NCBI GenBank assembly: GCA_021769135.1
Contig: JAETTM010000021.1
Coordinates: 1-57,659, forward strand
Length of the DNA: 57,659 nucleotides
Direction of reading: 5' to 3'
From: Lachnospiraceae bacterium
GTDB taxonomy: Bacteria > Bacillota > Clostridia > Lachnospirales > Lachnospiraceae
The notes beneath the pieces are model-generated. The model was not told the origin of the DNA and did not search any database. It saw only the letters and a program-made list of their open reading frames with translations. Positions 1 to 57,659 of the stretch are shown here, in pieces. The position numbers and the translations under genes are program-made. How positions within the stretch are numbered: position 1 is the first letter of the stretch; each line of letters starts with the position of its first letter.

Positions 1-927
1 GTGCCTCCTATTGTACAGTCTTATGCAACATATGGCTATGAAGCGATTATGGGGCCGGGAAGCTTTGTTTCCAACATCTGCCAGGGGGCAGCAGCTTTGG
101 CAGTAGCGCTTAAGACGAAAAACAAGGAATTAAGGCAAGTATCCATATCAGCAGGCATTACTGCCCTTTTGGGCGTTACGGAACCGGCTATGTTCGGTGT
201 TACCCTGAAATTAAAAAAGCCCCTTTACGCTGTTATTATCGGCGGTGCAGCAGGCGGTTTGTATGCTGGTATCAACGGGGTAGTGCGCTATACCTCCGGT
301 ACGCCTGGCTTGGCTTCCTTTGCAGTATTTATCGGGGAAAACCCAATGAATATCGTGCATGCTTTTATTTCCGTAGGGATTGGTTTTGCAGTGACTTTTG
401 CCCTGACCTGTTTTTTGGGATTTGAGGATGAGGCAGAGGTAAAAACAAAGCAGGGGAAAACAAGTGTACTTGAGCACAAAATTGAGGTGGGAAGTCCGGC
501 AAAGGGTATAGCCGTAAAGCTTGCGGATGTAAAGGATGAAACCCTTTCCAGCGGCATATTGGGGAAAGGCGCTGCCGTAGTTCCGCAAAATGGCAAAGTG
601 GTGTCCCCGGTAAACGGCAAAGTGTTCAGTGTATTTCCAAGCCTTCATGCCATCTCTATTGTAGATGAAAACGGAGCGGAACTTTTGGTACATATTGGCG
701 TGGATACAGTGAAGCTGGATGGGAAGTATTTTAAGGCTCATGTCAAGGATGGAGATATCGTAAAAAAAGGAGAAACTTTAGTGGAGTTTGATAAAAAAGC
801 GGTAGAAGGCGAAGGCTATGATACAACCATTACAGTGTTGGTAACGAATACGCAGGAGTTTCTGGATGTGGTTCCTGCCGGACAGGGAGAACTGGAATCC
901 GGGCAGACATTGTTTACAATTGTGTAA
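1..927 (+). CDS. PTS beta-glucoside permease, C-terminal part (EIIC end plus EIIA)
   Basis: This is the 3' part of a sugar phosphotransferase permease that imports and phosphorylates beta-glucosides; its start lies left of the window. Residues 1-140 are the end of the membrane EIIC domain and carry the conserved GVTEPAMFGVTL segment. A short linker leads to a glucose-type EIIA domain at about 160-308. The two EIIA active-site histidines are visible at about 216 (SLHAISI) and 231 (LLVHIGVDTV), the second being the phosphorylated one. The GH1 gene follows 9 bases after the stop, so the two act together: uptake as the 6-phosphate, then hydrolysis. The first in-window codon GTG is not the natural start. 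Confidence 0.93.
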   Translation: MPPIVQSYATYGYEAIMGPGSFVSNICQGAAALAVALKTKNKELRQVSISAGITALLGVTEPAMFGVTLKLKKPLYAVIIGGAAGGLYAGINGVVRYTSGTPGLASFAVFIGENPMNIVHAFISVGIGFAVTFALTCFLGFEDEAEVKTKQGKTSVLEHKIEVGSPAKGIAVKLADVKDETLSSGILGKGAAVVPQNGKVVSPVNGKVFSVFPSLHAISIVDENGAELLVHIGVDTVKLDGKYFKAHVKDGDIVKKGETLVEFDKKAVEGEGYDTTITVLVTNTQEFLDVVPAGQGELESGQTLFTIV

Positions 928-3123
<2,196 letters not shown>

Positions 3124-3127
<4 letters not shown>

Positions 3128-3561
3128 TGGAAATAATGATTACAGGGGAAATTTTGGCGGCAGTGGCTGGTACCACTGCTTTTGCTATATTGTTCAAAGT
3201 GCCTTATGGGCATTCGGTTTTAAGCGGAGCAGTAGGCGGTGTCGGTTGGATTATTTTTCGGTTTGCTTCACCTATATGCGGAACGATAATGTCATGTTTC
3301 TTGTCATCTATGGCTATAGTGCTTTTTTCGCGATTTTTAGCGGTAAAAAAACAATGTCCGGCCATAGTTTTTATGGTGCCCGGACTTTTTCCTTTAGTGC
3401 CGGGCATTGCTGTTTATCGGACCATATACTTTTTGCTGATTAACGCGAGGGGGCCGGCCTTGGAAAACGGTTACGAGGCCATGAAGAGCGCTGCTGCGAT
3501 TGTGCTGGGAATTATTTTGGTATTTGAACTCCCTCAAAATATTTTTTCAAAACGTCGGTAA
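3124..3561 (+). CDS. Threonine/serine exporter family protein, ThrE C-terminal half
   Basis: Small membrane protein of about 145 residues with four to five hydrophobic segments and the family motif [17 protein letters not shown]. It is the partner half of the gene at 2342-3127. Start and stop overlap as ATGA at 3124-3127, a classic translational coupling that implies a 1:1 complex. An in-frame ATG at 3115 is also possible. After it comes a 269-base structured leader, so the operon from the PTS gene probably ends here. Confidence 0.85.
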
Positions 3562-3830
3562 AATTTTCATCCTTTCCTACTGGAAATATCCCATGGCTTG
3601 TTGTAATATTGAAATATCAAATTTATCAACAATCCAAAGTTTTTAATCCCAGGCTTGTGTCCGCACGGCATCCGCAAGCCTGTTAAGCTCAAGTCGATTT
3701 GAGAATAGAAGCCGTGCAGAAATGGGGTTAAGAGTGAAAGATTTTTCAAATCTTTCCTCTGCAAGTTTGTGTCTGCGCGGCATCCACAAACTTGACATGC
3801 GCAAAAAGCCGCGCAGAAATGAGGAAAAAT
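3562..3830 (+). promoter_or_regulatory. Structured leader of ackA with two pseudoknot-like units
   Basis: The stretch folds into two copies of the same shape. Unit A: stem 3650-3657 with 3675-3682, and loop bases 3663-3669 (GCACGGC) complementary to 3711-3717 (GCCGTGC). Unit B: a perfect 10-bp stem 3762-3771 with 3785-3794, and loop bases 3772-3781 complementary over 10 bases to 3808-3817. The copies differ in bases but keep pairing in both helices. A perfect 9-bp hairpin (3736-3744 with 3748-3756) separates them. Unit B ends three bases before the GAGG ribosome site of ackA, so it could gate translation. I recognise no named RNA family. Pairing was done by eye. Confidence 0.7.
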
Positions 3831-5027
3831 ATGAACATTCTTGTTATTAACTGCGGCAGTTCATCGCTGAAATATCAGCTGATTGACAGCGAAAGCGAAA
3901 AAGTATTGGCAAAAGGGCTGTGCGAAAGGATTGGAATTGACGGCAGCGCCATCACCCATCAGCCTGCGGGAGGGGAAAAGGTGACGGTGGAGACGGATAT
4001 GCCTGACCATACGGTAGCCGTGAAGCTGGTGATTGAGAAACTGACGGACAAGGAAGTAGGGGTAATCGGCTCTTTGGACGAGATAGGGGCGGTAGGACAC
4101 CGTATCGTACATGGCGGAGAGAAATTTGCTTCTTCCGTTGTCATTACGGACGAAGTGTTAAAACAGGTGGAGGATTGCAATGACCTGGCGCCTTTGCATA
4201 ACCCGGCAAACCTGGTAGGCATTAATTCCTGCAAAGCGGTAATGCCCCATGTGCCCATGGTAGGCGTATTCGATACCGCCTTCCACCAGACAATGCCCAA
4301 AAAAGCATATATGTACGGGCTTCCTTATGAATATTATGAAAAATATAAAGTGCGCCGTTATGGCTTCCATGGAACGAGCCATGATTTCGTATCCAAAAGG
4401 GCAGCGGAAATATTGGGGAAAGACAGGAAAGACTTGAAAATTATTGTCTGTCACTTAGGGAACGGCGCCAGCGTATCGGCGGTGAAAAACGGGGAATCCG
4501 TGGATACATCCATGGGGCTTACACCGCTGGAAGGCTTGATTATGGGAACGAGAAGCGGGGATATGGACCCGGCGATTATCACCTTTGTTGCGGAAAAAGA
4601 GCATATAACAGCGGAAGAATTCATTAATATCTGTAATAAAAAATCCGGCGTTCTGGGGCTGTCAGATGGGCTGTCCAGCGATTTTAGGGATTTGGGGCAG
4701 GCGGCTGATGAAGGAAACGTGAAGGCGAAGGAAGCGTTGGAGACCTATTGCTACCGGGTAGCCAAATATATCGGTGCCTATACGGCGGCCATGAATGGCG
4801 TGGATGTCATCGCGTTTACGGCAGGAATCGGCGAAAACAATGCCCAGGTGCGGGAAATGGTAGGGCAGTATCTCGGATTCCTGGGGGTAAATATCGACCC
4901 GGAGAAAAATAAAATCCGTGGGGAAGAGGTTATCCTCTCCGGCGAAGGGGATAAAGTGACAGTGATGGTAGTTCCTACCAATGAGGAGCTGGCCATTGCG
5001 CGGGAAACCGTAAGGCTGCTTAAGTAG
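3831..5027 (+). CDS. ackA: Acetate kinase
   Basis: Cytosolic enzyme converting acetyl phosphate and ADP to acetate and ATP, a main energy step in fermenters. The product has 398 residues and starts MNILVINCGSSSLKYQL, the standard opening of the family. Other landmarks are GHRIVHGGE, HNPANLVGI, VRRYGFHGTSHDFVS, CHLGNGASV and FTAGIGENN. The ATG at 3831 is preceded by GAGG at 3821-3824. An in-frame upstream extension to 3792 is rejected because it would encode the structured leader. No phosphotransacetylase gene sits next to it, unlike the usual pta-ackA pair. Confidence 0.97.
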   Translation: MNILVINCGSSSLKYQLIDSESEKVLAKGLCERIGIDGSAITHQPAGGEKVTVETDMPDHTVAVKLVIEKLTDKEVGVIGSLDEIGAVGHRIVHGGEKFASSVVITDEVLKQVEDCNDLAPLHNPANLVGINSCKAVMPHVPMVGVFDTAFHQTMPKKAYMYGLPYEYYEKYKVRRYGFHGTSHDFVSKRAAEILGKDRKDLKIIVCHLGNGASVSAVKNGESVDTSMGLTPLEGLIMGTRSGDMDPAIITFVAEKEHITAEEFINICNKKSGVLGLSDGLSSDFRDLGQAADEGNVKAKEALETYCYRVAKYIGAYTAAMNGVDVIAFTAGIGENNAQVREMVGQYLGFLGVNIDPEKNKIRGEEVILSGEGDKVTVMVVPTNEELAIARETVRLLK

Positions 5028-5075
5028 GGCAGGGTTGGGGCTATCCGAATCACGAAAAAGAAAAATGAGAGAGAA

Positions 5076-6413
5076 ATGATGCATATTAATTTACCGGAAA
5101 AAGTGGAAAATATTTTATCGACAATAGAATCCGGCGGATATGAGGCCTATGCGGTAGGGGGGTGTGTGAGGGATTCTATTTTAGGGCGCATACCTGACGA
5201 TTGGGATATTACTACATCCGCCAGCCCGCAGCAGGTTAAAAGCCTTTTTAAGCATACCATAGATACGGGCATACAGCATGGAACGGTGACTGTGATGCTT
5301 GGAAGAGAAGGCTTTGAGGTGACCACTTACCGTATTGACGGGGAATATGAGGACAGCAGGCATCCGAAGGAAGTGACCTTTACTTCCAATCTGAAGGAAG
5401 ACCTGAAGCGCCGGGATTTTACCATTAATGCTATGGCGTATAACAGCAGGAGCGGACTGGTGGACGTTTTCGGCGGGCTGGAGGATATCGGGAGGAAGCT
5501 TATCCGGTGCGTGGGCGGGCCGGAAGAGCGTTTCGGGGAAGATGCGCTGCGCATGATGCGTGCGGTGCGGTTTTCCGCACAGCTGGGATACGCCATAGAG
5601 GGGGGCACGGAGCGGGCCATCCGAAAAATGGCGGGGAATCTGCGACATATCAGTGCGGAACGGATTCAGACGGAACTGGTAAAGCTGCTTGTATCCCCTC
5701 ACCCGGATTACTTAAGGATATGCTATGATACGGGAATTACGAAGATAGTTCTGCCGGAGTTTGACCGGTGCATGGAGACGGCCCAGAACCATCCCCATCA
5801 CTGCTATACGGTGGGGGAGCACATTCTTCACTCGCTAAAGGAAGTGGAGGAGGATAAGGTGCTGCGGCTGGCCATGCTTTTCCATGATATGGGAAAGCCG
5901 GAAACGAAGGAAACGGATAAAAATGGAAAAGACCACTTCCACGGGCATAGCGCGGCGGGGGAAAGGATGGCAAGGCAGGTGCTGCACCGCCTGCGGTTTG
6001 ATAATGATACGGTGTATAAAGTCTGCCGGTTAGTGCTGTACCATGATTATCCGGTAGAGGCTAAGGCAAAGAGTGTGCGCCGGGCAGTGCATAAAATCGG
6101 GGAGGACATTTTCCCCTATTTGTTTGCCGTAAAAAGGGCTGATATTTTAGCCCAAAGCGATTACCGTAAGGATGAAAAGCTTAAGAAGCTGGAAGAAATT
6201 CGGGTCATTTATGAGAGGATTCTGGAAGAGCAGCAGTGCGTATCCCTGCATACCCTAGCCGTGACAGGGCGGGATTTGATAGAGGCGGGGATGAAACCGG
6301 GGAGGGAGCTGGGGGAAACGTTGGAGAGGCTGCTTGAGATTGTACTGGAACATCCGGAAGAGAACGAGAAGGATAAGCTGTTAGAGTATGTGCGCCGGGC
6401 GCATCGGTCTTAG
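5076..6413 (+). CDS. cca: CCA tRNA nucleotidyltransferase with HD domain
   Basis: Adds or repairs the 3' CCA of tRNAs. The product has 445 residues. The class II catalytic head shows GGCVRDSILGRIPDDWD, with the metal-binding DxD, followed by RRDFTINAMAY and the RRD-type nucleotide-recognition helix region. Around residue 265 an HD-type phosphohydrolase motif appears (AMLFHDMGKP, then GHSAAGE), as in bacterial CCA enzymes that carry an extra HD domain. The start is ATG at 5076 or the adjacent 5079. It lies 48 bases after ackA and may be co-transcribed with it. Confidence 0.95.
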   Translation: MMHINLPEKVENILSTIESGGYEAYAVGGCVRDSILGRIPDDWDITTSASPQQVKSLFKHTIDTGIQHGTVTVMLGREGFEVTTYRIDGEYEDSRHPKEVTFTSNLKEDLKRRDFTINAMAYNSRSGLVDVFGGLEDIGRKLIRCVGGPEERFGEDALRMMRAVRFSAQLGYAIEGGTERAIRKMAGNLRHISAERIQTELVKLLVSPHPDYLRICYDTGITKIVLPEFDRCMETAQNHPHHCYTVGEHILHSLKEVEEDKVLRLAMLFHDMGKPETKETDKNGKDHFHGHSAAGERMARQVLHRLRFDNDTVYKVCRLVLYHDYPVEAKAKSVRRAVHKIGEDIFPYLFAVKRADILAQSDYRKDEKLKKLEEIRVIYERILEEQQCVSLHTLAVTGRDLIEAGMKPGRELGETLERLLEIVLEHPEENEKDKLLEYVRRAHRS

Positions 6414-6421
6414 AGACGAGC

Positions 6422-6485
6422 GCGGCGCATTTGCATACCGTTGGCTAAAGGGCGCATTCGCTGATACGCAGAGCCGAACTGCCGC
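6422..6485 (+). other. Nested hairpin after cca
   Basis: Outer pair GCGGC 6422-6426 with GCCGC 6481-6485; inner pair GTTGGCT 6440-6446 with AGCCGAAC 6472-6479 (one bulged G); a small GCG/CGC helix inside. There is no T-run, so it is not a clear intrinsic terminator. It fills most of the gap between cca and the CotS-like gene. Confidence 0.4.
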
Positions 6486-6567
6486 CACTAATTATGAATA
6501 CTTTCCCATATTACTTCATAAGATAGGATAGATTAAGATTATGATACGTGAAATGGGAGGAATTTCA

Positions 6568-7623
6568 GTGAATGACAGGGCAGTTGGCGTACTGGAAAAT
6601 TATGATATAGAAGTGCTTCGTACCTGGAAAGGGCGGGGCGCGATTTTGTGTGAGTCCGATAAGGGTCTTTTGATTTTAAAGGAATATACGGGGCCGAAGA
6701 GTAAAATTATTTTTCAGGATGCACTGCTGAAACAGATAAAGGAGCAGGGGTTTCCGCTGGCGGAAAGCATTCTGAAAACGAAGGAAAACGATTTAATCGT
6801 ATATGACCAGGACAGGGTTCCATACATATTAAAGACTTATTTTGAAGGAAGGGAATGCAATGCGCGGGATATCAAAGAATGCCGGCAGGCAGTGAAGACG
6901 CTTGCGCAGCTTCATAAAGCTTCCCATATGGATGCGGAGCTTTTCCCTGGGATAGGGCAGAAGGCGGAAGCAGGGATGGATAAGGAATATGAGAAGCATA
7001 ACAGGGAATTGAGGAAGGTAAGGAAGTTTCTGAAAGATAAGAGCCAGAAAACAAATTTTGAAATATTTTTATTAAAACATTATGATTACTTTTTTGATCT
7101 GGCGCTTCGGGTGACGGAAGAGTCACAGGCATACACGAGAAGAAGAAGAGCGGCAATGGGGGAGGAGGCTAAAGGGACGGAAGAGTCTTGCATCATCTGC
7201 CATGGGGATTATCAGCACCATAACATCCTTGTGACGAAAGAAAACAGGGATGGCAGGGAAGGAATGGCCGTAGTTAATTTCGAAAAATGTATCCGGGATA
7301 ACCCGGTTCGGGATCTTTATTTGTTTATGAGGAAGCTTTTGGAAAAAGGGAACTGGTCTATAGAAATGGGGAATCTTCTGCTGGAAACCTATCATCAGGA
7401 AAGGGAACTGGCCCAAGAGGATTACGGGCAGCTGTATTACCGTTTCGTTTATCCGGAAAAATTCTGGAAAATTGTAAACTTTTACTATAATTCAGGGAAA
7501 TCATGGATTCCCGGAAGGAATCTGGAAAAAATGGAAAAGCTATTATCCCAGGAAGAAGACAAAAACAAGTTCCTGGAAAATTATAAAAGTACATATGGAT
7601 GCTTTTCTTTTTCTTCTTATTAG
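6568..7623 (+). CDS. CotS-family spore coat / aminoglycoside-phosphotransferase-like protein
   Basis: Protein of 351 residues with the kinase-like fold of choline/aminoglycoside phosphotransferases as found in spore coat proteins CotS, CotI and YsxE. The N-lobe opens with VNDRAVGVLENYDIEVLRTWKGRGA. The catalytic loop reads ICHGDYQHHNILV, with the Asp and Asn of the family, and VVNFEKC replaces the usual IDFD metal motif, so the metal Asp is altered. I chose GTG at 6568, which has GGGAGG at 6555-6560; an ATG at 6541 has no ribosome site. It probably acts in coat assembly; the substrate is unknown. Confidence 0.82.
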   Translation: MNDRAVGVLENYDIEVLRTWKGRGAILCESDKGLLILKEYTGPKSKIIFQDALLKQIKEQGFPLAESILKTKENDLIVYDQDRVPYILKTYFEGRECNARDIKECRQAVKTLAQLHKASHMDAELFPGIGQKAEAGMDKEYEKHNRELRKVRKFLKDKSQKTNFEIFLLKHYDYFFDLALRVTEESQAYTRRRRAAMGEEAKGTEESCIICHGDYQHHNILVTKENRDGREGMAVVNFEKCIRDNPVRDLYLFMRKLLEKGNWSIEMGNLLLETYHQERELAQEDYGQLYYRFVYPEKFWKIVNFYYNSGKSWIPGRNLEKMEKLLSQEEDKNKFLENYKSTYGCFSFSSY

Positions 7624-7814
7624 TATATAATGATTTGGTAAACGGAAAAAATAAGGAACTTTAAGAGGATATGCGGTACTGGAACAGCATATACCCGATA
7701 GCATCCCCCGGAGAATTTGCGGACGCAGAAGCGGCCGGAAATTGCTCCGCGTGAAAAGGGGTGCGTTAGGGGATATGAGGTACTGGAATAAGTACTGGAA
7801 TAGGAGGATTGTTC
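7624..7814 (+). repeat. Intergenic stretch with tandem 10-base repeats before the PEGA gene
   Basis: The unit TACTGGAATA occurs at 7782-7791 and again at 7794-7803, just before the AGGAGG ribosome site. A related GGTACTGGAA lies at about 7675. No gene is visible here. The meaning of the repeats is unclear; the second copy overlaps the start of the ribosome site. Confidence 0.4.
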
Positions 7815-9218
7815 ATGCGTAGAAGTTTTTGGGAAAGCGTGGGGAAGAGCAAGCCGGTAGTTTTTACGGCGGCAGTTCTTTCCATATTGACGGCAGGGCT
7901 TGCGGCGGCCGGCTTGTTATCGGCCAGCGACAGTAAGGGCTTTGCGCATGAATCTACATATGAAAGCTATGATTCCGGATTTGTAGTTGCCCAGCCGGGC
8001 AGCTATGATTCCGTAGATACGGCGGTGGTAAAGGAAATAGACGCCGACAGGCAAAGGATTACCTTTATGAACGTGGAGACCGGGAGGTATTATACCCTGG
8101 ATTATGACGGCACTACCGTAATCCAGGATAAATACGGCGGCAGCATGTCCATGGCCCAGATTTCGGACGGGGATATTGTGGATGTTACTTTTTTAAGAAG
8201 CAAAAAGAAGCTGTCGGGGATGAAGCTGTCGGAAAGCGCCTGGGTGCTTGAAAATGTGAAAAAATACAGCTTTGATGTGCTTGCAAGGAACGCGGAAGTG
8301 GGCAGCGGCCTCTACAGTATCCGAAATAACTTGGTAGTTTCTTCGGAAGGAAAGGAAGCCCAGCTGGAAGATGTAATACGGGGCGATGTGTTGACTGTCA
8401 GCGGCGTAGGCAACAGTGTCTACAGCGTAGTGGTGGAAGAGGGGCATGGATACCTTAAGTTAAGCAATGATGAATATTTAAAGGGCGGATGGATAGAGGT
8501 AGGGCAGTCTGTAATACAGCAGATTACGGAGGACATGCTTTTAGTAGTGCCCGAAGGGGTATACGATGTACATCTGACGGCGCCGGGAATAGATGAAATA
8601 CGTCAGGTAACAGTTTACAGGAATCAGGAAGTTACGCTGGATGTGAGCGACGTGAAGGTGGAAGAACCCAAGGTGGGCAGGATTCTGTTCGCGGTATCGC
8701 CCAGCGACACTGTGGTCAGCATTGACGGGGAGGAAGTGGATATCAGCGCCCCTGTGGAGCTGGAATATGGCCTTCATCAGATGGTGGCTGAAGCCGTCGG
8801 CTACGATACCATCACCCAATATATTAAAGTGAGCCAGGAACTGGCCAGCATTAGCCTGACCTTGGAGAAGTCTCTGGAAGAAAACGACAGCTATGATAAT
8901 GCTTATGATATTCCTTCCAGCAGCGTATCGGCCAATGAGCTTTCCAGCAATTATAAAGTATATATCGATTCCCCTTCCGATGTGGAAGTATATTTGGACG
9001 GCGTTTATATGGGCATCTCGCCGGTGAATTTTAAAAAGGAGCCGGGCATGCATACCATCACCCTGCGGAAGCCCGGTTACGTAACAAAGAGTTATACAGT
9101 GCAGATTGACGATGAGGAAAGGGATGTGACGTATTCCTTCACCGATTTGGTAAAAGAGGATTCCGGCACTATTAGCGGCAATACAGTAAGCGGGAACCGG
9201 TCGGTAAGCGGGAATTGA
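7815..9218 (+). CDS. Membrane-anchored protein with two PEGA domains
   Basis: Protein of 467 residues. The N-terminus has a positively charged start and a hydrophobic helix at about 13-36, acting as signal or anchor, so the rest should be outside the membrane. The middle is rich in beta strands. Two PEGA domains lie at about 290-340 (beginning RILFAVSPSDTVVSIDGEEV) and 380-435 (YKVYIDSPSDVEVYLDGVYMG). The tail is low-complexity and built on SGN repeats. PEGA domains bind surface-layer or cell-envelope material in other proteins; no catalytic domain is visible. The start at 7815 has AGGAGG eight bases upstream. Location next to sporulation genes hints at an envelope role, not proven. Confidence 0.8.
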   Translation: MRRSFWESVGKSKPVVFTAAVLSILTAGLAAAGLLSASDSKGFAHESTYESYDSGFVVAQPGSYDSVDTAVVKEIDADRQRITFMNVETGRYYTLDYDGTTVIQDKYGGSMSMAQISDGDIVDVTFLRSKKKLSGMKLSESAWVLENVKKYSFDVLARNAEVGSGLYSIRNNLVVSSEGKEAQLEDVIRGDVLTVSGVGNSVYSVVVEEGHGYLKLSNDEYLKGGWIEVGQSVIQQITEDMLLVVPEGVYDVHLTAPGIDEIRQVTVYRNQEVTLDVSDVKVEEPKVGRILFAVSPSDTVVSIDGEEVDISAPVELEYGLHQMVAEAVGYDTITQYIKVSQELASISLTLEKSLEENDSYDNAYDIPSSSVSANELSSNYKVYIDSPSDVEVYLDGVYMGISPVNFKKEPGMHTITLRKPGYVTKSYTVQIDDEERDVTYSFTDLVKEDSGTISGNTVSGNRSVSGN

Positions 9219-9260
9219 GGCATACGTTTTTATAAAGGATTTGTGTGGGATAAGGAAAAA

Positions 9261-9980
9261 ATGGACAGGAAACATACTTTTGAGGATTTGGTACATATTG
9301 TAGAGACCTTAAGGGGCGAAAACGGCTGCCCTTGGGATAGGAAGCAGACCCATGAAAGTTTAAAGCCCTGTATGATGGAGGAGGCAGCGGAGCTGGTATC
9401 CTCCATCCGCATTTATGACAAAACGGGAAATGCGGAGAATATGAGGGAAGAATTGGGGGATATCCTTTTGCAGGTGATGCTGCATTCCCGGATTGCGGAG
9501 GAAGAGCAGCTTTTTACGCTGGAAGATGTGATTGATGAAATATGCCGAAAAATGATACGGCGCCATCCCCATGTATTCGGAGTACAGGTCAAAGAAAAGA
9601 GGGCGGAGGACATTCCCGCCGACTGGGAAGAGATAAAGCGGAAGGAAAAGGAAGGGAAAGCATGGATCGAATCCCCTTTAAGGGAAATCCCCAAAGAACT
9701 GCCGTCATTGACCAGGGCTGCGAAGGTGCTGAAAAAAGCGGACAGGCTTTATGGGAAAGGAAGTAGTTATGAAGAGAGCGCAAAGCTGTTGGCCGAAAAG
9801 GCGGGAAAGCTGGCGGGGCTTTGCCCGGAAGAGCCTTCTGAGGAACTGATGGAAATTATGGGGGATATACTGGTAAATTTATCCAATATTGCCAGAATTT
9901 TTAATATATCGGCGGAACAAATACTGACTGACAGGATAGAAGATATGATAGATAAATGGGAAACAGGGGAAAAACCTTGA
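9261..9980 (+). CDS. mazG: Nucleoside triphosphate pyrophosphohydrolase, MazG
   Basis: Hydrolyses non-canonical or excess NTPs to NMP and pyrophosphate. The product has about 239 residues. The first MazG fold shows GENGCPWDRKQTHESLKPCMMEEAAEL, with the EExxE metal-binding acidic residues, followed by REELGDILLQVMLHSRIAEE and RRHPHVFG. The second, C-terminal MazG-like half is shorter. This equals the C-terminal part of B. subtilis YabN, which is also fused to a methylase domain absent here. The start is uncertain: ATG 9261 has AAGG at good spacing, while GTG 9243 would add six residues. Confidence 0.92.
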   Translation: MDRKHTFEDLVHIVETLRGENGCPWDRKQTHESLKPCMMEEAAELVSSIRIYDKTGNAENMREELGDILLQVMLHSRIAEEEQLFTLEDVIDEICRKMIRRHPHVFGVQVKEKRAEDIPADWEEIKRKEKEGKAWIESPLREIPKELPSLTRAAKVLKKADRLYGKGSSYEESAKLLAEKAGKLAGLCPEEPSEELMEIMGDILVNLSNIARIFNISAEQILTDRIEDMIDKWETGEKP

Positions 9981-10007
9981 TAAACTGGGAAAAAGGCCAT
10001 ATTTTCC

Positions 10008-10048
10008 TTGACAAATAGCCGGAAAGCGTCTATAAATATGTATAGACG
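10008..10048 (+). promoter_or_regulatory. hup promoter with inverted repeat over the -10
   Basis: Perfect -35 TTGACA at 10008-10013, a 17-base spacer and -10 TATAAA at 10031-10036. A perfect inverted repeat, CGTCTATA 10027-10034 with TATAGACG 10041-10048, covers the -10. As DNA it could be an operator; as RNA a 5' hairpin. Confidence 0.65.
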
Positions 10049-10109
10049 TTTCAAAAAAGGAGACTTCTATAGAATAATTGAAAACCCATTCAAACAGGAG
10101 GAGTTCGAT

Positions 10110-10385
10110 ATGAACAAAACAGAATTAGTTGCAGCTATGGCAGAACAGGCTGGTTTATCAAAAAAAGACGCAGAAAAGGCTTTGAAAGCATTTACAGATG
10201 TGGTTGCTGATGAATTAAAGAAAGATGGAAAAGTACAGCTGGTTGGCTTTGGTACATTTGAAGTTTCCAAGAGGGCTGCAAGGGAAGGCAGAAATCCTCA
10301 GAGCGGCAAGGTTATGAGCATTCCGGCTTCCAAAGCTCCTAAGTTTAAGGCTGGCAAAGCTTTGAAGGATATGGTAAACGCATAA
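10110..10385 (+). CDS. hup: HU family DNA-binding protein
   Basis: Nucleoid protein of 91 residues that bends and compacts DNA as a dimer. It starts MNKTELVAAMAEQAGLSKKD and carries the family signature GFGTFEVSKRAAREGRNPQ with the beta-arm that grips the minor groove. AGGAGG sits just upstream of the ATG. It stands between mazG and rqcP, the usual Clostridia arrangement, but has its own strong promoter and terminator, as expected for an abundant protein. Confidence 0.97.
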   Translation: MNKTELVAAMAEQAGLSKKDAEKALKAFTDVVADELKKDGKVQLVGFGTFEVSKRAAREGRNPQSGKVMSIPASKAPKFKAGKALKDMVNA

Positions 10386-10398
10386 ATGTGATAGAAGG

Positions 10399-10430
10399 AG
10401 AGAATCTGGCAACGGGTTCTCTTTTTCCTT
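10399..10430 (+). terminator. Intrinsic terminator after hup
   Basis: Stem AGAGAATC 10399-10406 with GGTTCTCT 10415-10422 (one G-U), 8-base loop, then a run of T at 10422-10426. Confidence 0.75.
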
Positions 10431-10487
10431 ATAGTATAGGAAATTATGCCACAGCATTGCAAGTCGCCAGGAAAGGATAATGATTCT

Positions 10488-10727
10488 ATGAGGTTAGATA
10501 AATATTTAAAGGTCTCCCGCCTGATTAAGCGCCGCACCGTGGCCAATGAAGCCTGCGATGCCGGGCGGGTGCTGATTAACGACAGGCCGGCGAAGGCATC
10601 GGCCAATGTGAAGCAGGGGGATATCATAACAATTCAGTTCGGGAACAAAGAAGTGAAAGTGGAAGTGCTGGACGTACAGGAAACTGTGAAAAAAGAAGAG
10701 GCCAGAGAGCTATTCCGGTATATTTAA
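10488..10727 (+). CDS. rqcP: RNA-binding S4 domain protein RqcP
   Basis: Small 79-residue S4-domain protein, the YabO/RqcP/Hsp15 family. It starts MRLDKYLKVSRLIKRRTVANEAC and contains the S4 loop GRVLINDRPAKASANVKQGD. In B. subtilis RqcP helps RqcH add alanine tails to nascent chains on stalled 60S-like 50S subunits. The ATG at 10488 has AAAGGA at 10472-10477. The neighbours (mazG upstream, yabP and yabQ downstream) match the B. subtilis order and support the assignment. Confidence 0.9.
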   Translation: MRLDKYLKVSRLIKRRTVANEACDAGRVLINDRPAKASANVKQGDIITIQFGNKEVKVEVLDVQETVKKEEARELFRYI

Positions 10728-10773
10728 AAAAGGACGGACATATAATCTTCTATAGACTATATGGAGGTTTTTT

Positions 10774-11064
10774 ATGGAAGATTTGAATGCCGCAAAGCAG
10801 CGCACCCATAAACTGATGCTCACCAACAGAAGGACATGTACTATCAGCGGGGTATGCGATGTGCTTTCTTTCGATGTGAAGGAAGTCCTGCTTGAGACGG
10901 ATCAGGGGATGCTTATGATAAAAGGGGAAGACCTTCATGTCAGCCGCCTGACTCTGGATAAGGGGGAGGTAGATGTGGATGGGAAGATAGACAGCTTTAC
11001 TTACTCAGAGGCGGCAGGGTATGGCAATAAAGGGGAATCCCTGCTTTCCAGGCTGTTTAAGTAG
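10774..11064 (+). CDS. yabP: Sporulation protein YabP
   Basis: 96-residue protein of the YabP/YqfC family, needed for spore development. Typical segments are HKLMLTNRRTCTISGVCDVLSFDVKEVLLET and GMLMIKGEDLHV. The ATG follows GGAGG at good spacing. The last codons carry no membrane segment. The gene is followed after seven bases by yabQ, its constant partner. Confidence 0.92.
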   Translation: MEDLNAAKQRTHKLMLTNRRTCTISGVCDVLSFDVKEVLLETDQGMLMIKGEDLHVSRLTLDKGEVDVDGKIDSFTYSEAAGYGNKGESLLSRLFK

Positions 11065-11071
11065 GTGGGAA

Positions 11072-11560
11072 ATGAGCCAGGATATTATCAACGAAGTCTA
11101 TTTTCTCGCGGATTCGATAGTGATGGGAATCATTATTACGTTTGTCTACGATTTTATCCTGATAGGCAGACGGGTGGTAAGGCATAACTTATTTTTTATT
11201 TCCCTGGAAGATTTTATATTTTGGGCAGCTTGTGCGGTGACGGTATTCTATATGCTTTACGAGGAAAATAACGGTATTTTGAGGTGGTTTGCGGTTTTCG
11301 GGGCAGCCCTTGGGATGCTGCTGTATAAAAAAATCGTGGGCGGCCGTTTCGTCAGGCTGGCATCGCTGCTTATAAAGAAGGAAATACATATCGTCCGCAA
11401 GGCGCTGGGGTTTATTTTAAAGCCTTTCCTATGGATTATCAAGAAACTCAGTGCTTTTCAGAGGTTTACATGGAAAAGGGCGAAGAAAATATGGAAATAT
11501 ATGAAAAAGAAGTTGACGGGATTTGTGAAAATGCTTAAAATAAGTATAAGTAAACAATGA
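11072..11560 (+). CDS. yabQ: Spore cortex biosynthesis protein YabQ
   Basis: Membrane protein of 162 residues. Hydrophobic helices lie at about 8-30, 43-62 and 66-84, and the C-terminal half is strongly basic with many Lys and Arg. The N-terminus VYFLADSIVMGIIITFVYDFI is typical of the YabQ family, which acts in cortex formation in the outer forespore membrane. I chose the ATG at 11072, seven bases after the yabP stop; a longer upstream reading would overlap yabP and lose similarity. Confidence 0.92.
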   Translation: MSQDIINEVYFLADSIVMGIIITFVYDFILIGRRVVRHNLFFISLEDFIFWAACAVTVFYMLYEENNGILRWFAVFGAALGMLLYKKIVGGRFVRLASLLIKKEIHIVRKALGFILKPFLWIIKKLSAFQRFTWKRAKKIWKYMKKKLTGFVKMLKISISKQ

Positions 11561-11609
11561 CGGGGTGCACGGGTTCGGGTGAAAGCGGGCCGGAATGGGA
11601 GTGGATGCT

Positions 11610-11915
11610 ATGGCGAGACGGGCTGCTTACCGGAAAAAGAGGCAAAATAAGTTTGGGATGTTTTTAGTAACCACCGTAGTTGCTATGCTACTGATTGTAG
11701 TGGCTGTTAAGAGCCTGGAATTGAGCCAGAAGCGGGCTGTTTATCAAGAGAAGGAACAGCTTTTGATGGAACAGATTGAGCAGGAGAAGGCAAGGGAGAA
11801 AGAGATAGAAGAATACGAGAAATATACGCAGACGAAAAAGTACATTGAAGAAATCGCAAAGGATAAGCTGGGCTTAGTACATGACAATGAAATAATTTTC
11901 AGGGAAGCGGATTAG
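11610..11915 (+). CDS. divIC: Septum formation initiator DivIC/FtsB family
   Basis: Division protein of about 101 residues. It has a short basic cytoplasmic start, one membrane helix at about 15-33 and a coiled coil from about 40 to 75 rich in Glu, Gln and Lys, followed by the family tail KYIEEIAKDKLGLVHDNEIIFRE. It joins FtsL and DivIB to activate septal wall synthesis. GGGAG at 11597-11601 supports the ATG at 11610; ATG 11595 is the alternative. Its position after yabQ matches B. subtilis. Confidence 0.92.
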   Translation: MARRAAYRKKRQNKFGMFLVTTVVAMLLIVVAVKSLELSQKRAVYQEKEQLLMEQIEQEKAREKEIEEYEKYTQTKKYIEEIAKDKLGLVHDNEIIFREAD

Positions 11916-11960
11916 GGTGCAGACAGATGCTATAATTTCAAGCTGTTCCTGGATAACCGG

Positions 11961-11994
11961 ATGCAGATAACCGAAAAGGGTATCTGCATTTTTT
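11961..11994 (+). terminator. Intrinsic terminator after divIC
   Basis: Perfect 9-bp stem 11961-11969 with 11981-11989 followed by six T. It separates the mazG-divIC group from spoIIE. Confidence 0.85.
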
Positions 11995-12059
11995 GTCGCA
12001 TAAAAAATAATTTTTGCAGCCCTATTTTGACAAATATGGCAAAAGCAATCTTGTATAAT
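11994..12059 (+). promoter_or_regulatory. Spo0A-type promoter of spoIIE
   Basis: Perfect -35 TTGACA at 12027-12032 and perfect -10 TATAAT at 12054-12059, but 21 bases apart. This over-long spacing is the hallmark of sigma-A promoters that need Spo0A, and B. subtilis spoIIE has the same 21-base spacer. Candidate 0A boxes, each one mismatch from TGTCGAA: TGTCGCA at 11994-12000, and the reverse form TTTGACA at 12026-12032 over the -35. Confidence 0.75.
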
Positions 12060-12112
12060 ATTCCCTTACAGAAATGCGATATGCAGGTTATAGAAAGGGC
12101 ATGGGGATTGGG

Positions 12113-13411
12113 ATGAAAAAACAATTTGCAGGAGGCAATACGTCTTTTGACAATGTGTTGCCCGAATACGGGAGAAAAAAACTTTTGATGTATGCGGATA
12201 CTTTCCGGGATTTGGCAAATACGTTTTCGGACATTCAAAGGCAGGAAAGGGAACTGCAGCCCGTGGGCGGGAGGGAATCCGCATATAACATGGAAGCTGG
12301 AAATGAAATATCGGCAGGCAGCGTCATGCCGGGCGAAGGGACGGACGATAAGGACAGCCAGCCGGTATTGGACAGGCAGGAATATTTATGGAAAAGAAGA
12401 TTGGCGGAAAACAGGGATTTGATGGCCGACCAGTTGATGGAAATGGCCCAGATTATGACGAGAATAGCGGATGAGTCTTACCGTTTTATACATATGAGCG
12501 AGCGCAAGGTAAAGCAGCTGGCCCATGCGCTGAAAGAAGAAAATATATTGCTGAAGGAAGTCTGTTTGCTGGAAAAGGAAAACGGCCATAAGGAAATCAA
12601 TCTGATTATGCGGACAGGGAAAAACGGGAACCCGGCAGTGGAAGAAGTGGGGAATCTCCTTTCGGTCCTCCTCAATCTGCGGCTCGTTCCATCCAGGTCT
12701 TCCTCCATATTCGTCGGGAAGGAATGGTGCGGCTATCAATTTATTGAGGAGCCTAAGTTCCATGTCCTTACCGGAGTAGCGAAAGCGGTAAAGGAGACGG
12801 AAAACATTTCGGGGGATAATTATTCTTTTATGGAGGTAAGGGAAGGAATGCTGACAGCTGTCCTTTCCGATGGCATGGGCTCCGGAGAAAAGGCATGCAG
12901 GGACAGCGAACTAGTTATCGATTTTATGGAAAAATTCCTGGAGGCAGGCTTTGCCAAGGAAACCGCGGTACAGATGATAAACGGGGCATTGATTGCGGGA
13001 GGGGAAAACCAGAATATGTCTACGCTGGATATGTGCCAGCTCGATTTGCATACGGGTATTTGCGAATTTATTAAAATCGGTTCGGCGCCGTCCTATATAA
13101 AACGGGAAAATTTGGTGGAACAAATATCGGCAAGAAATTTTCCATTAGGGGTTTTCCATGAAATTGATATGGAAACGGTACGAAGGAGATTGATGGACGG
13201 CGATTATATTATTATGTTGTCCGACGGCATTTTGGACGGGCTCTCCCAGGGAATCGGGGAAGAGATGCTTCCGGAGATGCTGGGAAAGATTACGTTGAAA
13301 AACCCGGCGGAAATGGCCAACCATATTCTTAATTTCTGCCTGCACCAGAGCAGAGGAAGGGTGAGGGACGATATGACGGTAATGGTGGTGGGGATATGGG
13401 AGAACTTATGA
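12113..13411 (+). CDS. spoIIE: Stage II sporulation protein E phosphatase, without the membrane domain
   Basis: PP2C-type serine phosphatase that dephosphorylates SpoIIAA and so activates sigma-F in the forespore. The product has about 432 residues. Residues 1-200 resemble the cytoplasmic linker (region II) and the PP2C domain follows, with metal-binding aspartates in VLSDGMGSGEKA, MLSDGILDG and VRDDMTVMVV. B. subtilis SpoIIE has about 827 residues with ten membrane helices first; these are absent, and only about 160 non-coding bases separate this gene from divIC. The start ATG 12113 is my choice; 12101 and 12074 are in frame. Position before tilS, hpt and ftsH is as in B. subtilis. Confidence 0.9.
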   Translation: MKKQFAGGNTSFDNVLPEYGRKKLLMYADTFRDLANTFSDIQRQERELQPVGGRESAYNMEAGNEISAGSVMPGEGTDDKDSQPVLDRQEYLWKRRLAENRDLMADQLMEMAQIMTRIADESYRFIHMSERKVKQLAHALKEENILLKEVCLLEKENGHKEINLIMRTGKNGNPAVEEVGNLLSVLLNLRLVPSRSSSIFVGKEWCGYQFIEEPKFHVLTGVAKAVKETENISGDNYSFMEVREGMLTAVLSDGMGSGEKACRDSELVIDFMEKFLEAGFAKETAVQMINGALIAGGENQNMSTLDMCQLDLHTGICEFIKIGSAPSYIKRENLVEQISARNFPLGVFHEIDMETVRRRLMDGDYIIMLSDGILDGLSQGIGEEMLPEMLGKITLKNPAEMANHILNFCLHQSRGRVRDDMTVMVVGIWENL

Positions 13412-13436
13412 GGGGATATAGGGAATATCCGGCCAT

Positions 13437-13465
13437 TTGACTTTTTTGGCAGAATTGTCTAATAT
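13437..13465 (+). promoter_or_regulatory. Probable promoter of tilS-hpt-ftsH
   Basis: -35 TTGACT at 13437-13442, 17-base spacer, -10 TAATAT at 13460-13465 (four of six matches). It lies just after the spoIIE stop. Confidence 0.45.
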
Positions 13466-13548
13466 AAATAGAAGTGAGAATCGCCCGTGCATCCCTTTGC
13501 GGGATGGGGAACGGACTGAAGATGGCAGCGGAATGGGATAAGAAAGCA

Positions 13549-14994
13549 ATGGACCACGAAGCATTTGAAAAAGTAAAGGCGTATATAGATAAATACCATA
13601 TGATATCGCCGGGCGATACCGTTGTGGCAGGGGTGTCCGGAGGGGCCGATTCCATCTGCCTTTTTGTTATGCTTTGCAGGCTGATGGAGGAAAAGGAATT
13701 CCGTCTGGCCGTGGTGCATGTGAACCATGGAATCCGGGATGAGGCGGGTGAGGATGCCGCATATGTGGAGGGGCTTTGCAATAAGCGGGGAATACCGTTT
13801 TTTCTTGTGCAGAAGGACGTAAGGGCTTATGCGGAACAAAAGCGGTTGTCGGAAGAAGAAGCCGGGAGGGAAGTGCGTTACCGGGCATTTGAGGAAGCTC
13901 TGGAAGAATGGGGGGGCAGGGGGAAAATTGCAGTTGCCCATAATGCCAATGACAGGGCGGAAACGATGCTGTTCCATTTGTTCAGGGGAACGGGCCTGAC
14001 CGGGGCGGCGGGTATCAGGCCGGTAAGGGGGAACGTTATCCGGCCCATATTGTGCCTGGAGCGTGAGGAAATAGAGGATTATCTTAGGAAAAAAGAAGTG
14101 CCTTTTTGTATAGACCGTACAAACCTGGAGGATACTTATACGAGGAACCGGATTCGCAGCCATATCCTTCCTTTTGCACAGGAGCGGATTTGCGCGGGGG
14201 CGGTAGGCCACATGTGCGAAGCGGCGGATATCTTTCTGGAAACCGATGAATATATCCGCAGGCAAGGGCAGAAAGCCTATGAAGGCTGTATTATGCAGGC
14301 ATCGGAGGACAAAGTGGTGTTGGATGCCCGGAAGCTGGCGGAGGAAGAAGGGCTGATAAGGAAGAGGGTCTTGATGCAATGTTTGGAAACGCTGGCGGCA
14401 GGAAGGAAGGACATTGCTTCGGTGCATATAAAGGAATTGGAGCAGCTTCTGCAGAAACAGGGCAGCAAAGAGCTTTCCCTGCCCTATCGATGGAAAGCGC
14501 GGAAAGAATACGGACGGCTGGTATTGTTCCGCGGGGAAGGAGAGGGGAAAGGGGAAAAGCCGGATGGAATACCTGTTTTTTTGGAGGACGGAGCCTGCCG
14601 GATTGAGGTTCCGGGCTTGGGAACGGTGAGCTTTTCTGTGCTGAAGAAAGAAAATTTACCCATTTTTTGGAGGAAACCCCAAATAATTTCCGAAAAGACA
14701 TATACGGAATGGTTGGATTATGATAGAATAACTAAGGCATTAATGTTCCGGACAAGGGAACCGGGAGACTATCTTACTATCAATAAGGAATTATGCAGGA
14801 AGAAACTGAAAAATTATATGATAGAGGAGAAGATTCCCAGAAGCAAAAGGGGAAGCTTGTATGTGTTAGCGGAGGGCAGCCATATCATTTGGGTGCCGGG
14901 CTACCGAATCAGCGAATATTATAAGATTACAGAACAGACAAAACATATTTTGAAAGTACAGTTAGGAGGAAACTTTAAATGTCAGAAAGAGTAA
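13549..14994 (+). CDS. tilS: tRNA(Ile)-lysidine synthetase
   Basis: Converts C34 of the AUA-reading tRNA(Ile) to lysidine, using ATP and lysine; essential for decoding. The product has about 481 residues. The PP-loop ATPase motif is VVAGVSGGADSICL, followed by HVNHGIRDEAGEDAAYV and AHNANDRAETMLFHLFRGTGLTG. The C-terminal domain typical of the long TilS form ends near VPGYRISEYYKI. The start ATG 13549 aligns with the family; in-frame starts at 13522 and 13474 exist. The gene overlaps hpt by 16 bases. Confidence 0.93.
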   Translation: MDHEAFEKVKAYIDKYHMISPGDTVVAGVSGGADSICLFVMLCRLMEEKEFRLAVVHVNHGIRDEAGEDAAYVEGLCNKRGIPFFLVQKDVRAYAEQKRLSEEEAGREVRYRAFEEALEEWGGRGKIAVAHNANDRAETMLFHLFRGTGLTGAAGIRPVRGNVIRPILCLEREEIEDYLRKKEVPFCIDRTNLEDTYTRNRIRSHILPFAQERICAGAVGHMCEAADIFLETDEYIRRQGQKAYEGCIMQASEDKVVLDARKLAEEEGLIRKRVLMQCLETLAAGRKDIASVHIKELEQLLQKQGSKELSLPYRWKARKEYGRLVLFRGEGEGKGEKPDGIPVFLEDGACRIEVPGLGTVSFSVLKKENLPIFWRKPQIISEKTYTEWLDYDRITKALMFRTREPGDYLTINKELCRKKLKNYMIEEKIPRSKRGSLYVLAEGSHIIWVPGYRISEYYKITEQTKHILKVQLGGNFKCQKE

Positions 14995-15503
14995 GAGTCA
15001 TGCTTTCCGAAGAGGAAGTGGACAGGAGGATTCAGGAAATCGGAGAACAGATCAGCGAAGATTATGCAGGGAAACAGGTGCATCTTGTATGCGTGTTGAA
15101 AGGCGGAAGCTTCTTCATGTGCGAACTGGCGAAACGGATTACCATACCGGTTTCTTTGGACTTTATGTCGGTATCCAGTTATGGCAGCGAGACGAAATCC
15201 AGCGGGGTGGTAAGGATTGTAAAAGATTTGGACGAACCTTTGAAGGATAAGGACGTGATTGTCGTGGAGGATATTGTGGACTCCGGCAGGACGCTGAGCT
15301 ATTTGATGGATATGCTTAAGGACAGGGGGCCGAAAAGCCTGCGGCTTTGCACCTTGCTTGACAAGCCCGACAGAAGAGTGGTGGATGTGAACGTGGACTA
15401 TACAGGTTTCCAGATACCGGATGAATTTGTGGTAGGATATGGGCTGGACTATGACCAGAAGTACAGGAATTTGCCATATATAGGTGTAGTGGAGCTGGAT
15501 TGA
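14979..15503 (+). CDS. hpt: Hypoxanthine-guanine phosphoribosyltransferase
   Basis: Purine salvage enzyme of 174 residues making IMP and GMP from the bases and PRPP. The PRPP-binding motif VIVVEDIVDSGRTL is intact, and the C-terminus has DEFVVGYGLDYDQKYRNLPYIG. The ATG has AGGAGG upstream, and the start lies inside the end of tilS. In many Firmicutes tilS-hpt-ftsH form one conserved cluster, as here. Confidence 0.96.
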   Translation: MSERVRVMLSEEEVDRRIQEIGEQISEDYAGKQVHLVCVLKGGSFFMCELAKRITIPVSLDFMSVSSYGSETKSSGVVRIVKDLDEPLKDKDVIVVEDIVDSGRTLSYLMDMLKDRGPKSLRLCTLLDKPDRRVVDVNVDYTGFQIPDEFVVGYGLDYDQKYRNLPYIGVVELD

Positions 15504-15537
15504 TGATAGATAATGCACCCTATACAGGAGGTAAGAG

Positions 15538-17382
15538 TTGAATAACAATAAAAAGAATTTTAACGCGTATTTTTTAGTAATTTTGGTGCTGCTCTTCCTT
15601 GCGGCGCTGATGTTCCGTGGATTAAACGGGCAGGAGGCAGATTATACGAGAGGGGAGCTGAAGAAGGCCCTTCAGGCGGGCCAGGTGCTGGAAGCCGTAA
15701 TCCAGCCTAATAAAGAGACCCCTACGGGCATTGTGCGGGTGGCGTTATCCACAGGGGAAGAGAAAATTCTTTATGTAACGGATGTAAAAGAGATAGAGGA
15801 AGAATTCATTTCTTTCGGTTTAGATCCGGAAATTCGCGATATTCCCAGGGATAATTGGTTTATGACCAGTATTTTCCCTATTATGCTGGTGCTGGTAGTG
15901 GGCGTGTTTTTCTTTGTGATGATGAATGCCCAGAATTCCGGCGGCGGAAACGGCGGGAAGATGATGAATTTTGGAAAAAGCCGGGCGAAGCTTTCCATGG
16001 ACAGTAAAGTGACTTTGAAGGATGTGGCAGGACTCCAGGAAGAAAAGGAAGAGCTGGATGAAATTATAAATTTTTTGAAGGAGCCAGGCAGATTTACGAG
16101 GGTAGGGGCCAGAATACCGAAAGGCGTATTGCTGGAAGGGGCTCCCGGTACAGGTAAAACATTGTTGGCCAAAGCTATTGCAGGGGAGGCCAATGTGCCC
16201 TTTTTCAGCATTTCCGGTTCTGATTTTGTAGAAATGTTCGTAGGCGTAGGCGCTTCCAGGGTGAGGGATTTATTTGCGGATGCCAAGAAGCATTCCCCCT
16301 GCATCGTATTTATCGATGAAATCGATGCGGTGGCAAGGCGCAGGGGCACCGGTATGGGCGGCGGCCACGATGAAAGGGAGCAGACATTGAACCAGCTGTT
16401 GGTGGAAATGGACGGCTTCGGCGTAAACGAAGGGATTATCGTGCTGGCGGCCACGAACCGGGTGGATATCCTGGATCCGGCAATACTACGGCCGGGCCGG
16501 TTTGACAGGAAGATAACGGTCAGCCCGCCGGATGTGAAAGGGAGGAAAGAAATTCTGGATGTCCATTCCCGGAACAAGCCTTTGGCGGAAGACGTAAATT
16601 TAGAGCATATAGCTCAGACTACGGCTGGGTTTACCGGTGCGGATTTGGAGAACCTGATGAATGAGGCGGCAATCCACGCGGCTATGGAGAACCGGTCTTT
16701 CGTAATGCAGGAGGATATTAAGAAGTCATTTATTAAAGTAGGAATTGGCACGGAGAAAAAAAGCCGGGTAATTTCCGAAAAAGAGAAAAGGATTACGGCA
16801 TACCATGAGGCCGGGCATGCTATATTGTTCCATGTACTTCCCGATGTAGGGCCGGTATATACGGTTTCCATTATCCCTACCGGGCTGGGGGCAGCAGGAT
16901 ATACGATGCCTCTTCCGGAAAAGGATGAAATGTTTATGACGAAAGGAAAGATGCTCCAGGATATCATGGTTTCCCTGGGCGGGCGCATTGCGGAAGAAAT
17001 TATATTTGATGATATTACAACCGGCGCTTCCAGCGACATTAAGAAAGCAACGAAGGTGGCCAGAAAGATGGTGACCAGATACGGGATGTCGGATAATATC
17101 GGCGTAATCAATTATGATGACGATGATGACGAAGTGTTTATCGGCCGCGACCTGGCCCATGCCAAGAGCCATAGCGAACTGGTGGCAGGGGAAATAGATA
17201 AGGAAGTGAAGGAAATCATCAACAGCTGCTATGCAAAGGCGAAATCTATTATCGCAGAGCATGAGGAAGTCCTTCACCGATGCGCCGAACTGCTTCTGAA
17301 AAAGGAAAAGATAACCCGGGAGGAGTTTGAGGCATTGATGGATGGAAAGGAGTATGACCCGGAAAACTTCTTTCAATCATAA
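15538..17382 (+). CDS. ftsH: ATP-dependent zinc metalloprotease FtsH
   Basis: Membrane-bound AAA protease of 614 residues that degrades damaged and regulatory membrane proteins. It has two membrane helices (about 9-26 and 110-130), an AAA domain with Walker A GAPGTGKT, Walker B IVFIDEIDAV and second-region-of-homology ATNRVDILDPAILRPGRFDR, and the zinc site HEAGH at 423-427. The start is TTG at 15538 with AGGAGG at 15527-15532; no ATG is well placed. The C-terminus is normal. It closes the tilS-hpt-ftsH unit. Confidence 0.96.
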   Translation: MNNNKKNFNAYFLVILVLLFLAALMFRGLNGQEADYTRGELKKALQAGQVLEAVIQPNKETPTGIVRVALSTGEEKILYVTDVKEIEEEFISFGLDPEIRDIPRDNWFMTSIFPIMLVLVVGVFFFVMMNAQNSGGGNGGKMMNFGKSRAKLSMDSKVTLKDVAGLQEEKEELDEIINFLKEPGRFTRVGARIPKGVLLEGAPGTGKTLLAKAIAGEANVPFFSISGSDFVEMFVGVGASRVRDLFADAKKHSPCIVFIDEIDAVARRRGTGMGGGHDEREQTLNQLLVEMDGFGVNEGIIVLAATNRVDILDPAILRPGRFDRKITVSPPDVKGRKEILDVHSRNKPLAEDVNLEHIAQTTAGFTGADLENLMNEAAIHAAMENRSFVMQEDIKKSFIKVGIGTEKKSRVISEKEKRITAYHEAGHAILFHVLPDVGPVYTVSIIPTGLGAAGYTMPLPEKDEMFMTKGKMLQDIMVSLGGRIAEEIIFDDITTGASSDIKKATKVARKMVTRYGMSDNIGVINYDDDDDEVFIGRDLAHAKSHSELVAGEIDKEVKEIINSCYAKAKSIIAEHEEVLHRCAELLLKKEKITREEFEALMDGKEYDPENFFQS

Positions 17383-17552
17383 ATAATTCAAAGGAATTGT
17401 GCAAAACTGCCAAAAAACAATACCCATTTTTGTGAAATTTGTGAATCCTTGGTATTTACGCAAAAGGGGATATATGCTATTATACTACTTGTAACCCCCC
17501 AATACATTATATAGTTTTTTGCTATACCCCATAAGAAAGAAATACCTTCTCT

Positions 17553-17586
17553 AAAAAAGACAGCAGGTCGAACGGCTGTCTTTTTT
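17553..17586. terminator. Bidirectional terminator between ftsH and the rhamnosidase gene
   Basis: Perfect 12-bp stem 17553-17564 with 17575-17586, with A6 on the left and T6 on the right, so it can stop transcription from both sides. The genes on either side converge. Confidence 0.9.
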
Positions 17587-17606
17587 ACTTTATATTATTT
17601 GACTTG

Positions 17607-20411
17607 TTATTCCACGCTGCGCAGCCTTTCATCAATCGCTTTCTGGCTTTCGTAGTCGAGATAGGTGAAGGGGCCGTTGAGAAGCTCTTCCAGGGTGTAT
17701 AGTTCTTTTTCAAATGGTATATTCCCGTGAAGGGGGAAGTAATCTTCCTCCAGTATCCTGCGGGTTTTTTCATTGGCAAGGAGCTCTTCCATGGGGGAAT
17801 CGATGCTGTATATTTTCCGGCAGGGGGTGGTAGGCTCATAGCGGAAAATATAATGGCCCGGTTCCGCTTCCAACTCTACATCCTTTCCTTTTTGGGCTGC
17901 TGCGGTTATTCCTGATAAGGCTTGCAGGTCTGTTTTTATATTATCAAGGTCTGCATCGGGCAGCAGGATGGTGGCCTGGGTATCGAAAGGGATTTGCACC
18001 TGTATTTCCAGTTTGCCGTCTTCGATTTTCCATCCGCTTTCGATTCGGCCTGAGGCGGAGTCCAGGGAAGCTTTCACCCATTGGATTTGATAATTCGGCG
18101 AGGGGGCTATTTTGAATTTCTTAAAACCTACCCCGTCTTCCGAAGGCTGGATTCCCGCCATATTCCGGTACATCCATTCGGCGATGGAGCCATAGGCATA
18201 ATGGTTTAAGGAGTTCATTTCCGTTCCGCTGATTTTGCCGTCGGGAAGCACCGAGTTCCATCGTTCCCATACGGTGGTCGCTCCCATGAGCACCTCGTAG
18301 AGCCAGCCGGGATAGCCTTTTTCCAGCAATAAATGATATGCCAGGTCATTCATGCCGTTTTCGGATAATACGCGGCAAAGATAAGGGGTTCCCACAAAGC
18401 CGGTATTCAAGTGGTAGCGGTTCTTTTTCAGCTTATTCAGCAGACCTTTGCATGTGTTTTCATAAGCGAAATCCGGAGTCAGGCCCATATAGAGCACTAC
18501 CGCATAGGCGGTCATCGTATCGATGCACAGGCGGCCGGCCGGGGTAAAGTATTCCCGGATAAACGCTTCCTTAATGTCCGAAGCCAGCTGCCCATAGGAC
18601 AGGGCATCCTCCTTTTTCCCTAATATTTCCGCCGCCTTTGCCACAAGGGAAGTGGAATAGTAGTAATAGCCGGAGGAAATCAAAAACGGGTCGGTAGCCC
18701 CATATACGCCGCCTTTTACATTCCCGTCCAATGCCAGCCAGTCCGCATAATGGAATCCGCTCTGCCATAGGCGTTTGCCGCCATATTTATCGTCCTGGCT
18801 CTTCATATAGTCAACCCAGGCTTTCATACTGTCATATTGGTTGGCCAGAATACCCTTGTCGCCATAGTGGAGATATACATTCCATGGGATAATCGTGGCC
18901 GCCTCCCCCCATGCGGTGGATGCATCCCCTACATAATTGGCCATGGGAACGACATCCGGTACGCTGCCACCCAGCTTCTTCTGTTCAGCATATACATCCC
19001 GCCCGTAGTTGGCATAAAATGCGTAAGCATCCGTATTAAAGCATGCGGTTCCGCTGAAAATCTGGGCATCCCCTGTCCACCCATACCGCTCATCCCTCTG
19101 GGGACAGTCGGTAGGAACATCGAGGAAATTCCCTTTTTGTCCCCATTTTATGTTGTGTACCAGCTGATTCACCAGGGCGTCTGAGGTTTCTATGTGCCCG
19201 ATTTCATCTATCTGGGAATGGATTACCAGACCCTGGAAATCGTTTAAATCCGGTTCCCCCTCCCAGCCGGTTATTTTCACAAAACGGAAGCCATAGAAAG
19301 TAAAGTGCTGTCTTACATCGCATTCCGTGCCGTCCGAAATATAAGTAAATTCCGCTTTTGCGGTTCGCAGGTTGTCATTATAGAAATTGCCGTCCTGGAG
19401 TATTTCCCCGAATTGGAAAAACAGCTTGGCTCCCTTAGGGGCTTTGCAGTGGAACTGAAGCCAGCCGACCATATTCTGCCCCATATCCAGTACGGTTTCC
19501 CCGGCGGGCGTATGTATCAGCTCTACGGGAGTAATCCTTTCGTGAACGGTAATGGGAGGATTGAGCCGGGGGGTTAACTTTTTCTTATCCAAATCTATTT
19601 TCCGTACGGCAAAAAATTCGCCGGTATCCAGCGTGGCATCATAAACCTCGCCGGGGTAAATGCCGTTAAAAACTACTTTGCTTTTCCCGGCCTTCCATGT
19701 GGTATCCGTTTTTATGATTTCTGTCATGCCGTCTTCATATTGGATATGGAGTTCCCCGATACATGCCAGCCGGTCGCCGTAATTTTCTTTTGTTTTCCGA
19801 AGGCCGAACCAGCCTTTGTACCAGCCATCCCCCAAAAGAACCCGTATTTCGTTTTCGCCGTTTTCCAGGGATAGGTCGTAGGTCTGGAAAGGAATCCGGC
19901 TGTCATAAGAGCAGAATCCGGGCAGAAGGCATTCATCGCCCTGCTTCTCCCCGTTCAGATACAGTTCGTAAAGTCCAAGGCCTACCATATACATGCGGGC
20001 TCTGCGCACCGGCCTGGAAACATGAAATGTTTTGCTCAAAAAGACTTGAAGCTCCTTGGGGGCATCCGGCGTAATCCAGTCCGCCGCCCATTCCCCGGCT
20101 TTGGGGGTTTCGAACCAGGCGGCGCCGCTTTCTGCCGATTCCCCATTGTCCGCCCATACCTTTACCTTCCAATAGTAGCGTGTCTCCGGTTCGAATGGGA
20201 TGGGCAGTTCGAAACCGGTGCTGGGGATATTCCCTTCCGCCCCGCTGTCATAGAGGACGGAGGTAAAATCTTCAGACAAAGAAACGAGAACCTGGGCTTT
20301 TTCCTGTTTCTTTCCTGCGGTATCCTCCGCGACGAAGGAAATGGCAGGGCGGGTCAGGTCATAGCCCATGGGGTTGGTAAGATGATTTGTTTTTAATCGC
20401 GTGATTTTCAT
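17607..20411 (-). CDS. Alpha-L-rhamnosidase, GH78
   Basis: Inverting glycosidase of about 934 residues releasing L-rhamnose from plant glycosides or polysaccharides. The order of parts is typical of GH78: N-terminal beta-sandwich domains, then the (alpha/alpha)6 catalytic domain with DCPQRDERYGWTGDAQIF at about 433-450, which holds the general-acid Glu. Further on come YHLNTGFVGTPYL and the C-terminal sandwich. There is no signal peptide, so it is cytosolic and acts on imported glycosides. The ATG at 20411 has GAAAGG upstream. It is transcribed alone. Confidence 0.93.
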   Translation of the reverse strand: MKITRLKTNHLTNPMGYDLTRPAISFVAEDTAGKKQEKAQVLVSLSEDFTSVLYDSGAEGNIPSTGFELPIPFEPETRYYWKVKVWADNGESAESGAAWFETPKAGEWAADWITPDAPKELQVFLSKTFHVSRPVRRARMYMVGLGLYELYLNGEKQGDECLLPGFCSYDSRIPFQTYDLSLENGENEIRVLLGDGWYKGWFGLRKTKENYGDRLACIGELHIQYEDGMTEIIKTDTTWKAGKSKVVFNGIYPGEVYDATLDTGEFFAVRKIDLDKKKLTPRLNPPITVHERITPVELIHTPAGETVLDMGQNMVGWLQFHCKAPKGAKLFFQFGEILQDGNFYNDNLRTAKAEFTYISDGTECDVRQHFTFYGFRFVKITGWEGEPDLNDFQGLVIHSQIDEIGHIETSDALVNQLVHNIKWGQKGNFLDVPTDCPQRDERYGWTGDAQIFSGTACFNTDAYAFYANYGRDVYAEQKKLGGSVPDVVPMANYVGDASTAWGEAATIIPWNVYLHYGDKGILANQYDSMKAWVDYMKSQDDKYGGKRLWQSGFHYADWLALDGNVKGGVYGATDPFLISSGYYYYSTSLVAKAAEILGKKEDALSYGQLASDIKEAFIREYFTPAGRLCIDTMTAYAVVLYMGLTPDFAYENTCKGLLNKLKKNRYHLNTGFVGTPYLCRVLSENGMNDLAYHLLLEKGYPGWLYEVLMGATTVWERWNSVLPDGKISGTEMNSLNHYAYGSIAEWMYRNMAGIQPSEDGVGFKKFKIAPSPNYQIQWVKASLDSASGRIESGWKIEDGKLEIQVQIPFDTQATILLPDADLDNIKTDLQALSGITAAAQKGKDVELEAEPGHYIFRYEPTTPCRKIYSIDSPMEELLANEKTRRILEEDYFPLHGNIPFEKELYTLEELLNGPFTYLDYESQKAIDERLRSVE

Positions 20412-20724
20412 AATGTATTTCCTTTCGTTGCTGAATGGATTAGGTGCTTGCGTGTGCAATAAGTATAATAATATTAGTATAATATAAAAAATAAATAAGA
20501 GTATAGAAAAATCTGCATATTTCTATTAAAAATTGAAACAGTCCAGCTCTAATGTGGCTGAACTGATAGGAAAAAATTAGTTGCCAAATGGGGAACTACT
20601 TGAATAAGAGGAATATATAGGTTAAAATGTTTCATATAAAATTAGAAAAACCTTAGGAACGGTTTGACTTTATGGACGTGAAAAGGTTTCCCGCAAAAAC
20701 AAAGAGCAGCAAGGAGAATATTGG
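20412..20724. promoter_or_regulatory. Divergent intergenic region between the GH78 and GH13 genes
   Basis: AT-rich spacer. For the GH13 gene a promoter is plausible: -35 TTGAAT at 20600-20605, 17-base spacer, -10 TAAAAT at 20623-20628. Towards the GH78 gene there are several TATAAT-like hexamers near 20463-20485 but no convincing -35. No gene is visible. Confidence 0.45.
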
Positions 20725-22851
20725 ATGGACAGAAATGAATGGCAGAAAGCAGAATATAATCAGACATACATTAATACCATGAGAGCTGTATTCGATAAAA
20801 ATGCGCTGTTCAGCGATATGACGGAGGATTACGTAAACCCTCCGGAGCCCAGCGCCTATGGCGAGGTGACAATTAAGTTCCGCACAAAGAAAAACAATGT
20901 GGACAGGGTTTTGTTTGTATGCGATAAGGAAAAGCATTTAATGCTTAAGCAGGAATCGGACAGCTATTTCGATTATTATTTTCATACGGTGCAATTGGAA
21001 GACCGAGAAATCAGCTATTATTTCGAAGTGCATTTCGAAACGGTAGTTCGTTATTATAATTATAACGGCGTACAGAAAACGGTGGATGAACATTTTAATT
21101 TCCGTCTGATACCGGGCTACAGGACGCCTGATTGGGCGAAGGGGGCCGTGATGTACCAGATTTTTGTGGACCGCTTTTGCAACGGGGATCCTTCCAACGA
21201 TGTGCTGACGGACGAATATAGGTATATAGGGGATAATACGGTCCAGGTAAAGGACTGGGGCAAGTATCCGGCGGCTATGGGCGTGAGGGAATTCTATGGG
21301 GGAGACCTCCAGGGCGTGCTCGATAAAATGGATTATCTGCAGGATTTGGGGATTGACGTTATCTATTTTAACCCGTTGTTTGTCTCACCATCCAATCATA
21401 AGTACGATATTCAGGATTATGACTATATAGACCCGCATTTCGGTAAAATCGTATCGGATGAGGGGGAACTGCTGCAGCAAGGGCAGGAGAACCGGTTCGC
21501 TGCCAGGTATATCAATAGGGTCACCAATAAAGCGAATTTGGAGGCCAGCAACCAGCTGTTCATTCAGGTGGTGGAAGAGGCCCACAGAAGAGGGATGAGG
21601 GTAATCCTGGACGGCGTGTTCAACCATTGCGGTTCCTTCAACAAATGGATGGACAGGGAAAGGATTTATGAGCATGCGGAGGGTTACGAGAAGGGGGCCT
21701 ATGTGGATGCGGACAGCCCGTATCATAACTATTTTTCTTTCCATCACCAGGACCGATGGCCATATAACGGCAGCTATGACGGATGGTGGGGGCATGATAC
21801 GCTGCCTAAGCTGAATTATGAAGGCTCCAAGGATTTATTTGAATATGTGATGCATATTGCTCGGAAATGGGTATCCCCACCCTATAACGCGGATGGATGG
21901 CGGCTGGATGTGGCGGCGGATTTAGGCCATTCCCCGGAATACAACCATTATTTCTGGAAGGAATTTTATAAGGCGGTAAAGCGGGCGAACCCTAATGCGG
22001 TTATCTGGGCGGAACATTATGGGAATCCCAGGGATTGGCTGAACGGTAAAGAATGGGATTCCATTATGAATTATGATGCCTTTATGGAGCCGGTCACTTG
22101 GTTTTTGACAGGAATGCAGAAACACAGCGATGATTTCAGGGAAGATATGCTTGGAAATGCGGACAATTTTTGGGGATCGATGAGGTACAATGCTTCTAAT
22201 ATGACGATGCCGTCATACTATATGGCGATGAACGAGCTGTCCAACCATGACCATTCCCGCTTTCTTACCAGGACGAACCGGTTTGTGGGAAGGACCAATT
22301 CCCATGGGCCGGAGGCGGCGGATCGTCATGTGAATAAAGCGGTTATGCGGGAAGCCGTACTGATTCAGATGACATGGCCCGGGGCGCCTACGATATATTA
22401 CGGGGATGAAGCGGGCGTAACCGGCTTTACGGATCCGGATAACCGGAGGACATATCCCTGGGGGAATGAGGATAAGGAACTGATTCGGTTTCACAAGGAA
22501 ATGATAGCTATTCATAAGACGAACAAAGAGTTCGTTATCGGTTCTATAAAACATATGGAGAGCGACTACAATGTAATCGGCTACGGGCGCTTTACCAGGG
22601 AGGGGCAATCGGTCATATTGGTGAATAATAATAGCTATGAAATTACAAAGGATTTGACGGTGTGGTATTTGGGAACCCCAAAGGAAGGTATGATGAAGAG
22701 ACTGATGCTGACAACCGCGGAAGGCTTTAGCACGGAAGCGGCGGAGTACCCCATTGTTGGGGGAAAGGTAAAAATCACCCTGCCGCCTACTTCCGCTATT
22801 GTTCTGAAATGCGGTAAAAGGGCGGAGAAGAAGTTTTTGAGGTTTAAATAA
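20725..22851 (+). CDS. GH13 alpha-amylase-family glycosidase (neopullulanase / maltogenic type)
   Basis: Cytosolic alpha-glucan hydrolase of 708 residues. Residues 1-125 form an N-terminal beta domain like that of cyclomaltodextrinases. The barrel follows, with YQIFVDRFCNGD, region I DGVFNHCG, region II DGWRLDVAAD (nucleophile Asp about 395), region III WAEHYG (acid/base Glu about 430) and region IV LSNHDHSR (Asp about 509). No signal peptide is present, so it acts on imported maltodextrins. The exact bond specificity cannot be set by eye. A GH13 gene with this N-terminal domain is common in Lachnospiraceae. Confidence 0.9.
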   Translation: MDRNEWQKAEYNQTYINTMRAVFDKNALFSDMTEDYVNPPEPSAYGEVTIKFRTKKNNVDRVLFVCDKEKHLMLKQESDSYFDYYFHTVQLEDREISYYFEVHFETVVRYYNYNGVQKTVDEHFNFRLIPGYRTPDWAKGAVMYQIFVDRFCNGDPSNDVLTDEYRYIGDNTVQVKDWGKYPAAMGVREFYGGDLQGVLDKMDYLQDLGIDVIYFNPLFVSPSNHKYDIQDYDYIDPHFGKIVSDEGELLQQGQENRFAARYINRVTNKANLEASNQLFIQVVEEAHRRGMRVILDGVFNHCGSFNKWMDRERIYEHAEGYEKGAYVDADSPYHNYFSFHHQDRWPYNGSYDGWWGHDTLPKLNYEGSKDLFEYVMHIARKWVSPPYNADGWRLDVAADLGHSPEYNHYFWKEFYKAVKRANPNAVIWAEHYGNPRDWLNGKEWDSIMNYDAFMEPVTWFLTGMQKHSDDFREDMLGNADNFWGSMRYNASNMTMPSYYMAMNELSNHDHSRFLTRTNRFVGRTNSHGPEAADRHVNKAVMREAVLIQMTWPGAPTIYYGDEAGVTGFTDPDNRRTYPWGNEDKELIRFHKEMIAIHKTNKEFVIGSIKHMESDYNVIGYGRFTREGQSVILVNNNSYEITKDLTVWYLGTPKEGMMKRLMLTTAEGFSTEAAEYPIVGGKVKITLPPTSAIVLKCGKRAEKKFLRFK

Positions 22852-22870
22852 AACAATGTTATGATATTTT

Positions 22871-23765
22871 TTATTCTGCGGATTTATTCCATTTCAGCTC
22901 GATAATCATAGCCGGTTTTTCGGATTCTTTCCGCGGCAGGGAAACGATATCTGCAAATTCCTTGCCGCTGGGGAATTCCCTGACCAAAAGGTAATCCTTC
23001 TGGGCGCTGAAATAGGCCAGGGTTATGACACAGCTTAGGGAAGTTTCCGTATTGTAGGACAGGGCTGAAACATGTTCCGTGTGAACCGCATCAATACCTT
23101 TTGCAACAGCCTGCGCATCTTGATTTAAGGTTGCTTCCAACAGGCTTTCGGATTGGCGAATCGCCCTGGCTAAATGTTCCCAGCCTTTGGAGCCTTCCAT
23201 TGCATTTCTGAACTCGCCGGCAATTTCCATATTGGGAATATGCACTGTGTGGGTGGATTCTTCATAGGATAAATAGCCAAGATGCGTTAAAAGCGTGAGC
23301 ACATCGTCTTTGTCCTGGAAAGTGGTCATATCGTTCTGGAATTTATCAGGATTAATTTTGCAGCTTTCCCCGCATGTCATGGCAATGATGGCATCTTTAA
23401 GGCCATCAAAATTCATATCCTCCGCTGTAAAACCTGTATACGGGGCGAGGAGCTTTGGGCCGGTCCTTTAGCACATCGGGCAGGCTGTTCTCCTGCTCAT
23501 TAATGAGGTTTGGAAAAGAAGCATCTTGGGCAATTTTCCTGTGCTGAAACAATGCGGCGGAGTTGCAGCCGCTGCTGTAATAGGCACAAAGCATATTTGC
23601 GGCCATAGACTCTCCAAATCTGCGGGGCCTGCTGACGAAAATATTTTTTCTTACGGTTCCCAATACCCGGTTTGTATAGGCAATTAAATCGGTTTTATCC
23701 ACATATATTTCTGATTGTGAAGCTTCCAGAAATGCATCATTTCCCGGATTCAGGTAAATTCCCAT
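22871..23765 (-). pseudogene. Broken AAA-ATPase / PD-(D/E)XK-type gene (DUF1703 family)
   Basis: Two reading frames together resemble one family member with pieces missing. The upstream part (23406-23765) has the N-terminus MGIYLNPGNDAFLEASQSEI and VSRPRRFGESM, where the Walker Lys is replaced by Glu. It then breaks off and changes frame near 23420. The downstream part (22871-23416) has FQNDMTTF, DDVLTLLTHLGYLSYEE and the nuclease-like end ADIVSLPRK..MIIELKW. The middle ATPase region with its IDEYD-type Walker B is gone, and the C-terminus stops right after ELKW. A related intact gene lies at 41686-43353. Confidence 0.8.
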
Positions 23766-24047
23766 ATATCTTGCTCCTTTTAATATTCGAATCTTTAATA
23801 GTAACTGTTTTTATTATTACAGAAAGACGGACAGTTGGACAGTAAAAGAAAAATAAAGAGCGGATGGACTCTGGACAGCCGCCATATCCTATGATATACT
23901 TTTTCCAAAGCATATATTTCCGATATTCTATTTCAATTCTGACTAAGTAATATCTAAATGGCTGTCCAAGGCTATCTAACGAAATCATGCTTTTATTTCT
24001 GCAAAATCAAAATTAAATATTCAAAGGGAAAGGGCATGGAGGTTAGT

Positions 24048-24445
24048 ATGGGAAAAGGAATGACAAAAAAGAGTTTGCGGAATATTTGAAGGAAGACGAA
24101 ATAATTGGCAGGATGGACGATGAGTCCTGGTATGTGTTGAGCCAGCTGACGAATTCTGTACAGCTGAAAAAACTACTGGAAAGCAAAAAAGAAAAGAAAA
24201 ATGGGGGAAAAGCTATGTGCAAAGCGATTGATGATATGATAAAGGATGCGAAAGCGGAAGGAAACGTAGAAGGAAGGATAAAGGGAAAAGCAGAAGATAT
24301 TTTTGCACTGCTTGAGGAACTTGGAGTAATACCGGAGGATATAAAAGAACGGATTATGGAACAGAAGGATATGTCCGTTTTGAAAGATTGGTTAAAAATG
24401 GCAGCAAAGGCAGATAATATGGAAATGTTTGTTTCAGGAATGTGA
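24048..24445 (+). pseudogene. Remnant of an Rpn/PD-(D/E)XK-type transposase-like gene
   Basis: A start with ribosome site (GGAGG then ATG at 24048) reads only a dozen codons before a stop. In another frame the text EFAEYLKEDEIIGRMDDESW continues to 24445, with EGRIKGKAEDIFALLEELG and a closing LKDWLKMAAKA. This is the C-terminal tail usual in the Rpn (recombination-promoting nuclease) family. The whole N-terminal nuclease domain is missing, so it is a decayed copy. The 282 bases before it (23766-24047) hold only a spaced inverted repeat GGACAGCC/GGCTGTCC. Confidence 0.65.
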
Positions 24446-24505
24446 AGGCAGGAATGCCAAGCAGGATATGAGAGGAGGGGGAAAAGCTGCGGCTTCCTTC
24501 CCCTG

Positions 24506-25360
24506 CTACAGACACCCGCCGCCATTTTCGCCCCGCCATTGTCTGGGGGAAATGCCGTAAACATTTTTAAAGGCCCTGGAAAAATGCAGCTGGTTGGGAT
24601 AGCCTACCGCATTGCCAATGTCCGCAATGGACAGCTTGGTCAATTTCAGGAGCTCGGCCGCTTTTGTCATGCGGTAAGAGATAAGGAATTCCTGGGGGGA
24701 TTTACCCATGTTTTCGTGAAAAATTTTGCCGAAATAACTTCTGTTCAGCCCGCAGGAATAGGCGATATCTTCCACGGTGATATCGTTCTGGAAATTCTGC
24801 TCGATAAAAGATATGGCTTCTTTTATATAAAAATCCCTCAAGCTGTTGCTCTGGCGGTTTTGCATCGCGGAAGAGGAACGGATAAAACTGTCAATAAAAA
24901 GATGGAGATGCCCGATAAGATGAAAAGGCGATGCTTCTTTATGGTTGACGATATATAATATTTCTGATTTCATAGTCTCGGCGATATCCTTGTAGCGCGC
25001 CTTATAAATGGGCTGGTCGCGGCTGATTCCGGCCAGGTCAATGGTTTCTTTGGCCCTAAGGCCATCGAATTCGAGCCATGCATATTCCCAGGGGATTTCC
25101 CGGTCCGCAATATAAGTGCATATCTGGTGGGGGAACATCATAAATCCCTGCCCGCTTTTTATCTGGTAAGTGATGGATTCCCCTTTGGAGTTTTCCGCAA
25201 TTAAAGTGCCTGTTCCGGATAGGCATAGATGGAACAGGTAATGGTTTCGGGCAGCCGGGCCGAAGGAATGGGAGGGGTCGCATTGCTCCCAACCGAACTG
25301 GTATAATCCCAAATCTATAAAATTTTCACTCGGAAAAACGGAAAAAATCACTTCGCTCAT
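24506..25360 (-). CDS. AraC-family transcriptional regulator of the alpha-galactoside locus
   Basis: Regulator of about 284 residues. The N-terminal half is a cupin-like sugar-sensing domain (HYLFHLCLSGTGTLIAEN). The C-terminal 100 residues hold two helix-turn-helix units, with DITVEDIAYSCGLNRSYFGKIFHENMGKSPQEFLI and the family signature IADIGNAVGYPNQLHFSRAFKNVYGISPRQWR. It is divergent from the ABC sugar importer and GH36 genes, the layout of RafR/MsmR-type activators. ATG 25360 is favoured over 25372 because GGGG lies upstream at good distance. Confidence 0.92.
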   Translation of the reverse strand: MSEVIFSVFPSENFIDLGLYQFGWEQCDPSHSFGPAARNHYLFHLCLSGTGTLIAENSKGESITYQIKSGQGFMMFPHQICTYIADREIPWEYAWLEFDGLRAKETIDLAGISRDQPIYKARYKDIAETMKSEILYIVNHKEASPFHLIGHLHLFIDSFIRSSSAMQNRQSNSLRDFYIKEAISFIEQNFQNDITVEDIAYSCGLNRSYFGKIFHENMGKSPQEFLISYRMTKAAELLKLTKLSIADIGNAVGYPNQLHFSRAFKNVYGISPRQWRGENGGGCL

Positions 25361-25391
25361 AAAATACCCCAATCAATTTTCAGCCTTGAAT

Positions 25392-25505
25392 CCTATTATA
25401 TACCAAAATGCTAGATGATTTCAAATAAAAGGCATAAAAATAGCATTTAGGCATAAAATATGCTAAATGATGGTATTTATTAGTAGCATAATGGTATGTT
25501 ATAAT
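25392..25505 (+). promoter_or_regulatory. Activator-type promoter region of the sugar importer
   Basis: A perfect -10 TATAAT at 25500-25505 has only TTATTA at the -35 place, as expected for activator-dependent promoters. Upstream are repeats around the core ATGCTA: near 25411 and 25460, and TAGCATTTA at 25441. The last two form an imperfect inverted repeat (25441-25470). These are candidate AraC-protein sites. Confidence 0.5.
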
Positions 25506-25536
25506 GCGTTTATCAAAATAGGGAAGGAGAAATGCT

Positions 25537-26820
25537 ATGAAAGGGAAAAGGATAAAATGCTTGGGGCTTGCAATATGCTGTATGGCGGCATCATTGTTTG
25601 CCTGTGGGTGCGGGGACTCGGCAAATGACGGAAAGATTGAAATCGAAATCGTCCAGTATAAGCCGGAAGCAGCGAATTATTTTAAGACGGTGGAAGATGA
25701 ATTCAACGCAACCCATGATAATATTCATTTAAAAATCAGTTCCCCGAATGACGCAATGACAATTTTGAAGACAAGATTCATCAGAGAGGACTACCCGGAC
25801 ATCATAGGAATTGGCGGAGACATTAATTATTCCTATTTTGTGGATGCAGAAATTTTAGCGGATATCTCGGATTACAGCGGGCTTGGAGATATCAACCAGG
25901 GATATCTGGATATCGGCGAGGCGCTGGAGCTTGTTCCCACGGAAGGAACTTTTGCAGTGCCCTATGTGGCCAACGCGGCCGGAATTTTGTATAACCGGGA
26001 TATGTTTGAAGAGCATGGATGGACGATTCCCGAAAACTGGGAAGAGCTTATCGCCTTGTGCGATACCATTCAGGGGGAAGGGATACTTCCATTTTATTTC
26101 GGATTTAAAGATACATGGACTTGTCTGGCGCCCTGGAATTCCATGGCGGTTGATTTATCCCCCGCGGATACGACGAAACAGGTGAACCGGGGAGAAACCA
26201 CATTTTCGGTAGAATATAAGGAAATTGCAGAGAAATATCTGGATTTGCTTCAGTATGGGCCTAATGACCCCTTTGCTTATGGCTATAATGACGCCTGTAC
26301 AGCTTTTGCACGGGGTGAATCCGCGATGTACCCTATCGGCAGTTATGCCGCTCCCCAGATTCTTTCCGTAAACCCGGATTTAAATCTGGATTCCTTCGTA
26401 ATGCCGGCCAGCGATTCCAAAGACGGTAATACGCTGAACTCCGGCGTGGACCTTCAGTTTTGCGTGATGGCGGAATGCCCGAATAAGGAAGCGGCCTACG
26501 AAGTGCTGGATTTTCTTTTCGCAGATGAAAATATCCAGAAATATATAGACGCACAGACTGCAATCCCTTGTAAAAAGGGCAGCTTCGAATTGCCTTCTAT
26601 CCTGGATGGGATGACCGACTACATAACGAGCGGAAATATGAAGGATTATCAGGACCACTATTATCCGTCAGAAATGGCAGTGGATGCGCAAATCCAGACA
26701 TTCCTGCTGAATAAGGATGTGGACGCTTTCCTGACAAAATTTGATAATGACTGGCCGCGGTATAACAGGGATATTATCCGTCTGGTGCAGGAATATGAAA
26801 AACAGCACAATGGGAATTAG
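25537..26820 (+). CDS. Sugar ABC transporter substrate-binding lipoprotein
   Basis: Binding protein of 427 residues for a carbohydrate importer (family 1 solute-binding). The signal peptide ends in the lipobox SLFAC, with the acylated Cys at about 23. Typical segments are LKTRFIREDYPDIIGIGGD, GILYNRDMFEEHGWTIPENWEEL and YPIGSYAAPQI. It is followed by two permeases and a GH36 enzyme, so alpha-galactosides such as raffinose or melibiose are the likely ligands. That is inferred from context. Confidence 0.92.
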   Translation: MKGKRIKCLGLAICCMAASLFACGCGDSANDGKIEIEIVQYKPEAANYFKTVEDEFNATHDNIHLKISSPNDAMTILKTRFIREDYPDIIGIGGDINYSYFVDAEILADISDYSGLGDINQGYLDIGEALELVPTEGTFAVPYVANAAGILYNRDMFEEHGWTIPENWEELIALCDTIQGEGILPFYFGFKDTWTCLAPWNSMAVDLSPADTTKQVNRGETTFSVEYKEIAEKYLDLLQYGPNDPFAYGYNDACTAFARGESAMYPIGSYAAPQILSVNPDLNLDSFVMPASDSKDGNTLNSGVDLQFCVMAECPNKEAAYEVLDFLFADENIQKYIDAQTAIPCKKGSFELPSILDGMTDYITSGNMKDYQDHYYPSEMAVDAQIQTFLLNKDVDAFLTKFDNDWPRYNRDIIRLVQEYEKQHNGN

Positions 26821-26833
26821 GAAAGGAGAAGCT

Positions 26834-27712
26834 ATGAAAGAAGTGATGAAAAATGAAAGGAAAAGAACTTTTTTACTGATTACGATTCCGATTTTGGCAC
26901 TGTTTATCTGCTTTAACACCATTCCCTTGATTCGCGGTGTGGTTTACAGCTTTACCAATTTCAAAGGATTTGGCAAATATAATTGGGTCGGCTTCCAGAA
27001 CTATATTGATTTATTCTCGGATGCCCGTGTAGGGAAATCCTATTGGTTCACTTTTAAACTGGCCATCGTGTCAACAGTAGTTACCAATGTACTCAGCCTT
27101 ATTCTGGCCCTCGGGTTAAACAGCAAAATAAAAGCGAAGAGCTTTTTCCGGGGGGCCTATTTCCTGCCCAACATTTTGGGAGCGTTGGTTGTCGGCTATA
27201 TTTTCAACTACTTTTTTACATATATACTTCCCGCAGCGGCGCAGATGATGGGAATCGGCGCGTTAAGCACAAGTATTCTGTCCAGCCCCAGCGCTGCATG
27301 GATTGGGATTATGGTAGTATGCGCGTGGCAGGCTATTGCCATGAACACCATTATTTATATCTCCGGCCTTCAGACGGTGCCTGAGGACGTATACGAAGCA
27401 GGCGGGCTGGATGGGGCAACGGGATGGAAGCAGTTCCGTTATCTCACATTCCCGTTAATTATACCGTTCTTTTCTATCAATATGGTGCTTTGCGTGAAAA
27501 ACTTCCTGATGGTATTCGACCAGATTATGGCGTTGACCAAGGGCGGTCCGGCACAGAGTACGGAGTCCATTTCCTACCTGATTTACAATAACGGCATGTC
27601 GGGCGGGCAGTTCGGCTTCCAGAGCGCCAATGCAGTTGTATTCTTTATCGTGATTGTAATTGTTTCCGTGGCACAGATGAAATTTTCCAGCAGTAAGGAG
27701 GAGCAGCTATGA
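26834..27712 (+). CDS. Sugar ABC transporter permease, MalF type
   Basis: Membrane component of about 292 residues with six helices. The EAA loop reads EDVYEAGGLDGATGWKQFRYLTFPLI, which docks to the ATPase. The ATG at 26834 has AAGGAG upstream and lies 13 bases after the binding-protein stop. Its stop overlaps the next permease start (ATGA at 27709). It pairs with that permease. Confidence 0.93.
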   Translation: MKEVMKNERKRTFLLITIPILALFICFNTIPLIRGVVYSFTNFKGFGKYNWVGFQNYIDLFSDARVGKSYWFTFKLAIVSTVVTNVLSLILALGLNSKIKAKSFFRGAYFLPNILGALVVGYIFNYFFTYILPAAAQMMGIGALSTSILSSPSAAWIGIMVVCAWQAIAMNTIIYISGLQTVPEDVYEAGGLDGATGWKQFRYLTFPLIIPFFSINMVLCVKNFLMVFDQIMALTKGGPAQSTESISYLIYNNGMSGGQFGFQSANAVVFFIVIVIVSVAQMKFSSSKEEQL

Positions 27713-28554
27713 CAAAGAAAAACGCAGATACGCATACGAATAAGGTGGCGATGGTCTTATTGATACTGGGGCTTTCCACGATTATTTTTCCGCTGTATTT
27801 AACGATTGTAATTGCGTTCAAACAGCCTTCTGAAATGACAACAAGCATCAGCGGTATTTTATCCCTGCCCAAGTCATGGAGCCTGAGCAATTTCAGGGAA
27901 GCTATGGAAGTAACGGATTTCTGGCATTCTTTGGGAAATAGCCTTTTGATAACATTATTGGCGGTAGGGCTGTCTATTATCATCCATTCTCTGATGGGAT
28001 ATGCATTGGGGAGGAACAAAGCGAAAAGCAAATTCTATAGTTTCGTATATTTGTTCATCGTAAGCGGTATGTTTGTGCCCTTTGCGATTCTGATGATGCC
28101 TTTGGCCAAACAGACGGCAGAAATGGGGCTGGCAAACTGGGCGGGGGTTATTCTCCTTTACGTTGTGTTTTATATGCCCATGAATATATTGCTGTATTCC
28201 GGGTATTTGGTAAATATCTCGATGGCGCTGGAAGAAGCGGCGAAGGTGGATGGGGCTTCTACATGGAGAACCTACTGGAAGATTATTTTCCCGATTATGC
28301 GCCCTATGCATGCGACAGTTGCGGTTTTGACGGCATTGTCGGTATGGAATGACGTAATGACGCCGCTTGTTATTATGGCGGGTTCCGGACAGAATACATT
28401 GCCGTTGGCACAGCTGAACTTCCAGTCGCAATTCGGCACGAACTATAACCTGGCCTTTGCATCTTATTTGCTGGCGCTGATACCGATTTTAATTTTCTAC
28501 ATCATTTGCCAGAAACAGATTTTGAACGGTGTTGTAAACGGGGCGGTGAAGTAA
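27709..28554 (+). CDS. Sugar ABC transporter permease, MalG type
   Basis: Second permease, 281 residues with six helices. The EAA loop reads MALEEAAKVDGASTWRTYWKIIFPIM. It starts inside the stop of the preceding permease, so the two are coupled and probably made in equal amounts. No ATPase gene follows; importers of this class in Firmicutes often share a MsmK-type ATPase encoded elsewhere. Confidence 0.93.
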   Translation: MTKKNADTHTNKVAMVLLILGLSTIIFPLYLTIVIAFKQPSEMTTSISGILSLPKSWSLSNFREAMEVTDFWHSLGNSLLITLLAVGLSIIIHSLMGYALGRNKAKSKFYSFVYLFIVSGMFVPFAILMMPLAKQTAEMGLANWAGVILLYVVFYMPMNILLYSGYLVNISMALEEAAKVDGASTWRTYWKIIFPIMRPMHATVAVLTALSVWNDVMTPLVIMAGSGQNTLPLAQLNFQSQFGTNYNLAFASYLLALIPILIFYIICQKQILNGVVNGAVK

Positions 28555-28617
28555 AGGAAAGACAAAAGATATTATTTTTTAATAAGGTTACCGGTTACAG
28601 GGTGAACAGTAACGGAA

Positions 28618-28648
28618 CACGGGCTGCCGGAAATAAAGGCAGCCTGTG
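28618..28648 (+). other. Intercistronic hairpin before the GH36 gene
   Basis: Stem 28618-28628 with 28638-28648, 11 bp with one G-U pair and a 9-base loop. No T-run follows. It may shield the importer mRNA from decay or damp read-through into the GH36 gene, whose ribosome site starts at 28655. Confidence 0.5.
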
Positions 28649-28666
28649 CTTGTCAGGAGGAAAGAT

Positions 28667-30925
28667 ATGGCGGTTAATTATGACGAAAATACGAAAACTA
28701 TTTCCATAAATACGCAAAATACTACTTATCAGATGAAAATAGGCCCTTATGGGGTATTGCTCCATAACTATTATGGGGAGAGGATTTCCGGCGAGGATAT
28801 GTCATATCTGTTCCGATATGAGGATATCGGCTTTTCTCCGGCCATGGGGGATGCCGGTATGAATCGGACGGTGTCTTTGGATACTATGCCCCAGGAAATG
28901 CCTTCCTTTAATGTGGGCGACTACCGGGCGGAGGGAATCAGGGTGCAGCATGGGGATGGCAGCTATGCGCTGGACCTTAGATATGTATCCCATGAAATTA
29001 TGGACGGGAAATATTGCCTGGAGGGATTGCCCGCGATGTATGCGGATGGAACAGGCGAGCCCGGTGCATCGGAAGGAAACGTTGTCAAGGAAGATTTCGG
29101 AAAAGGCAAAGGGAGGAGCAGAGGAAAAGCGGAAACGCTGAAAATCGTGTTAAAAGATAGGGTAAAGGAGTTTTTCGTGACGTTATTGTATGGCGTTTAT
29201 GAGGAACTGGATATTATTACAAGGGCATGCCTGATTGAAAATCGGGAAGAGGAAACGGCGGTGATGGACAAAGCAGTGTCCATGAGCATAGATTTTCTGA
29301 CGGCGGATATGGATATATATACCTTTAATGGAAGGCATACCATGGAGCGGGAGGCGGAGCGGAGAAGGCTTGGAAAGGGAGTGACTTCGATAGGCTCGCT
29401 CCGGGGAACTTCCAGCCATCAGCACAATCCCTTCGTGATTCTCTGCGAGCCGGAAACGGGGGAAGAGCACGGGGGCTGTTATGGCTTCGCTTATGTTTAC
29501 AGCGGTAATTTCCTGGCGGAAGTGGAGTGCAGCCAGATGGAAATGCTGCGTTTTACCATGGGGATTCATCCATCCCGGTTTAAAGTATTGCTGGAAAAGG
29601 GAAGAGTATTTACAATGCCGGAAGTGATTATGACCTATTCGGGAAAGGGGCTGGGCAGATTGTCTTCCCAGCTTCACCGGGCCATGAGGGAATACCTTTG
29701 CCGGGGAAAGTTTAAGAGTGGGCGGAGGCCCATTTTAATTAATAATTGGGAGGCCACTTATTTTGACTTTAACGGGGAAAAGCTGATTTCCATAGCGGAG
29801 GAAGCGGCTAAGCTGGGGATAGAAATGCTGGTTATGGATGACGGCTGGTTTGGGAAAAGGGATTTCGATGAATCGGGCCTTGGAGACTGGTTCCCCAACG
29901 AAGAAAAACTGGGGATGAGCCTGCATGAATTAATTGAAAGAGTGAAAGAAAAGGGGATTTCCTTTGGCATATGGATGGAACCGGAGATGGTAAATGAGGA
30001 CAGCCGGCTTTATAAGGAACATCCGGACTGGGCTTTCGCTTTGCCGGGCCGCGAGCCGGGAAGGGGAAGATGCCAGCTGGTGCTGGATTTGGGAAGGGAG
30101 TGCGTGAGAGAATACGTTTACCAGGCCATTTGCAGCATTTTGGATACGGGGGATATTACGTATGTAAAATGGGATATGAACAGGAGCATCAGCGATGTTT
30201 ATAACCGCGACCTGCCGCCGGAACAGCAGGGGGAGGCAGGCCATAGATATGTGCTTGGCCTGTATGAGCTGCTGGAAAGGATTACCTCCAAATACCCGGA
30301 TGTATTGCTGGAAGGGTGCAGCGGCGGAGGGGGAAGGTTTGACGCCGGTATGCTTTATTATTCGCCGCAGATTTGGTGCAGCGATGATACGGATGCCATC
30401 GAACGGCTGAAAATCCAGTATGGAACGTCCTTCGGCTACCCCATCAGCGCGGTGGGCTCCCATGTTTCGGCCTGTCCGAATCATCAGAACGGACGCATTA
30501 CCCCATTGCATACGCGGGGAACGGTGGCGATGGCGGGGACCTTCGGGTATGAGCTGGATATCAGTAAAATGACAGAGGAAGATAAAAAAGAAGTTAAGAA
30601 GCAGATTGAAGATTATAAGAAGTATTCTGACTTGATTCAGGAAGGGGAATATTACCGGCTGGCAAAACCGGAAGAAATTTTTATGGCCTGGCAGTTTGTT
30701 TCCGATGAGAAAGACAGAAGCCTTGTAAATGTGGTGATGACCAGCGCCAGGGCGAATTCTCCGGGATGTATCGTAAAGCTGAAAGGACTGGAACCGGGAA
30801 GCGATTACAGGGAGGATGAGACCGGGAAGGTTTATAGCGGCAGCTCGTTAATGCATGGAGGATATCTGCTCCCTAAAGAAATGGGGGAGTATCAGTCCTA
30901 CCAAATTTATTTCGAGAGGGTCTGA
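28667..30925 (+). CDS. Alpha-galactosidase, GH36
   Basis: Retaining enzyme of 752 residues releasing galactose from raffinose-family sugars and melibiose. The N-terminal beta supersandwich is followed by the barrel, with NNWEATYFDFN, MLVMDDGWFGKRD, the nucleophile Asp in YVKWDMNRSISD (about 503) and the acid/base Asp in CSDDTDAIERLK (about 573). EGCSGGGGRFD lies between. An Asp/Gly-rich insert at about 125-150 is unusual in length. No signal peptide, so hydrolysis is cytosolic after import. The ATG has AGGAGG upstream. It is the last gene of the AraC-controlled locus. Confidence 0.95.
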   Translation: MAVNYDENTKTISINTQNTTYQMKIGPYGVLLHNYYGERISGEDMSYLFRYEDIGFSPAMGDAGMNRTVSLDTMPQEMPSFNVGDYRAEGIRVQHGDGSYALDLRYVSHEIMDGKYCLEGLPAMYADGTGEPGASEGNVVKEDFGKGKGRSRGKAETLKIVLKDRVKEFFVTLLYGVYEELDIITRACLIENREEETAVMDKAVSMSIDFLTADMDIYTFNGRHTMEREAERRRLGKGVTSIGSLRGTSSHQHNPFVILCEPETGEEHGGCYGFAYVYSGNFLAEVECSQMEMLRFTMGIHPSRFKVLLEKGRVFTMPEVIMTYSGKGLGRLSSQLHRAMREYLCRGKFKSGRRPILINNWEATYFDFNGEKLISIAEEAAKLGIEMLVMDDGWFGKRDFDESGLGDWFPNEEKLGMSLHELIERVKEKGISFGIWMEPEMVNEDSRLYKEHPDWAFALPGREPGRGRCQLVLDLGRECVREYVYQAICSILDTGDITYVKWDMNRSISDVYNRDLPPEQQGEAGHRYVLGLYELLERITSKYPDVLLEGCSGGGGRFDAGMLYYSPQIWCSDDTDAIERLKIQYGTSFGYPISAVGSHVSACPNHQNGRITPLHTRGTVAMAGTFGYELDISKMTEEDKKEVKKQIEDYKKYSDLIQEGEYYRLAKPEEIFMAWQFVSDEKDRSLVNVVMTSARANSPGCIVKLKGLEPGSDYREDETGKVYSGSSLMHGGYLLPKEMGEYQSYQIYFERV

Positions 30926-30941
30926 GTATTTATATAAAGGA

Positions 30942-30990
30942 AATCCGGCCATTTTAAGTTTTGCCTGCGGCAAAAGGGCCGGATTCTTTG
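30942..30990 (+). terminator. Nested hairpin, probable terminator after GH36 gene
   Basis: Outer stem AATCCGGCC with GGCCGGATT (9 bp) encloses an inner stem TTTTGCC with GGCAAAA (7 bp, 3-base loop). The 3' side continues CTTTG and lacks a long T-run, so termination may be incomplete. Confidence 0.6.
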
Positions 30991-31102
30991 TCGCATCTAC
31001 ACAGTTGCACGGGCTTTGCAGCAAGTGCAAAGTCCTGGGCTGAACTATTGCTCGTCATTATTCTTTTATTCCGTAACAATCTATACATTTCTCAATATTA
31101 TG

Positions 31103-31237
31103 TGGTATAATGAATTGCGCCGATGCGCGAGCGCATACCTGCTCTTCGCAGAAGAGGAGGTGCCGTCACGGCGAGTGAGTTATCAATTTATTCGGGCAGC
31201 AATGTGCGGAGATATGCACGGAAATGAGGGAAATAAT
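31103..31237 (+). promoter_or_regulatory. Extended -10 promoter and hairpin-rich leader of the aldo/keto reductase gene
   Basis: TGG then TATAAT at 31106-31111 forms an extended -10; no good -35 is seen. The following leader has four short hairpins in a row: ATGCGC/GCGCAT near 31123-31136, CTCTTC/GAAGAG near 31142-31156, GCCG/CGGC near 31163-31173, and GTGC/GCAC near 31205-31220, the last close to the ribosome site. Pre-start gap 30926-31237 holds no gene. Confidence 0.5.
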
Positions 31238-32245
31238 ATGGAAAAAATTACTTTAGGAAAGACAGGATTGGTTGTGAATAAAAACGGCTTTGGGGCGCTG
31301 CCGATTCAGAGGATATCGAAAGGGGATGCGGTATATTTGCTTCAGAAGGCGTTTGACCATGGGATTAATTATTTCGATACGGCCAGATGGTATACGGACA
31401 GCGAAGAGAAGATAGGGGCGGCGCTTTCCCATGTGCGGGAGAAGGTTGTTATCAGCACGAAGACGGGGGCGCAGGACGCAGCAGGTTTCTGGGCCGATTT
31501 GGAAACCAGCTTTAAGGAACTGCAGACGGATTACATAGATATTTACCAGTTCCATAATCCTGCATTCTGCCCGAAGCCGGGAGACGGTTCGGGGCTGTAT
31601 GAGGCTATGCTGGAAGCGAAGAAGCAGGGAAAAATCAGGCATATCGGGATTACCAACCATAGATATAAAATTGCGGAAGAAGCGGTGGAATCCGGGTTAT
31701 ATGAAACGGTACAGTTTCCTTTTTCCTATCTGGCGAGTGAGCCGGAGAAGAAGATTGTGGAAATGTGCAGGGAAAAGAACATTGGCTTTATTGCTATGAA
31801 GGCTTTGTCCGGCGGGCTGATTACGGATTCGGCGCTGGCATATGCATTCATGGCCGGCTATGGCCATGTGGAGCCTATCTGGGGAATCCAGAAGGAGGAA
31901 GAGCTGGACGAATTCCTTTCCTATCAGGAGAAGCCCCCTGTTTGGACGGAGGAAATGGAAGAAAAGCTGGAAAAGGAAAAAGAAGAGCTGGCCGGGGATT
32001 TCTGCAGGGGATGCGGCTATTGCATGCCGTGCCCGGTAGGGATTGAAATCAATAACTGCGCAAGGATGAGCCTGCTGCTTCGCCGGGCACCCAAGGAAGG
32101 ATATTTGAGGGAAGCCTGGAAAGAGAAAATGAAAAAAATAGAGAGCTGCCTGCTTTGCGGACAGTGTAAGAGCAGATGCCCGTATGGGCTGGATACCCCG
32201 GAGCTGCTTAAAAAAAACTATGAGGATTATAAGACTTTCCTTTAA
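31238..32245 (+). CDS. Aldo/keto reductase with C-terminal 4Fe-4S ferredoxin domain
   Basis: Predicted oxidoreductase of about 335 residues. Residues 1-265 form the NADPH-dependent aldo/keto reductase barrel (ITLGKTGLVVNKNGFGALP, YFDTARWY, KVVISTKTG, YQFHNPAF). The C-terminal part has two cysteine clusters, CRGCGYCMPCPVGIEINNC and CLLCGQCKSRCPYGLD, for iron-sulfur clusters. The usual catalytic Tyr and Lys positions appear in YFDTARWYTDSE and STKTG. The substrate is unknown. An upstream in-frame extension to 31016 is rejected because it would cover the promoter and leader. Confidence 0.9.
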   Translation: MEKITLGKTGLVVNKNGFGALPIQRISKGDAVYLLQKAFDHGINYFDTARWYTDSEEKIGAALSHVREKVVISTKTGAQDAAGFWADLETSFKELQTDYIDIYQFHNPAFCPKPGDGSGLYEAMLEAKKQGKIRHIGITNHRYKIAEEAVESGLYETVQFPFSYLASEPEKKIVEMCREKNIGFIAMKALSGGLITDSALAYAFMAGYGHVEPIWGIQKEEELDEFLSYQEKPPVWTEEMEEKLEKEKEELAGDFCRGCGYCMPCPVGIEINNCARMSLLLRRAPKEGYLREAWKEKMKKIESCLLCGQCKSRCPYGLDTPELLKKNYEDYKTFL

Positions 32246-32275
32246 AATTGAATATTTCTGCGGGAATGGTTGGGA

Positions 32276-32305
32276 TTGACAGTTTGCGGAGGAAGATGGT
32301 AAACT
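32276..32305 (+). promoter_or_regulatory. Promoter of the LacI-type regulator gene
   Basis: Perfect -35 TTGACA at 32276-32281, 18-base spacer, -10 TAAACT at 32300-32305 (four of six). Confidence 0.5.
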
Positions 32306-32347
32306 TTCCCTGCAAAAAGAGATTGTAAAGGATTGGAAACAGGAGAT

Positions 32348-33364
32348 ATGACATCCAGAGAATTTGCCAAGCTGATTGGGGTATCGCAGCCGACGGTGTC
32401 ACGTGCGCTTAATAACAGCAATCTGGTTGCCCCCGAAACGAAAGAATATGTTCTAAAGAAGGCGAGAGAATATAAGTTTGAGCTGAACAGCCAGGCGCAA
32501 AGCCTGAAAACGAGCAGGACGGGAACGATAGGAATTCTTTTTCCGAAGCATTTTATCAGTATGAACAACAATTTGATGCTCGCCCATGTATATGACTGTA
32601 TTCAGCAGGAATTGAGCTCTTATGACTATGATATCATGGTTATTTACTATGACAGTAATTCCCAAGACTTTTCCAGGTTCGAGAGAAGCATACGCAAGAA
32701 AAAAGTGGATGGTTTTCTTGTATTGCGAATGGAACTCATGGATGAGGAGATGGAGCTGATCCAGCAATATCAGGTGCCGTGTGTGTTTATGATGAATGCC
32801 AATGCAAACATCAGGGAAAACCTTAGCTATTTTTTTTCGGACAGCTTTTACGGGGGATATCTGGCGGGGAAATATTTTGGGGAATTCCGGGATTATCATA
32901 AAATGTATATTACGGTTTCGGAGGAACGGGATGATGCCAGCCGCCGGTTTAACGGATATCGCAAAGGGCTGGAAGAAATGGGGTATTATTTCCGGGATGA
33001 GGATATAGTGCAGTGCAATATCGGTATACGGTCGGCATATGATTGTGTCAGCAGACATATGGAGCTGCTCAGAAAGCGGAAAACGGCAATTTTTACTTAT
33101 AGCGATTTATTGGCGATTGGCGCGGTTCAGGCATGTCTGCGCCATGATGTAGCTGTACCGGAACAGGTACAGATACTGGGAATGGATGACATGCCCCTGG
33201 CTACGATGCTGCAGCCGGAAATCAGCACGGTTCATGTAGATGTGGATGAAATAGTGCCGAAAGCATGCCATCTGTTGATGGAATTGATAGAGAAAAAGGC
33301 AGTGATGCGGCAGGAATGGGTCCGGCCCCGGCTGATTATCAGGGAGACATCATTGCTAGTGTAG
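32348..33364 (+). CDS. LacI-family transcriptional regulator
   Basis: Regulator of about 338 residues. The helix-turn-helix is MTSREFAKLIGVSQPTVSRAL, followed by the hinge helix ELNSQAQSLKTSRTGTIGILFP and a periplasmic-binding-like effector domain. In the effector domain AIFTYSDLLAIGAVQACLRH and QILGMDDMPLATMLQPEISTVHVD are standard. The start is uncertain: ATG 32348 has AGGAG only two bases away, and TTG 32333 is the alternative. It precedes the ABC importer and sulfatase genes, whose promoter carries a LacI-type palindrome. Confidence 0.9.
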   Translation: MTSREFAKLIGVSQPTVSRALNNSNLVAPETKEYVLKKAREYKFELNSQAQSLKTSRTGTIGILFPKHFISMNNNLMLAHVYDCIQQELSSYDYDIMVIYYDSNSQDFSRFERSIRKKKVDGFLVLRMELMDEEMELIQQYQVPCVFMMNANANIRENLSYFFSDSFYGGYLAGKYFGEFRDYHKMYITVSEERDDASRRFNGYRKGLEEMGYYFRDEDIVQCNIGIRSAYDCVSRHMELLRKRKTAIFTYSDLLAIGAVQACLRHDVAVPEQVQILGMDDMPLATMLQPEISTVHVDVDEIVPKACHLLMELIEKKAVMRQEWVRPRLIIRETSLLV

Positions 33365-33395
33365 GGGAACTGCCCCGCCAGTTGCCAGGCATCGG

Positions 33396-33430
33396 AAAGC
33401 CGTGCGTGATATTTATGCGCACGGCTTTTT
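33396..33430 (+). terminator. Intrinsic terminator after the LacI-type gene
   Basis: Perfect 11-bp stem 33396-33406 with 33418-33428 followed by T to 33430. Confidence 0.85.
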
Positions 33431-33544
33431 GTGCGCGGCTCCATACAGAAGAAATATGCCGCTAAGGCGGCGCATGGGGCGTGCGGCGGGCAGGGAAGAA
33501 AAATACCCTACCAGATTTGTGCATATTTCATAAATTATAAAAAA

Positions 33545-33657
33545 TGAATACGTATAAAATAAACAAAAATACTGCGAAACACGAAAAAATAGATAAAAGG
33601 CATTGACAATATGGTGAATAGATGATATAAAAGAATCATCGATTGAATACGTATTCA
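33545..33657 (+). promoter_or_regulatory. Promoter and LacI-type operators of the importer/sulfatase operon
   Basis: -35 TTGACA at 33603-33608, 17-base spacer, -10 TATAAA at 33626-33631. A perfect 14-bp palindrome TGAATACGTATTCA lies at 33644-33657, about 10-25 bases after the likely start point. A second copy with two mismatches, TGAATACGTATAAA, lies at 33545-33558, upstream of the -35. The central CG fits LacI-family operators. The intergenic stretch 33365-33684 holds no gene. Confidence 0.75.
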
Positions 33658-33684
33658 GAACGAAAAGTTCAAAGGAGGACGAAT

Positions 33685-34851
33685 ATGAAGAGAGTAATGG
33701 CTATGATAATGGCGGCATGTATGATGGTATGTACATTGACGGCCTGCGGAACATCGGAAGCGCCGGCGGAGAATAAGGCGGATGCGCCTGCAGAGGCTAC
33801 GGAAGATACGAAAGAGGATGCGCCGGAGGCGGCAGCGGAAGATACGGCGGAAGCCGGAACGGAGACAAATACAGGAGCGGACGAACTGACTCCTTCAGGG
33901 GAAACTTTAATTGTAGGAACAATGGCAAATGCCCTTGGGCTGCCGGTACACCAGGCGGAAAAGGCGGGATATTTTAAAGACGCAGGATTGGATGTTAAGG
34001 TTGAAATTTTTGCAACGGGCGCCCCTATTAATGAAGCGATGGCAGCAGGGGAACTGGATGTGGCAGTTAGCGGCATGGCTTCCGTTTACGCGTTGGCAAC
34101 AGGCATGTACACATATATTGGAGACGGCGTTATTACAACCGGCGGCGAGTCCATTTATGCCAGGGCAGACAGTCCTTATGCACAGGCAGGGGCAGACGAG
34201 GACGGGATTATCGGAAGTGCGGAATCCCTGAAAGGGGCATCCATTTTAGGGCCTTTGGCAACGACCGCCCACTATCAGGCCATTAAGTATATGGAGCATT
34301 TTGGGTTGACAACGGACGATTTCAGCATGGTTTCCATGGACTATCCTCAGGCTTATCAGGCTTTTGTCACAGGGGAAGGCGATTTGATTGCTAATAAAAT
34401 GCCATACACCAATCAGCTGGAAGAAGCCGGTTATGTAAAAGTGAGCGATATGAGCATGATATTGGATAACCCGATTATCGATACGATTTTTGTGCAGAAT
34501 GCAGTGGCGGAAGGCCGCAGGGATGATTTGATTCTTTTCCTGGAATGCTATTATAAGGCATGTGCGGACTTAATGGCGGATGAAGCGGCCAGAAGAGAGA
34601 CGGCTATGGAATGGTATGCGGAAGAAGGCATTACATATAGCGAGTCCGATATGGATACCGAAATCGGGGTAAAGGACTACTTTACCATTGATACGGTGGA
34701 TACGGATGACAATTCTATCGGGGCGTTTATGACTGATATTGGGGCATTTTATGTGGAGCAGGATATGATTTCTACCGGCGATTTCCCAAATGTGGAAGCG
34801 AGCATCGACCATTCCTTCTTGGAAGCGGCAAAAGCGAGGGCGGCAAAATAA
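33685..34851 (+). CDS. NitT/TauT-type ABC transporter substrate-binding lipoprotein
   Basis: Binding protein of about 388 residues of the NMT1/SsuA/TauA type. The signal peptide ends in LTAC (Cys about 20). Then comes a 45-residue linker very rich in Ala, Glu and Asp. The fold begins TLIVGTMANALGLPVHQAEKAGYFKDAGLDV, and GAPINEAMAAGELDVAVSGMA is typical of sulfonate, taurine and nitrate binders. The ATG has AAAGGAGG upstream. The neighbouring sulfatases suggest a sulfated or sulfonated small ligand; the sequence alone does not prove it. Confidence 0.88.
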   Translation: MKRVMAMIMAACMMVCTLTACGTSEAPAENKADAPAEATEDTKEDAPEAAAEDTAEAGTETNTGADELTPSGETLIVGTMANALGLPVHQAEKAGYFKDAGLDVKVEIFATGAPINEAMAAGELDVAVSGMASVYALATGMYTYIGDGVITTGGESIYARADSPYAQAGADEDGIIGSAESLKGASILGPLATTAHYQAIKYMEHFGLTTDDFSMVSMDYPQAYQAFVTGEGDLIANKMPYTNQLEEAGYVKVSDMSMILDNPIIDTIFVQNAVAEGRRDDLILFLECYYKACADLMADEAARRETAMEWYAEEGITYSESDMDTEIGVKDYFTIDTVDTDDNSIGAFMTDIGAFYVEQDMISTGDFPNVEASIDHSFLEAAKARAAK

Positions 34852-34906
34852 TCGTATAATGCGGCGGTAGTGTGAAGGGCAGCAGTGTAAGGCAGTGGCG
34901 CAAAAA

Positions 34907-34952
34907 GCAGGGCAGTTACAGTATTCTAAAGTGGAATTTGCAATTGCCCTGT
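34907..34952 (+). other. Hairpin between binding-protein and permease genes
   Basis: Stem CAGGGCA 34908-34914 with TGCCCTG 34945-34951, extended by weaker pairs on both sides. No T-run. Such hairpins after a binding-protein gene usually keep its mRNA more abundant than that of the permeases. Confidence 0.5.
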
Positions 34953-35004
34953 TGCTATTTGTGAAGTGGCGAAGCATTCTTTTTTGGAAAGGCATGGTTG
35001 TGTG

Positions 35005-35790
35005 ATGAAAGATAATAAAAAGATAAAATATCTTTGCATATCGATATTGTCGGTACTGGCAGTCATCGTTATATGGTATATCTGCATCGATGTGGTGCAT
35101 ATGAAGCCGGAAACAGTATTTCCGGGACCGGTAAAGGTGTTCCGGTCATTTATTGATAAATTGTCATCGAAGGCACCGGACGGCGCTACACTCCAGGCGC
35201 ATTTATGGTCCAGCATCAAAGTGGCACTGTTAGGATATGCCCTTGGAGCGGTCATTGGCGTGCCGCTTGGGATTGCCATGGCGTGGAACAAATGGGTGGA
35301 CCGTTTTGTGCGACCCCTGTTCGATTTAATCCGCCCGATTCCGGGGCTGGCCTGGATTCCTATGTTTATTCTGCTGTTTGGAATCGGAATCACATCCAAA
35401 GCGCTGGTGATTTTCCTGGGGGCTTTGATTGCATGCATTGTAAACAGTTATACAGGAATCCGGCAGACAAAGGAAACCCATCTGTGGGTAGGGGATGTAT
35501 TCGGAGCCACCGGAAGCCAGAAGCTGTTCCGGATTGCAATCCCTACGGCTTTGCCGATGATTTTTACAGGCCTGCGGGTGGCCCTTGGAACTTCATGGAC
35601 GGCGCTGGTGGCAGCGGAACTATTGGCCTCCACAAAGGGGTTGGGGTATATGATACAACAGGCCAGGGCTATTTCCAGGCCGGATATCATTATTGTAGGT
35701 ATGCTGGCAATCGGTGCGGTGGGCGCAGTTTTTGATGCTCTGCTTCATCTGGTGGAGGTTAAAGTAGCAAAAGGAATGAATGTAAAATAA
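35005..35790 (+). CDS. NitT/TauT-type ABC transporter permease 1
   Basis: Membrane protein of about 261 residues with six helices, of the SsuC/TauC/NrtB kind. Landmarks are the early MKPETVFPGPVKVFRSF, LFDLIRPIPGLAWIPMFILLFGIG and the EAA loop FGATGSQKLFRIAIPTALPMIFTG. The start ATG 35005 is somewhat far from the GGAAAGG ribosome site (12 bases). A second, different permease follows, so the channel is probably a heterodimer. Confidence 0.9.
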   Translation: MKDNKKIKYLCISILSVLAVIVIWYICIDVVHMKPETVFPGPVKVFRSFIDKLSSKAPDGATLQAHLWSSIKVALLGYALGAVIGVPLGIAMAWNKWVDRFVRPLFDLIRPIPGLAWIPMFILLFGIGITSKALVIFLGALIACIVNSYTGIRQTKETHLWVGDVFGATGSQKLFRIAIPTALPMIFTGLRVALGTSWTALVAAELLASTKGLGYMIQQARAISRPDIIIVGMLAIGAVGAVFDALLHLVEVKVAKGMNVK

Positions 35791-35823
35791 TGCACAAAAA
35801 AGCGTGTTCGTATGGAGGTAATG

Positions 35824-36624
35824 ATGAAAAAAGGTGTTTTGAAGTACCGCACTTCGGATAAAACGGTAAACGCTGTCTGCGCATGCATTGCGATTGGGCT
35901 GTTTCTCATCTTGTGGTATTGGGGAACTGCGGCAACCAAACTGGGAATGATGATTCCGGGCCCCATAGAAGTGCTGCAGGCGATTGGCAGGGGATTGTTT
36001 GGAAAAGTTGGGCGCCATAGCATTATAGCCCATGTGGGATATAGCATGATGCGCGTTATGGTCGGTTTTGCCATTGGTTCTTTAGTGGGCGTCGCCCTGG
36101 GGCTTCTGATGGGGTGGTATGGTATTGCGGAAGCGATTTTTAACCCGCTGTTCCGTATTATCCGCCCGATTCCCCCCATCGCGTGGATTCCCATTTCCAT
36201 TATTTGGTTTGGGCTGGGGGAGGATGCGAAAATATTTTTGATTTTCCTGGCGGCATTTTCCAATACGACTTTGAATTCCATGGCCGGGGCAAAAAGCGTG
36301 GACCCCGAGGTAATCAATGCGGCGAAAATGCTGGGGGCAAGCGAGAGGCAGATTTTCACTACCATTGTGCTTCCGGCATCCGTTCCTTCTATTTTCGCAG
36401 GGCTTCAGGTAGCGATTTCCAGCAGCTGGGCTACGGTTTTGGCCGCGGAAATGGTAAGGTCATCGGAAGGTCTGGGATGGATGATTGTAGCGGGTATGAA
36501 TAATAACGATATGATTCAGATTCTATCTGGAATTGTCATGATTGGTATTGTAGGGTTCATCCTTGCGATTATTATGAGAAAGGCGGAGGAAGTATTATGT
36601 CGATGGAACAAGAGCGGGGAATAG
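35824..36624 (+). CDS. NitT/TauT-type ABC transporter permease 2
   Basis: Second permease, about 266 residues and six helices. It has MMIPGPIEVLQAIG, NPLFRIIRPIPPIAWIPISIIWFGLG and the EAA loop NAAKMLGASERQIFTTIVLPASVPSIFAGL. It is clearly related to but distinct from permease 1. ATG 35824 is preferred, with GGAGG at 35814-35818; 35821 and 35812 are alternatives. Its last 28 bases overlap the first ATPase gene, implying coupled translation. Confidence 0.9.
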   Translation: MKKGVLKYRTSDKTVNAVCACIAIGLFLILWYWGTAATKLGMMIPGPIEVLQAIGRGLFGKVGRHSIIAHVGYSMMRVMVGFAIGSLVGVALGLLMGWYGIAEAIFNPLFRIIRPIPPIAWIPISIIWFGLGEDAKIFLIFLAAFSNTTLNSMAGAKSVDPEVINAAKMLGASERQIFTTIVLPASVPSIFAGLQVAISSSWATVLAAEMVRSSEGLGWMIVAGMNNNDMIQILSGIVMIGIVGFILAIIMRKAEEVLCRWNKSGE

Positions 36625-37376
36625 AAAGCAGTATTATCGAATGTGCCGGCGTGTGCAAATCCTTCAAGACCCCTGAAGGCGAACATCAGGTGATTAAGGA
36701 TTTCAATTTGCAGGCGAAAGAAAATGAATTTCTGGTGCTGTTCGGGCCGGGGCAATGCGGGAAGACGACCATGATAAATCTGATTGCGGGATTCGAAAAA
36801 GTGTCCGGCGGAAGCCTGAAATTTATGGGGAAAGAGATTACAAAACCGGATCCGTCAAGGGGCGTAGTATTTCAGTCCACAGCGCTATTCCCATGGATGA
36901 CGACTATGGGGAATGTGGAATATGGCCTGAAAATGGCAGGGGTAAAAAAGGAAGAGCGGCAGAAGCGCGCCCAGAACTATATCGATTTGGTGGGGCTGCA
37001 GGGTTTTGAGAAATCTTATCCGGTACAGCTTTCAGGGGGGATGCGCCAGCGCGTGGGAATCGCCAGGGCTTACTGCAATGAGCCCAAGGTGATGCTGATG
37101 GATGAACCGTTCGGCGCTTTGGATGCCCAGACCAGATATTTAATGCAAGAGGAACTGCAGCGTATCTGGGAAGCTGAAAAGAGGACGGTTATTTTCGTTA
37201 CCAATAACATTGAAGAGGCATTGTATCTGGCGGACAGGATTCTCGTATTGACGAATTGCCCGGCTACCGTGAAAAAGGAATATATTATCGACCTTCCTAG
37301 GCCGAGGAATCTGGTCTCTCCGGAATTCCTGGCGCTGCGTAAGGAGATTACAGGCATTATGGATAGTACATTATAG
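36597..37376 (+). CDS. ABC transporter ATPase 1, canonical signature but altered Walker A and H-loop
   Basis: ATPase of 259 residues of the SsuB/TauB type. Walker A is GPGQCGKTT (Lys 56), with Gln in place of the usual fourth-position Gly. The signature LSGGMRQR at about 145 is canonical, and Walker B is VMLMDEPFGALD. The H-loop reads VTNN where VTHD or ITHN is expected, so the switch His is Asn 203. The partner ATPase at 37434 has the opposite pattern. Together this suggests one working and one weakened nucleotide site. It starts within the end of permease 2. Confidence 0.92.
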   Translation: MSMEQERGIESSIIECAGVCKSFKTPEGEHQVIKDFNLQAKENEFLVLFGPGQCGKTTMINLIAGFEKVSGGSLKFMGKEITKPDPSRGVVFQSTALFPWMTTMGNVEYGLKMAGVKKEERQKRAQNYIDLVGLQGFEKSYPVQLSGGMRQRVGIARAYCNEPKVMLMDEPFGALDAQTRYLMQEELQRIWEAEKRTVIFVTNNIEEALYLADRILVLTNCPATVKKEYIIDLPRPRNLVSPEFLALRKEITGIMDSTL

Positions 37377-37433
37377 GCAATGGTGCAGCTATAGCCTTTG
37401 ATGTTTCAGGCTTTGAAAGGAGCACATTATAAA

Positions 37434-38177
37434 ATGAGTGAAAGAGCAAAAGTAAAGGTCAGAAACCTTACAAAAAAGTTTGGGGATCTGTTGGTGCTGG
37501 ACGATATGTCATTCGATGTAGAAGACGGCGACCTTTTGTGTGTGGTAGGGCCTACGGGATGCGGGAAAACTACTTTTTTGAACAGTCTGACAAAAATATA
37601 TGATATTACGGCGGGGGAGATTCTTCTGAACGATGAGAAGGTAGACCCGAGGAAGCAGAACATCGCCTATATTTTCCAGGGCGATTCCACCATGCCCTGG
37701 CTGACCGTGGAAGAGAACGTACGCTTCGGGCTGGATATAAAAAAGGTGCCGGAGGGAAAAAAGAAGGAGCAGGTGGAAAAATATCTGGAAATCGTAGGTC
37801 TTACGAAATACCGGAAATATTATCCTAAGCAGCTTTCGGCCAGCATGCTGCAGAGGGTCAGCATTGCAAGGGCATTTGCCACGGAACCGGAGCTTCTGTT
37901 GATGGATGAACCTTATGGGCAGTTGGATATTGAACTGCGCTTTAAGCTGGAGGATGAACTGGTAAAATTGTGGAAGCTGACGGGAACCACCGTTTTGTTC
38001 ATTACCCATAATATTGAGGAAGCGGTTTACTTGGGGAACAAAATTATGATATTGACCAATAAACCCACAACAGTGAAGAAGACTATCATCAATGCTTTGC
38101 CCAGGCCCAGGGATATCGCCGCTCCGGAATTTGTGGAGCTGAGAAATCAGGTGACGGAGCTGATTAAATGGTGGTAG
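37434..38177 (+). CDS. ABC transporter ATPase 2, degenerate signature but intact H-loop
   Basis: ATPase of about 247 residues. Walker A is canonical, GPTGCGKTT (Lys 45), Q-loop IFQGDSTMPW, Walker B LLLMDEPYGQLD and H-loop ITHN (His 192). The ABC signature is LSASMLQR at about 134 instead of LSGGxxQR. It differs throughout from ATPase 1 and so is not a simple duplicate. The ATG at 37434 has AAGGAG 12 bases upstream. The gene lies 57 bases after ATPase 1 and 32 bases before the first sulfatase. Confidence 0.92.
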   Translation: MSERAKVKVRNLTKKFGDLLVLDDMSFDVEDGDLLCVVGPTGCGKTTFLNSLTKIYDITAGEILLNDEKVDPRKQNIAYIFQGDSTMPWLTVEENVRFGLDIKKVPEGKKKEQVEKYLEIVGLTKYRKYYPKQLSASMLQRVSIARAFATEPELLLMDEPYGQLDIELRFKLEDELVKLWKLTGTTVLFITHNIEEAVYLGNKIMILTNKPTTVKKTIINALPRPRDIAAPEFVELRNQVTELIKWW

Positions 38178-38209
38178 AACGTAGGATATAAGCGAAAGGA
38201 AGAAATGAA

Positions 38210-39673
38210 ATGAGAGCAATTACCATAATGTACGATTCTTTGAATCGCAAATACCTCCCCTGTTATGGGGATATGGTATCTGTTATGCCCAATTTCCGGA
38301 GATTGCAGGAAAAAACGGTGACTTTTGACCGGTTTTATGTGGGAAGCCTTCCGTGCATTCCGGCAAGGCGTGAGCTGCATACGGGCCGCTATAATTTTAT
38401 GCACCGGTGCTGGGGGCCATTGGAGCCTTTTGACGATTCGGTGGCTGTGGATTTGGGCAGGCATGGGGTATATTCCCATTGCGTAACGGACCATGCCCAT
38501 TACTGGCAGGAGGGAGGCAGCACCTACCATACGAAGTTTACCACCTGCGAAATGATACGGGGACAGGAAGGGGATTTCTGGAAAGGGGAAGTGAAAGGAT
38601 TTAAAGAAAATCTGGATTTACACCGCCAGGATGAAGTTAACCGGTTTTATATGGAGCCGGAGGAAAACCATCCCCATGTGAAAACATGCCGGGCAGGGCT
38701 GGAATTTCTGGAAAAAAATTATAAAGAGGATAACTGGTATCTGCATATTGAGTATTTCGACCCTCACGAACCGTATTTTGTACCGGAAAAATATAAGAAG
38801 CTGTATACGGAGCAGGATGCCCCTTTTGACTGGCCGTTTTATGGGGAAGTGGAAGAAGGGAGCAGGGAAGTGGAAGAGGCCCGTACCAATTACCGCGCGG
38901 TTTTGTCCATGATGGATTATTATCTCGGGAAAGTGCTGGATTTTATGGACGAACACGATATGTGGAAGGATACAATGCTGATTGTAAATACGGACCATGG
39001 CTATATGTTGGGGGAACACGGCTATTTCGGGAAAAATTATATGCCCTGCTTTGAAGAAATTGTACATACGCCGTTTTTCCTCTGGGTGCCGGAAATCGGC
39101 CATGCCGGGGAACGGAGGGGGCAGCTTTGCCAGACTATCGATATCGCGCCGACTATTTTGGATTATTTCGGCATTGAACCGGATAAAGATATGAAAGGGA
39201 AATCCTTGCTCCCTGTGCTGGAAAACAATGAGAAAATCCATGACTATATTTTGTTCGGCTATTTTGGGAAGCATGTGAATATAACGGACGGCAGATATGT
39301 GTATATGCGCAGCGGGCGAAAGGCGGACGGCTGCCTGAACAATTATACGGTAGTGCCCCTGCATATGTTCCATCCTTTTTCGGTAGAAGAATTATCGAAG
39401 ACGGAGAGGGAGCTGACGGATGAGTTCGGGTTTACGAAGGGCGTTCCGGTGATGAAAATACCGGCCGAGGGAGCTTCGTCCCCTAACAATACGTGTTATC
39501 AGTTTGAAGAACATATGAAATATGGGGATTTGCTGTTTGACCTTGAAGAGGATGGGAAGCAGCGCAGCCCAATGAAAGATGCGGCGTTGGAGCAGAAAAT
39601 GATAGAAGCGATGAGGCGGCTGATGGCGGAAAACGAAGCGCCAAAGGAATTGTATGAAAGAATCGGGATTTAG
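38210..39673 (+). CDS. Sulfatase 1 (formylglycine type, CxPAR)
   Basis: Predicted sulfate-ester hydrolase of 487 residues in the alkaline-phosphatase superfamily. The active-site motif is CIPARRELHTGR, with Cys 49 to be oxidised to formylglycine. Metal-binding residues are visible in NTDHGYMLGEHGYFGKN and in the early MYDS. There is no signal peptide, so it should be cytosolic. The fourth motif residue is Ala rather than the more common Ser. Maturation needs an anaerobic sulfatase-maturating enzyme, not encoded in the window. Substrate unknown; the importer upstream is the likely source. Confidence 0.9.
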   Translation: MRAITIMYDSLNRKYLPCYGDMVSVMPNFRRLQEKTVTFDRFYVGSLPCIPARRELHTGRYNFMHRCWGPLEPFDDSVAVDLGRHGVYSHCVTDHAHYWQEGGSTYHTKFTTCEMIRGQEGDFWKGEVKGFKENLDLHRQDEVNRFYMEPEENHPHVKTCRAGLEFLEKNYKEDNWYLHIEYFDPHEPYFVPEKYKKLYTEQDAPFDWPFYGEVEEGSREVEEARTNYRAVLSMMDYYLGKVLDFMDEHDMWKDTMLIVNTDHGYMLGEHGYFGKNYMPCFEEIVHTPFFLWVPEIGHAGERRGQLCQTIDIAPTILDYFGIEPDKDMKGKSLLPVLENNEKIHDYILFGYFGKHVNITDGRYVYMRSGRKADGCLNNYTVVPLHMFHPFSVEELSKTERELTDEFGFTKGVPVMKIPAEGASSPNNTCYQFEEHMKYGDLLFDLEEDGKQRSPMKDAALEQKMIEAMRRLMAENEAPKELYERIGI

Positions 39674-39691
39674 AAAAAGGGGTGATATAAG

Positions 39692-41173
39692 ATGGAACAG
39701 AAACCACTGAATATTGTGTGGTTTTGTACGGACCAACAGAGATGGGATACTATCGGATGCCTTGGGAATCCGTATATTAAGACGCCGAATATCGACAAGT
39801 TCGTATCGGAAGGGGTGGCATTTACCAGGGCATATACCCAGGCACCGGTATGTACGCCCAGCCGTTCCTGCTTTCTGACAGGAAGATATCCCAAGACTAC
39901 GAAAGCATTTTATAATGGGAATGATACTTATTCAAAGGATGAGAAGCTTGTGACGAAGCTGCTTTCGGAAGAGGGATATGTCTGCGGGCTTTCCGGGAAA
40001 CTCCATCTGACCTCGGCTCAGGGCAGGATGGAAAAACGTACCGATGACGGGTACAGCTATATGCAGTGGAGCGAGCATCCTAACGATGACTGGCTGAATG
40101 GGGAGAACGATTATCAAAACTGGCTGAAGGAAAAAGGGTTGAAATGGGCGGATATTTATGGTGGGAAATATACGAGCATGGCCACCTGGCCGCCGACGCC
40201 TAATCCCAATTTTACGGGCAAGACGGTGGGCGTTCCCGCACAGTACCATCAGACGACCTGGTGCGTAGAGAAGGCCATTGAATTTATCGAAGAAAACAGA
40301 GGAAAAGGGCATCCCTGGCTAATCAGCCTGAACCCTTATGACCCCCATCCGCCTCTGGACCCGCCCCAGGAGTATAAGGACAGGCTGAAGGTGGAGGATA
40401 TGCCGCTGCCCCTTTGGAAAGAGGGGGAATTGGACAATAAGCCGCCCCATCAGCAGAAGGATTTTTATCAGGGCGGACAGGATGGGCAGGCGGAGCCTTT
40501 CCCCGAACTGAGCGATGAGGAAAAAAGGGAACACTTCCGGGATTATTATGCGGAAATTGAACTGATAGATGATCAATTCGGTAGGCTGATGGATTATTTG
40601 GACCGGGTAGGGGAACGGGAGAATACGGTAGTCATTTATATGAGCGACCATGGGGAGATGAATGGAGATCATGGGTTGTATTGGAAGGGAGCGTATTTTT
40701 ATGAAGCCCTGACCCATGTTCCGCTGATTATTTCCTGCCCTTCCAGAATATTGAAGGGGGTAAAATCCAATGCACTGGTGGAGCTGGTGGATTTGGCGCC
40801 CACGCTGATGGAGCTGGCCGGATTTGAAGTGCCCTATTACATGCAGGGAAAAAGCCTGGCGCCCATCCTCACGGGCAAAGCGGATAAGGATTACCATAAG
40901 GATTCGGTGTATTCGGAATATTACCATTGCCTGAAAGGAACCCACGAGGATATTTATGCAACCATGTATTTTGATGGAAGGTATAAGATTGTGAACTATC
41001 ATGGGAAGGATTACGGGGAATTGTATGATTTGGAAAAAGACCCCTGCGAATTTGAAAATCTGTGGGATGCGGAGGGTTATGAGGAACTGAAAAACCGGCT
41101 GATTAAGAAGAATTTTGATAGTGCTATATTGAAAAATATGGATTTTTCTATGCATTTGGTGAATGAGTATTAA
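39692..41173 (+). CDS. Sulfatase 2 (formylglycine type, CTPSR)
   Basis: Second sulfatase, 493 residues. The motif CTPSRSCFLTGRYP is canonical (Cys 54). Metal-site residues appear in CTDQQRWD (Asp 14) and MSDHGEMNGDHGLYWKG. It also has the LYDLEKDPCEFENLW tail typical of sulfatases. No signal peptide is visible. It lies 18 bases after sulfatase 1 and is the last gene of the operon. The two enzymes differ strongly, so they probably remove different sulfate groups or act in sequence. Confidence 0.93.
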   Translation: MEQKPLNIVWFCTDQQRWDTIGCLGNPYIKTPNIDKFVSEGVAFTRAYTQAPVCTPSRSCFLTGRYPKTTKAFYNGNDTYSKDEKLVTKLLSEEGYVCGLSGKLHLTSAQGRMEKRTDDGYSYMQWSEHPNDDWLNGENDYQNWLKEKGLKWADIYGGKYTSMATWPPTPNPNFTGKTVGVPAQYHQTTWCVEKAIEFIEENRGKGHPWLISLNPYDPHPPLDPPQEYKDRLKVEDMPLPLWKEGELDNKPPHQQKDFYQGGQDGQAEPFPELSDEEKREHFRDYYAEIELIDDQFGRLMDYLDRVGERENTVVIYMSDHGEMNGDHGLYWKGAYFYEALTHVPLIISCPSRILKGVKSNALVELVDLAPTLMELAGFEVPYYMQGKSLAPILTGKADKDYHKDSVYSEYYHCLKGTHEDIYATMYFDGRYKIVNYHGKDYGELYDLEKDPCEFENLWDAEGYEELKNRLIKKNFDSAILKNMDFSMHLVNEY

Positions 41174-41186
41174 GGAAGGCGGACGG

Positions 41187-41413
41187 AAGAGCGGGTATGG
41201 GCAGAGCGTTTTGCTGCTGGGTTTTCCGCCGGGCTTTGCTAAGCAGAATGGGGAGGGGCTGGATGCCGTCCGGGCCGTCTGCAAGTGCCATCCGTAGCAC
41301 GTGCAGACTAACCGCGGCGTCCGTGCCGCGGTTTCCCTGGGTTGTGCGCATTCTGCTAAGCAAAGCCGCGGCGGAAAACGAAGCAGCAAAACGCTCTGCC
41401 CATACCCGCTCTT
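41187..41413. repeat. 227-nt near-palindromic element with inner hairpins
   Basis: Arms 41187-41250 and 41349-41413 are inverted copies of about 64 bases with only a few mismatches. The 98-base centre holds two more hairpins: GTCTGCA 41277-41283 with TGCAGAC 41302-41308, and a perfect AACCGCGGC 41310-41318 with GCCGCGGTT 41325-41333. It is more GC-rich than its surroundings. Open frames across it on both strands are products of the palindrome, not genes. It may be a MITE-like repeat, a strong terminator of the sulfatase operon, or a structured RNA. The stretch to 41685 holds nothing else I recognise. Confidence 0.8.
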
Positions 41414-41685
41414 CCTGGCGTTCTTTGGGAGGGATGAGGTGGTTTGGCGGAGGGAGTATGAATTGTATGCCTACAGTTTAATGCAGGATTTTATCATTCT
41501 CGCAGCGTCCGCCTCCATTAACCTAATAACATTGAAGGCTGAACTGTTGCCGGCATACGGAGATTTTATTAGGGAAAGTTTGATATTATATGGCCTTTAT
41601 AATATAATATAGGAATCGAAGGGATATGGTTTTTTGGAAGTTGCATAATTGTAATTATTTTAGCGGAACAGAAAGGGGCTTGGAT

Positions 41686-43353
41686 ATGGAGTTTAAGGTT
41701 GGGGTTGGGAAATCCGATTTTGAAGCGTTGCGCAGGGCGGGTAATTATTATGTAGATAAAACCAGGTTCCTATACGAACTTGTGGAGGATACGGATAATG
41801 AAGTGGCTCTTTTTACGAGACCAAGGAGATTTGGCAAGACTCTGATGATGAGTATGATGGAGAATTTTTTTAGCATAAGAAAAGATAGCCGGGATATTTT
41901 TGAGGGTCTTGAGATAACGGGCTACAAAGAATTTTGTGATAAATGGATGAATCAGTATCCGGTGCTGTTTGTGTCTTTAAAGGATATTGAGGCGGAGGAC
42001 TTTAATGGCGCATATGACATGTTAAAGGCCAGACTGGCTGATGTCTGTAAGAAGCTTTCTGATTTGGCAGATAATGATAAGGTCAATAGATTTGATGCTG
42101 AAACGTTTATCAGGCTGGAATCCCAGATGGGCGGTCTTTCGGATGTAAAGAATGCTTTAAAAACGATTATGCGCATGATGCATGACGTATATGGAAAGAA
42201 AGTACTGCTTTTCATTGATGAATACGATGTTCCCCTTGCGAAGGCGAGCGAGAAAGGTATAGGGGAAAACGGCTTTTATCCGGCTATGCTGGATGTGATA
42301 AAAGATATGCTGGGCACATCTTTAAAAGATAATGAATACCTTGCGTTTGCCGTTATCACAGGATGCCTGCGCATTGCGAAAGAGAGTATTTTTACAGGTA
42401 CAAATAATTTTGCCTCTTATTCCGTGTTGGATGAGGATTTTTCGGAATACTTCGGATTCACAGAGAAAGAAGTGACGGACATGCTGAAAGCTGCCGACAG
42501 GGCGGATAAGGCTGATGCCATAAAGGAGTGGTATGACGGGTATGTTTTTGGAAACAGTTCAGTGTACTGCCCATGGGATGTGATGAATTATATGTCGGCG
42601 TTAAGGAAAAGGAAAGACGCAAAACCTAAAAATTACTGGAAGAATACCAGTCATAACGGAATCCTCCTTTCTTTTGTAAACAGGACAGATTTTAAAGTGA
42701 AAAGCAAGTTCGAAACCCTCATGAATGGCGGTACAATTGTCCAGACAATTTCGGACGAACTGACTTATGATACGCTTCATTCCTCTGAAGATAATCTGTG
42801 GAGCGTGATTCTGATGACGGGATATCTCACTAAAGCCAATGCCGATGAAGCGGGGGAGAGGGTGAGGCTCAAAATACCAAACAGAGAAATAGATTCTATT
42901 TTTGAGGATGCGGTTGTGGCACACTTTAAAAATACAATAGATAACAGTGTGCAGAAGGCCATGATGGAAGCCTTTTGGAAAGGAGATGGAGAAAAGGCGT
43001 CCGGGATGCTTTCGGAGCTTTTGTGGAAAACTATAAGCTATCATGATTACCATGAGGATTACTATCACACTTTTCTTGCCGGGGCGTTCGTAGGGCTGGG
43101 GTATGAAGTGGAATCCAATCGGGAGAAAGGGCTTGGAAGACCGGATATTTTGCTAAAAGATGATGACAACCGCAGGGTGATTGTCATAGAGGCTAAGAGG
43201 TCCGGGTATGAGGCGGACATGGAAAAGGACTGCGATGAAGCGCTCCGACAGATTAGCACAGGGAAATATGCGGAGGGATTGTATGGATACGGACAGATAC
43301 TCTGCTATGGAATTGCCTTTTTTCAAAAACAGGCAAAGGTAAAAAGAATGTAA
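41686..43353 (+). CDS. AAA-ATPase with C-terminal PD-(D/E)XK nuclease-like domain (DUF1703 family)
   Basis: Protein of 555 residues of a family widespread and often multi-copy in gut Clostridia and Bacteroidetes. The N-terminus MEFKVGVGKSDFEALRRAGN is followed by Walker A RPRRFGKT (Lys 51) and Walker B KVLLFIDEYDVPLAKA. The C-terminal part has GRPDILLKDDDNRRVIVIEAKRS, a PD-(D/E)XK core that looks complete. The ATG 41686 has AAAGGGG upstream; an upstream extension to 41626 is rejected. The biological role is unknown, and a defence or mobile-element role has been suggested for related proteins. It is intact, unlike the copy at 22871-23765. Confidence 0.82.
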   Translation: MEFKVGVGKSDFEALRRAGNYYVDKTRFLYELVEDTDNEVALFTRPRRFGKTLMMSMMENFFSIRKDSRDIFEGLEITGYKEFCDKWMNQYPVLFVSLKDIEAEDFNGAYDMLKARLADVCKKLSDLADNDKVNRFDAETFIRLESQMGGLSDVKNALKTIMRMMHDVYGKKVLLFIDEYDVPLAKASEKGIGENGFYPAMLDVIKDMLGTSLKDNEYLAFAVITGCLRIAKESIFTGTNNFASYSVLDEDFSEYFGFTEKEVTDMLKAADRADKADAIKEWYDGYVFGNSSVYCPWDVMNYMSALRKRKDAKPKNYWKNTSHNGILLSFVNRTDFKVKSKFETLMNGGTIVQTISDELTYDTLHSSEDNLWSVILMTGYLTKANADEAGERVRLKIPNREIDSIFEDAVVAHFKNTIDNSVQKAMMEAFWKGDGEKASGMLSELLWKTISYHDYHEDYYHTFLAGAFVGLGYEVESNREKGLGRPDILLKDDDNRRVIVIEAKRSGYEADMEKDCDEALRQISTGKYAEGLYGYGQILCYGIAFFQKQAKVKRM

Positions 43354-43386
43354 GTATTTGAATTCCATAGGATTTAGTGGCAATAC

Positions 43387-43414
43387 TTGACAATATAAAA
43401 GGATGTTATATAAT
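43387..43414 (+). promoter_or_regulatory. Consensus promoter of the rubredoxin-fusion gene
   Basis: Perfect -35 TTGACA at 43387-43392 and perfect -10 TATAAT at 43409-43414, 16 bases apart. Shortly downstream AATAAT and ATTATT form a short inverted repeat (about 43420-43437) that could be an operator. Confidence 0.65.
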
Positions 43415-43490
43415 AGGAATAATTACTAATATTATTTGATTTATATGATAATCACATGGAGCAGCTGTAAAAAGAGCGGAAAGGAGAATT

Positions 43491-44150
43491 ATGGATACAA
43501 ATATTTTCAGAAAGATGTCATATGGTGTATATATTGTTACATCGATGGATGGTGAGAGGCCTGTGGGGTGTACGGCGAACAGCATTATGCAGATAACATC
43601 GGCACCGGCCACGGTGGCTATCAGCATTAACCATGATAATTATACCAACGGCTGTATCGAGAAAGCGGGGAAGTTTGCATTCTCCATCATCGCAGAGAAC
43701 TCCGATGCCAAACTGATTGGCAATTTCGGATTCCGTTCCAGCAAGGATGCGGATAAGTTCGATGGGGTAGATTATGAAATGGTGCAGGGTGTGCCCGTTG
43801 TGAAAGGCACATGCGGCTATGTGGTATGCAAGGTTATCAATAAAATGGAGACGGAGACCCATACGGTTTTCCTGGGTGAAGTGATAGACGGGGAAGTTTA
43901 TGACGGCGGGGCAGAGGCCATGACTTATGCATATTACCATAAAGTGGTAAAGGGAAAGAGCCCGAAAAATGCCCCCACTTATCTTCCGGAGGAAGGAGAG
44001 GATAAGAGCGCAAAAGCGCCGGAAGAGGAAAAGAAAAAAGAGAAATATATTTGCCAGGTATGCGGGTATGTATATGAAGGAGAGTCTTTGCCGGAAGACT
44101 ATAAATGCCCGATTTGCGGCGTAGGGGCGGACAGGTTTAAAAAAGCTTAA
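43491..44150 (+). CDS. High-molecular-weight rubredoxin (flavin reductase domain plus rubredoxin)
   Basis: Fusion of 219 residues. Residues 1-150 are an FMN-binding flavin reductase/flavoredoxin-like domain ([22 protein letters not shown]). After a charged linker, a rubredoxin domain with both CxxC knuckles (CQVCGYVY and CPICGVG) binds one iron. In Moorella the like-named Hrb passes electrons from NADH to the flavodiiron protein FprA to reduce NO or oxygen; that partner is not in the window. Its strong promoter fits an induced protective role. Confidence 0.88.
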
Positions 44151-44155
44151 TGGGA

Positions 44156-44199
44156 TGGGCCGTCAGATTTGTGTGGACACGATTTGGCGGCCCATTTTT
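44156..44199 (+). terminator. Intrinsic terminator after the rubredoxin-fusion gene
   Basis: Stem 44156-44165 with 44185-44194, 10 bp including one G-U, then TTTTT. Confidence 0.8.
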
Positions 44200-44278
44200 G
44201 CAGGGGAGGCAAATCTACCGTTGCTTGCAATGAGTATATGGTGTAAAATCCAGAATGTCAACTTAATTTAAAAAGAGG

Positions 44279-44308
44279 TTGACAAACTAAAAGAAGAGGT
44301 GTTATGAT
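44279..44308 (+). promoter_or_regulatory. Probable promoter of the DUF1284 gene
   Basis: Perfect -35 TTGACA at 44279-44284, 18-base spacer, -10 TATGAT at 44303-44308 (five of six). Confidence 0.55.
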
Positions 44309-44355
44309 TTTTTCAACAAGAGCAAACAGATGGGGAGAGGAGTATCATTATAAAT

Positions 44356-44721
44356 ATGGGAATTTATAGGATTAGGGCGCATCATGGGATGTGCCTTGCC
44401 TATTTTAAGGGCGAAGGATACAGCGAGGAATTTACAGAACATATGCATAGGATAAAAAGGGAACTGGAAAATAATCCTGAGGTGGCGATTATTAATGAAA
44501 CGGATGATATTTGCGGGCATTGTCCCAATAATCTTTCCGGCATCTGCACAAGTATGGATAAGGTAGAGAAGTATGATAATAAAGTGCTGGGCTTATGCGG
44601 CTTAGAGGCCGGGGCGGTACTGGAATGGAAGGTATTTGAGGGGCTGGTGAAGGAAAGGATTTTGGATTCGGGGAAAAGGCATGGGGTATGCGGCGGATGC
44701 CAGTGGGAGCATCTGTGTTAG
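44356..44721 (+). CDS. DUF1284 domain protein
   Basis: Cysteine-rich protein of 121 residues with the DUF1284 opening RIRAHHGMCLAYFKGEGYS. The cysteines are arranged as DICGHCPNN, GICTS, GLCGLE and a closing VCGGCQWEHLC, consistent with a metal or iron-sulfur site. The role is unknown. It stands between the rubredoxin-fusion and feoA genes, which hints at iron or redox biology; this is context only. The ATG at 44356 has GAGGAG further upstream than usual. Confidence 0.8.
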   Translation: MGIYRIRAHHGMCLAYFKGEGYSEEFTEHMHRIKRELENNPEVAIINETDDICGHCPNNLSGICTSMDKVEKYDNKVLGLCGLEAGAVLEWKVFEGLVKERILDSGKRHGVCGGCQWEHLC

Positions 44722-44881
44722 GAAATATTAGCGCCATAACATTCTTCCTCGCATTCCCGCTTGCGCCATGGGCAATATGAACCTGCCTGCATAAGCTATA
44801 TATAGAGGATAGAATCGGGAGAGGCCTGGAAAAGGTAATGGAGAGATATGATTTCCGGGCTTTGAAGAAATGGAGGTATGG

Positions 44882-45202
44882 ATGGAAAAGGCGAATGCAA
44901 GAGCGGAAAATTGGAGCGGGGAAAATCTGGATAGCGGAAGCTTAACCCCTATTAGCCTGAATTTGCTTAAGCCAGGGGAAAAGGGAAGGATTGCCCGGAT
45001 ATCATTGGGGGAGAATACAAAAGGAAAACTGCAGGATATGGGGTTTATGCAGGGAAGCTTGGTGGAATGCGCATATAGAAGCCCGTTCGGCGATCCGACC
45101 GCATATTTCGTGAAAGGCGTATTAATCGCCATAAGGAGCGAGGAAGCGGGTAAGATTTATATAGAGAAGGAACAGGAAATGGAGAGGCGGCAATGGGCTT
45201 GA
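44882..45202 (+). CDS. feoA: Ferrous iron transport protein A
   Basis: Small SH3-like protein of about 106 residues that assists FeoB. It has the core LLKPGEKGRIARISLGE, GKLQDMGFMQGSLVECAYRSPFGDPTAYFVKGVLIAIR, and an N-terminal tail of about 25 residues beyond the domain. ATG 44882 has GGAGG at 44872-44876. It overlaps feoB by 10 bases, as usual for feoAB operons. Confidence 0.9.
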   Translation: MEKANARAENWSGENLDSGSLTPISLNLLKPGEKGRIARISLGENTKGKLQDMGFMQGSLVECAYRSPFGDPTAYFVKGVLIAIRSEEAGKIYIEKEQEMERRQWA

Positions 45203-46371
45203 GTAAATCTTCCGTAGGAATGGGCGCCCTGGATGGAGGGCTGGCAGTACATAAGAAGCGGAAAGACGATATTGTGGCAGCGCTGGCAGGCAATCCCAAT
45301 GTGGGAAAGAGCACGATATTCAACAGGATGACAGGGCTGCGGCAGCATACAGGAAACTGGGCAGGAAAGACGGTGGCGAACGCCCAGGGATATGCGTTTT
45401 ATGAAGGCCAGGGCTATGTGCTTGTGGATATTCCCGGTTGTTATTCTCTGGATGCCCATTCGGCGGAAGAAGAGGTGGCCAGAGACTTTATCCGTGCCGG
45501 AGAGTATGATGTGGTAGTGGCGGTATGCGACGCATTATGCCTGGAGCGCAATATGCGCCTTGTCCTGCAAATTATGCAGCAGACAGAAAAAATAGTGGTA
45601 TGCGTGAATCTGATGGATGAGGCGAAGAGGAAGCATATTTCCATCGACCTGAAAAAACTGGAAAAGAGGCTTGGCGTGCCGGTGATAGGAACGGCCGCGA
45701 GGGATGGAACAGGGATGGGGGAACTGTACCTTGCGATAAAAGAAACTGCAAAAATAAAGAAGCGGCAGCTGCCGGAGCATGGCGGCGGATACAGGCATGG
45801 CGGGGAATGGACGCCGGAAGAGGTATGCCGGGGAATTGTGGAGCATGGGGATAAAGAATATGCAGAGGCCGACAGACGGAAGGATAAATTTTTTACAGGA
45901 AAAATAACGGGGATTCCTGTAATGATCCTTCTGCTTTTTTTTATTTTCTGGCTTACTATTGTGGGGGCAAATTATCCTTCAGGGCTGCTCCACAAATTTT
46001 TCCTTTCTTTGGAAGGGAAAATCATGTACGGATTATATTGTCTGGGCATGCCGGGATGGGTAAGGGAAATGCTGGTGTACGGCATGTTTCGGGTAGCGGC
46101 ATGGGTGATTTCCGTGATGCTGCCGCCGATGGCCATTTTTTTCCCGCTCTTTACCGTAATGGAGGACTCCGGTTATTTGCCCAGGGTAGCTTTTAACCTG
46201 GATAAATGCTTTAAGAAATGCAGGGCATGCGGAAAACAGGCTTTGACAATGGCCATGGGATTCGGCTGCAATGCCGCCGGAGTAGTGGGGTGCCGTATCA
46301 TCGACTCCCCCAGGGAACGGCTGATTGCCATAATAACGAATAGTTTTGTGCCATGTAATGGCAGGTTTCCA
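45193..46371 (+). pseudogene. feoB: feoB, truncated by insertion of the conjugative element
   Basis: N-terminal 390 or so residues of the Fe(II) transporter FeoB. The G domain is intact: G1 GNPNVGKST (33-41), G3 DIPGCYSL, G4 NLMDE. The first membrane helices follow, including the Gate motif region AMGFGCNAAGVVGCRIIDSPRERL and SFVPCNGRFP. Right after GRFP, at about 46368-46371, similarity stops and 20 unrelated residues lead to a stop. The usual protein is some 200 or more residues longer, so this copy has lost its second Gate and cannot be a normal transporter. The rest should lie beyond the far end of the element. Confidence 0.9.
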
Positions 46372-46394
46372 CCACCATACAAAGGGAAACAAAA

Positions 46395-46640
46395 TTGTTC
46401 CTCGGCGCTGACAATGAAGAAACAGCCGAATTAACCGTACCAATGTATGACTTTGGCGATTGGGCTTTAAAAATGAAAGCCTATCGCAAGAAAAACCATA
46501 TCACACAACAGGAGCTTGCACAGCTTATGGGCGTAAAGCATTTTACACTTCGTAGCTGGGAACAAAAACAAGCAAAGCCACCTTACAATGTATGGCGGCT
46601 TCACAAACACTTATTTGATGATTCCATCAAGCTCACGTGA
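46395..46640 (+). CDS. Small helix-turn-helix protein at the element end
   Basis: Protein of 81 residues whose C-terminal 60 form an XRE-type helix-turn-helix (ALKMKAYRKKNHITQQELAQLMGVKHFTLRSWE). The start is probably TTG 46395 with AAAGGG at 46384-46386; an ATG at 46443 would leave only the DNA-binding part. The frame stays open upstream for another 13 codons across the feoB junction. It sits where integrase or excisionase are in Tn916, so it may bind the element end. It converges with, and overlaps, the next gene by 30 bases. Confidence 0.6.
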   Translation: MFLGADNEETAELTVPMYDFGDWALKMKAYRKKNHITQQELAQLMGVKHFTLRSWEQKQAKPPYNVWRLHKHLFDDSIKLT

Positions 46641-46820
46641 TTTTAGGTTATCCAGTATTTTATCAATAATGGCTATCTTTTCATCCGTAGTTAGATTAGA
46701 ACTGTTTAGCCTGCGTTCCACCACCTCTAAATGAAACTCGTTGATTTTATCGGAAAGGGCGTGAAAATCCATATTTTCTGGAACATGGATAATAACATTC
46801 TGAATACAATTTCTTTTCAT
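46611..46820 (-). CDS. Small protein of unknown function
   Basis: 69-residue acidic/basic mixed protein, MKRNCIQNVIIHVPENMDFH at the start. It looks helical in the second half (LEVVERRLNSSNLTTDEKIAII). An excellent ribosome site (GGAGGG) precedes the ATG, so it is likely real. I know no function for it. It is probably an element-borne accessory gene. Confidence 0.6.
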   Translation of the reverse strand: MKRNCIQNVIIHVPENMDFHALSDKINEFHLEVVERRLNSSNLTTDEKIAIIDKILDNLKSRELDGIIK

Positions 46821-46836
46821 TCACGCCCTCCTTTCG

Positions 46837-47339
46837 ATAAATACCAGACACTTTATGTTATGAAAATGTCTGTATGTCCTATTCCATCTTATGAAGCTGT
46901 ATGATTCTGGTGCAGTTTCATTTTATGTCATAAGCAAATCGAACAGCTCTGGCATAGCTCACGGGAATCCCACCCCTGCATGGTTCTCATGCAGCCGTAC
47001 CCTTTGCCTGCGACGGTTCATTTACGCTCGGACTGTGGCTGTACGGGAGTATCATTATCACGATAGGGAGGTCATGGCGGCAGCTCTGCCAAAAGCTGCA
47101 TACGGAACGCTGACTTGAATCGCTCGCTAATTCATCCCTCCTTTCGGGGTCATGGCGTGTCAGCCCGTCGGCTCTTTCCCTATCGAAACGTATTCGATTG
47201 CTTTATTCAGTTTTCAAGGAACAACGGCTTGTCAGCCTGTCAAAGCATACTGACGGCAATATGCTTTGATAGAGTGGCAAACTTCCCTGTTCGGGAAGCG
47301 TGTAGCATATCGGCACGCTTCCACGAAAGGGAAAATGTT
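46837..47339. other. Non-coding, hairpin-rich stretch of the element
   Basis: No convincing gene. Four clear inverted repeats: CAGACA 46845-46850 with TGTCTG 46867-46872; a 7-bp hairpin 46976-46982 with 46988-46994, next to CCGTAC 46995-47000 with GTACGG 47041-47046; a perfect 10-bp stem 47240-47249 with 47260-47269; and a perfect 9-bp stem 47294-47302 with 47314-47322. The frames open on the plus strand here lack ribosome sites and look spurious. It may be structured RNA or contain recombination sites. Confidence 0.5.
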
Positions 47340-47576
47340 TTATTCTTCTCCGATTTCAAAGGATAAAATCTTCGCAATCAGTCTGGTTTCCATCCTGCGG
47401 CGTAGAGTTTCATCCACGACCATGTGCTGATTCCCGTATTCGTCTTTCATGGGGCGTAAGGAACGTTTTGCGATAAAGCCGCTGTAATGCTTTACAATCT
47501 GGTTGATAGCTTCTGTATCGCCGTCCGTCGCCGCCACAATGACAGGAAAAGGAATCATGGGATATGTAGTCTTCAT
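47340..47576 (-). CDS. Tn916 orf8-like helix-turn-helix protein
   Basis: 78-residue protein like Orf8 of Tn916 (helix-turn-helix conjugative-element domain, HTH_16). Segment FPVIVAATDGDTEAINQIVKHYSGFIAKRS is typical, with the closing TRLIAKILSFEIGEE. Its start overlaps the stop of the sigma-like gene as ATGA (47573-47576), so the two are coupled. In Tn916, orf7 and orf8 drive transfer-gene expression after excision. Confidence 0.85.
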   Translation of the reverse strand: MKTTYPMIPFPVIVAATDGDTEAINQIVKHYSGFIAKRSLRPMKDEYGNQHMVVDETLRRRMETRLIAKILSFEIGEE

Positions 47577-47995
47577 TCTTCGTTTTCCTCCATAAATTCT
47601 TTGATAAAGGCAAGTCCGCTGGTTCTGTGACGGTAAACCGTGGAACGGTTCAGTTTTAGCAGGTCTGCAATTTCTGTGTCGTTCATATCCATAAAATAAT
47701 ACAGCAGGATGATTTCACGCTTCTTGTCCGTCAGATTCCGTAATGCTTCGCTTAATAAATCGCTTTCCACTCCGACTGTGGAATCATTCAGCGTGAAGAT
47801 ATGAAAATCAGATGGGTAGCTGTCCACAGTTGCAAACTGACTGACGAGGTAATCGCCCATATCGGAAAACAGCGTTTCCCGTTTGGACTGTCTGGACAGG
47901 GCTTTCATATAGTCCTTGCGCTCATCGTCCATAGCTCGCTTGCAGATATAATCAAACTGATTCTCAATGGTTGTCTGAAAAGAAGATGGCTTCAT
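47573..47995 (-). CDS. Tn916 orf7-like sigma-70 family regulator
   Basis: 140-residue protein with a region-4-type helix-turn-helix at the C-terminus (LRNLTDKKREIILLYYFMDMNDTEIADLLKLNRSTVYRHR). It matches the Orf7 sigma-like activator of Tn916, which switches on the transfer region. It is coupled to the orf8-like gene. Confidence 0.87.
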   Translation of the reverse strand: MKPSSFQTTIENQFDYICKRAMDDERKDYMKALSRQSKRETLFSDMGDYLVSQFATVDSYPSDFHIFTLNDSTVGVESDLLSEALRNLTDKKREIILLYYFMDMNDTEIADLLKLNRSTVYRHRTSGLAFIKEFMEENEE

Positions 47996-48223
47996 AGTAT
48001 CTCACCCCCTTTCTTGCCATGAAAGGGAGTGAATCGAACTCCTTTGCCCCCTTTCGCACTAAGTCCCGACACGAAAGGGCTGCCAGTTGCATTGCTGGCA
48101 AAAAAACTTTAAGAAAAGTTTCCAGCAACCAAAAAAGCACACAAACAGACTTTACAATCTGCTTATGTGCTTCATTAGTACCTGCTATGTATTGTGAAAA
48201 ACCATATAGGTAGGCATTTTTAT

Positions 48224-48295
48224 CTAGTGTAGGAGAATGGCTTTTTTTAATGACGTACCATTTGTAGAATTATGCCGAACGATTGTGTCGTGCAT
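48224..48295 (-). CDS. Possible 23-residue peptide
   Basis: A short reading frame with a near-perfect ribosome site (AAGGAGGT, minus strand, 48303-48310) seven bases before ATG at 48295. It would encode MHDTIVRHNSTNGTSLKKAI and three more residues. It lies upstream of the orf7-like gene on the same strand. It may be a leader peptide or a small protein; I do not recognise it. Confidence 0.4.
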   Translation of the reverse strand: MHDTIVRHNSTNGTSLKKAILLH

Positions 48296-48376
48296 GGCGG
48301 CTACCTCCTTACGAGCCGCCGAGCTTTCATAGCTGATTTCAACACATCCTCTGTGGATTTCATTTAACAATCAAAA

Positions 48377-48478
48377 AGACGACGGCTTTCTTCAAACCGT
48401 CGTCTGGATTTAAAACTGATTTTGACGCAAGAAAATCATGCTGCCAGAAAACGGTTTTTTTTATTTGCCGTCTGGCAG
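48377..48478. other. Two hairpins in the orf7-orf9 intergenic region
   Basis: Perfect 9-bp stem 48377-48385 with 48397-48405, and stem CTGCCAGA 48441-48448 with TCTGGCAG 48471-48478 around a T-rich loop. They lie between divergent regulators. Apart from these and the short peptide, the stretch 47996-48589 shows nothing I recognise. Confidence 0.5.
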
Positions 48479-48589
48479 TATATTTTTTTGTATAAATCGC
48501 ATAATAGGAACTATAAAACCTTATAATACGTTTTTCTATACCTGTCACTTATTGAACAGGAACAGTAAAATGTAAATAGGTGGTTTATT

Positions 48590-48946
48590 ATGCGTAAAAA
48601 AGAAGATAAGTACGATTTTAAAGCGTTTGGGCTTGCAATAAAAGAAGCCCGTAAAAAGCGAGGTTTAACCCGTGAACAGGTGGGAGCATTGATTGAGATT
48701 GACCCACGCTATTTAACCAATATTGAGAACAAGGGGCAGCACCCCAGCTTACAGGTGTTCTATGACCTTGTATCCTTGTTAAATGTGTCCGTTGATGAAT
48801 TTTTCTTACCTGCTGCTGATCTGGTGAAAAGCACCAGACGCAGACATATAGAAAAACAGATGGACAGCTTTACAGATAAAGAGCTAATCCTTATGGAAGC
48901 CCTAGCCAAAGGTATTACAGATTCTAAGGAGATAGATGATTTATAA
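48590..48946 (+). CDS. Tn916 orf9-like XRE regulator
   Basis: 118-residue repressor-type protein with an N-terminal helix-turn-helix ([35 protein letters not shown]). It is the counterpart of Tn916 Orf9, a negative regulator of orf7-orf8. It is the only core element gene here on the plus strand, again as in Tn916. The ribosome site is weak (AGGTGG). Confidence 0.87.
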
Positions 48947-48963
48947 TTCTAACTCCAATGAAA

Positions 48964-49007
48964 AGAGCCGATAAACTGAGATTTCATAACCTCAGTTTAT
49001 CGGCTCT
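48964..49007. terminator. Strong hairpin between the orf9-like and KTR genes
   Basis: Perfect 17-bp stem 48964-48980 with 48991-49007. It stops the plus-strand orf9-like gene and overlaps the end of the minus-strand KTR gene. No long T-run is present. Confidence 0.7.
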
Positions 49008-49182
49008 GCGTCTTAGCGTCTGGCTCTTTTATGATTGTGACTTTAAATGATTTAACATTTATTAAATTTTCTTGTCGGCATTTTGGACAATACAGAGGAA
49101 ATTTGCTTATTTCAGTGTCATTTCTTATTTTTAATCTTGTTTTATTACCACATACAGGGCATAAAATCCATTTATTTTCCAT
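48997..49182 (-). CDS. Cysteine-rich KTR-domain protein
   Basis: 61-residue zinc-ribbon-like protein with CPVCGNKTRLKIRNDTEISK and YCPKCRQEN, the Cys-rich KTR family often found next to tet genes in Tn916-like and Tn1549-like elements. Start at 49182; a longer frame to 49269 is unlikely. It follows the cargo operon on the same strand. Function unknown. Confidence 0.75.
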   Translation of the reverse strand: MENKWILCPVCGNKTRLKIRNDTEISKFPLYCPKCRQENLINVKSFKVTIIKEPDAKTQSR

Positions 49183-49269
49183 ATTTATTTTACCCCACTT
49201 TAGATTACGTATTTCAATTAAACGTTCTATATATTTTGATATAGCATTGTATAAGATATGTAGAAACAT

Positions 49270-49692
49270 CTACATTAAACAAAATGCGGTTAATACTTCA
49301 TTGATTTCTGTACAATTCAACCATTCAGTATTTGTTGGTTTGCTAAATGGTGAGATTCCTCCACATTTAATAATTTTCGCATGGTTTATTAATCTATTCG
49401 GAATACTATTCCGAATGGTTTTTTGTATCGTTTCTGGATAAAAATTGCAAAGAAATATGATGGTTTTTTTTGCTATCAAGGTTTCTATATTGTCATTTAA
49501 TACCTGTTTTGCAGGTTTGTAAATTTTACCCATACGAACACCAGAGCCAATCAATAGTACGTCAAAATCTGATAGACAAGGGATTTCTCTATCCAAATCA
49601 AACAGAGAGCAGTCTTGTAATTTTGAAGCAATATATTCTGCACATAGCTGTGTACTGCCTGTTTTAGAAATATACATAACGGCAATTTTCAT
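49270..49692 (-). CDS. Flavodoxin-family protein (cargo)
   Basis: 140-residue flavodoxin-like protein. The FMN phosphate loop is MYISKTGSTQLCAEYIASKL, and LLIGSGVRMGKIYKPAKQVL is the typical third strand-loop. It resembles the menaquinone-dependent protoporphyrinogen oxidase / flavodoxin group of short proteins. The start at 49692 shares one base with the previous stop (TAATG), so it is coupled to the membrane protein gene. It is the third gene of the TetR operon. Confidence 0.82.
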   Translation of the reverse strand: MKIAVMYISKTGSTQLCAEYIASKLQDCSLFDLDREIPCLSDFDVLLIGSGVRMGKIYKPAKQVLNDNIETLIAKKTIIFLCNFYPETIQKTIRNSIPNRLINHAKIIKCGGISPFSKPTNTEWLNCTEINEVLTAFCLM

Positions 49693-49898
49693 TATTTCTT
49701 CCGCTCCTTTCTGTTTTGGATAAGTATTAGTATCATAGTTATGAAGAACAAACATATAGAGGTAACTCCACAGTTCATATGGAAACTAATATTATTAGCA
49801 GTTACCATTGGTACTGACTTCATCCATAAACCACATATCAAGGTTGATATTAGTAGAATGGCAGTAATAGTAGCGCTGATAGATATTAATAATTTCAT
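49692..49898 (-). CDS. Small two-helix membrane protein (cargo)
   Basis: 68-residue protein with two membrane helices (about 5-26 and 41-60) joined by a short loop with FHMNCGVTSICL. Its ribosome site lies inside the last codons of the TetR gene, and its stop overlaps the flavodoxin start. The His-Cys pattern resembles small DUF4405-like membrane proteins, but the similarity is too short to name it. It is likely a membrane partner of the flavodoxin. Confidence 0.65.
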   Translation of the reverse strand: MKLLISISATITAILLISTLICGLWMKSVPMVTANNISFHMNCGVTSICLFFITMILILIQNRKERKK

Positions 49899-50477
49899 TT
49901 AACATGCACCTCCCATTTCTAAAGATAGATTTTTAAATATAATGTCAATAAGTTTTTCCTGCTCGACCATTACATTTTTAATATCACATTGAAGATATTT
50001 TTGGTAAGCAGAAGCATTTAAAAAAATGACTTGTACAGGCAAAAGTATTTGTGCAGCGAGTATTTTTATCTCGTATTCGTCCTTACTTTGCTTAAATATC
50101 TCTTTTAATACTGGCTGTATCATTTTATTTGTAATGATTCCACCTCCATTCAATTCATTTGCAACTGTAATTTTTGCTAGTGGATAATGATTATATCCTA
50201 GACATACAATTTCTTTAATCATGCTTTCCAGTCGAAGTAATGGGTCAATTTCTTTAGATGTTTTTTGTATAATATTCTCAAATAAATTACCCATGCAAAT
50301 ATTAACTGCCTCTATTAATAGATTGTCTTTTGACTTAAAATAGTAGTTTATTAACGCACTATTCACGCCAGCTTTTTCTGCAATCTGTCTATTAGTCAAT
50401 TTACCAATATCCTGATTTTCCTGCATGGCTGAAACTACGGTTTCTAAAATTCTTTTTTTTGCTTCTGTATTGTCCAC
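49899..50477 (-). CDS. TetR-family repressor (cargo)
   Basis: 192-residue regulator. The N-terminal helix-turn-helix reads IGKLTNRQIAEKAGVNSALINYYFKSKDNLLIEAV. The C-terminal ligand-binding part is all helical. The start is GTG at 50477, with GGAGG at good distance. Directly upstream is a 44-bp perfect palindrome overlapping its own promoter, so it probably represses the operon until it meets an inducer. Confidence 0.88.
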   Translation of the reverse strand: MDNTEAKKRILETVVSAMQENQDIGKLTNRQIAEKAGVNSALINYYFKSKDNLLIEAVNICMGNLFENIIQKTSKEIDPLLRLESMIKEIVCLGYNHYPLAKITVANELNGGGIITNKMIQPVLKEIFKQSKDEYEIKILAAQILLPVQVIFLNASAYQKYLQCDIKNVMVEQEKLIDIIFKNLSLEMGGAC

Positions 50478-50497
50478 TTCTATATCCTCCCAACTAT

Positions 50498-50566
50498 TTA
50501 TTTAACTGTGATTTAATCATGATTAAATCACAGTTAAATAATGCCACGTTGTTTGAAATCTGTCAA
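50498..50566 (-). promoter_or_regulatory. TetR operon promoter with a 44-bp perfect palindrome
   Basis: On the minus strand: -35 TTGACA (50566-50561), 17-base spacer, -10 CATTAT (50543-50538). The palindrome spans 50498-50541 with 22-base arms and no loop, overlapping the -10 and the start point. This is longer than most single TetR operators, so two repressor dimers may bind. Confidence 0.8.
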
Positions 50567-50607
50567 TAAGTTTAATTGGTTTTTTCTTTTTAATTTTTAT
50601 TAATGGG

Positions 50608-50645
50608 CTATCTATCCATAAAAAAATATGAGGAGATAGCCCACA
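50608..50645. other. Hairpin downstream of orf13-like gene
   Basis: GGGCTATCT on the left pairs with AGATAGCCC on the right around a loop of about 20 bases. It lies between the transfer genes and the cargo operon and may limit read-through; a T-run is lacking for the minus direction. Confidence 0.5.
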
Positions 50646-50647
50646 TG

Positions 50648-51556
50648 TTATTTAATTATCTTCCAGTTATTCCCGTTCTTTTCCAGCACTAAGTCAAACT
50701 GTGATACCTGCGTTGCCTTTGTCTGCTGGTCTAGGTACTTCACAGCCACGGAAACAGTCACTTGACTGTTGCTACGGTTGTAGATGGGATTTACCAGTTC
50801 CGAGAATACATAATCTTTCCCAATAGGCTTTAACACGCCCCCATTCACATAATAGGACAGCTCTTTAGCGGTTGCGGTTGGGTAGAGCTTAAAGAATGTC
50901 GTCAGAAATTCGTTGATTTCATCCGTCGTCACAGCGTCCACCGTTCCGTCGCTTTCCTTTGCCTTTGGCGTATAGCCGGATTTCACGGGTGTGCTGGTAA
51001 TGGTCGGATTCTTCGTGAGAACCATGTTTCCAGAGCCATCCACATAAACCGTGACTTCATAAGCGGAACGTACCGTTTTCGTGCTTCCGTTCTCCGTGAT
51101 TAACTGTTCCACAGTGAAGATCACGGAGAACTGGTTTTCATCCACCTGTGTAACAGACCATATCTGCACCCCATTGACCGCCGAGGACACGGGAATATCC
51201 TTACGGATGGTGTCGGTATTTAATGCCTGCAAATCTCCTGTCATATAATTCTTGATGGCGTTCTCCCTGTTGTCAATGGAAGCCGCCGTCTGTTCCCATG
51301 AATAATAGACCTTTGCAAAGTTCGTCACAAAGTTCTCTATCTTATGGGTATCGACAATTTTTTCCTCAATGACCTTTGTTTCATGGATGGTATGAACGTC
51401 AATCGCCGTGAAATTCTTATAGACTGCAAAGCAGAAGCTGACCGCCAGCAGCACCCAAAGGGCAATTACAATCCGCTTGTGGGTATTCGCCTTATAGATA
51501 CGGGGCTTCTTTTCTTTTGGCTGTTTCTGGTTTTCCTTTTTTCTTATTTGAATCAT
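50648..51556 (-). CDS. Conjugal transfer protein, Tn916 orf13 / TcpC-like
   Basis: 302-residue bitopic membrane protein. A basic cytoplasmic start is followed by one membrane helix at about 25-45 and two NTF2-like domains outside. In pCW3 the equivalent TcpC is part of the transfer apparatus. Start at 51556 with AAAGGA at good spacing; 51565 has none. It lies nearest the cargo, as in Tn916. Confidence 0.88.
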   Translation of the reverse strand: MIQIRKKENQKQPKEKKPRIYKANTHKRIVIALWVLLAVSFCFAVYKNFTAIDVHTIHETKVIEEKIVDTHKIENFVTNFAKVYYSWEQTAASIDNRENAIKNYMTGDLQALNTDTIRKDIPVSSAVNGVQIWSVTQVDENQFSVIFTVEQLITENGSTKTVRSAYEVTVYVDGSGNMVLTKNPTITSTPVKSGYTPKAKESDGTVDAVTTDEINEFLTTFFKLYPTATAKELSYYVNGGVLKPIGKDYVFSELVNPIYNRSNSQVTVSVAVKYLDQQTKATQVSQFDLVLEKNGNNWKIIK

Positions 51557-51570
51557 AGTTTTCATCCTTT

Positions 51571-52572
51571 CTATTTTGGGATTCTTCCTGCACTGGCTAA
51601 ATGCTGCTGCCAGTAGGAACTTGTCAAATCGGCATAGCCGATAGGGTCGCCTGCATGAAACATACGGTTATTTCCTTGATATATCCCAACGTGCGTAATA
51701 TAAGTGCCTGCATTATAGGTAGAGTGGAAAAAGACCAAATCCCCAGCCTTTGCTTCGGACAAGGGGATATGCTGTGTCACGTTGTACTGTTCCTGCGCCG
51801 TCCGTGGCATGGAGATTCCAGCCTTGCCGAAACACCACTGGACAAGACCGGAACAGTCAAAGGAGGTAGTAGGGGAAGCTCCGCCGAACACGTACCTCCA
51901 GCCCTCATATTTTAAGGCTTCATCCATGATAGCCTGTACCGTTTCGTCGTCAAACTGTGCTACTGTTAGATATTGTGACACCACCAGCACGTAGAACATA
52001 TTTCCGTAGTTATACCGCCATCCGCCGTTTTTCTCCACAGCGATAGGGTTTGTGTAAGTCACTTTTGTTCCGCCGGATTTATCCCTTGCGAAACTTTCCG
52101 CCAGTTCAAAGGTGTATTTCTTCCCACGGTTCGACACATAGTCAAGAAAGCCGCCGCCATAGTTATAGGACTGAATGACGGCGTTTAGGTCACAGCCCTT
52201 TGCTTCGGCGGAAGCCACCAGTTCCGAGAAATACTTGCAGCCCTGCTTGATAGAATCCTCTGTGCTTAGTGAGTTTGGCGGCAATCCCAGCGATTCCGAG
52301 GACTGCATAACATCTTCCAGCGTGCCGCCGGATTCCACCTGTATAATTGCAAGCAGAACATTGATGTATTCCTCAATCCCGTATTCTCTTGCGTACTTTT
52401 CCAGCAGGGGCTTATGTGCCAGTACCTCCGCTGACACATTCACGCCGCCATACTGGATATGAGAACCGCCGCCGTCTTCTTCGTCCGAGAACAAGACGAC
52501 CACAAACAGGAGCAGGGAGAAAATCAGCACGAACATCCCAGAGCTTGCAATGATGATATGCTTCAGCTTCAT
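51571..52572 (-). CDS. Cell-wall hydrolase, Tn916 orf14 / CwlT-like
   Basis: 333-residue secreted or membrane-anchored enzyme. After one helix (about 8-28) comes a lysozyme-like domain (LLAIIQVESGG, catalytic Glu, then SLGLPP and QSYNYGGGF) and a C-terminal NlpC/P60 endopeptidase with SFDCSGLVQWCFG (Cys), a His in THVGIY and a His near FHAGDP. It locally opens peptidoglycan for the transfer channel. The start overlaps the end of the orf15-like gene (52569-52572). Confidence 0.92.
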   Translation of the reverse strand: MKLKHIIIASSGMFVLIFSLLLFVVVLFSDEEDGGGSHIQYGGVNVSAEVLAHKPLLEKYAREYGIEEYINVLLAIIQVESGGTLEDVMQSSESLGLPPNSLSTEDSIKQGCKYFSELVASAEAKGCDLNAVIQSYNYGGGFLDYVSNRGKKYTFELAESFARDKSGGTKVTYTNPIAVEKNGGWRYNYGNMFYVLVVSQYLTVAQFDDETVQAIMDEALKYEGWRYVFGGASPTTSFDCSGLVQWCFGKAGISMPRTAQEQYNVTQHIPLSEAKAGDLVFFHSTYNAGTYITHVGIYQGNNRMFHAGDPIGYADLTSSYWQQHLASAGRIPK

Positions 52573-54836
52573 TTTTTCTCCCCTTTCTTAACTTCGGCGG
52601 CAGTTCTGGACTTCTCCTTTCTGGTTGATTCACGCTTAATGGTGGAGCTGCGTTCCTTGATGGAATGTCGCTGCGGCTCTTGCTCTGCTGTGGTAGGGGC
52701 AGCCGCCTTTGGCTGCGGTCTTTCTGAATGGGAAGCCGTCTGCACAATCTGACGTTCCGTCCTCTCTGGCGGTATATCCGCTTTTTCTTTCACGGATGAT
52801 ACCACAGGTCTTTCCGTAGGCTTGCCAGCACTTCCAGCCTGCACCGTGGCTCTGGCCGTCTGTGTGTGGCTTCGCTCCACAGGCTCATGTGATTCTGTCT
52901 GCGGTGTGGTGGCAGGTCGTCCATGAACAGGGGAAGCGGTTTTCTGCGGTTCTGCGTCAGAAGATTTCTTTTCTTTTGCCTGTTCCATTTCCGCTCTGCG
53001 CTCTGCAATGGTCTTCCTGCGCTGTTCCTCTTTTTCCTTGCGCCCCTCCGCTCTGGCAGTTCTGGTCTGCGTCATGCTGGATGTAAAGTCACGCACACCC
53101 TCCGATACCTGCGTTTTCCCGTGGTAAAGGGCGTATTTTGCATTGACAGGCAAATCCTTTGCCTGTTCTTTCAGCCCTGCGGCGGTGTCTACAATCTTGC
53201 CTTTGGTGTCCATGACCGCACCTGCCGCCTGTCCAGCCCGTTTGCCCATAGAAGCCTTTTCCTCTTTGCCAGTCTGTCCATCCGGTCGGGTATGGTCTGC
53301 CTGTGTGGTTCTGGAAGCTCCCGAACCGGAAGCCGCCCTCGATTGCTTAGAAGCCTTAGAAACGGCTGCACCAGCTCCAAGAGCCGCCACGGAACGCCCC
53401 AGCTTATGTTGTAATCGGTGCATATGGGCGTGCATGAGCATACGGGGTCTTCGCATAATACGGCTTCCCACGCTTTGGGAATCGCCGCTCTGCAAGGAGA
53501 ACATACTCATTAAATCCCCCAGTTTGAAGTAGATTCCGGCAAAGGTCACAATCTGCAAGAACGCAATGAGGAAGAACGGATAACCTGCGGAAAGCGTATA
53601 GAGCATGGTGGAAATACTAAATGCTATTGTAATAATCAGCGTGATTCCTGCCCTCGTCAAAATGGTATTGAACAGCTTTGTAATGGCACGCTTTGACATT
53701 CCGTCAAAGGTGGGAACCATGCTTAAAATGAAGCTTACAGGCAGGAACATAGCGTAAATGATGAATAGCACCTGCGAGAAAATCATAATGCCTGTCAGCA
53801 GGAACACGAACACGGAAATACCGATATTGAAAACAAAGAGAAAAAACACCATCCCCAAGCGGTTAATGGTTTTCGTGACAGTAAGGTTCGTGTTCTCCCT
53901 GTCCTCGATTTCCTCCACAACGATTTCTTCCCTGTCTTCTCCATTGTTGGTGTCGGGGCTGGTGGATAGTAAACTCTCCACCCGATCCGCACCAACACTC
54001 TCCATATCCGAGTTGCCGTATTGAAGCAGAAGCCACGGCTGTTTTACTTGAATGGAAAAAAGACTGTCACGGATAAGGTCTACACTGTCTTTCCCCTGGC
54101 TTTCCGAGTTTGGCATGACAATCTTTGTACCGAGTGAAAGGCTGGCATTGCTGATGTCTGCGGAAAAGTCATTGATTTTCCCGATATAGTCGGGCGCATA
54201 GGCAATAAACGCCGCTGACAGTACGAATACCGCAACAAAATTTACAACGGCATGAATGGCTTTCGTGGTTTCCCGTTTAATAAGCCCCGTATAGGCAACG
54301 TAGATTCCCACAACAAGAATCAGAATCAACAGGAATCCGATATAGAATCCCTCTGAGGAAAGTCCGTTAGGGGTAACGCCTGCAAGGGTCTGCATATTCT
54401 TTCCGATAGAATCCGCCGTTGCCGATATGAAGTCCAGTGAGTAGGCTTCCTGTATCAGATAGCCCGTTGCGTTGGAAAGATACAGGCTGATTGTCCAGAT
54501 AAAATTTGTGATGGCATACAGCCCGTACATGACCTGTTTCCCGATACCGTCCAGCCAGTTCCACGGCAGCCAATCCCAGCCCGTGTCCACATAAAAATCA
54601 AGCTGGTAATTGTCCAGTGGGTACTTGCTATATTCGTTGGCGGCATTGACGGTATCATCCACCAGCCCTGCGGCATGGGCTACCGTTCCCAGCGTCGCTA
54701 ACAGAAAAATGGCACTCACGAATACTAAAAGTACCGTAACTGCCACTTTTCCAAGCCGCTGCATATTCCATTTTCGTTTCCGTTCCGGCTTGCCGCCTGC
54801 CGCCGGATTCCGGTGCAGCAGATTTTTTATTTTCAT
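52569..54836 (-). CDS. Mobilome membrane protein, Tn916 orf15 / TcpH-like (CD3337/EF1877 family)
   Basis: 755-residue core membrane protein of the transfer channel. It has a basic start, about seven to eight helices between residues 25 and 430, and a long hydrophilic tail of some 300 residues, rich in Lys, Glu, Gln and Arg, that is probably cytoplasmic. The segment FDGMSKRAITKLFNTILTRAGITL is conserved in the family. It overlaps the orf14-like gene by 4 bases downstream and the orf16-like gene by 4 bases upstream. Confidence 0.88.
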   Translation of the reverse strand: MKIKNLLHRNPAAGGKPERKRKWNMQRLGKVAVTVLLVFVSAIFLLATLGTVAHAAGLVDDTVNAANEYSKYPLDNYQLDFYVDTGWDWLPWNWLDGIGKQVMYGLYAITNFIWTISLYLSNATGYLIQEAYSLDFISATADSIGKNMQTLAGVTPNGLSSEGFYIGFLLILILVVGIYVAYTGLIKRETTKAIHAVVNFVAVFVLSAAFIAYAPDYIGKINDFSADISNASLSLGTKIVMPNSESQGKDSVDLIRDSLFSIQVKQPWLLLQYGNSDMESVGADRVESLLSTSPDTNNGEDREEIVVEEIEDRENTNLTVTKTINRLGMVFFLFVFNIGISVFVFLLTGIMIFSQVLFIIYAMFLPVSFILSMVPTFDGMSKRAITKLFNTILTRAGITLIITIAFSISTMLYTLSAGYPFFLIAFLQIVTFAGIYFKLGDLMSMFSLQSGDSQSVGSRIMRRPRMLMHAHMHRLQHKLGRSVAALGAGAAVSKASKQSRAASGSGASRTTQADHTRPDGQTGKEEKASMGKRAGQAAGAVMDTKGKIVDTAAGLKEQAKDLPVNAKYALYHGKTQVSEGVRDFTSSMTQTRTARAEGRKEKEEQRRKTIAERRAEMEQAKEKKSSDAEPQKTASPVHGRPATTPQTESHEPVERSHTQTARATVQAGSAGKPTERPVVSSVKEKADIPPERTERQIVQTASHSERPQPKAAAPTTAEQEPQRHSIKERSSTIKRESTRKEKSRTAAEVKKGEKK

Positions 54837-57286
54837 TCCTCCACCTCTTTTCTGACGGGCGGTCTGGTATCAAAGGCGTGCAGCAGGTCTTCAAATATGG
54901 GATGGAACTGTATCACGCCGACACGTCCGTATAGGTCACTGATAAGGCACTGTCCATTTTCAAGGTCACGCAACCGCTTCTGGTTGTTCTCGTCCTCTGC
55001 GTCTACACCGAAGAAAGCTAGGGTCTTCTTAATCTCGTTTATGTCCGTAGAGCGGAACGCAAATTTCAAGCCGAGGTTGTTTTTCAATTTTTCATCCAGC
55101 AAATCGTCTGTGTTCTGTGTCACGAAATATACACCTGCGTTCATGGCACGCCCAGCCCTCACTAATTTCATGGACAGGGTTTTTCCCTGCGCCACCTGTA
55201 AGAAGCTCCATGCTTCGTCAAGGTCTACAATCTTAAAAATGCTGCGGTCTGTGTGGATGAAATCAAGGGCAAAGGTACTGATAACGATTAGCATAGCCAC
55301 GGATAAAAGCTCCATTGTGGTATATTCCTCAAAGCTGGTTTCCTTATCCGGCAGCACCAAATCCGCTACCTGTATGATGTTCAACTGCTTTTCAAGGCTG
55401 ATGGACTGCTCCACATCCCCGTGTGAGAAAAGCAGGTGTGCAAAATCGTAATCTGTGAAAGATTCGATATGGTCGGCAATGCTTACGCTGATGGGCGTTC
55501 CCTCCACACGCAATTCCTCAATGACTTTCAGTAAGCCCCGTTCCTCACTGTTGGTTACGGCACGAATGGCTTTTCTAAGGACAGGGAACTTTTCGCCGTC
55601 ACGGGAGGAAATGCCTGTAAGGAATGTGAGGATGTCGATTGCCAGCGATTCCGAATCTTTCGGATTCTCCATAATCACGTAGGGGTCAAGCAGCCCCTTG
55701 TTTTTCTCGTCCGAGGTCAGGTTGACAATGTTAATCTCGTCGGCAATTTCCGGCAGCGTTTCTTTCCAGTTCCCACGTTCTGCCTTTGGGTCTACAATAA
55801 CAGCCTGTGCGCCGAACAGGACGGAGTAATAGACAATCATATTATTGGAGAATGATTTTCCGCCGCCCAATGAGCCGACGAAAGCGGCAGCGAGGGCATT
55901 TGTCACAGAACCTTTTACTCCTTGACTGGCGAGGGCGGGTTTCAGATACACATTCCTTCCCGTGTCAAGGCTGTACCCCACATAGATTCCCTCATTCTCC
56001 CCCAACATCTGCGTTGCCCCGAATCCCAATCCGGCGAGGAAATCGCTTGTCACATACTGGATGTAATCATTCATATACCGTTTGCTGGCAGGCAGAAATT
56101 CCCCATGCAAGCCCAGCATATCCCCAAATGGACGCACCAGCTTCACACTCAAATCGTCGTAGAAGTCCTTGACTTCATTACAGCGGCGTTTCAGCTCGTC
56201 AAGGTCGGGAGCTGTGACACGCACCACGTAGGACAGCTTATACATGGATTCCTTGCTCTGGTCTAAGGTGGTTTCCAGCTCATTCACACTGTCCAGTGCT
56301 TCCGCCACGTTGGAACTGGTTTCGTTGTCGCTCTGCCATGCGTGGTTATCCAAGTCTTTCAGCTCTTTCTTCTTGTTGCGGACAGTGGACAGGGCTTTCC
56401 GGTTCGCCACGATTTCCACATTCATGCTGGTATCAATGGGGAAGGTAAACTGCTGTTGCTGATAGTAGAAGATTTCAGACGACGGGAAGTCCAGTTCGCC
56501 CACAATGGAATTGATGGTAAAGTAAGCGACGTATACCGTGGATTCTTCCTGCTCGATTTTCAAATACCGCTGTTTTTCTTCAATCAGACAGCGTGTCGGC
56601 TTGATAAGGTCGTAATATTTTATCAGCGTTTCCTTATCCAGTTTTTTCTTCGGCAGATAGTATTCGTAGTCCTCATATGCCGTTCCTGTCTGCCCGTAAA
56701 GGTGTTCTATGAGATAGCCAAAATCGTCCTTGTCCAGACGGCGGACTTTAAAGCGGCGTGAGATTTTATTTTCCAGCAGTTTTTCCATCTTAGAGTAACG
56801 CCAGATTTCATCATTGCTCATAGAAACAAAATCTCCCATGAGCTTATGGTTCACATCGTGGATGAAGTCAGAAAAGGCGTTTGCCGCTTCTTTACCCACG
56901 CTTTTAATCGTGACTTCCTGCTCATTCAGAATCAGCTTGAAGCCGATAAAAAAACGGTAGTCCACTTGATTTTCCCCAATCATGGAAATAAGGGCTTCGG
57001 TCTGTGCGTCGATTTTTTCATAAGCAATTTCTTTCAGCCTGCCGGACACTTCCTTTTTAGAGCGTTCCTGCGCCGCCCGTATGCTGGATTCTGTGCTAAT
57101 CTGCAAAGCGTGGATTCTTCCGTCACGGTTCTGTGCGATTAACTGCCGAAAGGAATCATGCACTTGATATTTCTGTTCTGGACTAAGGAACGAATAATTG
57201 TAGGGAAGCAGTTCATAGTAAGCAAAACATTCCCCGTCGTTGTTCCACACTAGATTGTTTTCGATATATTTAATCAGATATGCCAT
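54833..57286 (-). CDS. Conjugal transfer ATPase, Tn916 orf16 / VirB4-like
   Basis: About 817 residues. The N-terminal half is the VirB4 docking domain. The C-terminal half is a RecA-like ATPase with Walker A GSLGGGKS (about 470-477) and Walker B FKIVDLDEAWSFLQV, then the family tail RDLENGQCLISDLYGRVG. It powers the transfer apparatus. The start ATG 57286 has AGGAG nine bases away; GTG 57295 is directly adjacent to it and less likely. It overlaps the orf17-like gene by 17 bases. Confidence 0.93.
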   Translation of the reverse strand: MAYLIKYIENNLVWNNDGECFAYYELLPYNYSFLSPEQKYQVHDSFRQLIAQNRDGRIHALQISTESSIRAAQERSKKEVSGRLKEIAYEKIDAQTEALISMIGENQVDYRFFIGFKLILNEQEVTIKSVGKEAANAFSDFIHDVNHKLMGDFVSMSNDEIWRYSKMEKLLENKISRRFKVRRLDKDDFGYLIEHLYGQTGTAYEDYEYYLPKKKLDKETLIKYYDLIKPTRCLIEEKQRYLKIEQEESTVYVAYFTINSIVGELDFPSSEIFYYQQQQFTFPIDTSMNVEIVANRKALSTVRNKKKELKDLDNHAWQSDNETSSNVAEALDSVNELETTLDQSKESMYKLSYVVRVTAPDLDELKRRCNEVKDFYDDLSVKLVRPFGDMLGLHGEFLPASKRYMNDYIQYVTSDFLAGLGFGATQMLGENEGIYVGYSLDTGRNVYLKPALASQGVKGSVTNALAAAFVGSLGGGKSFSNNMIVYYSVLFGAQAVIVDPKAERGNWKETLPEIADEINIVNLTSDEKNKGLLDPYVIMENPKDSESLAIDILTFLTGISSRDGEKFPVLRKAIRAVTNSEERGLLKVIEELRVEGTPISVSIADHIESFTDYDFAHLLFSHGDVEQSISLEKQLNIIQVADLVLPDKETSFEEYTTMELLSVAMLIVISTFALDFIHTDRSIFKIVDLDEAWSFLQVAQGKTLSMKLVRAGRAMNAGVYFVTQNTDDLLDEKLKNNLGLKFAFRSTDINEIKKTLAFFGVDAEDENNQKRLRDLENGQCLISDLYGRVGVIQFHPIFEDLLHAFDTRPPVRKEVEE

Positions 57287-57659
57287 AAATTTCACTCCTA
57301 ACTGCCGTGATGGATTCTGCCGGATAGTCTTTCCCCAGCTTCACGGTCTTACCTGCATAGGTCAGTTTCGGGCGCACCAGATAGGCGATAACGGATTTCA
57401 GAAAGCCGTAAGGTTTCTTCCCATCAAAGGTTTTCTGGCACATGAACCATGTAAGCGCAAGGGGAATCCCAAAGTATTTGAGGAAAACCCCGTCTATCAT
57501 GGACAGCGGCGGCACATTCCCAAGCAGCATGACAGCAAACAGTGATACCACAAACCACGTCATTTGCGTAAACGTGATGGGGAACGGCAGCTTGAAATCA
57601 TTGATGGAATAAAGTACCTTTTCCACCGACCAGATACTTGTATAGCTTCGGATTTTCTT
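57270..57659 (-). CDS. Conjugal transfer protein, Tn916 orf17 / TcpE-like, partial
   Basis: C-terminal 129 residues of the TcpE-family membrane protein; the start lies right of the window because the frame stays open to the edge (KKIRSYTSIWSVEKVLY). Two adjacent hydrophobic helices occur around FTQMTWFVVSLFAVMLLGN and GIPLALTWFM. It overlaps the orf16-like gene. It is part of the transfer complex. Confidence 0.85.
   Translation of the reverse strand, partial: KKIRSYTSIWSVEKVLYSINDFKLPFPITFTQMTWFVVSLFAVMLLGNVPPLSMIDGVFLKYFGIPLALTWFMCQKTFDGKKPYGFLKSVIAYLVRPKLTYAGKTVKLGKDYPAESITAVRSEIYGISD

What the first reader, a model, noticed from the sequence alone, without database searches (positions are those of the whole stretch)
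3650..3830. Twin pseudoknot-like RNA units in the ackA leader, the second touching the ribosome site
Unit A (3650-3717) and unit B (3762-3817) share one architecture: a hairpin whose loop pairs with a segment downstream. Between the copies both helices change sequence while staying paired: stem 1 is CAGGCTTG in A and CAAGTTTGTG in B; loop helix GCACGGC/GCCGTGC in A and GCGCGGC/GCCGCGC in B. These covarying differences argue for a conserved RNA fold rather than chance. Unit B ends three bases before the GAGG of ackA, so formation of its second helix could block or expose initiation. A tandem arrangement would suit a ligand sensor or a translational switch tied to acetate metabolism. I know of no named element that matches. 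It could also be a mobile intergenic repeat.
Basis: partly seen in the sequence, partly recalled or inferred. Interest (0 to 1): 0.8.

Follow-up and report, generated by a model that had tools for sequence, protein, structure and literature searches.

The report
Portable ribosome-binding-site pseudoknots in gut Lachnospiraceae
The two RNA folds before the acetate kinase gene look like copies of an undescribed element, scattered through the genomes of some gut bacteria, that sits between a gene's own ribosome signal and its start codon and brings a new ribosome signal along.

Summary
In detail: both units are H-type pseudoknots with covarying helices. They are not an acetate sensor. They belong to a large dispersed RNA family of Lachnospiraceae: the window's genome gives 144 model matches at E<=1, 75 of them at 41.9 bits or more. 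In 77 aligned own-genome units the loop helix, which the model does not score as pairs, forms in 506 of 525 cells; 0 of 2000 strand permutations reach this. In a named set found without the tail, 83 of 90 units have the start codon 13-22 nt after the pseudoknot. Downstream genes are unrelated: metK, pyrG, proS, rnc, glyS, ackA. Units end in an extended Shine-Dalgarno (AGAAAUGRGG); in 51 of 72 units with the 5' hairpin another remains just upstream (random 9.8%). Relatives lack the unit at 7 of 15 comparable sites. metK and proS keep their SAM riboswitch and T-box. Best reading: a mobile or formerly mobile translation-initiation module that replaces a gene's ribosome-binding site. The mobilising agent and the effect on expression are unknown. 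No Rfam match at the units; ten paper searches found no description.

The parts
3650..3717 (+). Unit A pseudoknot: S1 3650-3659/3673-3682, L1 3660-3662, S2 3663-3669/3711-3717, L2 3670-3672, L3 3683-3710
   Evidence: R1 match 3650-3738, 76.8 bits; covariation of the family
3718..3727 (+). Extended Shine-Dalgarno of unit A (AGAAAUGGGG)
   Evidence: sequence; complementary with mismatch to the 16S 3' end CACCUCCUUUCU seen in 4 genus genomes; computed duplex energy -9.7
3732..3759 (+). 5' hairpin (P0) of unit B, GAGTGAAAGATTT-ttc-AAATCTTTCCTC; same type as the palindrome of most G012 copies
   Evidence: (I8)
3734..3850 (+). Reading frame of 38 codons starting GTG behind unit A, running through unit B and overlapping the ackA start; probably a by-product of the insertion
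   Evidence: frames of such ORFs differ between copies
3762..3814 (+). Unit B pseudoknot: S1 3762-3771/3785-3794, L1 3772-3774, S2 3775-3781/3808-3814, L2 3782-3784, L3 3795-3807
   Evidence: R1 match 3762-3835, 98.6 bits, the best-scoring in the genome (unit B is the first row of the model's own alignment)
3815..3824 (+). Extended Shine-Dalgarno of unit B (AGAAAUGAGG), in front of ackA
   Evidence: computed duplex energy -9.4, against -5.6 with AGAAA replaced
3831..5027 (+). ackA, acetate kinase, the gene behind unit B
   Evidence: TIGR00016, 541.5 bits

Best explanation
The units are copies of a dispersed, mobile or formerly mobile RNA element, found so far only in Lachnospiraceae. Anatomy: an optional 5' palindromic hairpin (P0); an H-type pseudoknot (S1 10 bp, L1 UCN, S2 7 bp, L2 AUC, variable L3); an extended Shine-Dalgarno AGAAAUGRGG directly 3' of S2; then about 6 nt to the start codon. 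A new copy lands between a gene's native Shine-Dalgarno and its start codon. This pushes the native signal some 100 nt away, and the element's own signal becomes the gene's ribosome-binding site. Shown: anatomy, covariation, location, dispersal, differing occupancy between species, two Shine-Dalgarnos at many sites. Inferred: that it spreads by insertion; that the gene depends on it once inserted, which would keep the pseudoknot under selection; that the pseudoknot shields or supports the adjacent SD:anti-SD helix.
For: Own-genome core pattern 33 hits, reversed control 0; 26 are units, each followed by ATG/GTG at the same spacing within 1 nt. Named set found without the tail: 83 of 90. S2 pairing, not scored in the model: 506 of 525 cells, 0 of 2000 permutations. 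G012: of the 20 best of 63 matches, 17 carry loop strand GCGCTGC and 17 carry 3' strand GCAGCGC, the rest one change away, although G012 has no match to the original core pattern. Retained SD 51 of 72 against 9.8% of random stretches. Occupancy differs at 7 of 15 comparable sites. Nearest relative in the same genome 53.2 of 85, permuted mean 29.3, maximum 45.7. Unrelated genes; metK and proS keep their own switches upstream. Tail complementary to the 16S 3' end.
Against: No mobilising enzyme found; Y1 transposase does not track copy number. No clear target-site duplication. 8 of 15 compared sites are shared, diverged or relics in a relative, so most movement may be old. G005 copies do not cluster by genome (1.0 of 11). 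At ackA, G005 keeps AGAAATGGAG, so that site may be a deletion rather than an empty site. At L003 and L011 the leader looks replaced rather than simply interrupted. 7 of 90 units lack the expected start, and some stand before very short ORFs (L027, L040, L280). No expression data.
Confidence: 0.66

Rival explanations
1. A regulon switch: a trans-acting protein, small RNA or general signal binds the pseudoknot and turns translation of unit-bearing genes up or down together.
For: Loop and upper S1 bases (UUUGUG-UC, AUC) are conserved beyond pairing, as for a binding site, though those rows were chosen with patterns holding these bases. Purifying selection on S2 in the weaker-scoring half of own-genome units (248 of 259 cells). 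A hairpin in L3 that would compete with S2 fits its own unit slightly better than permuted ones (5 of 2000 permutations as good, related copies).
Against: No shared gene function. Among core-pattern units of four species the only protein matches between loci are two weak ones (31% and 25% identity). The competing hairpin's motif is missing in 50 of 118 short-L3 units.
Confidence: 0.2
2. A 5' stabiliser or insulator: the pseudoknot blocks 5' exonuclease or separates the start site from upstream sequence, and translation effects are indirect.
For: Computed helices are stable (S2 -12.7 to -14.2 kcal/mol); 22 of 75 own-genome units lie within 134 nt of the end of a same-strand ORF.
Against: The near-fixed spacing to the start codon and the AGAAA tail point to initiation itself.
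Confidence: 0.1
3. A neutral selfish repeat with no RNA function; pairing reflects only the young age of copies.
For: Young, near-identical copies exist; relics exist.
Against: Diverged copies keep pairing, with all four Watson-Crick types at S2 position 5; 26 of 26 core-pattern units stand before ATG/GTG.
Confidence: 0.03
4. A tandem ligand sensor for acetate metabolism.
For: Position before ackA.
Against: Unrelated genes elsewhere; no unit at ackA of G003, G009, G015; the tandem is explained by a later insertion.
Confidence: 0.01

Closest known systems
tisB mRNA standby pseudoknot, E. coli (PMC7708055; only the start of the abstract seen, in listings)
   Same: an mRNA pseudoknot needed for translation initiation
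   Different: one gene, with a standby site about 100 nt upstream of a sequestered RBS; here a dispersed family immediately 5' of an SD outside the fold
Pseudoknotted translational riboswitches (preQ1, SAM-II; recalled)
   Same: H-type pseudoknot at the ribosome-binding site
   Different: those hold the SD in the fold and bind one ligand for related genes; here the SD lies outside both helices and genes are unrelated
Ribosomal-protein leader pseudoknots (rpsO/S15, alpha operon; recalled)
   Same: pseudoknot beside the SD that could dock on the 30S subunit
   Different: autogenous, one operon each
Dispersed intergenic repeats and MITEs (REP, BOX, Correia; recalled)
   Same: many copies per genome, palindromic part, species-level bursts, relics
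   Different: those lie at varied intergenic places (recalled); this one carries an SD and sits in the SD-start gap

Membership tests
Any Rfam 15 family | covariance-model match at gathering score | tested here: not met
   no match over the window units; at E<=10 only eight matches, best E 0.15, each far below its gathering score, seven of them microRNA families; none over the units in 20 unit-bearing loci (its five matches lie elsewhere in those loci)
Pseudoknot riboswitch (preQ1-II, SAM-II type) | SD or start codon held in the pseudoknot (recalled) | tested here: not met
   SD 3821-3824 lies outside S1 and S2
Pseudoknot riboswitch (preQ1-II, SAM-II type) | downstream genes of one pathway | tested here: not met
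Pseudoknot riboswitch (preQ1-II, SAM-II type) | specific ligand binding | not testable with these tools
   needs in-line probing
H-type pseudoknot RNA | two helices supported by covariation | tested here: met
   (one search also, on rows chosen for pairing)
Mobile repeat (MITE-like) | many dispersed copies, species-level subfamilies, sites empty in relatives | tested here: met
   clustering by genome holds for G012, G003 and G000, not for G005
Mobile repeat (MITE-like) | terminal inverted repeats and target-site duplication | tested here: not met
   judged by eye: ends unlike each other, no duplication in the flanks
IS200/IS605-derived element | partner Y1 transposase in carrier genomes | tested here: not met
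   PF01797 found in 13 of 16 genus genomes but not in G005, G014, G015 (draft genomes), which hold 141, 16 and 31 units

The most novel reading that the evidence does not exclude
A genetic element whose niche is the ribosome-binding site: it inserts between a gene's Shine-Dalgarno and start codon, displaces the native signal, supplies its own through a pseudoknot, and so makes essential genes dependent on it, which protects it from loss.
Probability: 0.45. Interest if true: 0.92.

Novelty: categorically new. Interest (0 to 1): 0.83.

Why it matters
Translation start sites of dozens of genes per genome, including metK, pyrG and tRNA synthetases, appear to have been rewired by one dispersed RNA element in gut bacteria. 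It would be a new kind of dispersed element with a defined niche, and a natural series of many ribosome-binding sites built on one fold, useful for asking how structure next to a Shine-Dalgarno sets initiation rate. It also leaves double Shine-Dalgarnos that may mislead start-site annotation.

Tried and rejected
Acetate-specific sensor: rejected. IS200/IS605 mobilisation: Y1 transposase does not track units. Conserved leader peptide: frames of the short ORF starting in P0 are mixed (28/22/21 over the three frames, 71 units). Two-state switch through an L3 hairpin competing with S2: weak signal, motif missing in 50 of 118 short-L3 units. Phage or plasmid origin: no plasmid match; 14 fecal 'Bacteriophage sp.' records match, and the one read has an ORF after the unit and upstream ORFs that look bacterial by eye; one IMG/VR contig has a P-type ATPase gene after the unit.

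Biases and rows dropped. Seven of 33 core hits in the own genome were set aside as chance coding matches; L046 and L068 likewise. The pairing descriptor gave 171 hits, 12 on reversed and 6 on shuffled sequence; 19 of 171 were dropped (9 printed) and 79 stem combinations kept; I aligned 70 of the 78 listed references plus the two window units. That set was chosen for pairing, so its 96.0% is inflated; one search is the fair test for S2. One search left out one duplicate and the matches under 41.9 bits, and set aside 14 gap cells. Model R1 contains the tail and ATG, so position counts from R1 hits are partly built in; searches are free of that, but picked the S2 partner with a bonus for AGAAA. 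Two low-identity hits (L112, L119) were taken as paralogues. The first 16S pattern found nothing; its last fixed base was ill chosen, and one search replaced it.

Full report
What is there. Unit B (3762-3824) and unit A (3650-3727) are H-type pseudoknots followed directly by AGAAAUGRGG. S1 is 10 bp in both, L1 is UCN, S2 is GCRCGGC/GCCGYGC, L2 is AUC. Unit B's signal precedes the ackA ATG at 3831; unit A's precedes a GTG at 3734 that starts a 38-codon frame running through unit B. Unit B has a 5' hairpin P0 at 3732-3759.

It is a family. The 11-base core GCRCGGCATCC occurs 33 times in the window's own genome and its reversal 0 times. Seven are chance coding matches; the other 26 are units. After GAAATG, 24 of the 26 have ATG or GTG at exactly the same spacing, L013 one base nearer and L004 one base further. 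ORF lengths behind 25 of them are listed (L015 was not measured); unit A and L027 stand before short frames. A covariance model (R1, S1 pairs only) gives 144 matches at E<=1 in this genome: 87 reach 34 bits, 75 reach 41.9. Many lower ones are short and may be relics or chance. In 16 genus genomes at E<=0.001, with at most 150 candidates scored each, counts are G000 126, G003 68, G004 75, G005 141, G006 150 (at the cap), G009 12, G012 63, G013 3, G014 16, G015 31, G002 1, and 0 in G001, G007, G008, G010, G011. In 299 genomes of as many genera of the family, 35 match at E<=1e-6, the window's own included. In 391 genomes drawn from the class 2 match, the window's own and one other of the family (how many of the 391 lie outside the family is not fully listed). 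By equal contig lengths G003 is 28-4 and G005 is 526-35 (inference).

The fold is under selection. R1 scores no S2 pairing, yet in 77 own-genome units 506 of 525 S2 cells pair (96.4%), against a mean of 88.6% when 3' strands are permuted (0 of 2000 reach it); S2 position 5 shows GC 47, TA 10, AT 4, CG 4. Over 103 distinct matches of own genome and G012, 15 of 17 pairs have changes on both sides. In the 20 best of 63 G012 matches the loop strand is GCGCTGC in 17 and one base away in 3, and the 3' strand is GCAGCGC in 17 and one base away in 3; G012 has no match to the pattern TGYSNGCNCGGCATC. Units in other genera show GCGATGC/GCATCGC, GTGTGGC/GCCACAC and GCATGGC/GCTATGC.

It belongs to start sites. 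The named set was found with a pattern that ends in the upper half of the 3' strand of S1. Of 94 distinct units examined (6 more cut by ends), 92 have an S2 partner and 80 of these are followed by exact AGAAA. Of 90 with an ORF of 60 codons or more nearby, 83 have a start of that ORF 13-22 nt after S2, mostly at 16; 7 do not. Model-found units agree, with the caveat that the model contains the tail: 40 of 40 own-genome loci of middle score, 19 of 20 in G012 with an ORF of 100 codons or more in the fetched stretch, 24 of 24 best loci of other genera. Genes named by NCBIfam include metK, a phosphofructokinase-type gene, pyrG, thrS, proS, nicotinate phosphoribosyltransferase, hisZ, a SigF/SigG-type sigma factor, and in other genera rnc, glyS and MTA/SAH nucleosidase (those were N-terminal pieces, below the curated cut-offs; L319 had no match). 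22 of 75 own-genome units follow a same-strand ORF by at most 134 nt, measured to S1.

It replaces the ribosome-binding site. The 16S 3' end TGGATCACCTCCTTTCT is present in 4 of 16 genus genomes, including carrier G003; the other 12 assemblies, the window's own among them, showed none. AGAAA of the tail can pair with UUUCU; the computed duplex energy of unit B's tail is -9.4, and -5.6 with AGAAA replaced. Just 5' of P0 a second strong Shine-Dalgarno lies within 22 nt in 51 of 72 units (9.8% of random stretches of the same loci); with weaker motifs counted, the commonest distance is 4 nt (21 of 61). The computed strength of these flanks (median -9.5) equals that of the unit tails (-9.7; 71 units). 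Of 15 own-genome sites with orthologues in G005 or G006, 7 lack the unit in at least one of them (L003, L004, L011, L012, L021, L027, L029) and 8 share it whole, diverged or as a relic (read by eye). L004 is the simplest case: G006 reads ...AGGAGAAAACT-ATG; the filled site has a similar signal, the element, then AAAACT-ATG.

The tandem. G006 has one unit at ackA, like unit A (9 of 10 S1 pairs and 7 of 7 S2 pairs by eye). G005 has none but keeps AGAAATGGAG. G003, G009 and G015 show none. Unit B therefore most likely entered later, between unit A's signal and the ackA start. Older remnants 5' of a unit are visible at L049, L064 and L352.

Spread. The nearest relative of a unit lies in the same genome for 53.2 of 85 units, permuted mean 29.3, maximum 45.7: G012 16 of 16, G003 7.7 of 12, G000 28.5 of 45, but G005 only 1.0 of 11 and G015 0 of 1.

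Generic, not gene-specific. metK has a SAM riboswitch (67.9 bits) and proS a T-box (96.2 bits) upstream of the unit on the same strand. The unit is thus added to genes that already have their own control.

Known or not. No Rfam family matches the units. Subscription papers and preprints are not covered.

Shown: fold, family, location, spread, double signal, occupancy differences. Inferred: insertion as the route of spread, dependence of the gene, role of the pseudoknot in initiation. Unknown: the agent of movement, target rule, any regulation.

Noticed in passing
window 41218-41382 (-), 46959-47058 (-), 48360-48602 (-): Rfam matches TwoAYGGAY (88.8 bits), pemK (64.4) and SQ2397 (208.6) in the window.
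   Followed up: no
L005, 5' of the unit: The P0 hairpin holds a nested inverted repeat (CTAGTACTCCGTACTC ... GAGTACGGAGTACTAG), as if another palindrome had entered its loop.
   Followed up: no
G006 contigs: 13 of 43 core matches lie within 60 nt of a contig's first base, so the repeat probably breaks assemblies of this genome.
   Followed up: no
L309 (714-844 -) and L335 (533-807 -): SAM riboswitch before metK and T-box before proS lie upstream of a unit: two control layers on one leader.
   Followed up: partly
G000:C22:129284-129409 and 129791-129864 (L254): A fragment of a Y1 transposase domain lies about 380 nt 5' of a unit on the same strand; possibly chance.
   Followed up: no
phage records MT836618 and 13 others: Unit-like sequences in unannotated 'Bacteriophage sp.' fecal records; the one read looks bacterial by eye, so these may be mislabelled host DNA.
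   Followed up: partly
L027: Here the unit precedes a 29-codon frame rather than the conserved gene start further downstream; both relatives compared lack the unit.
   Followed up: partly
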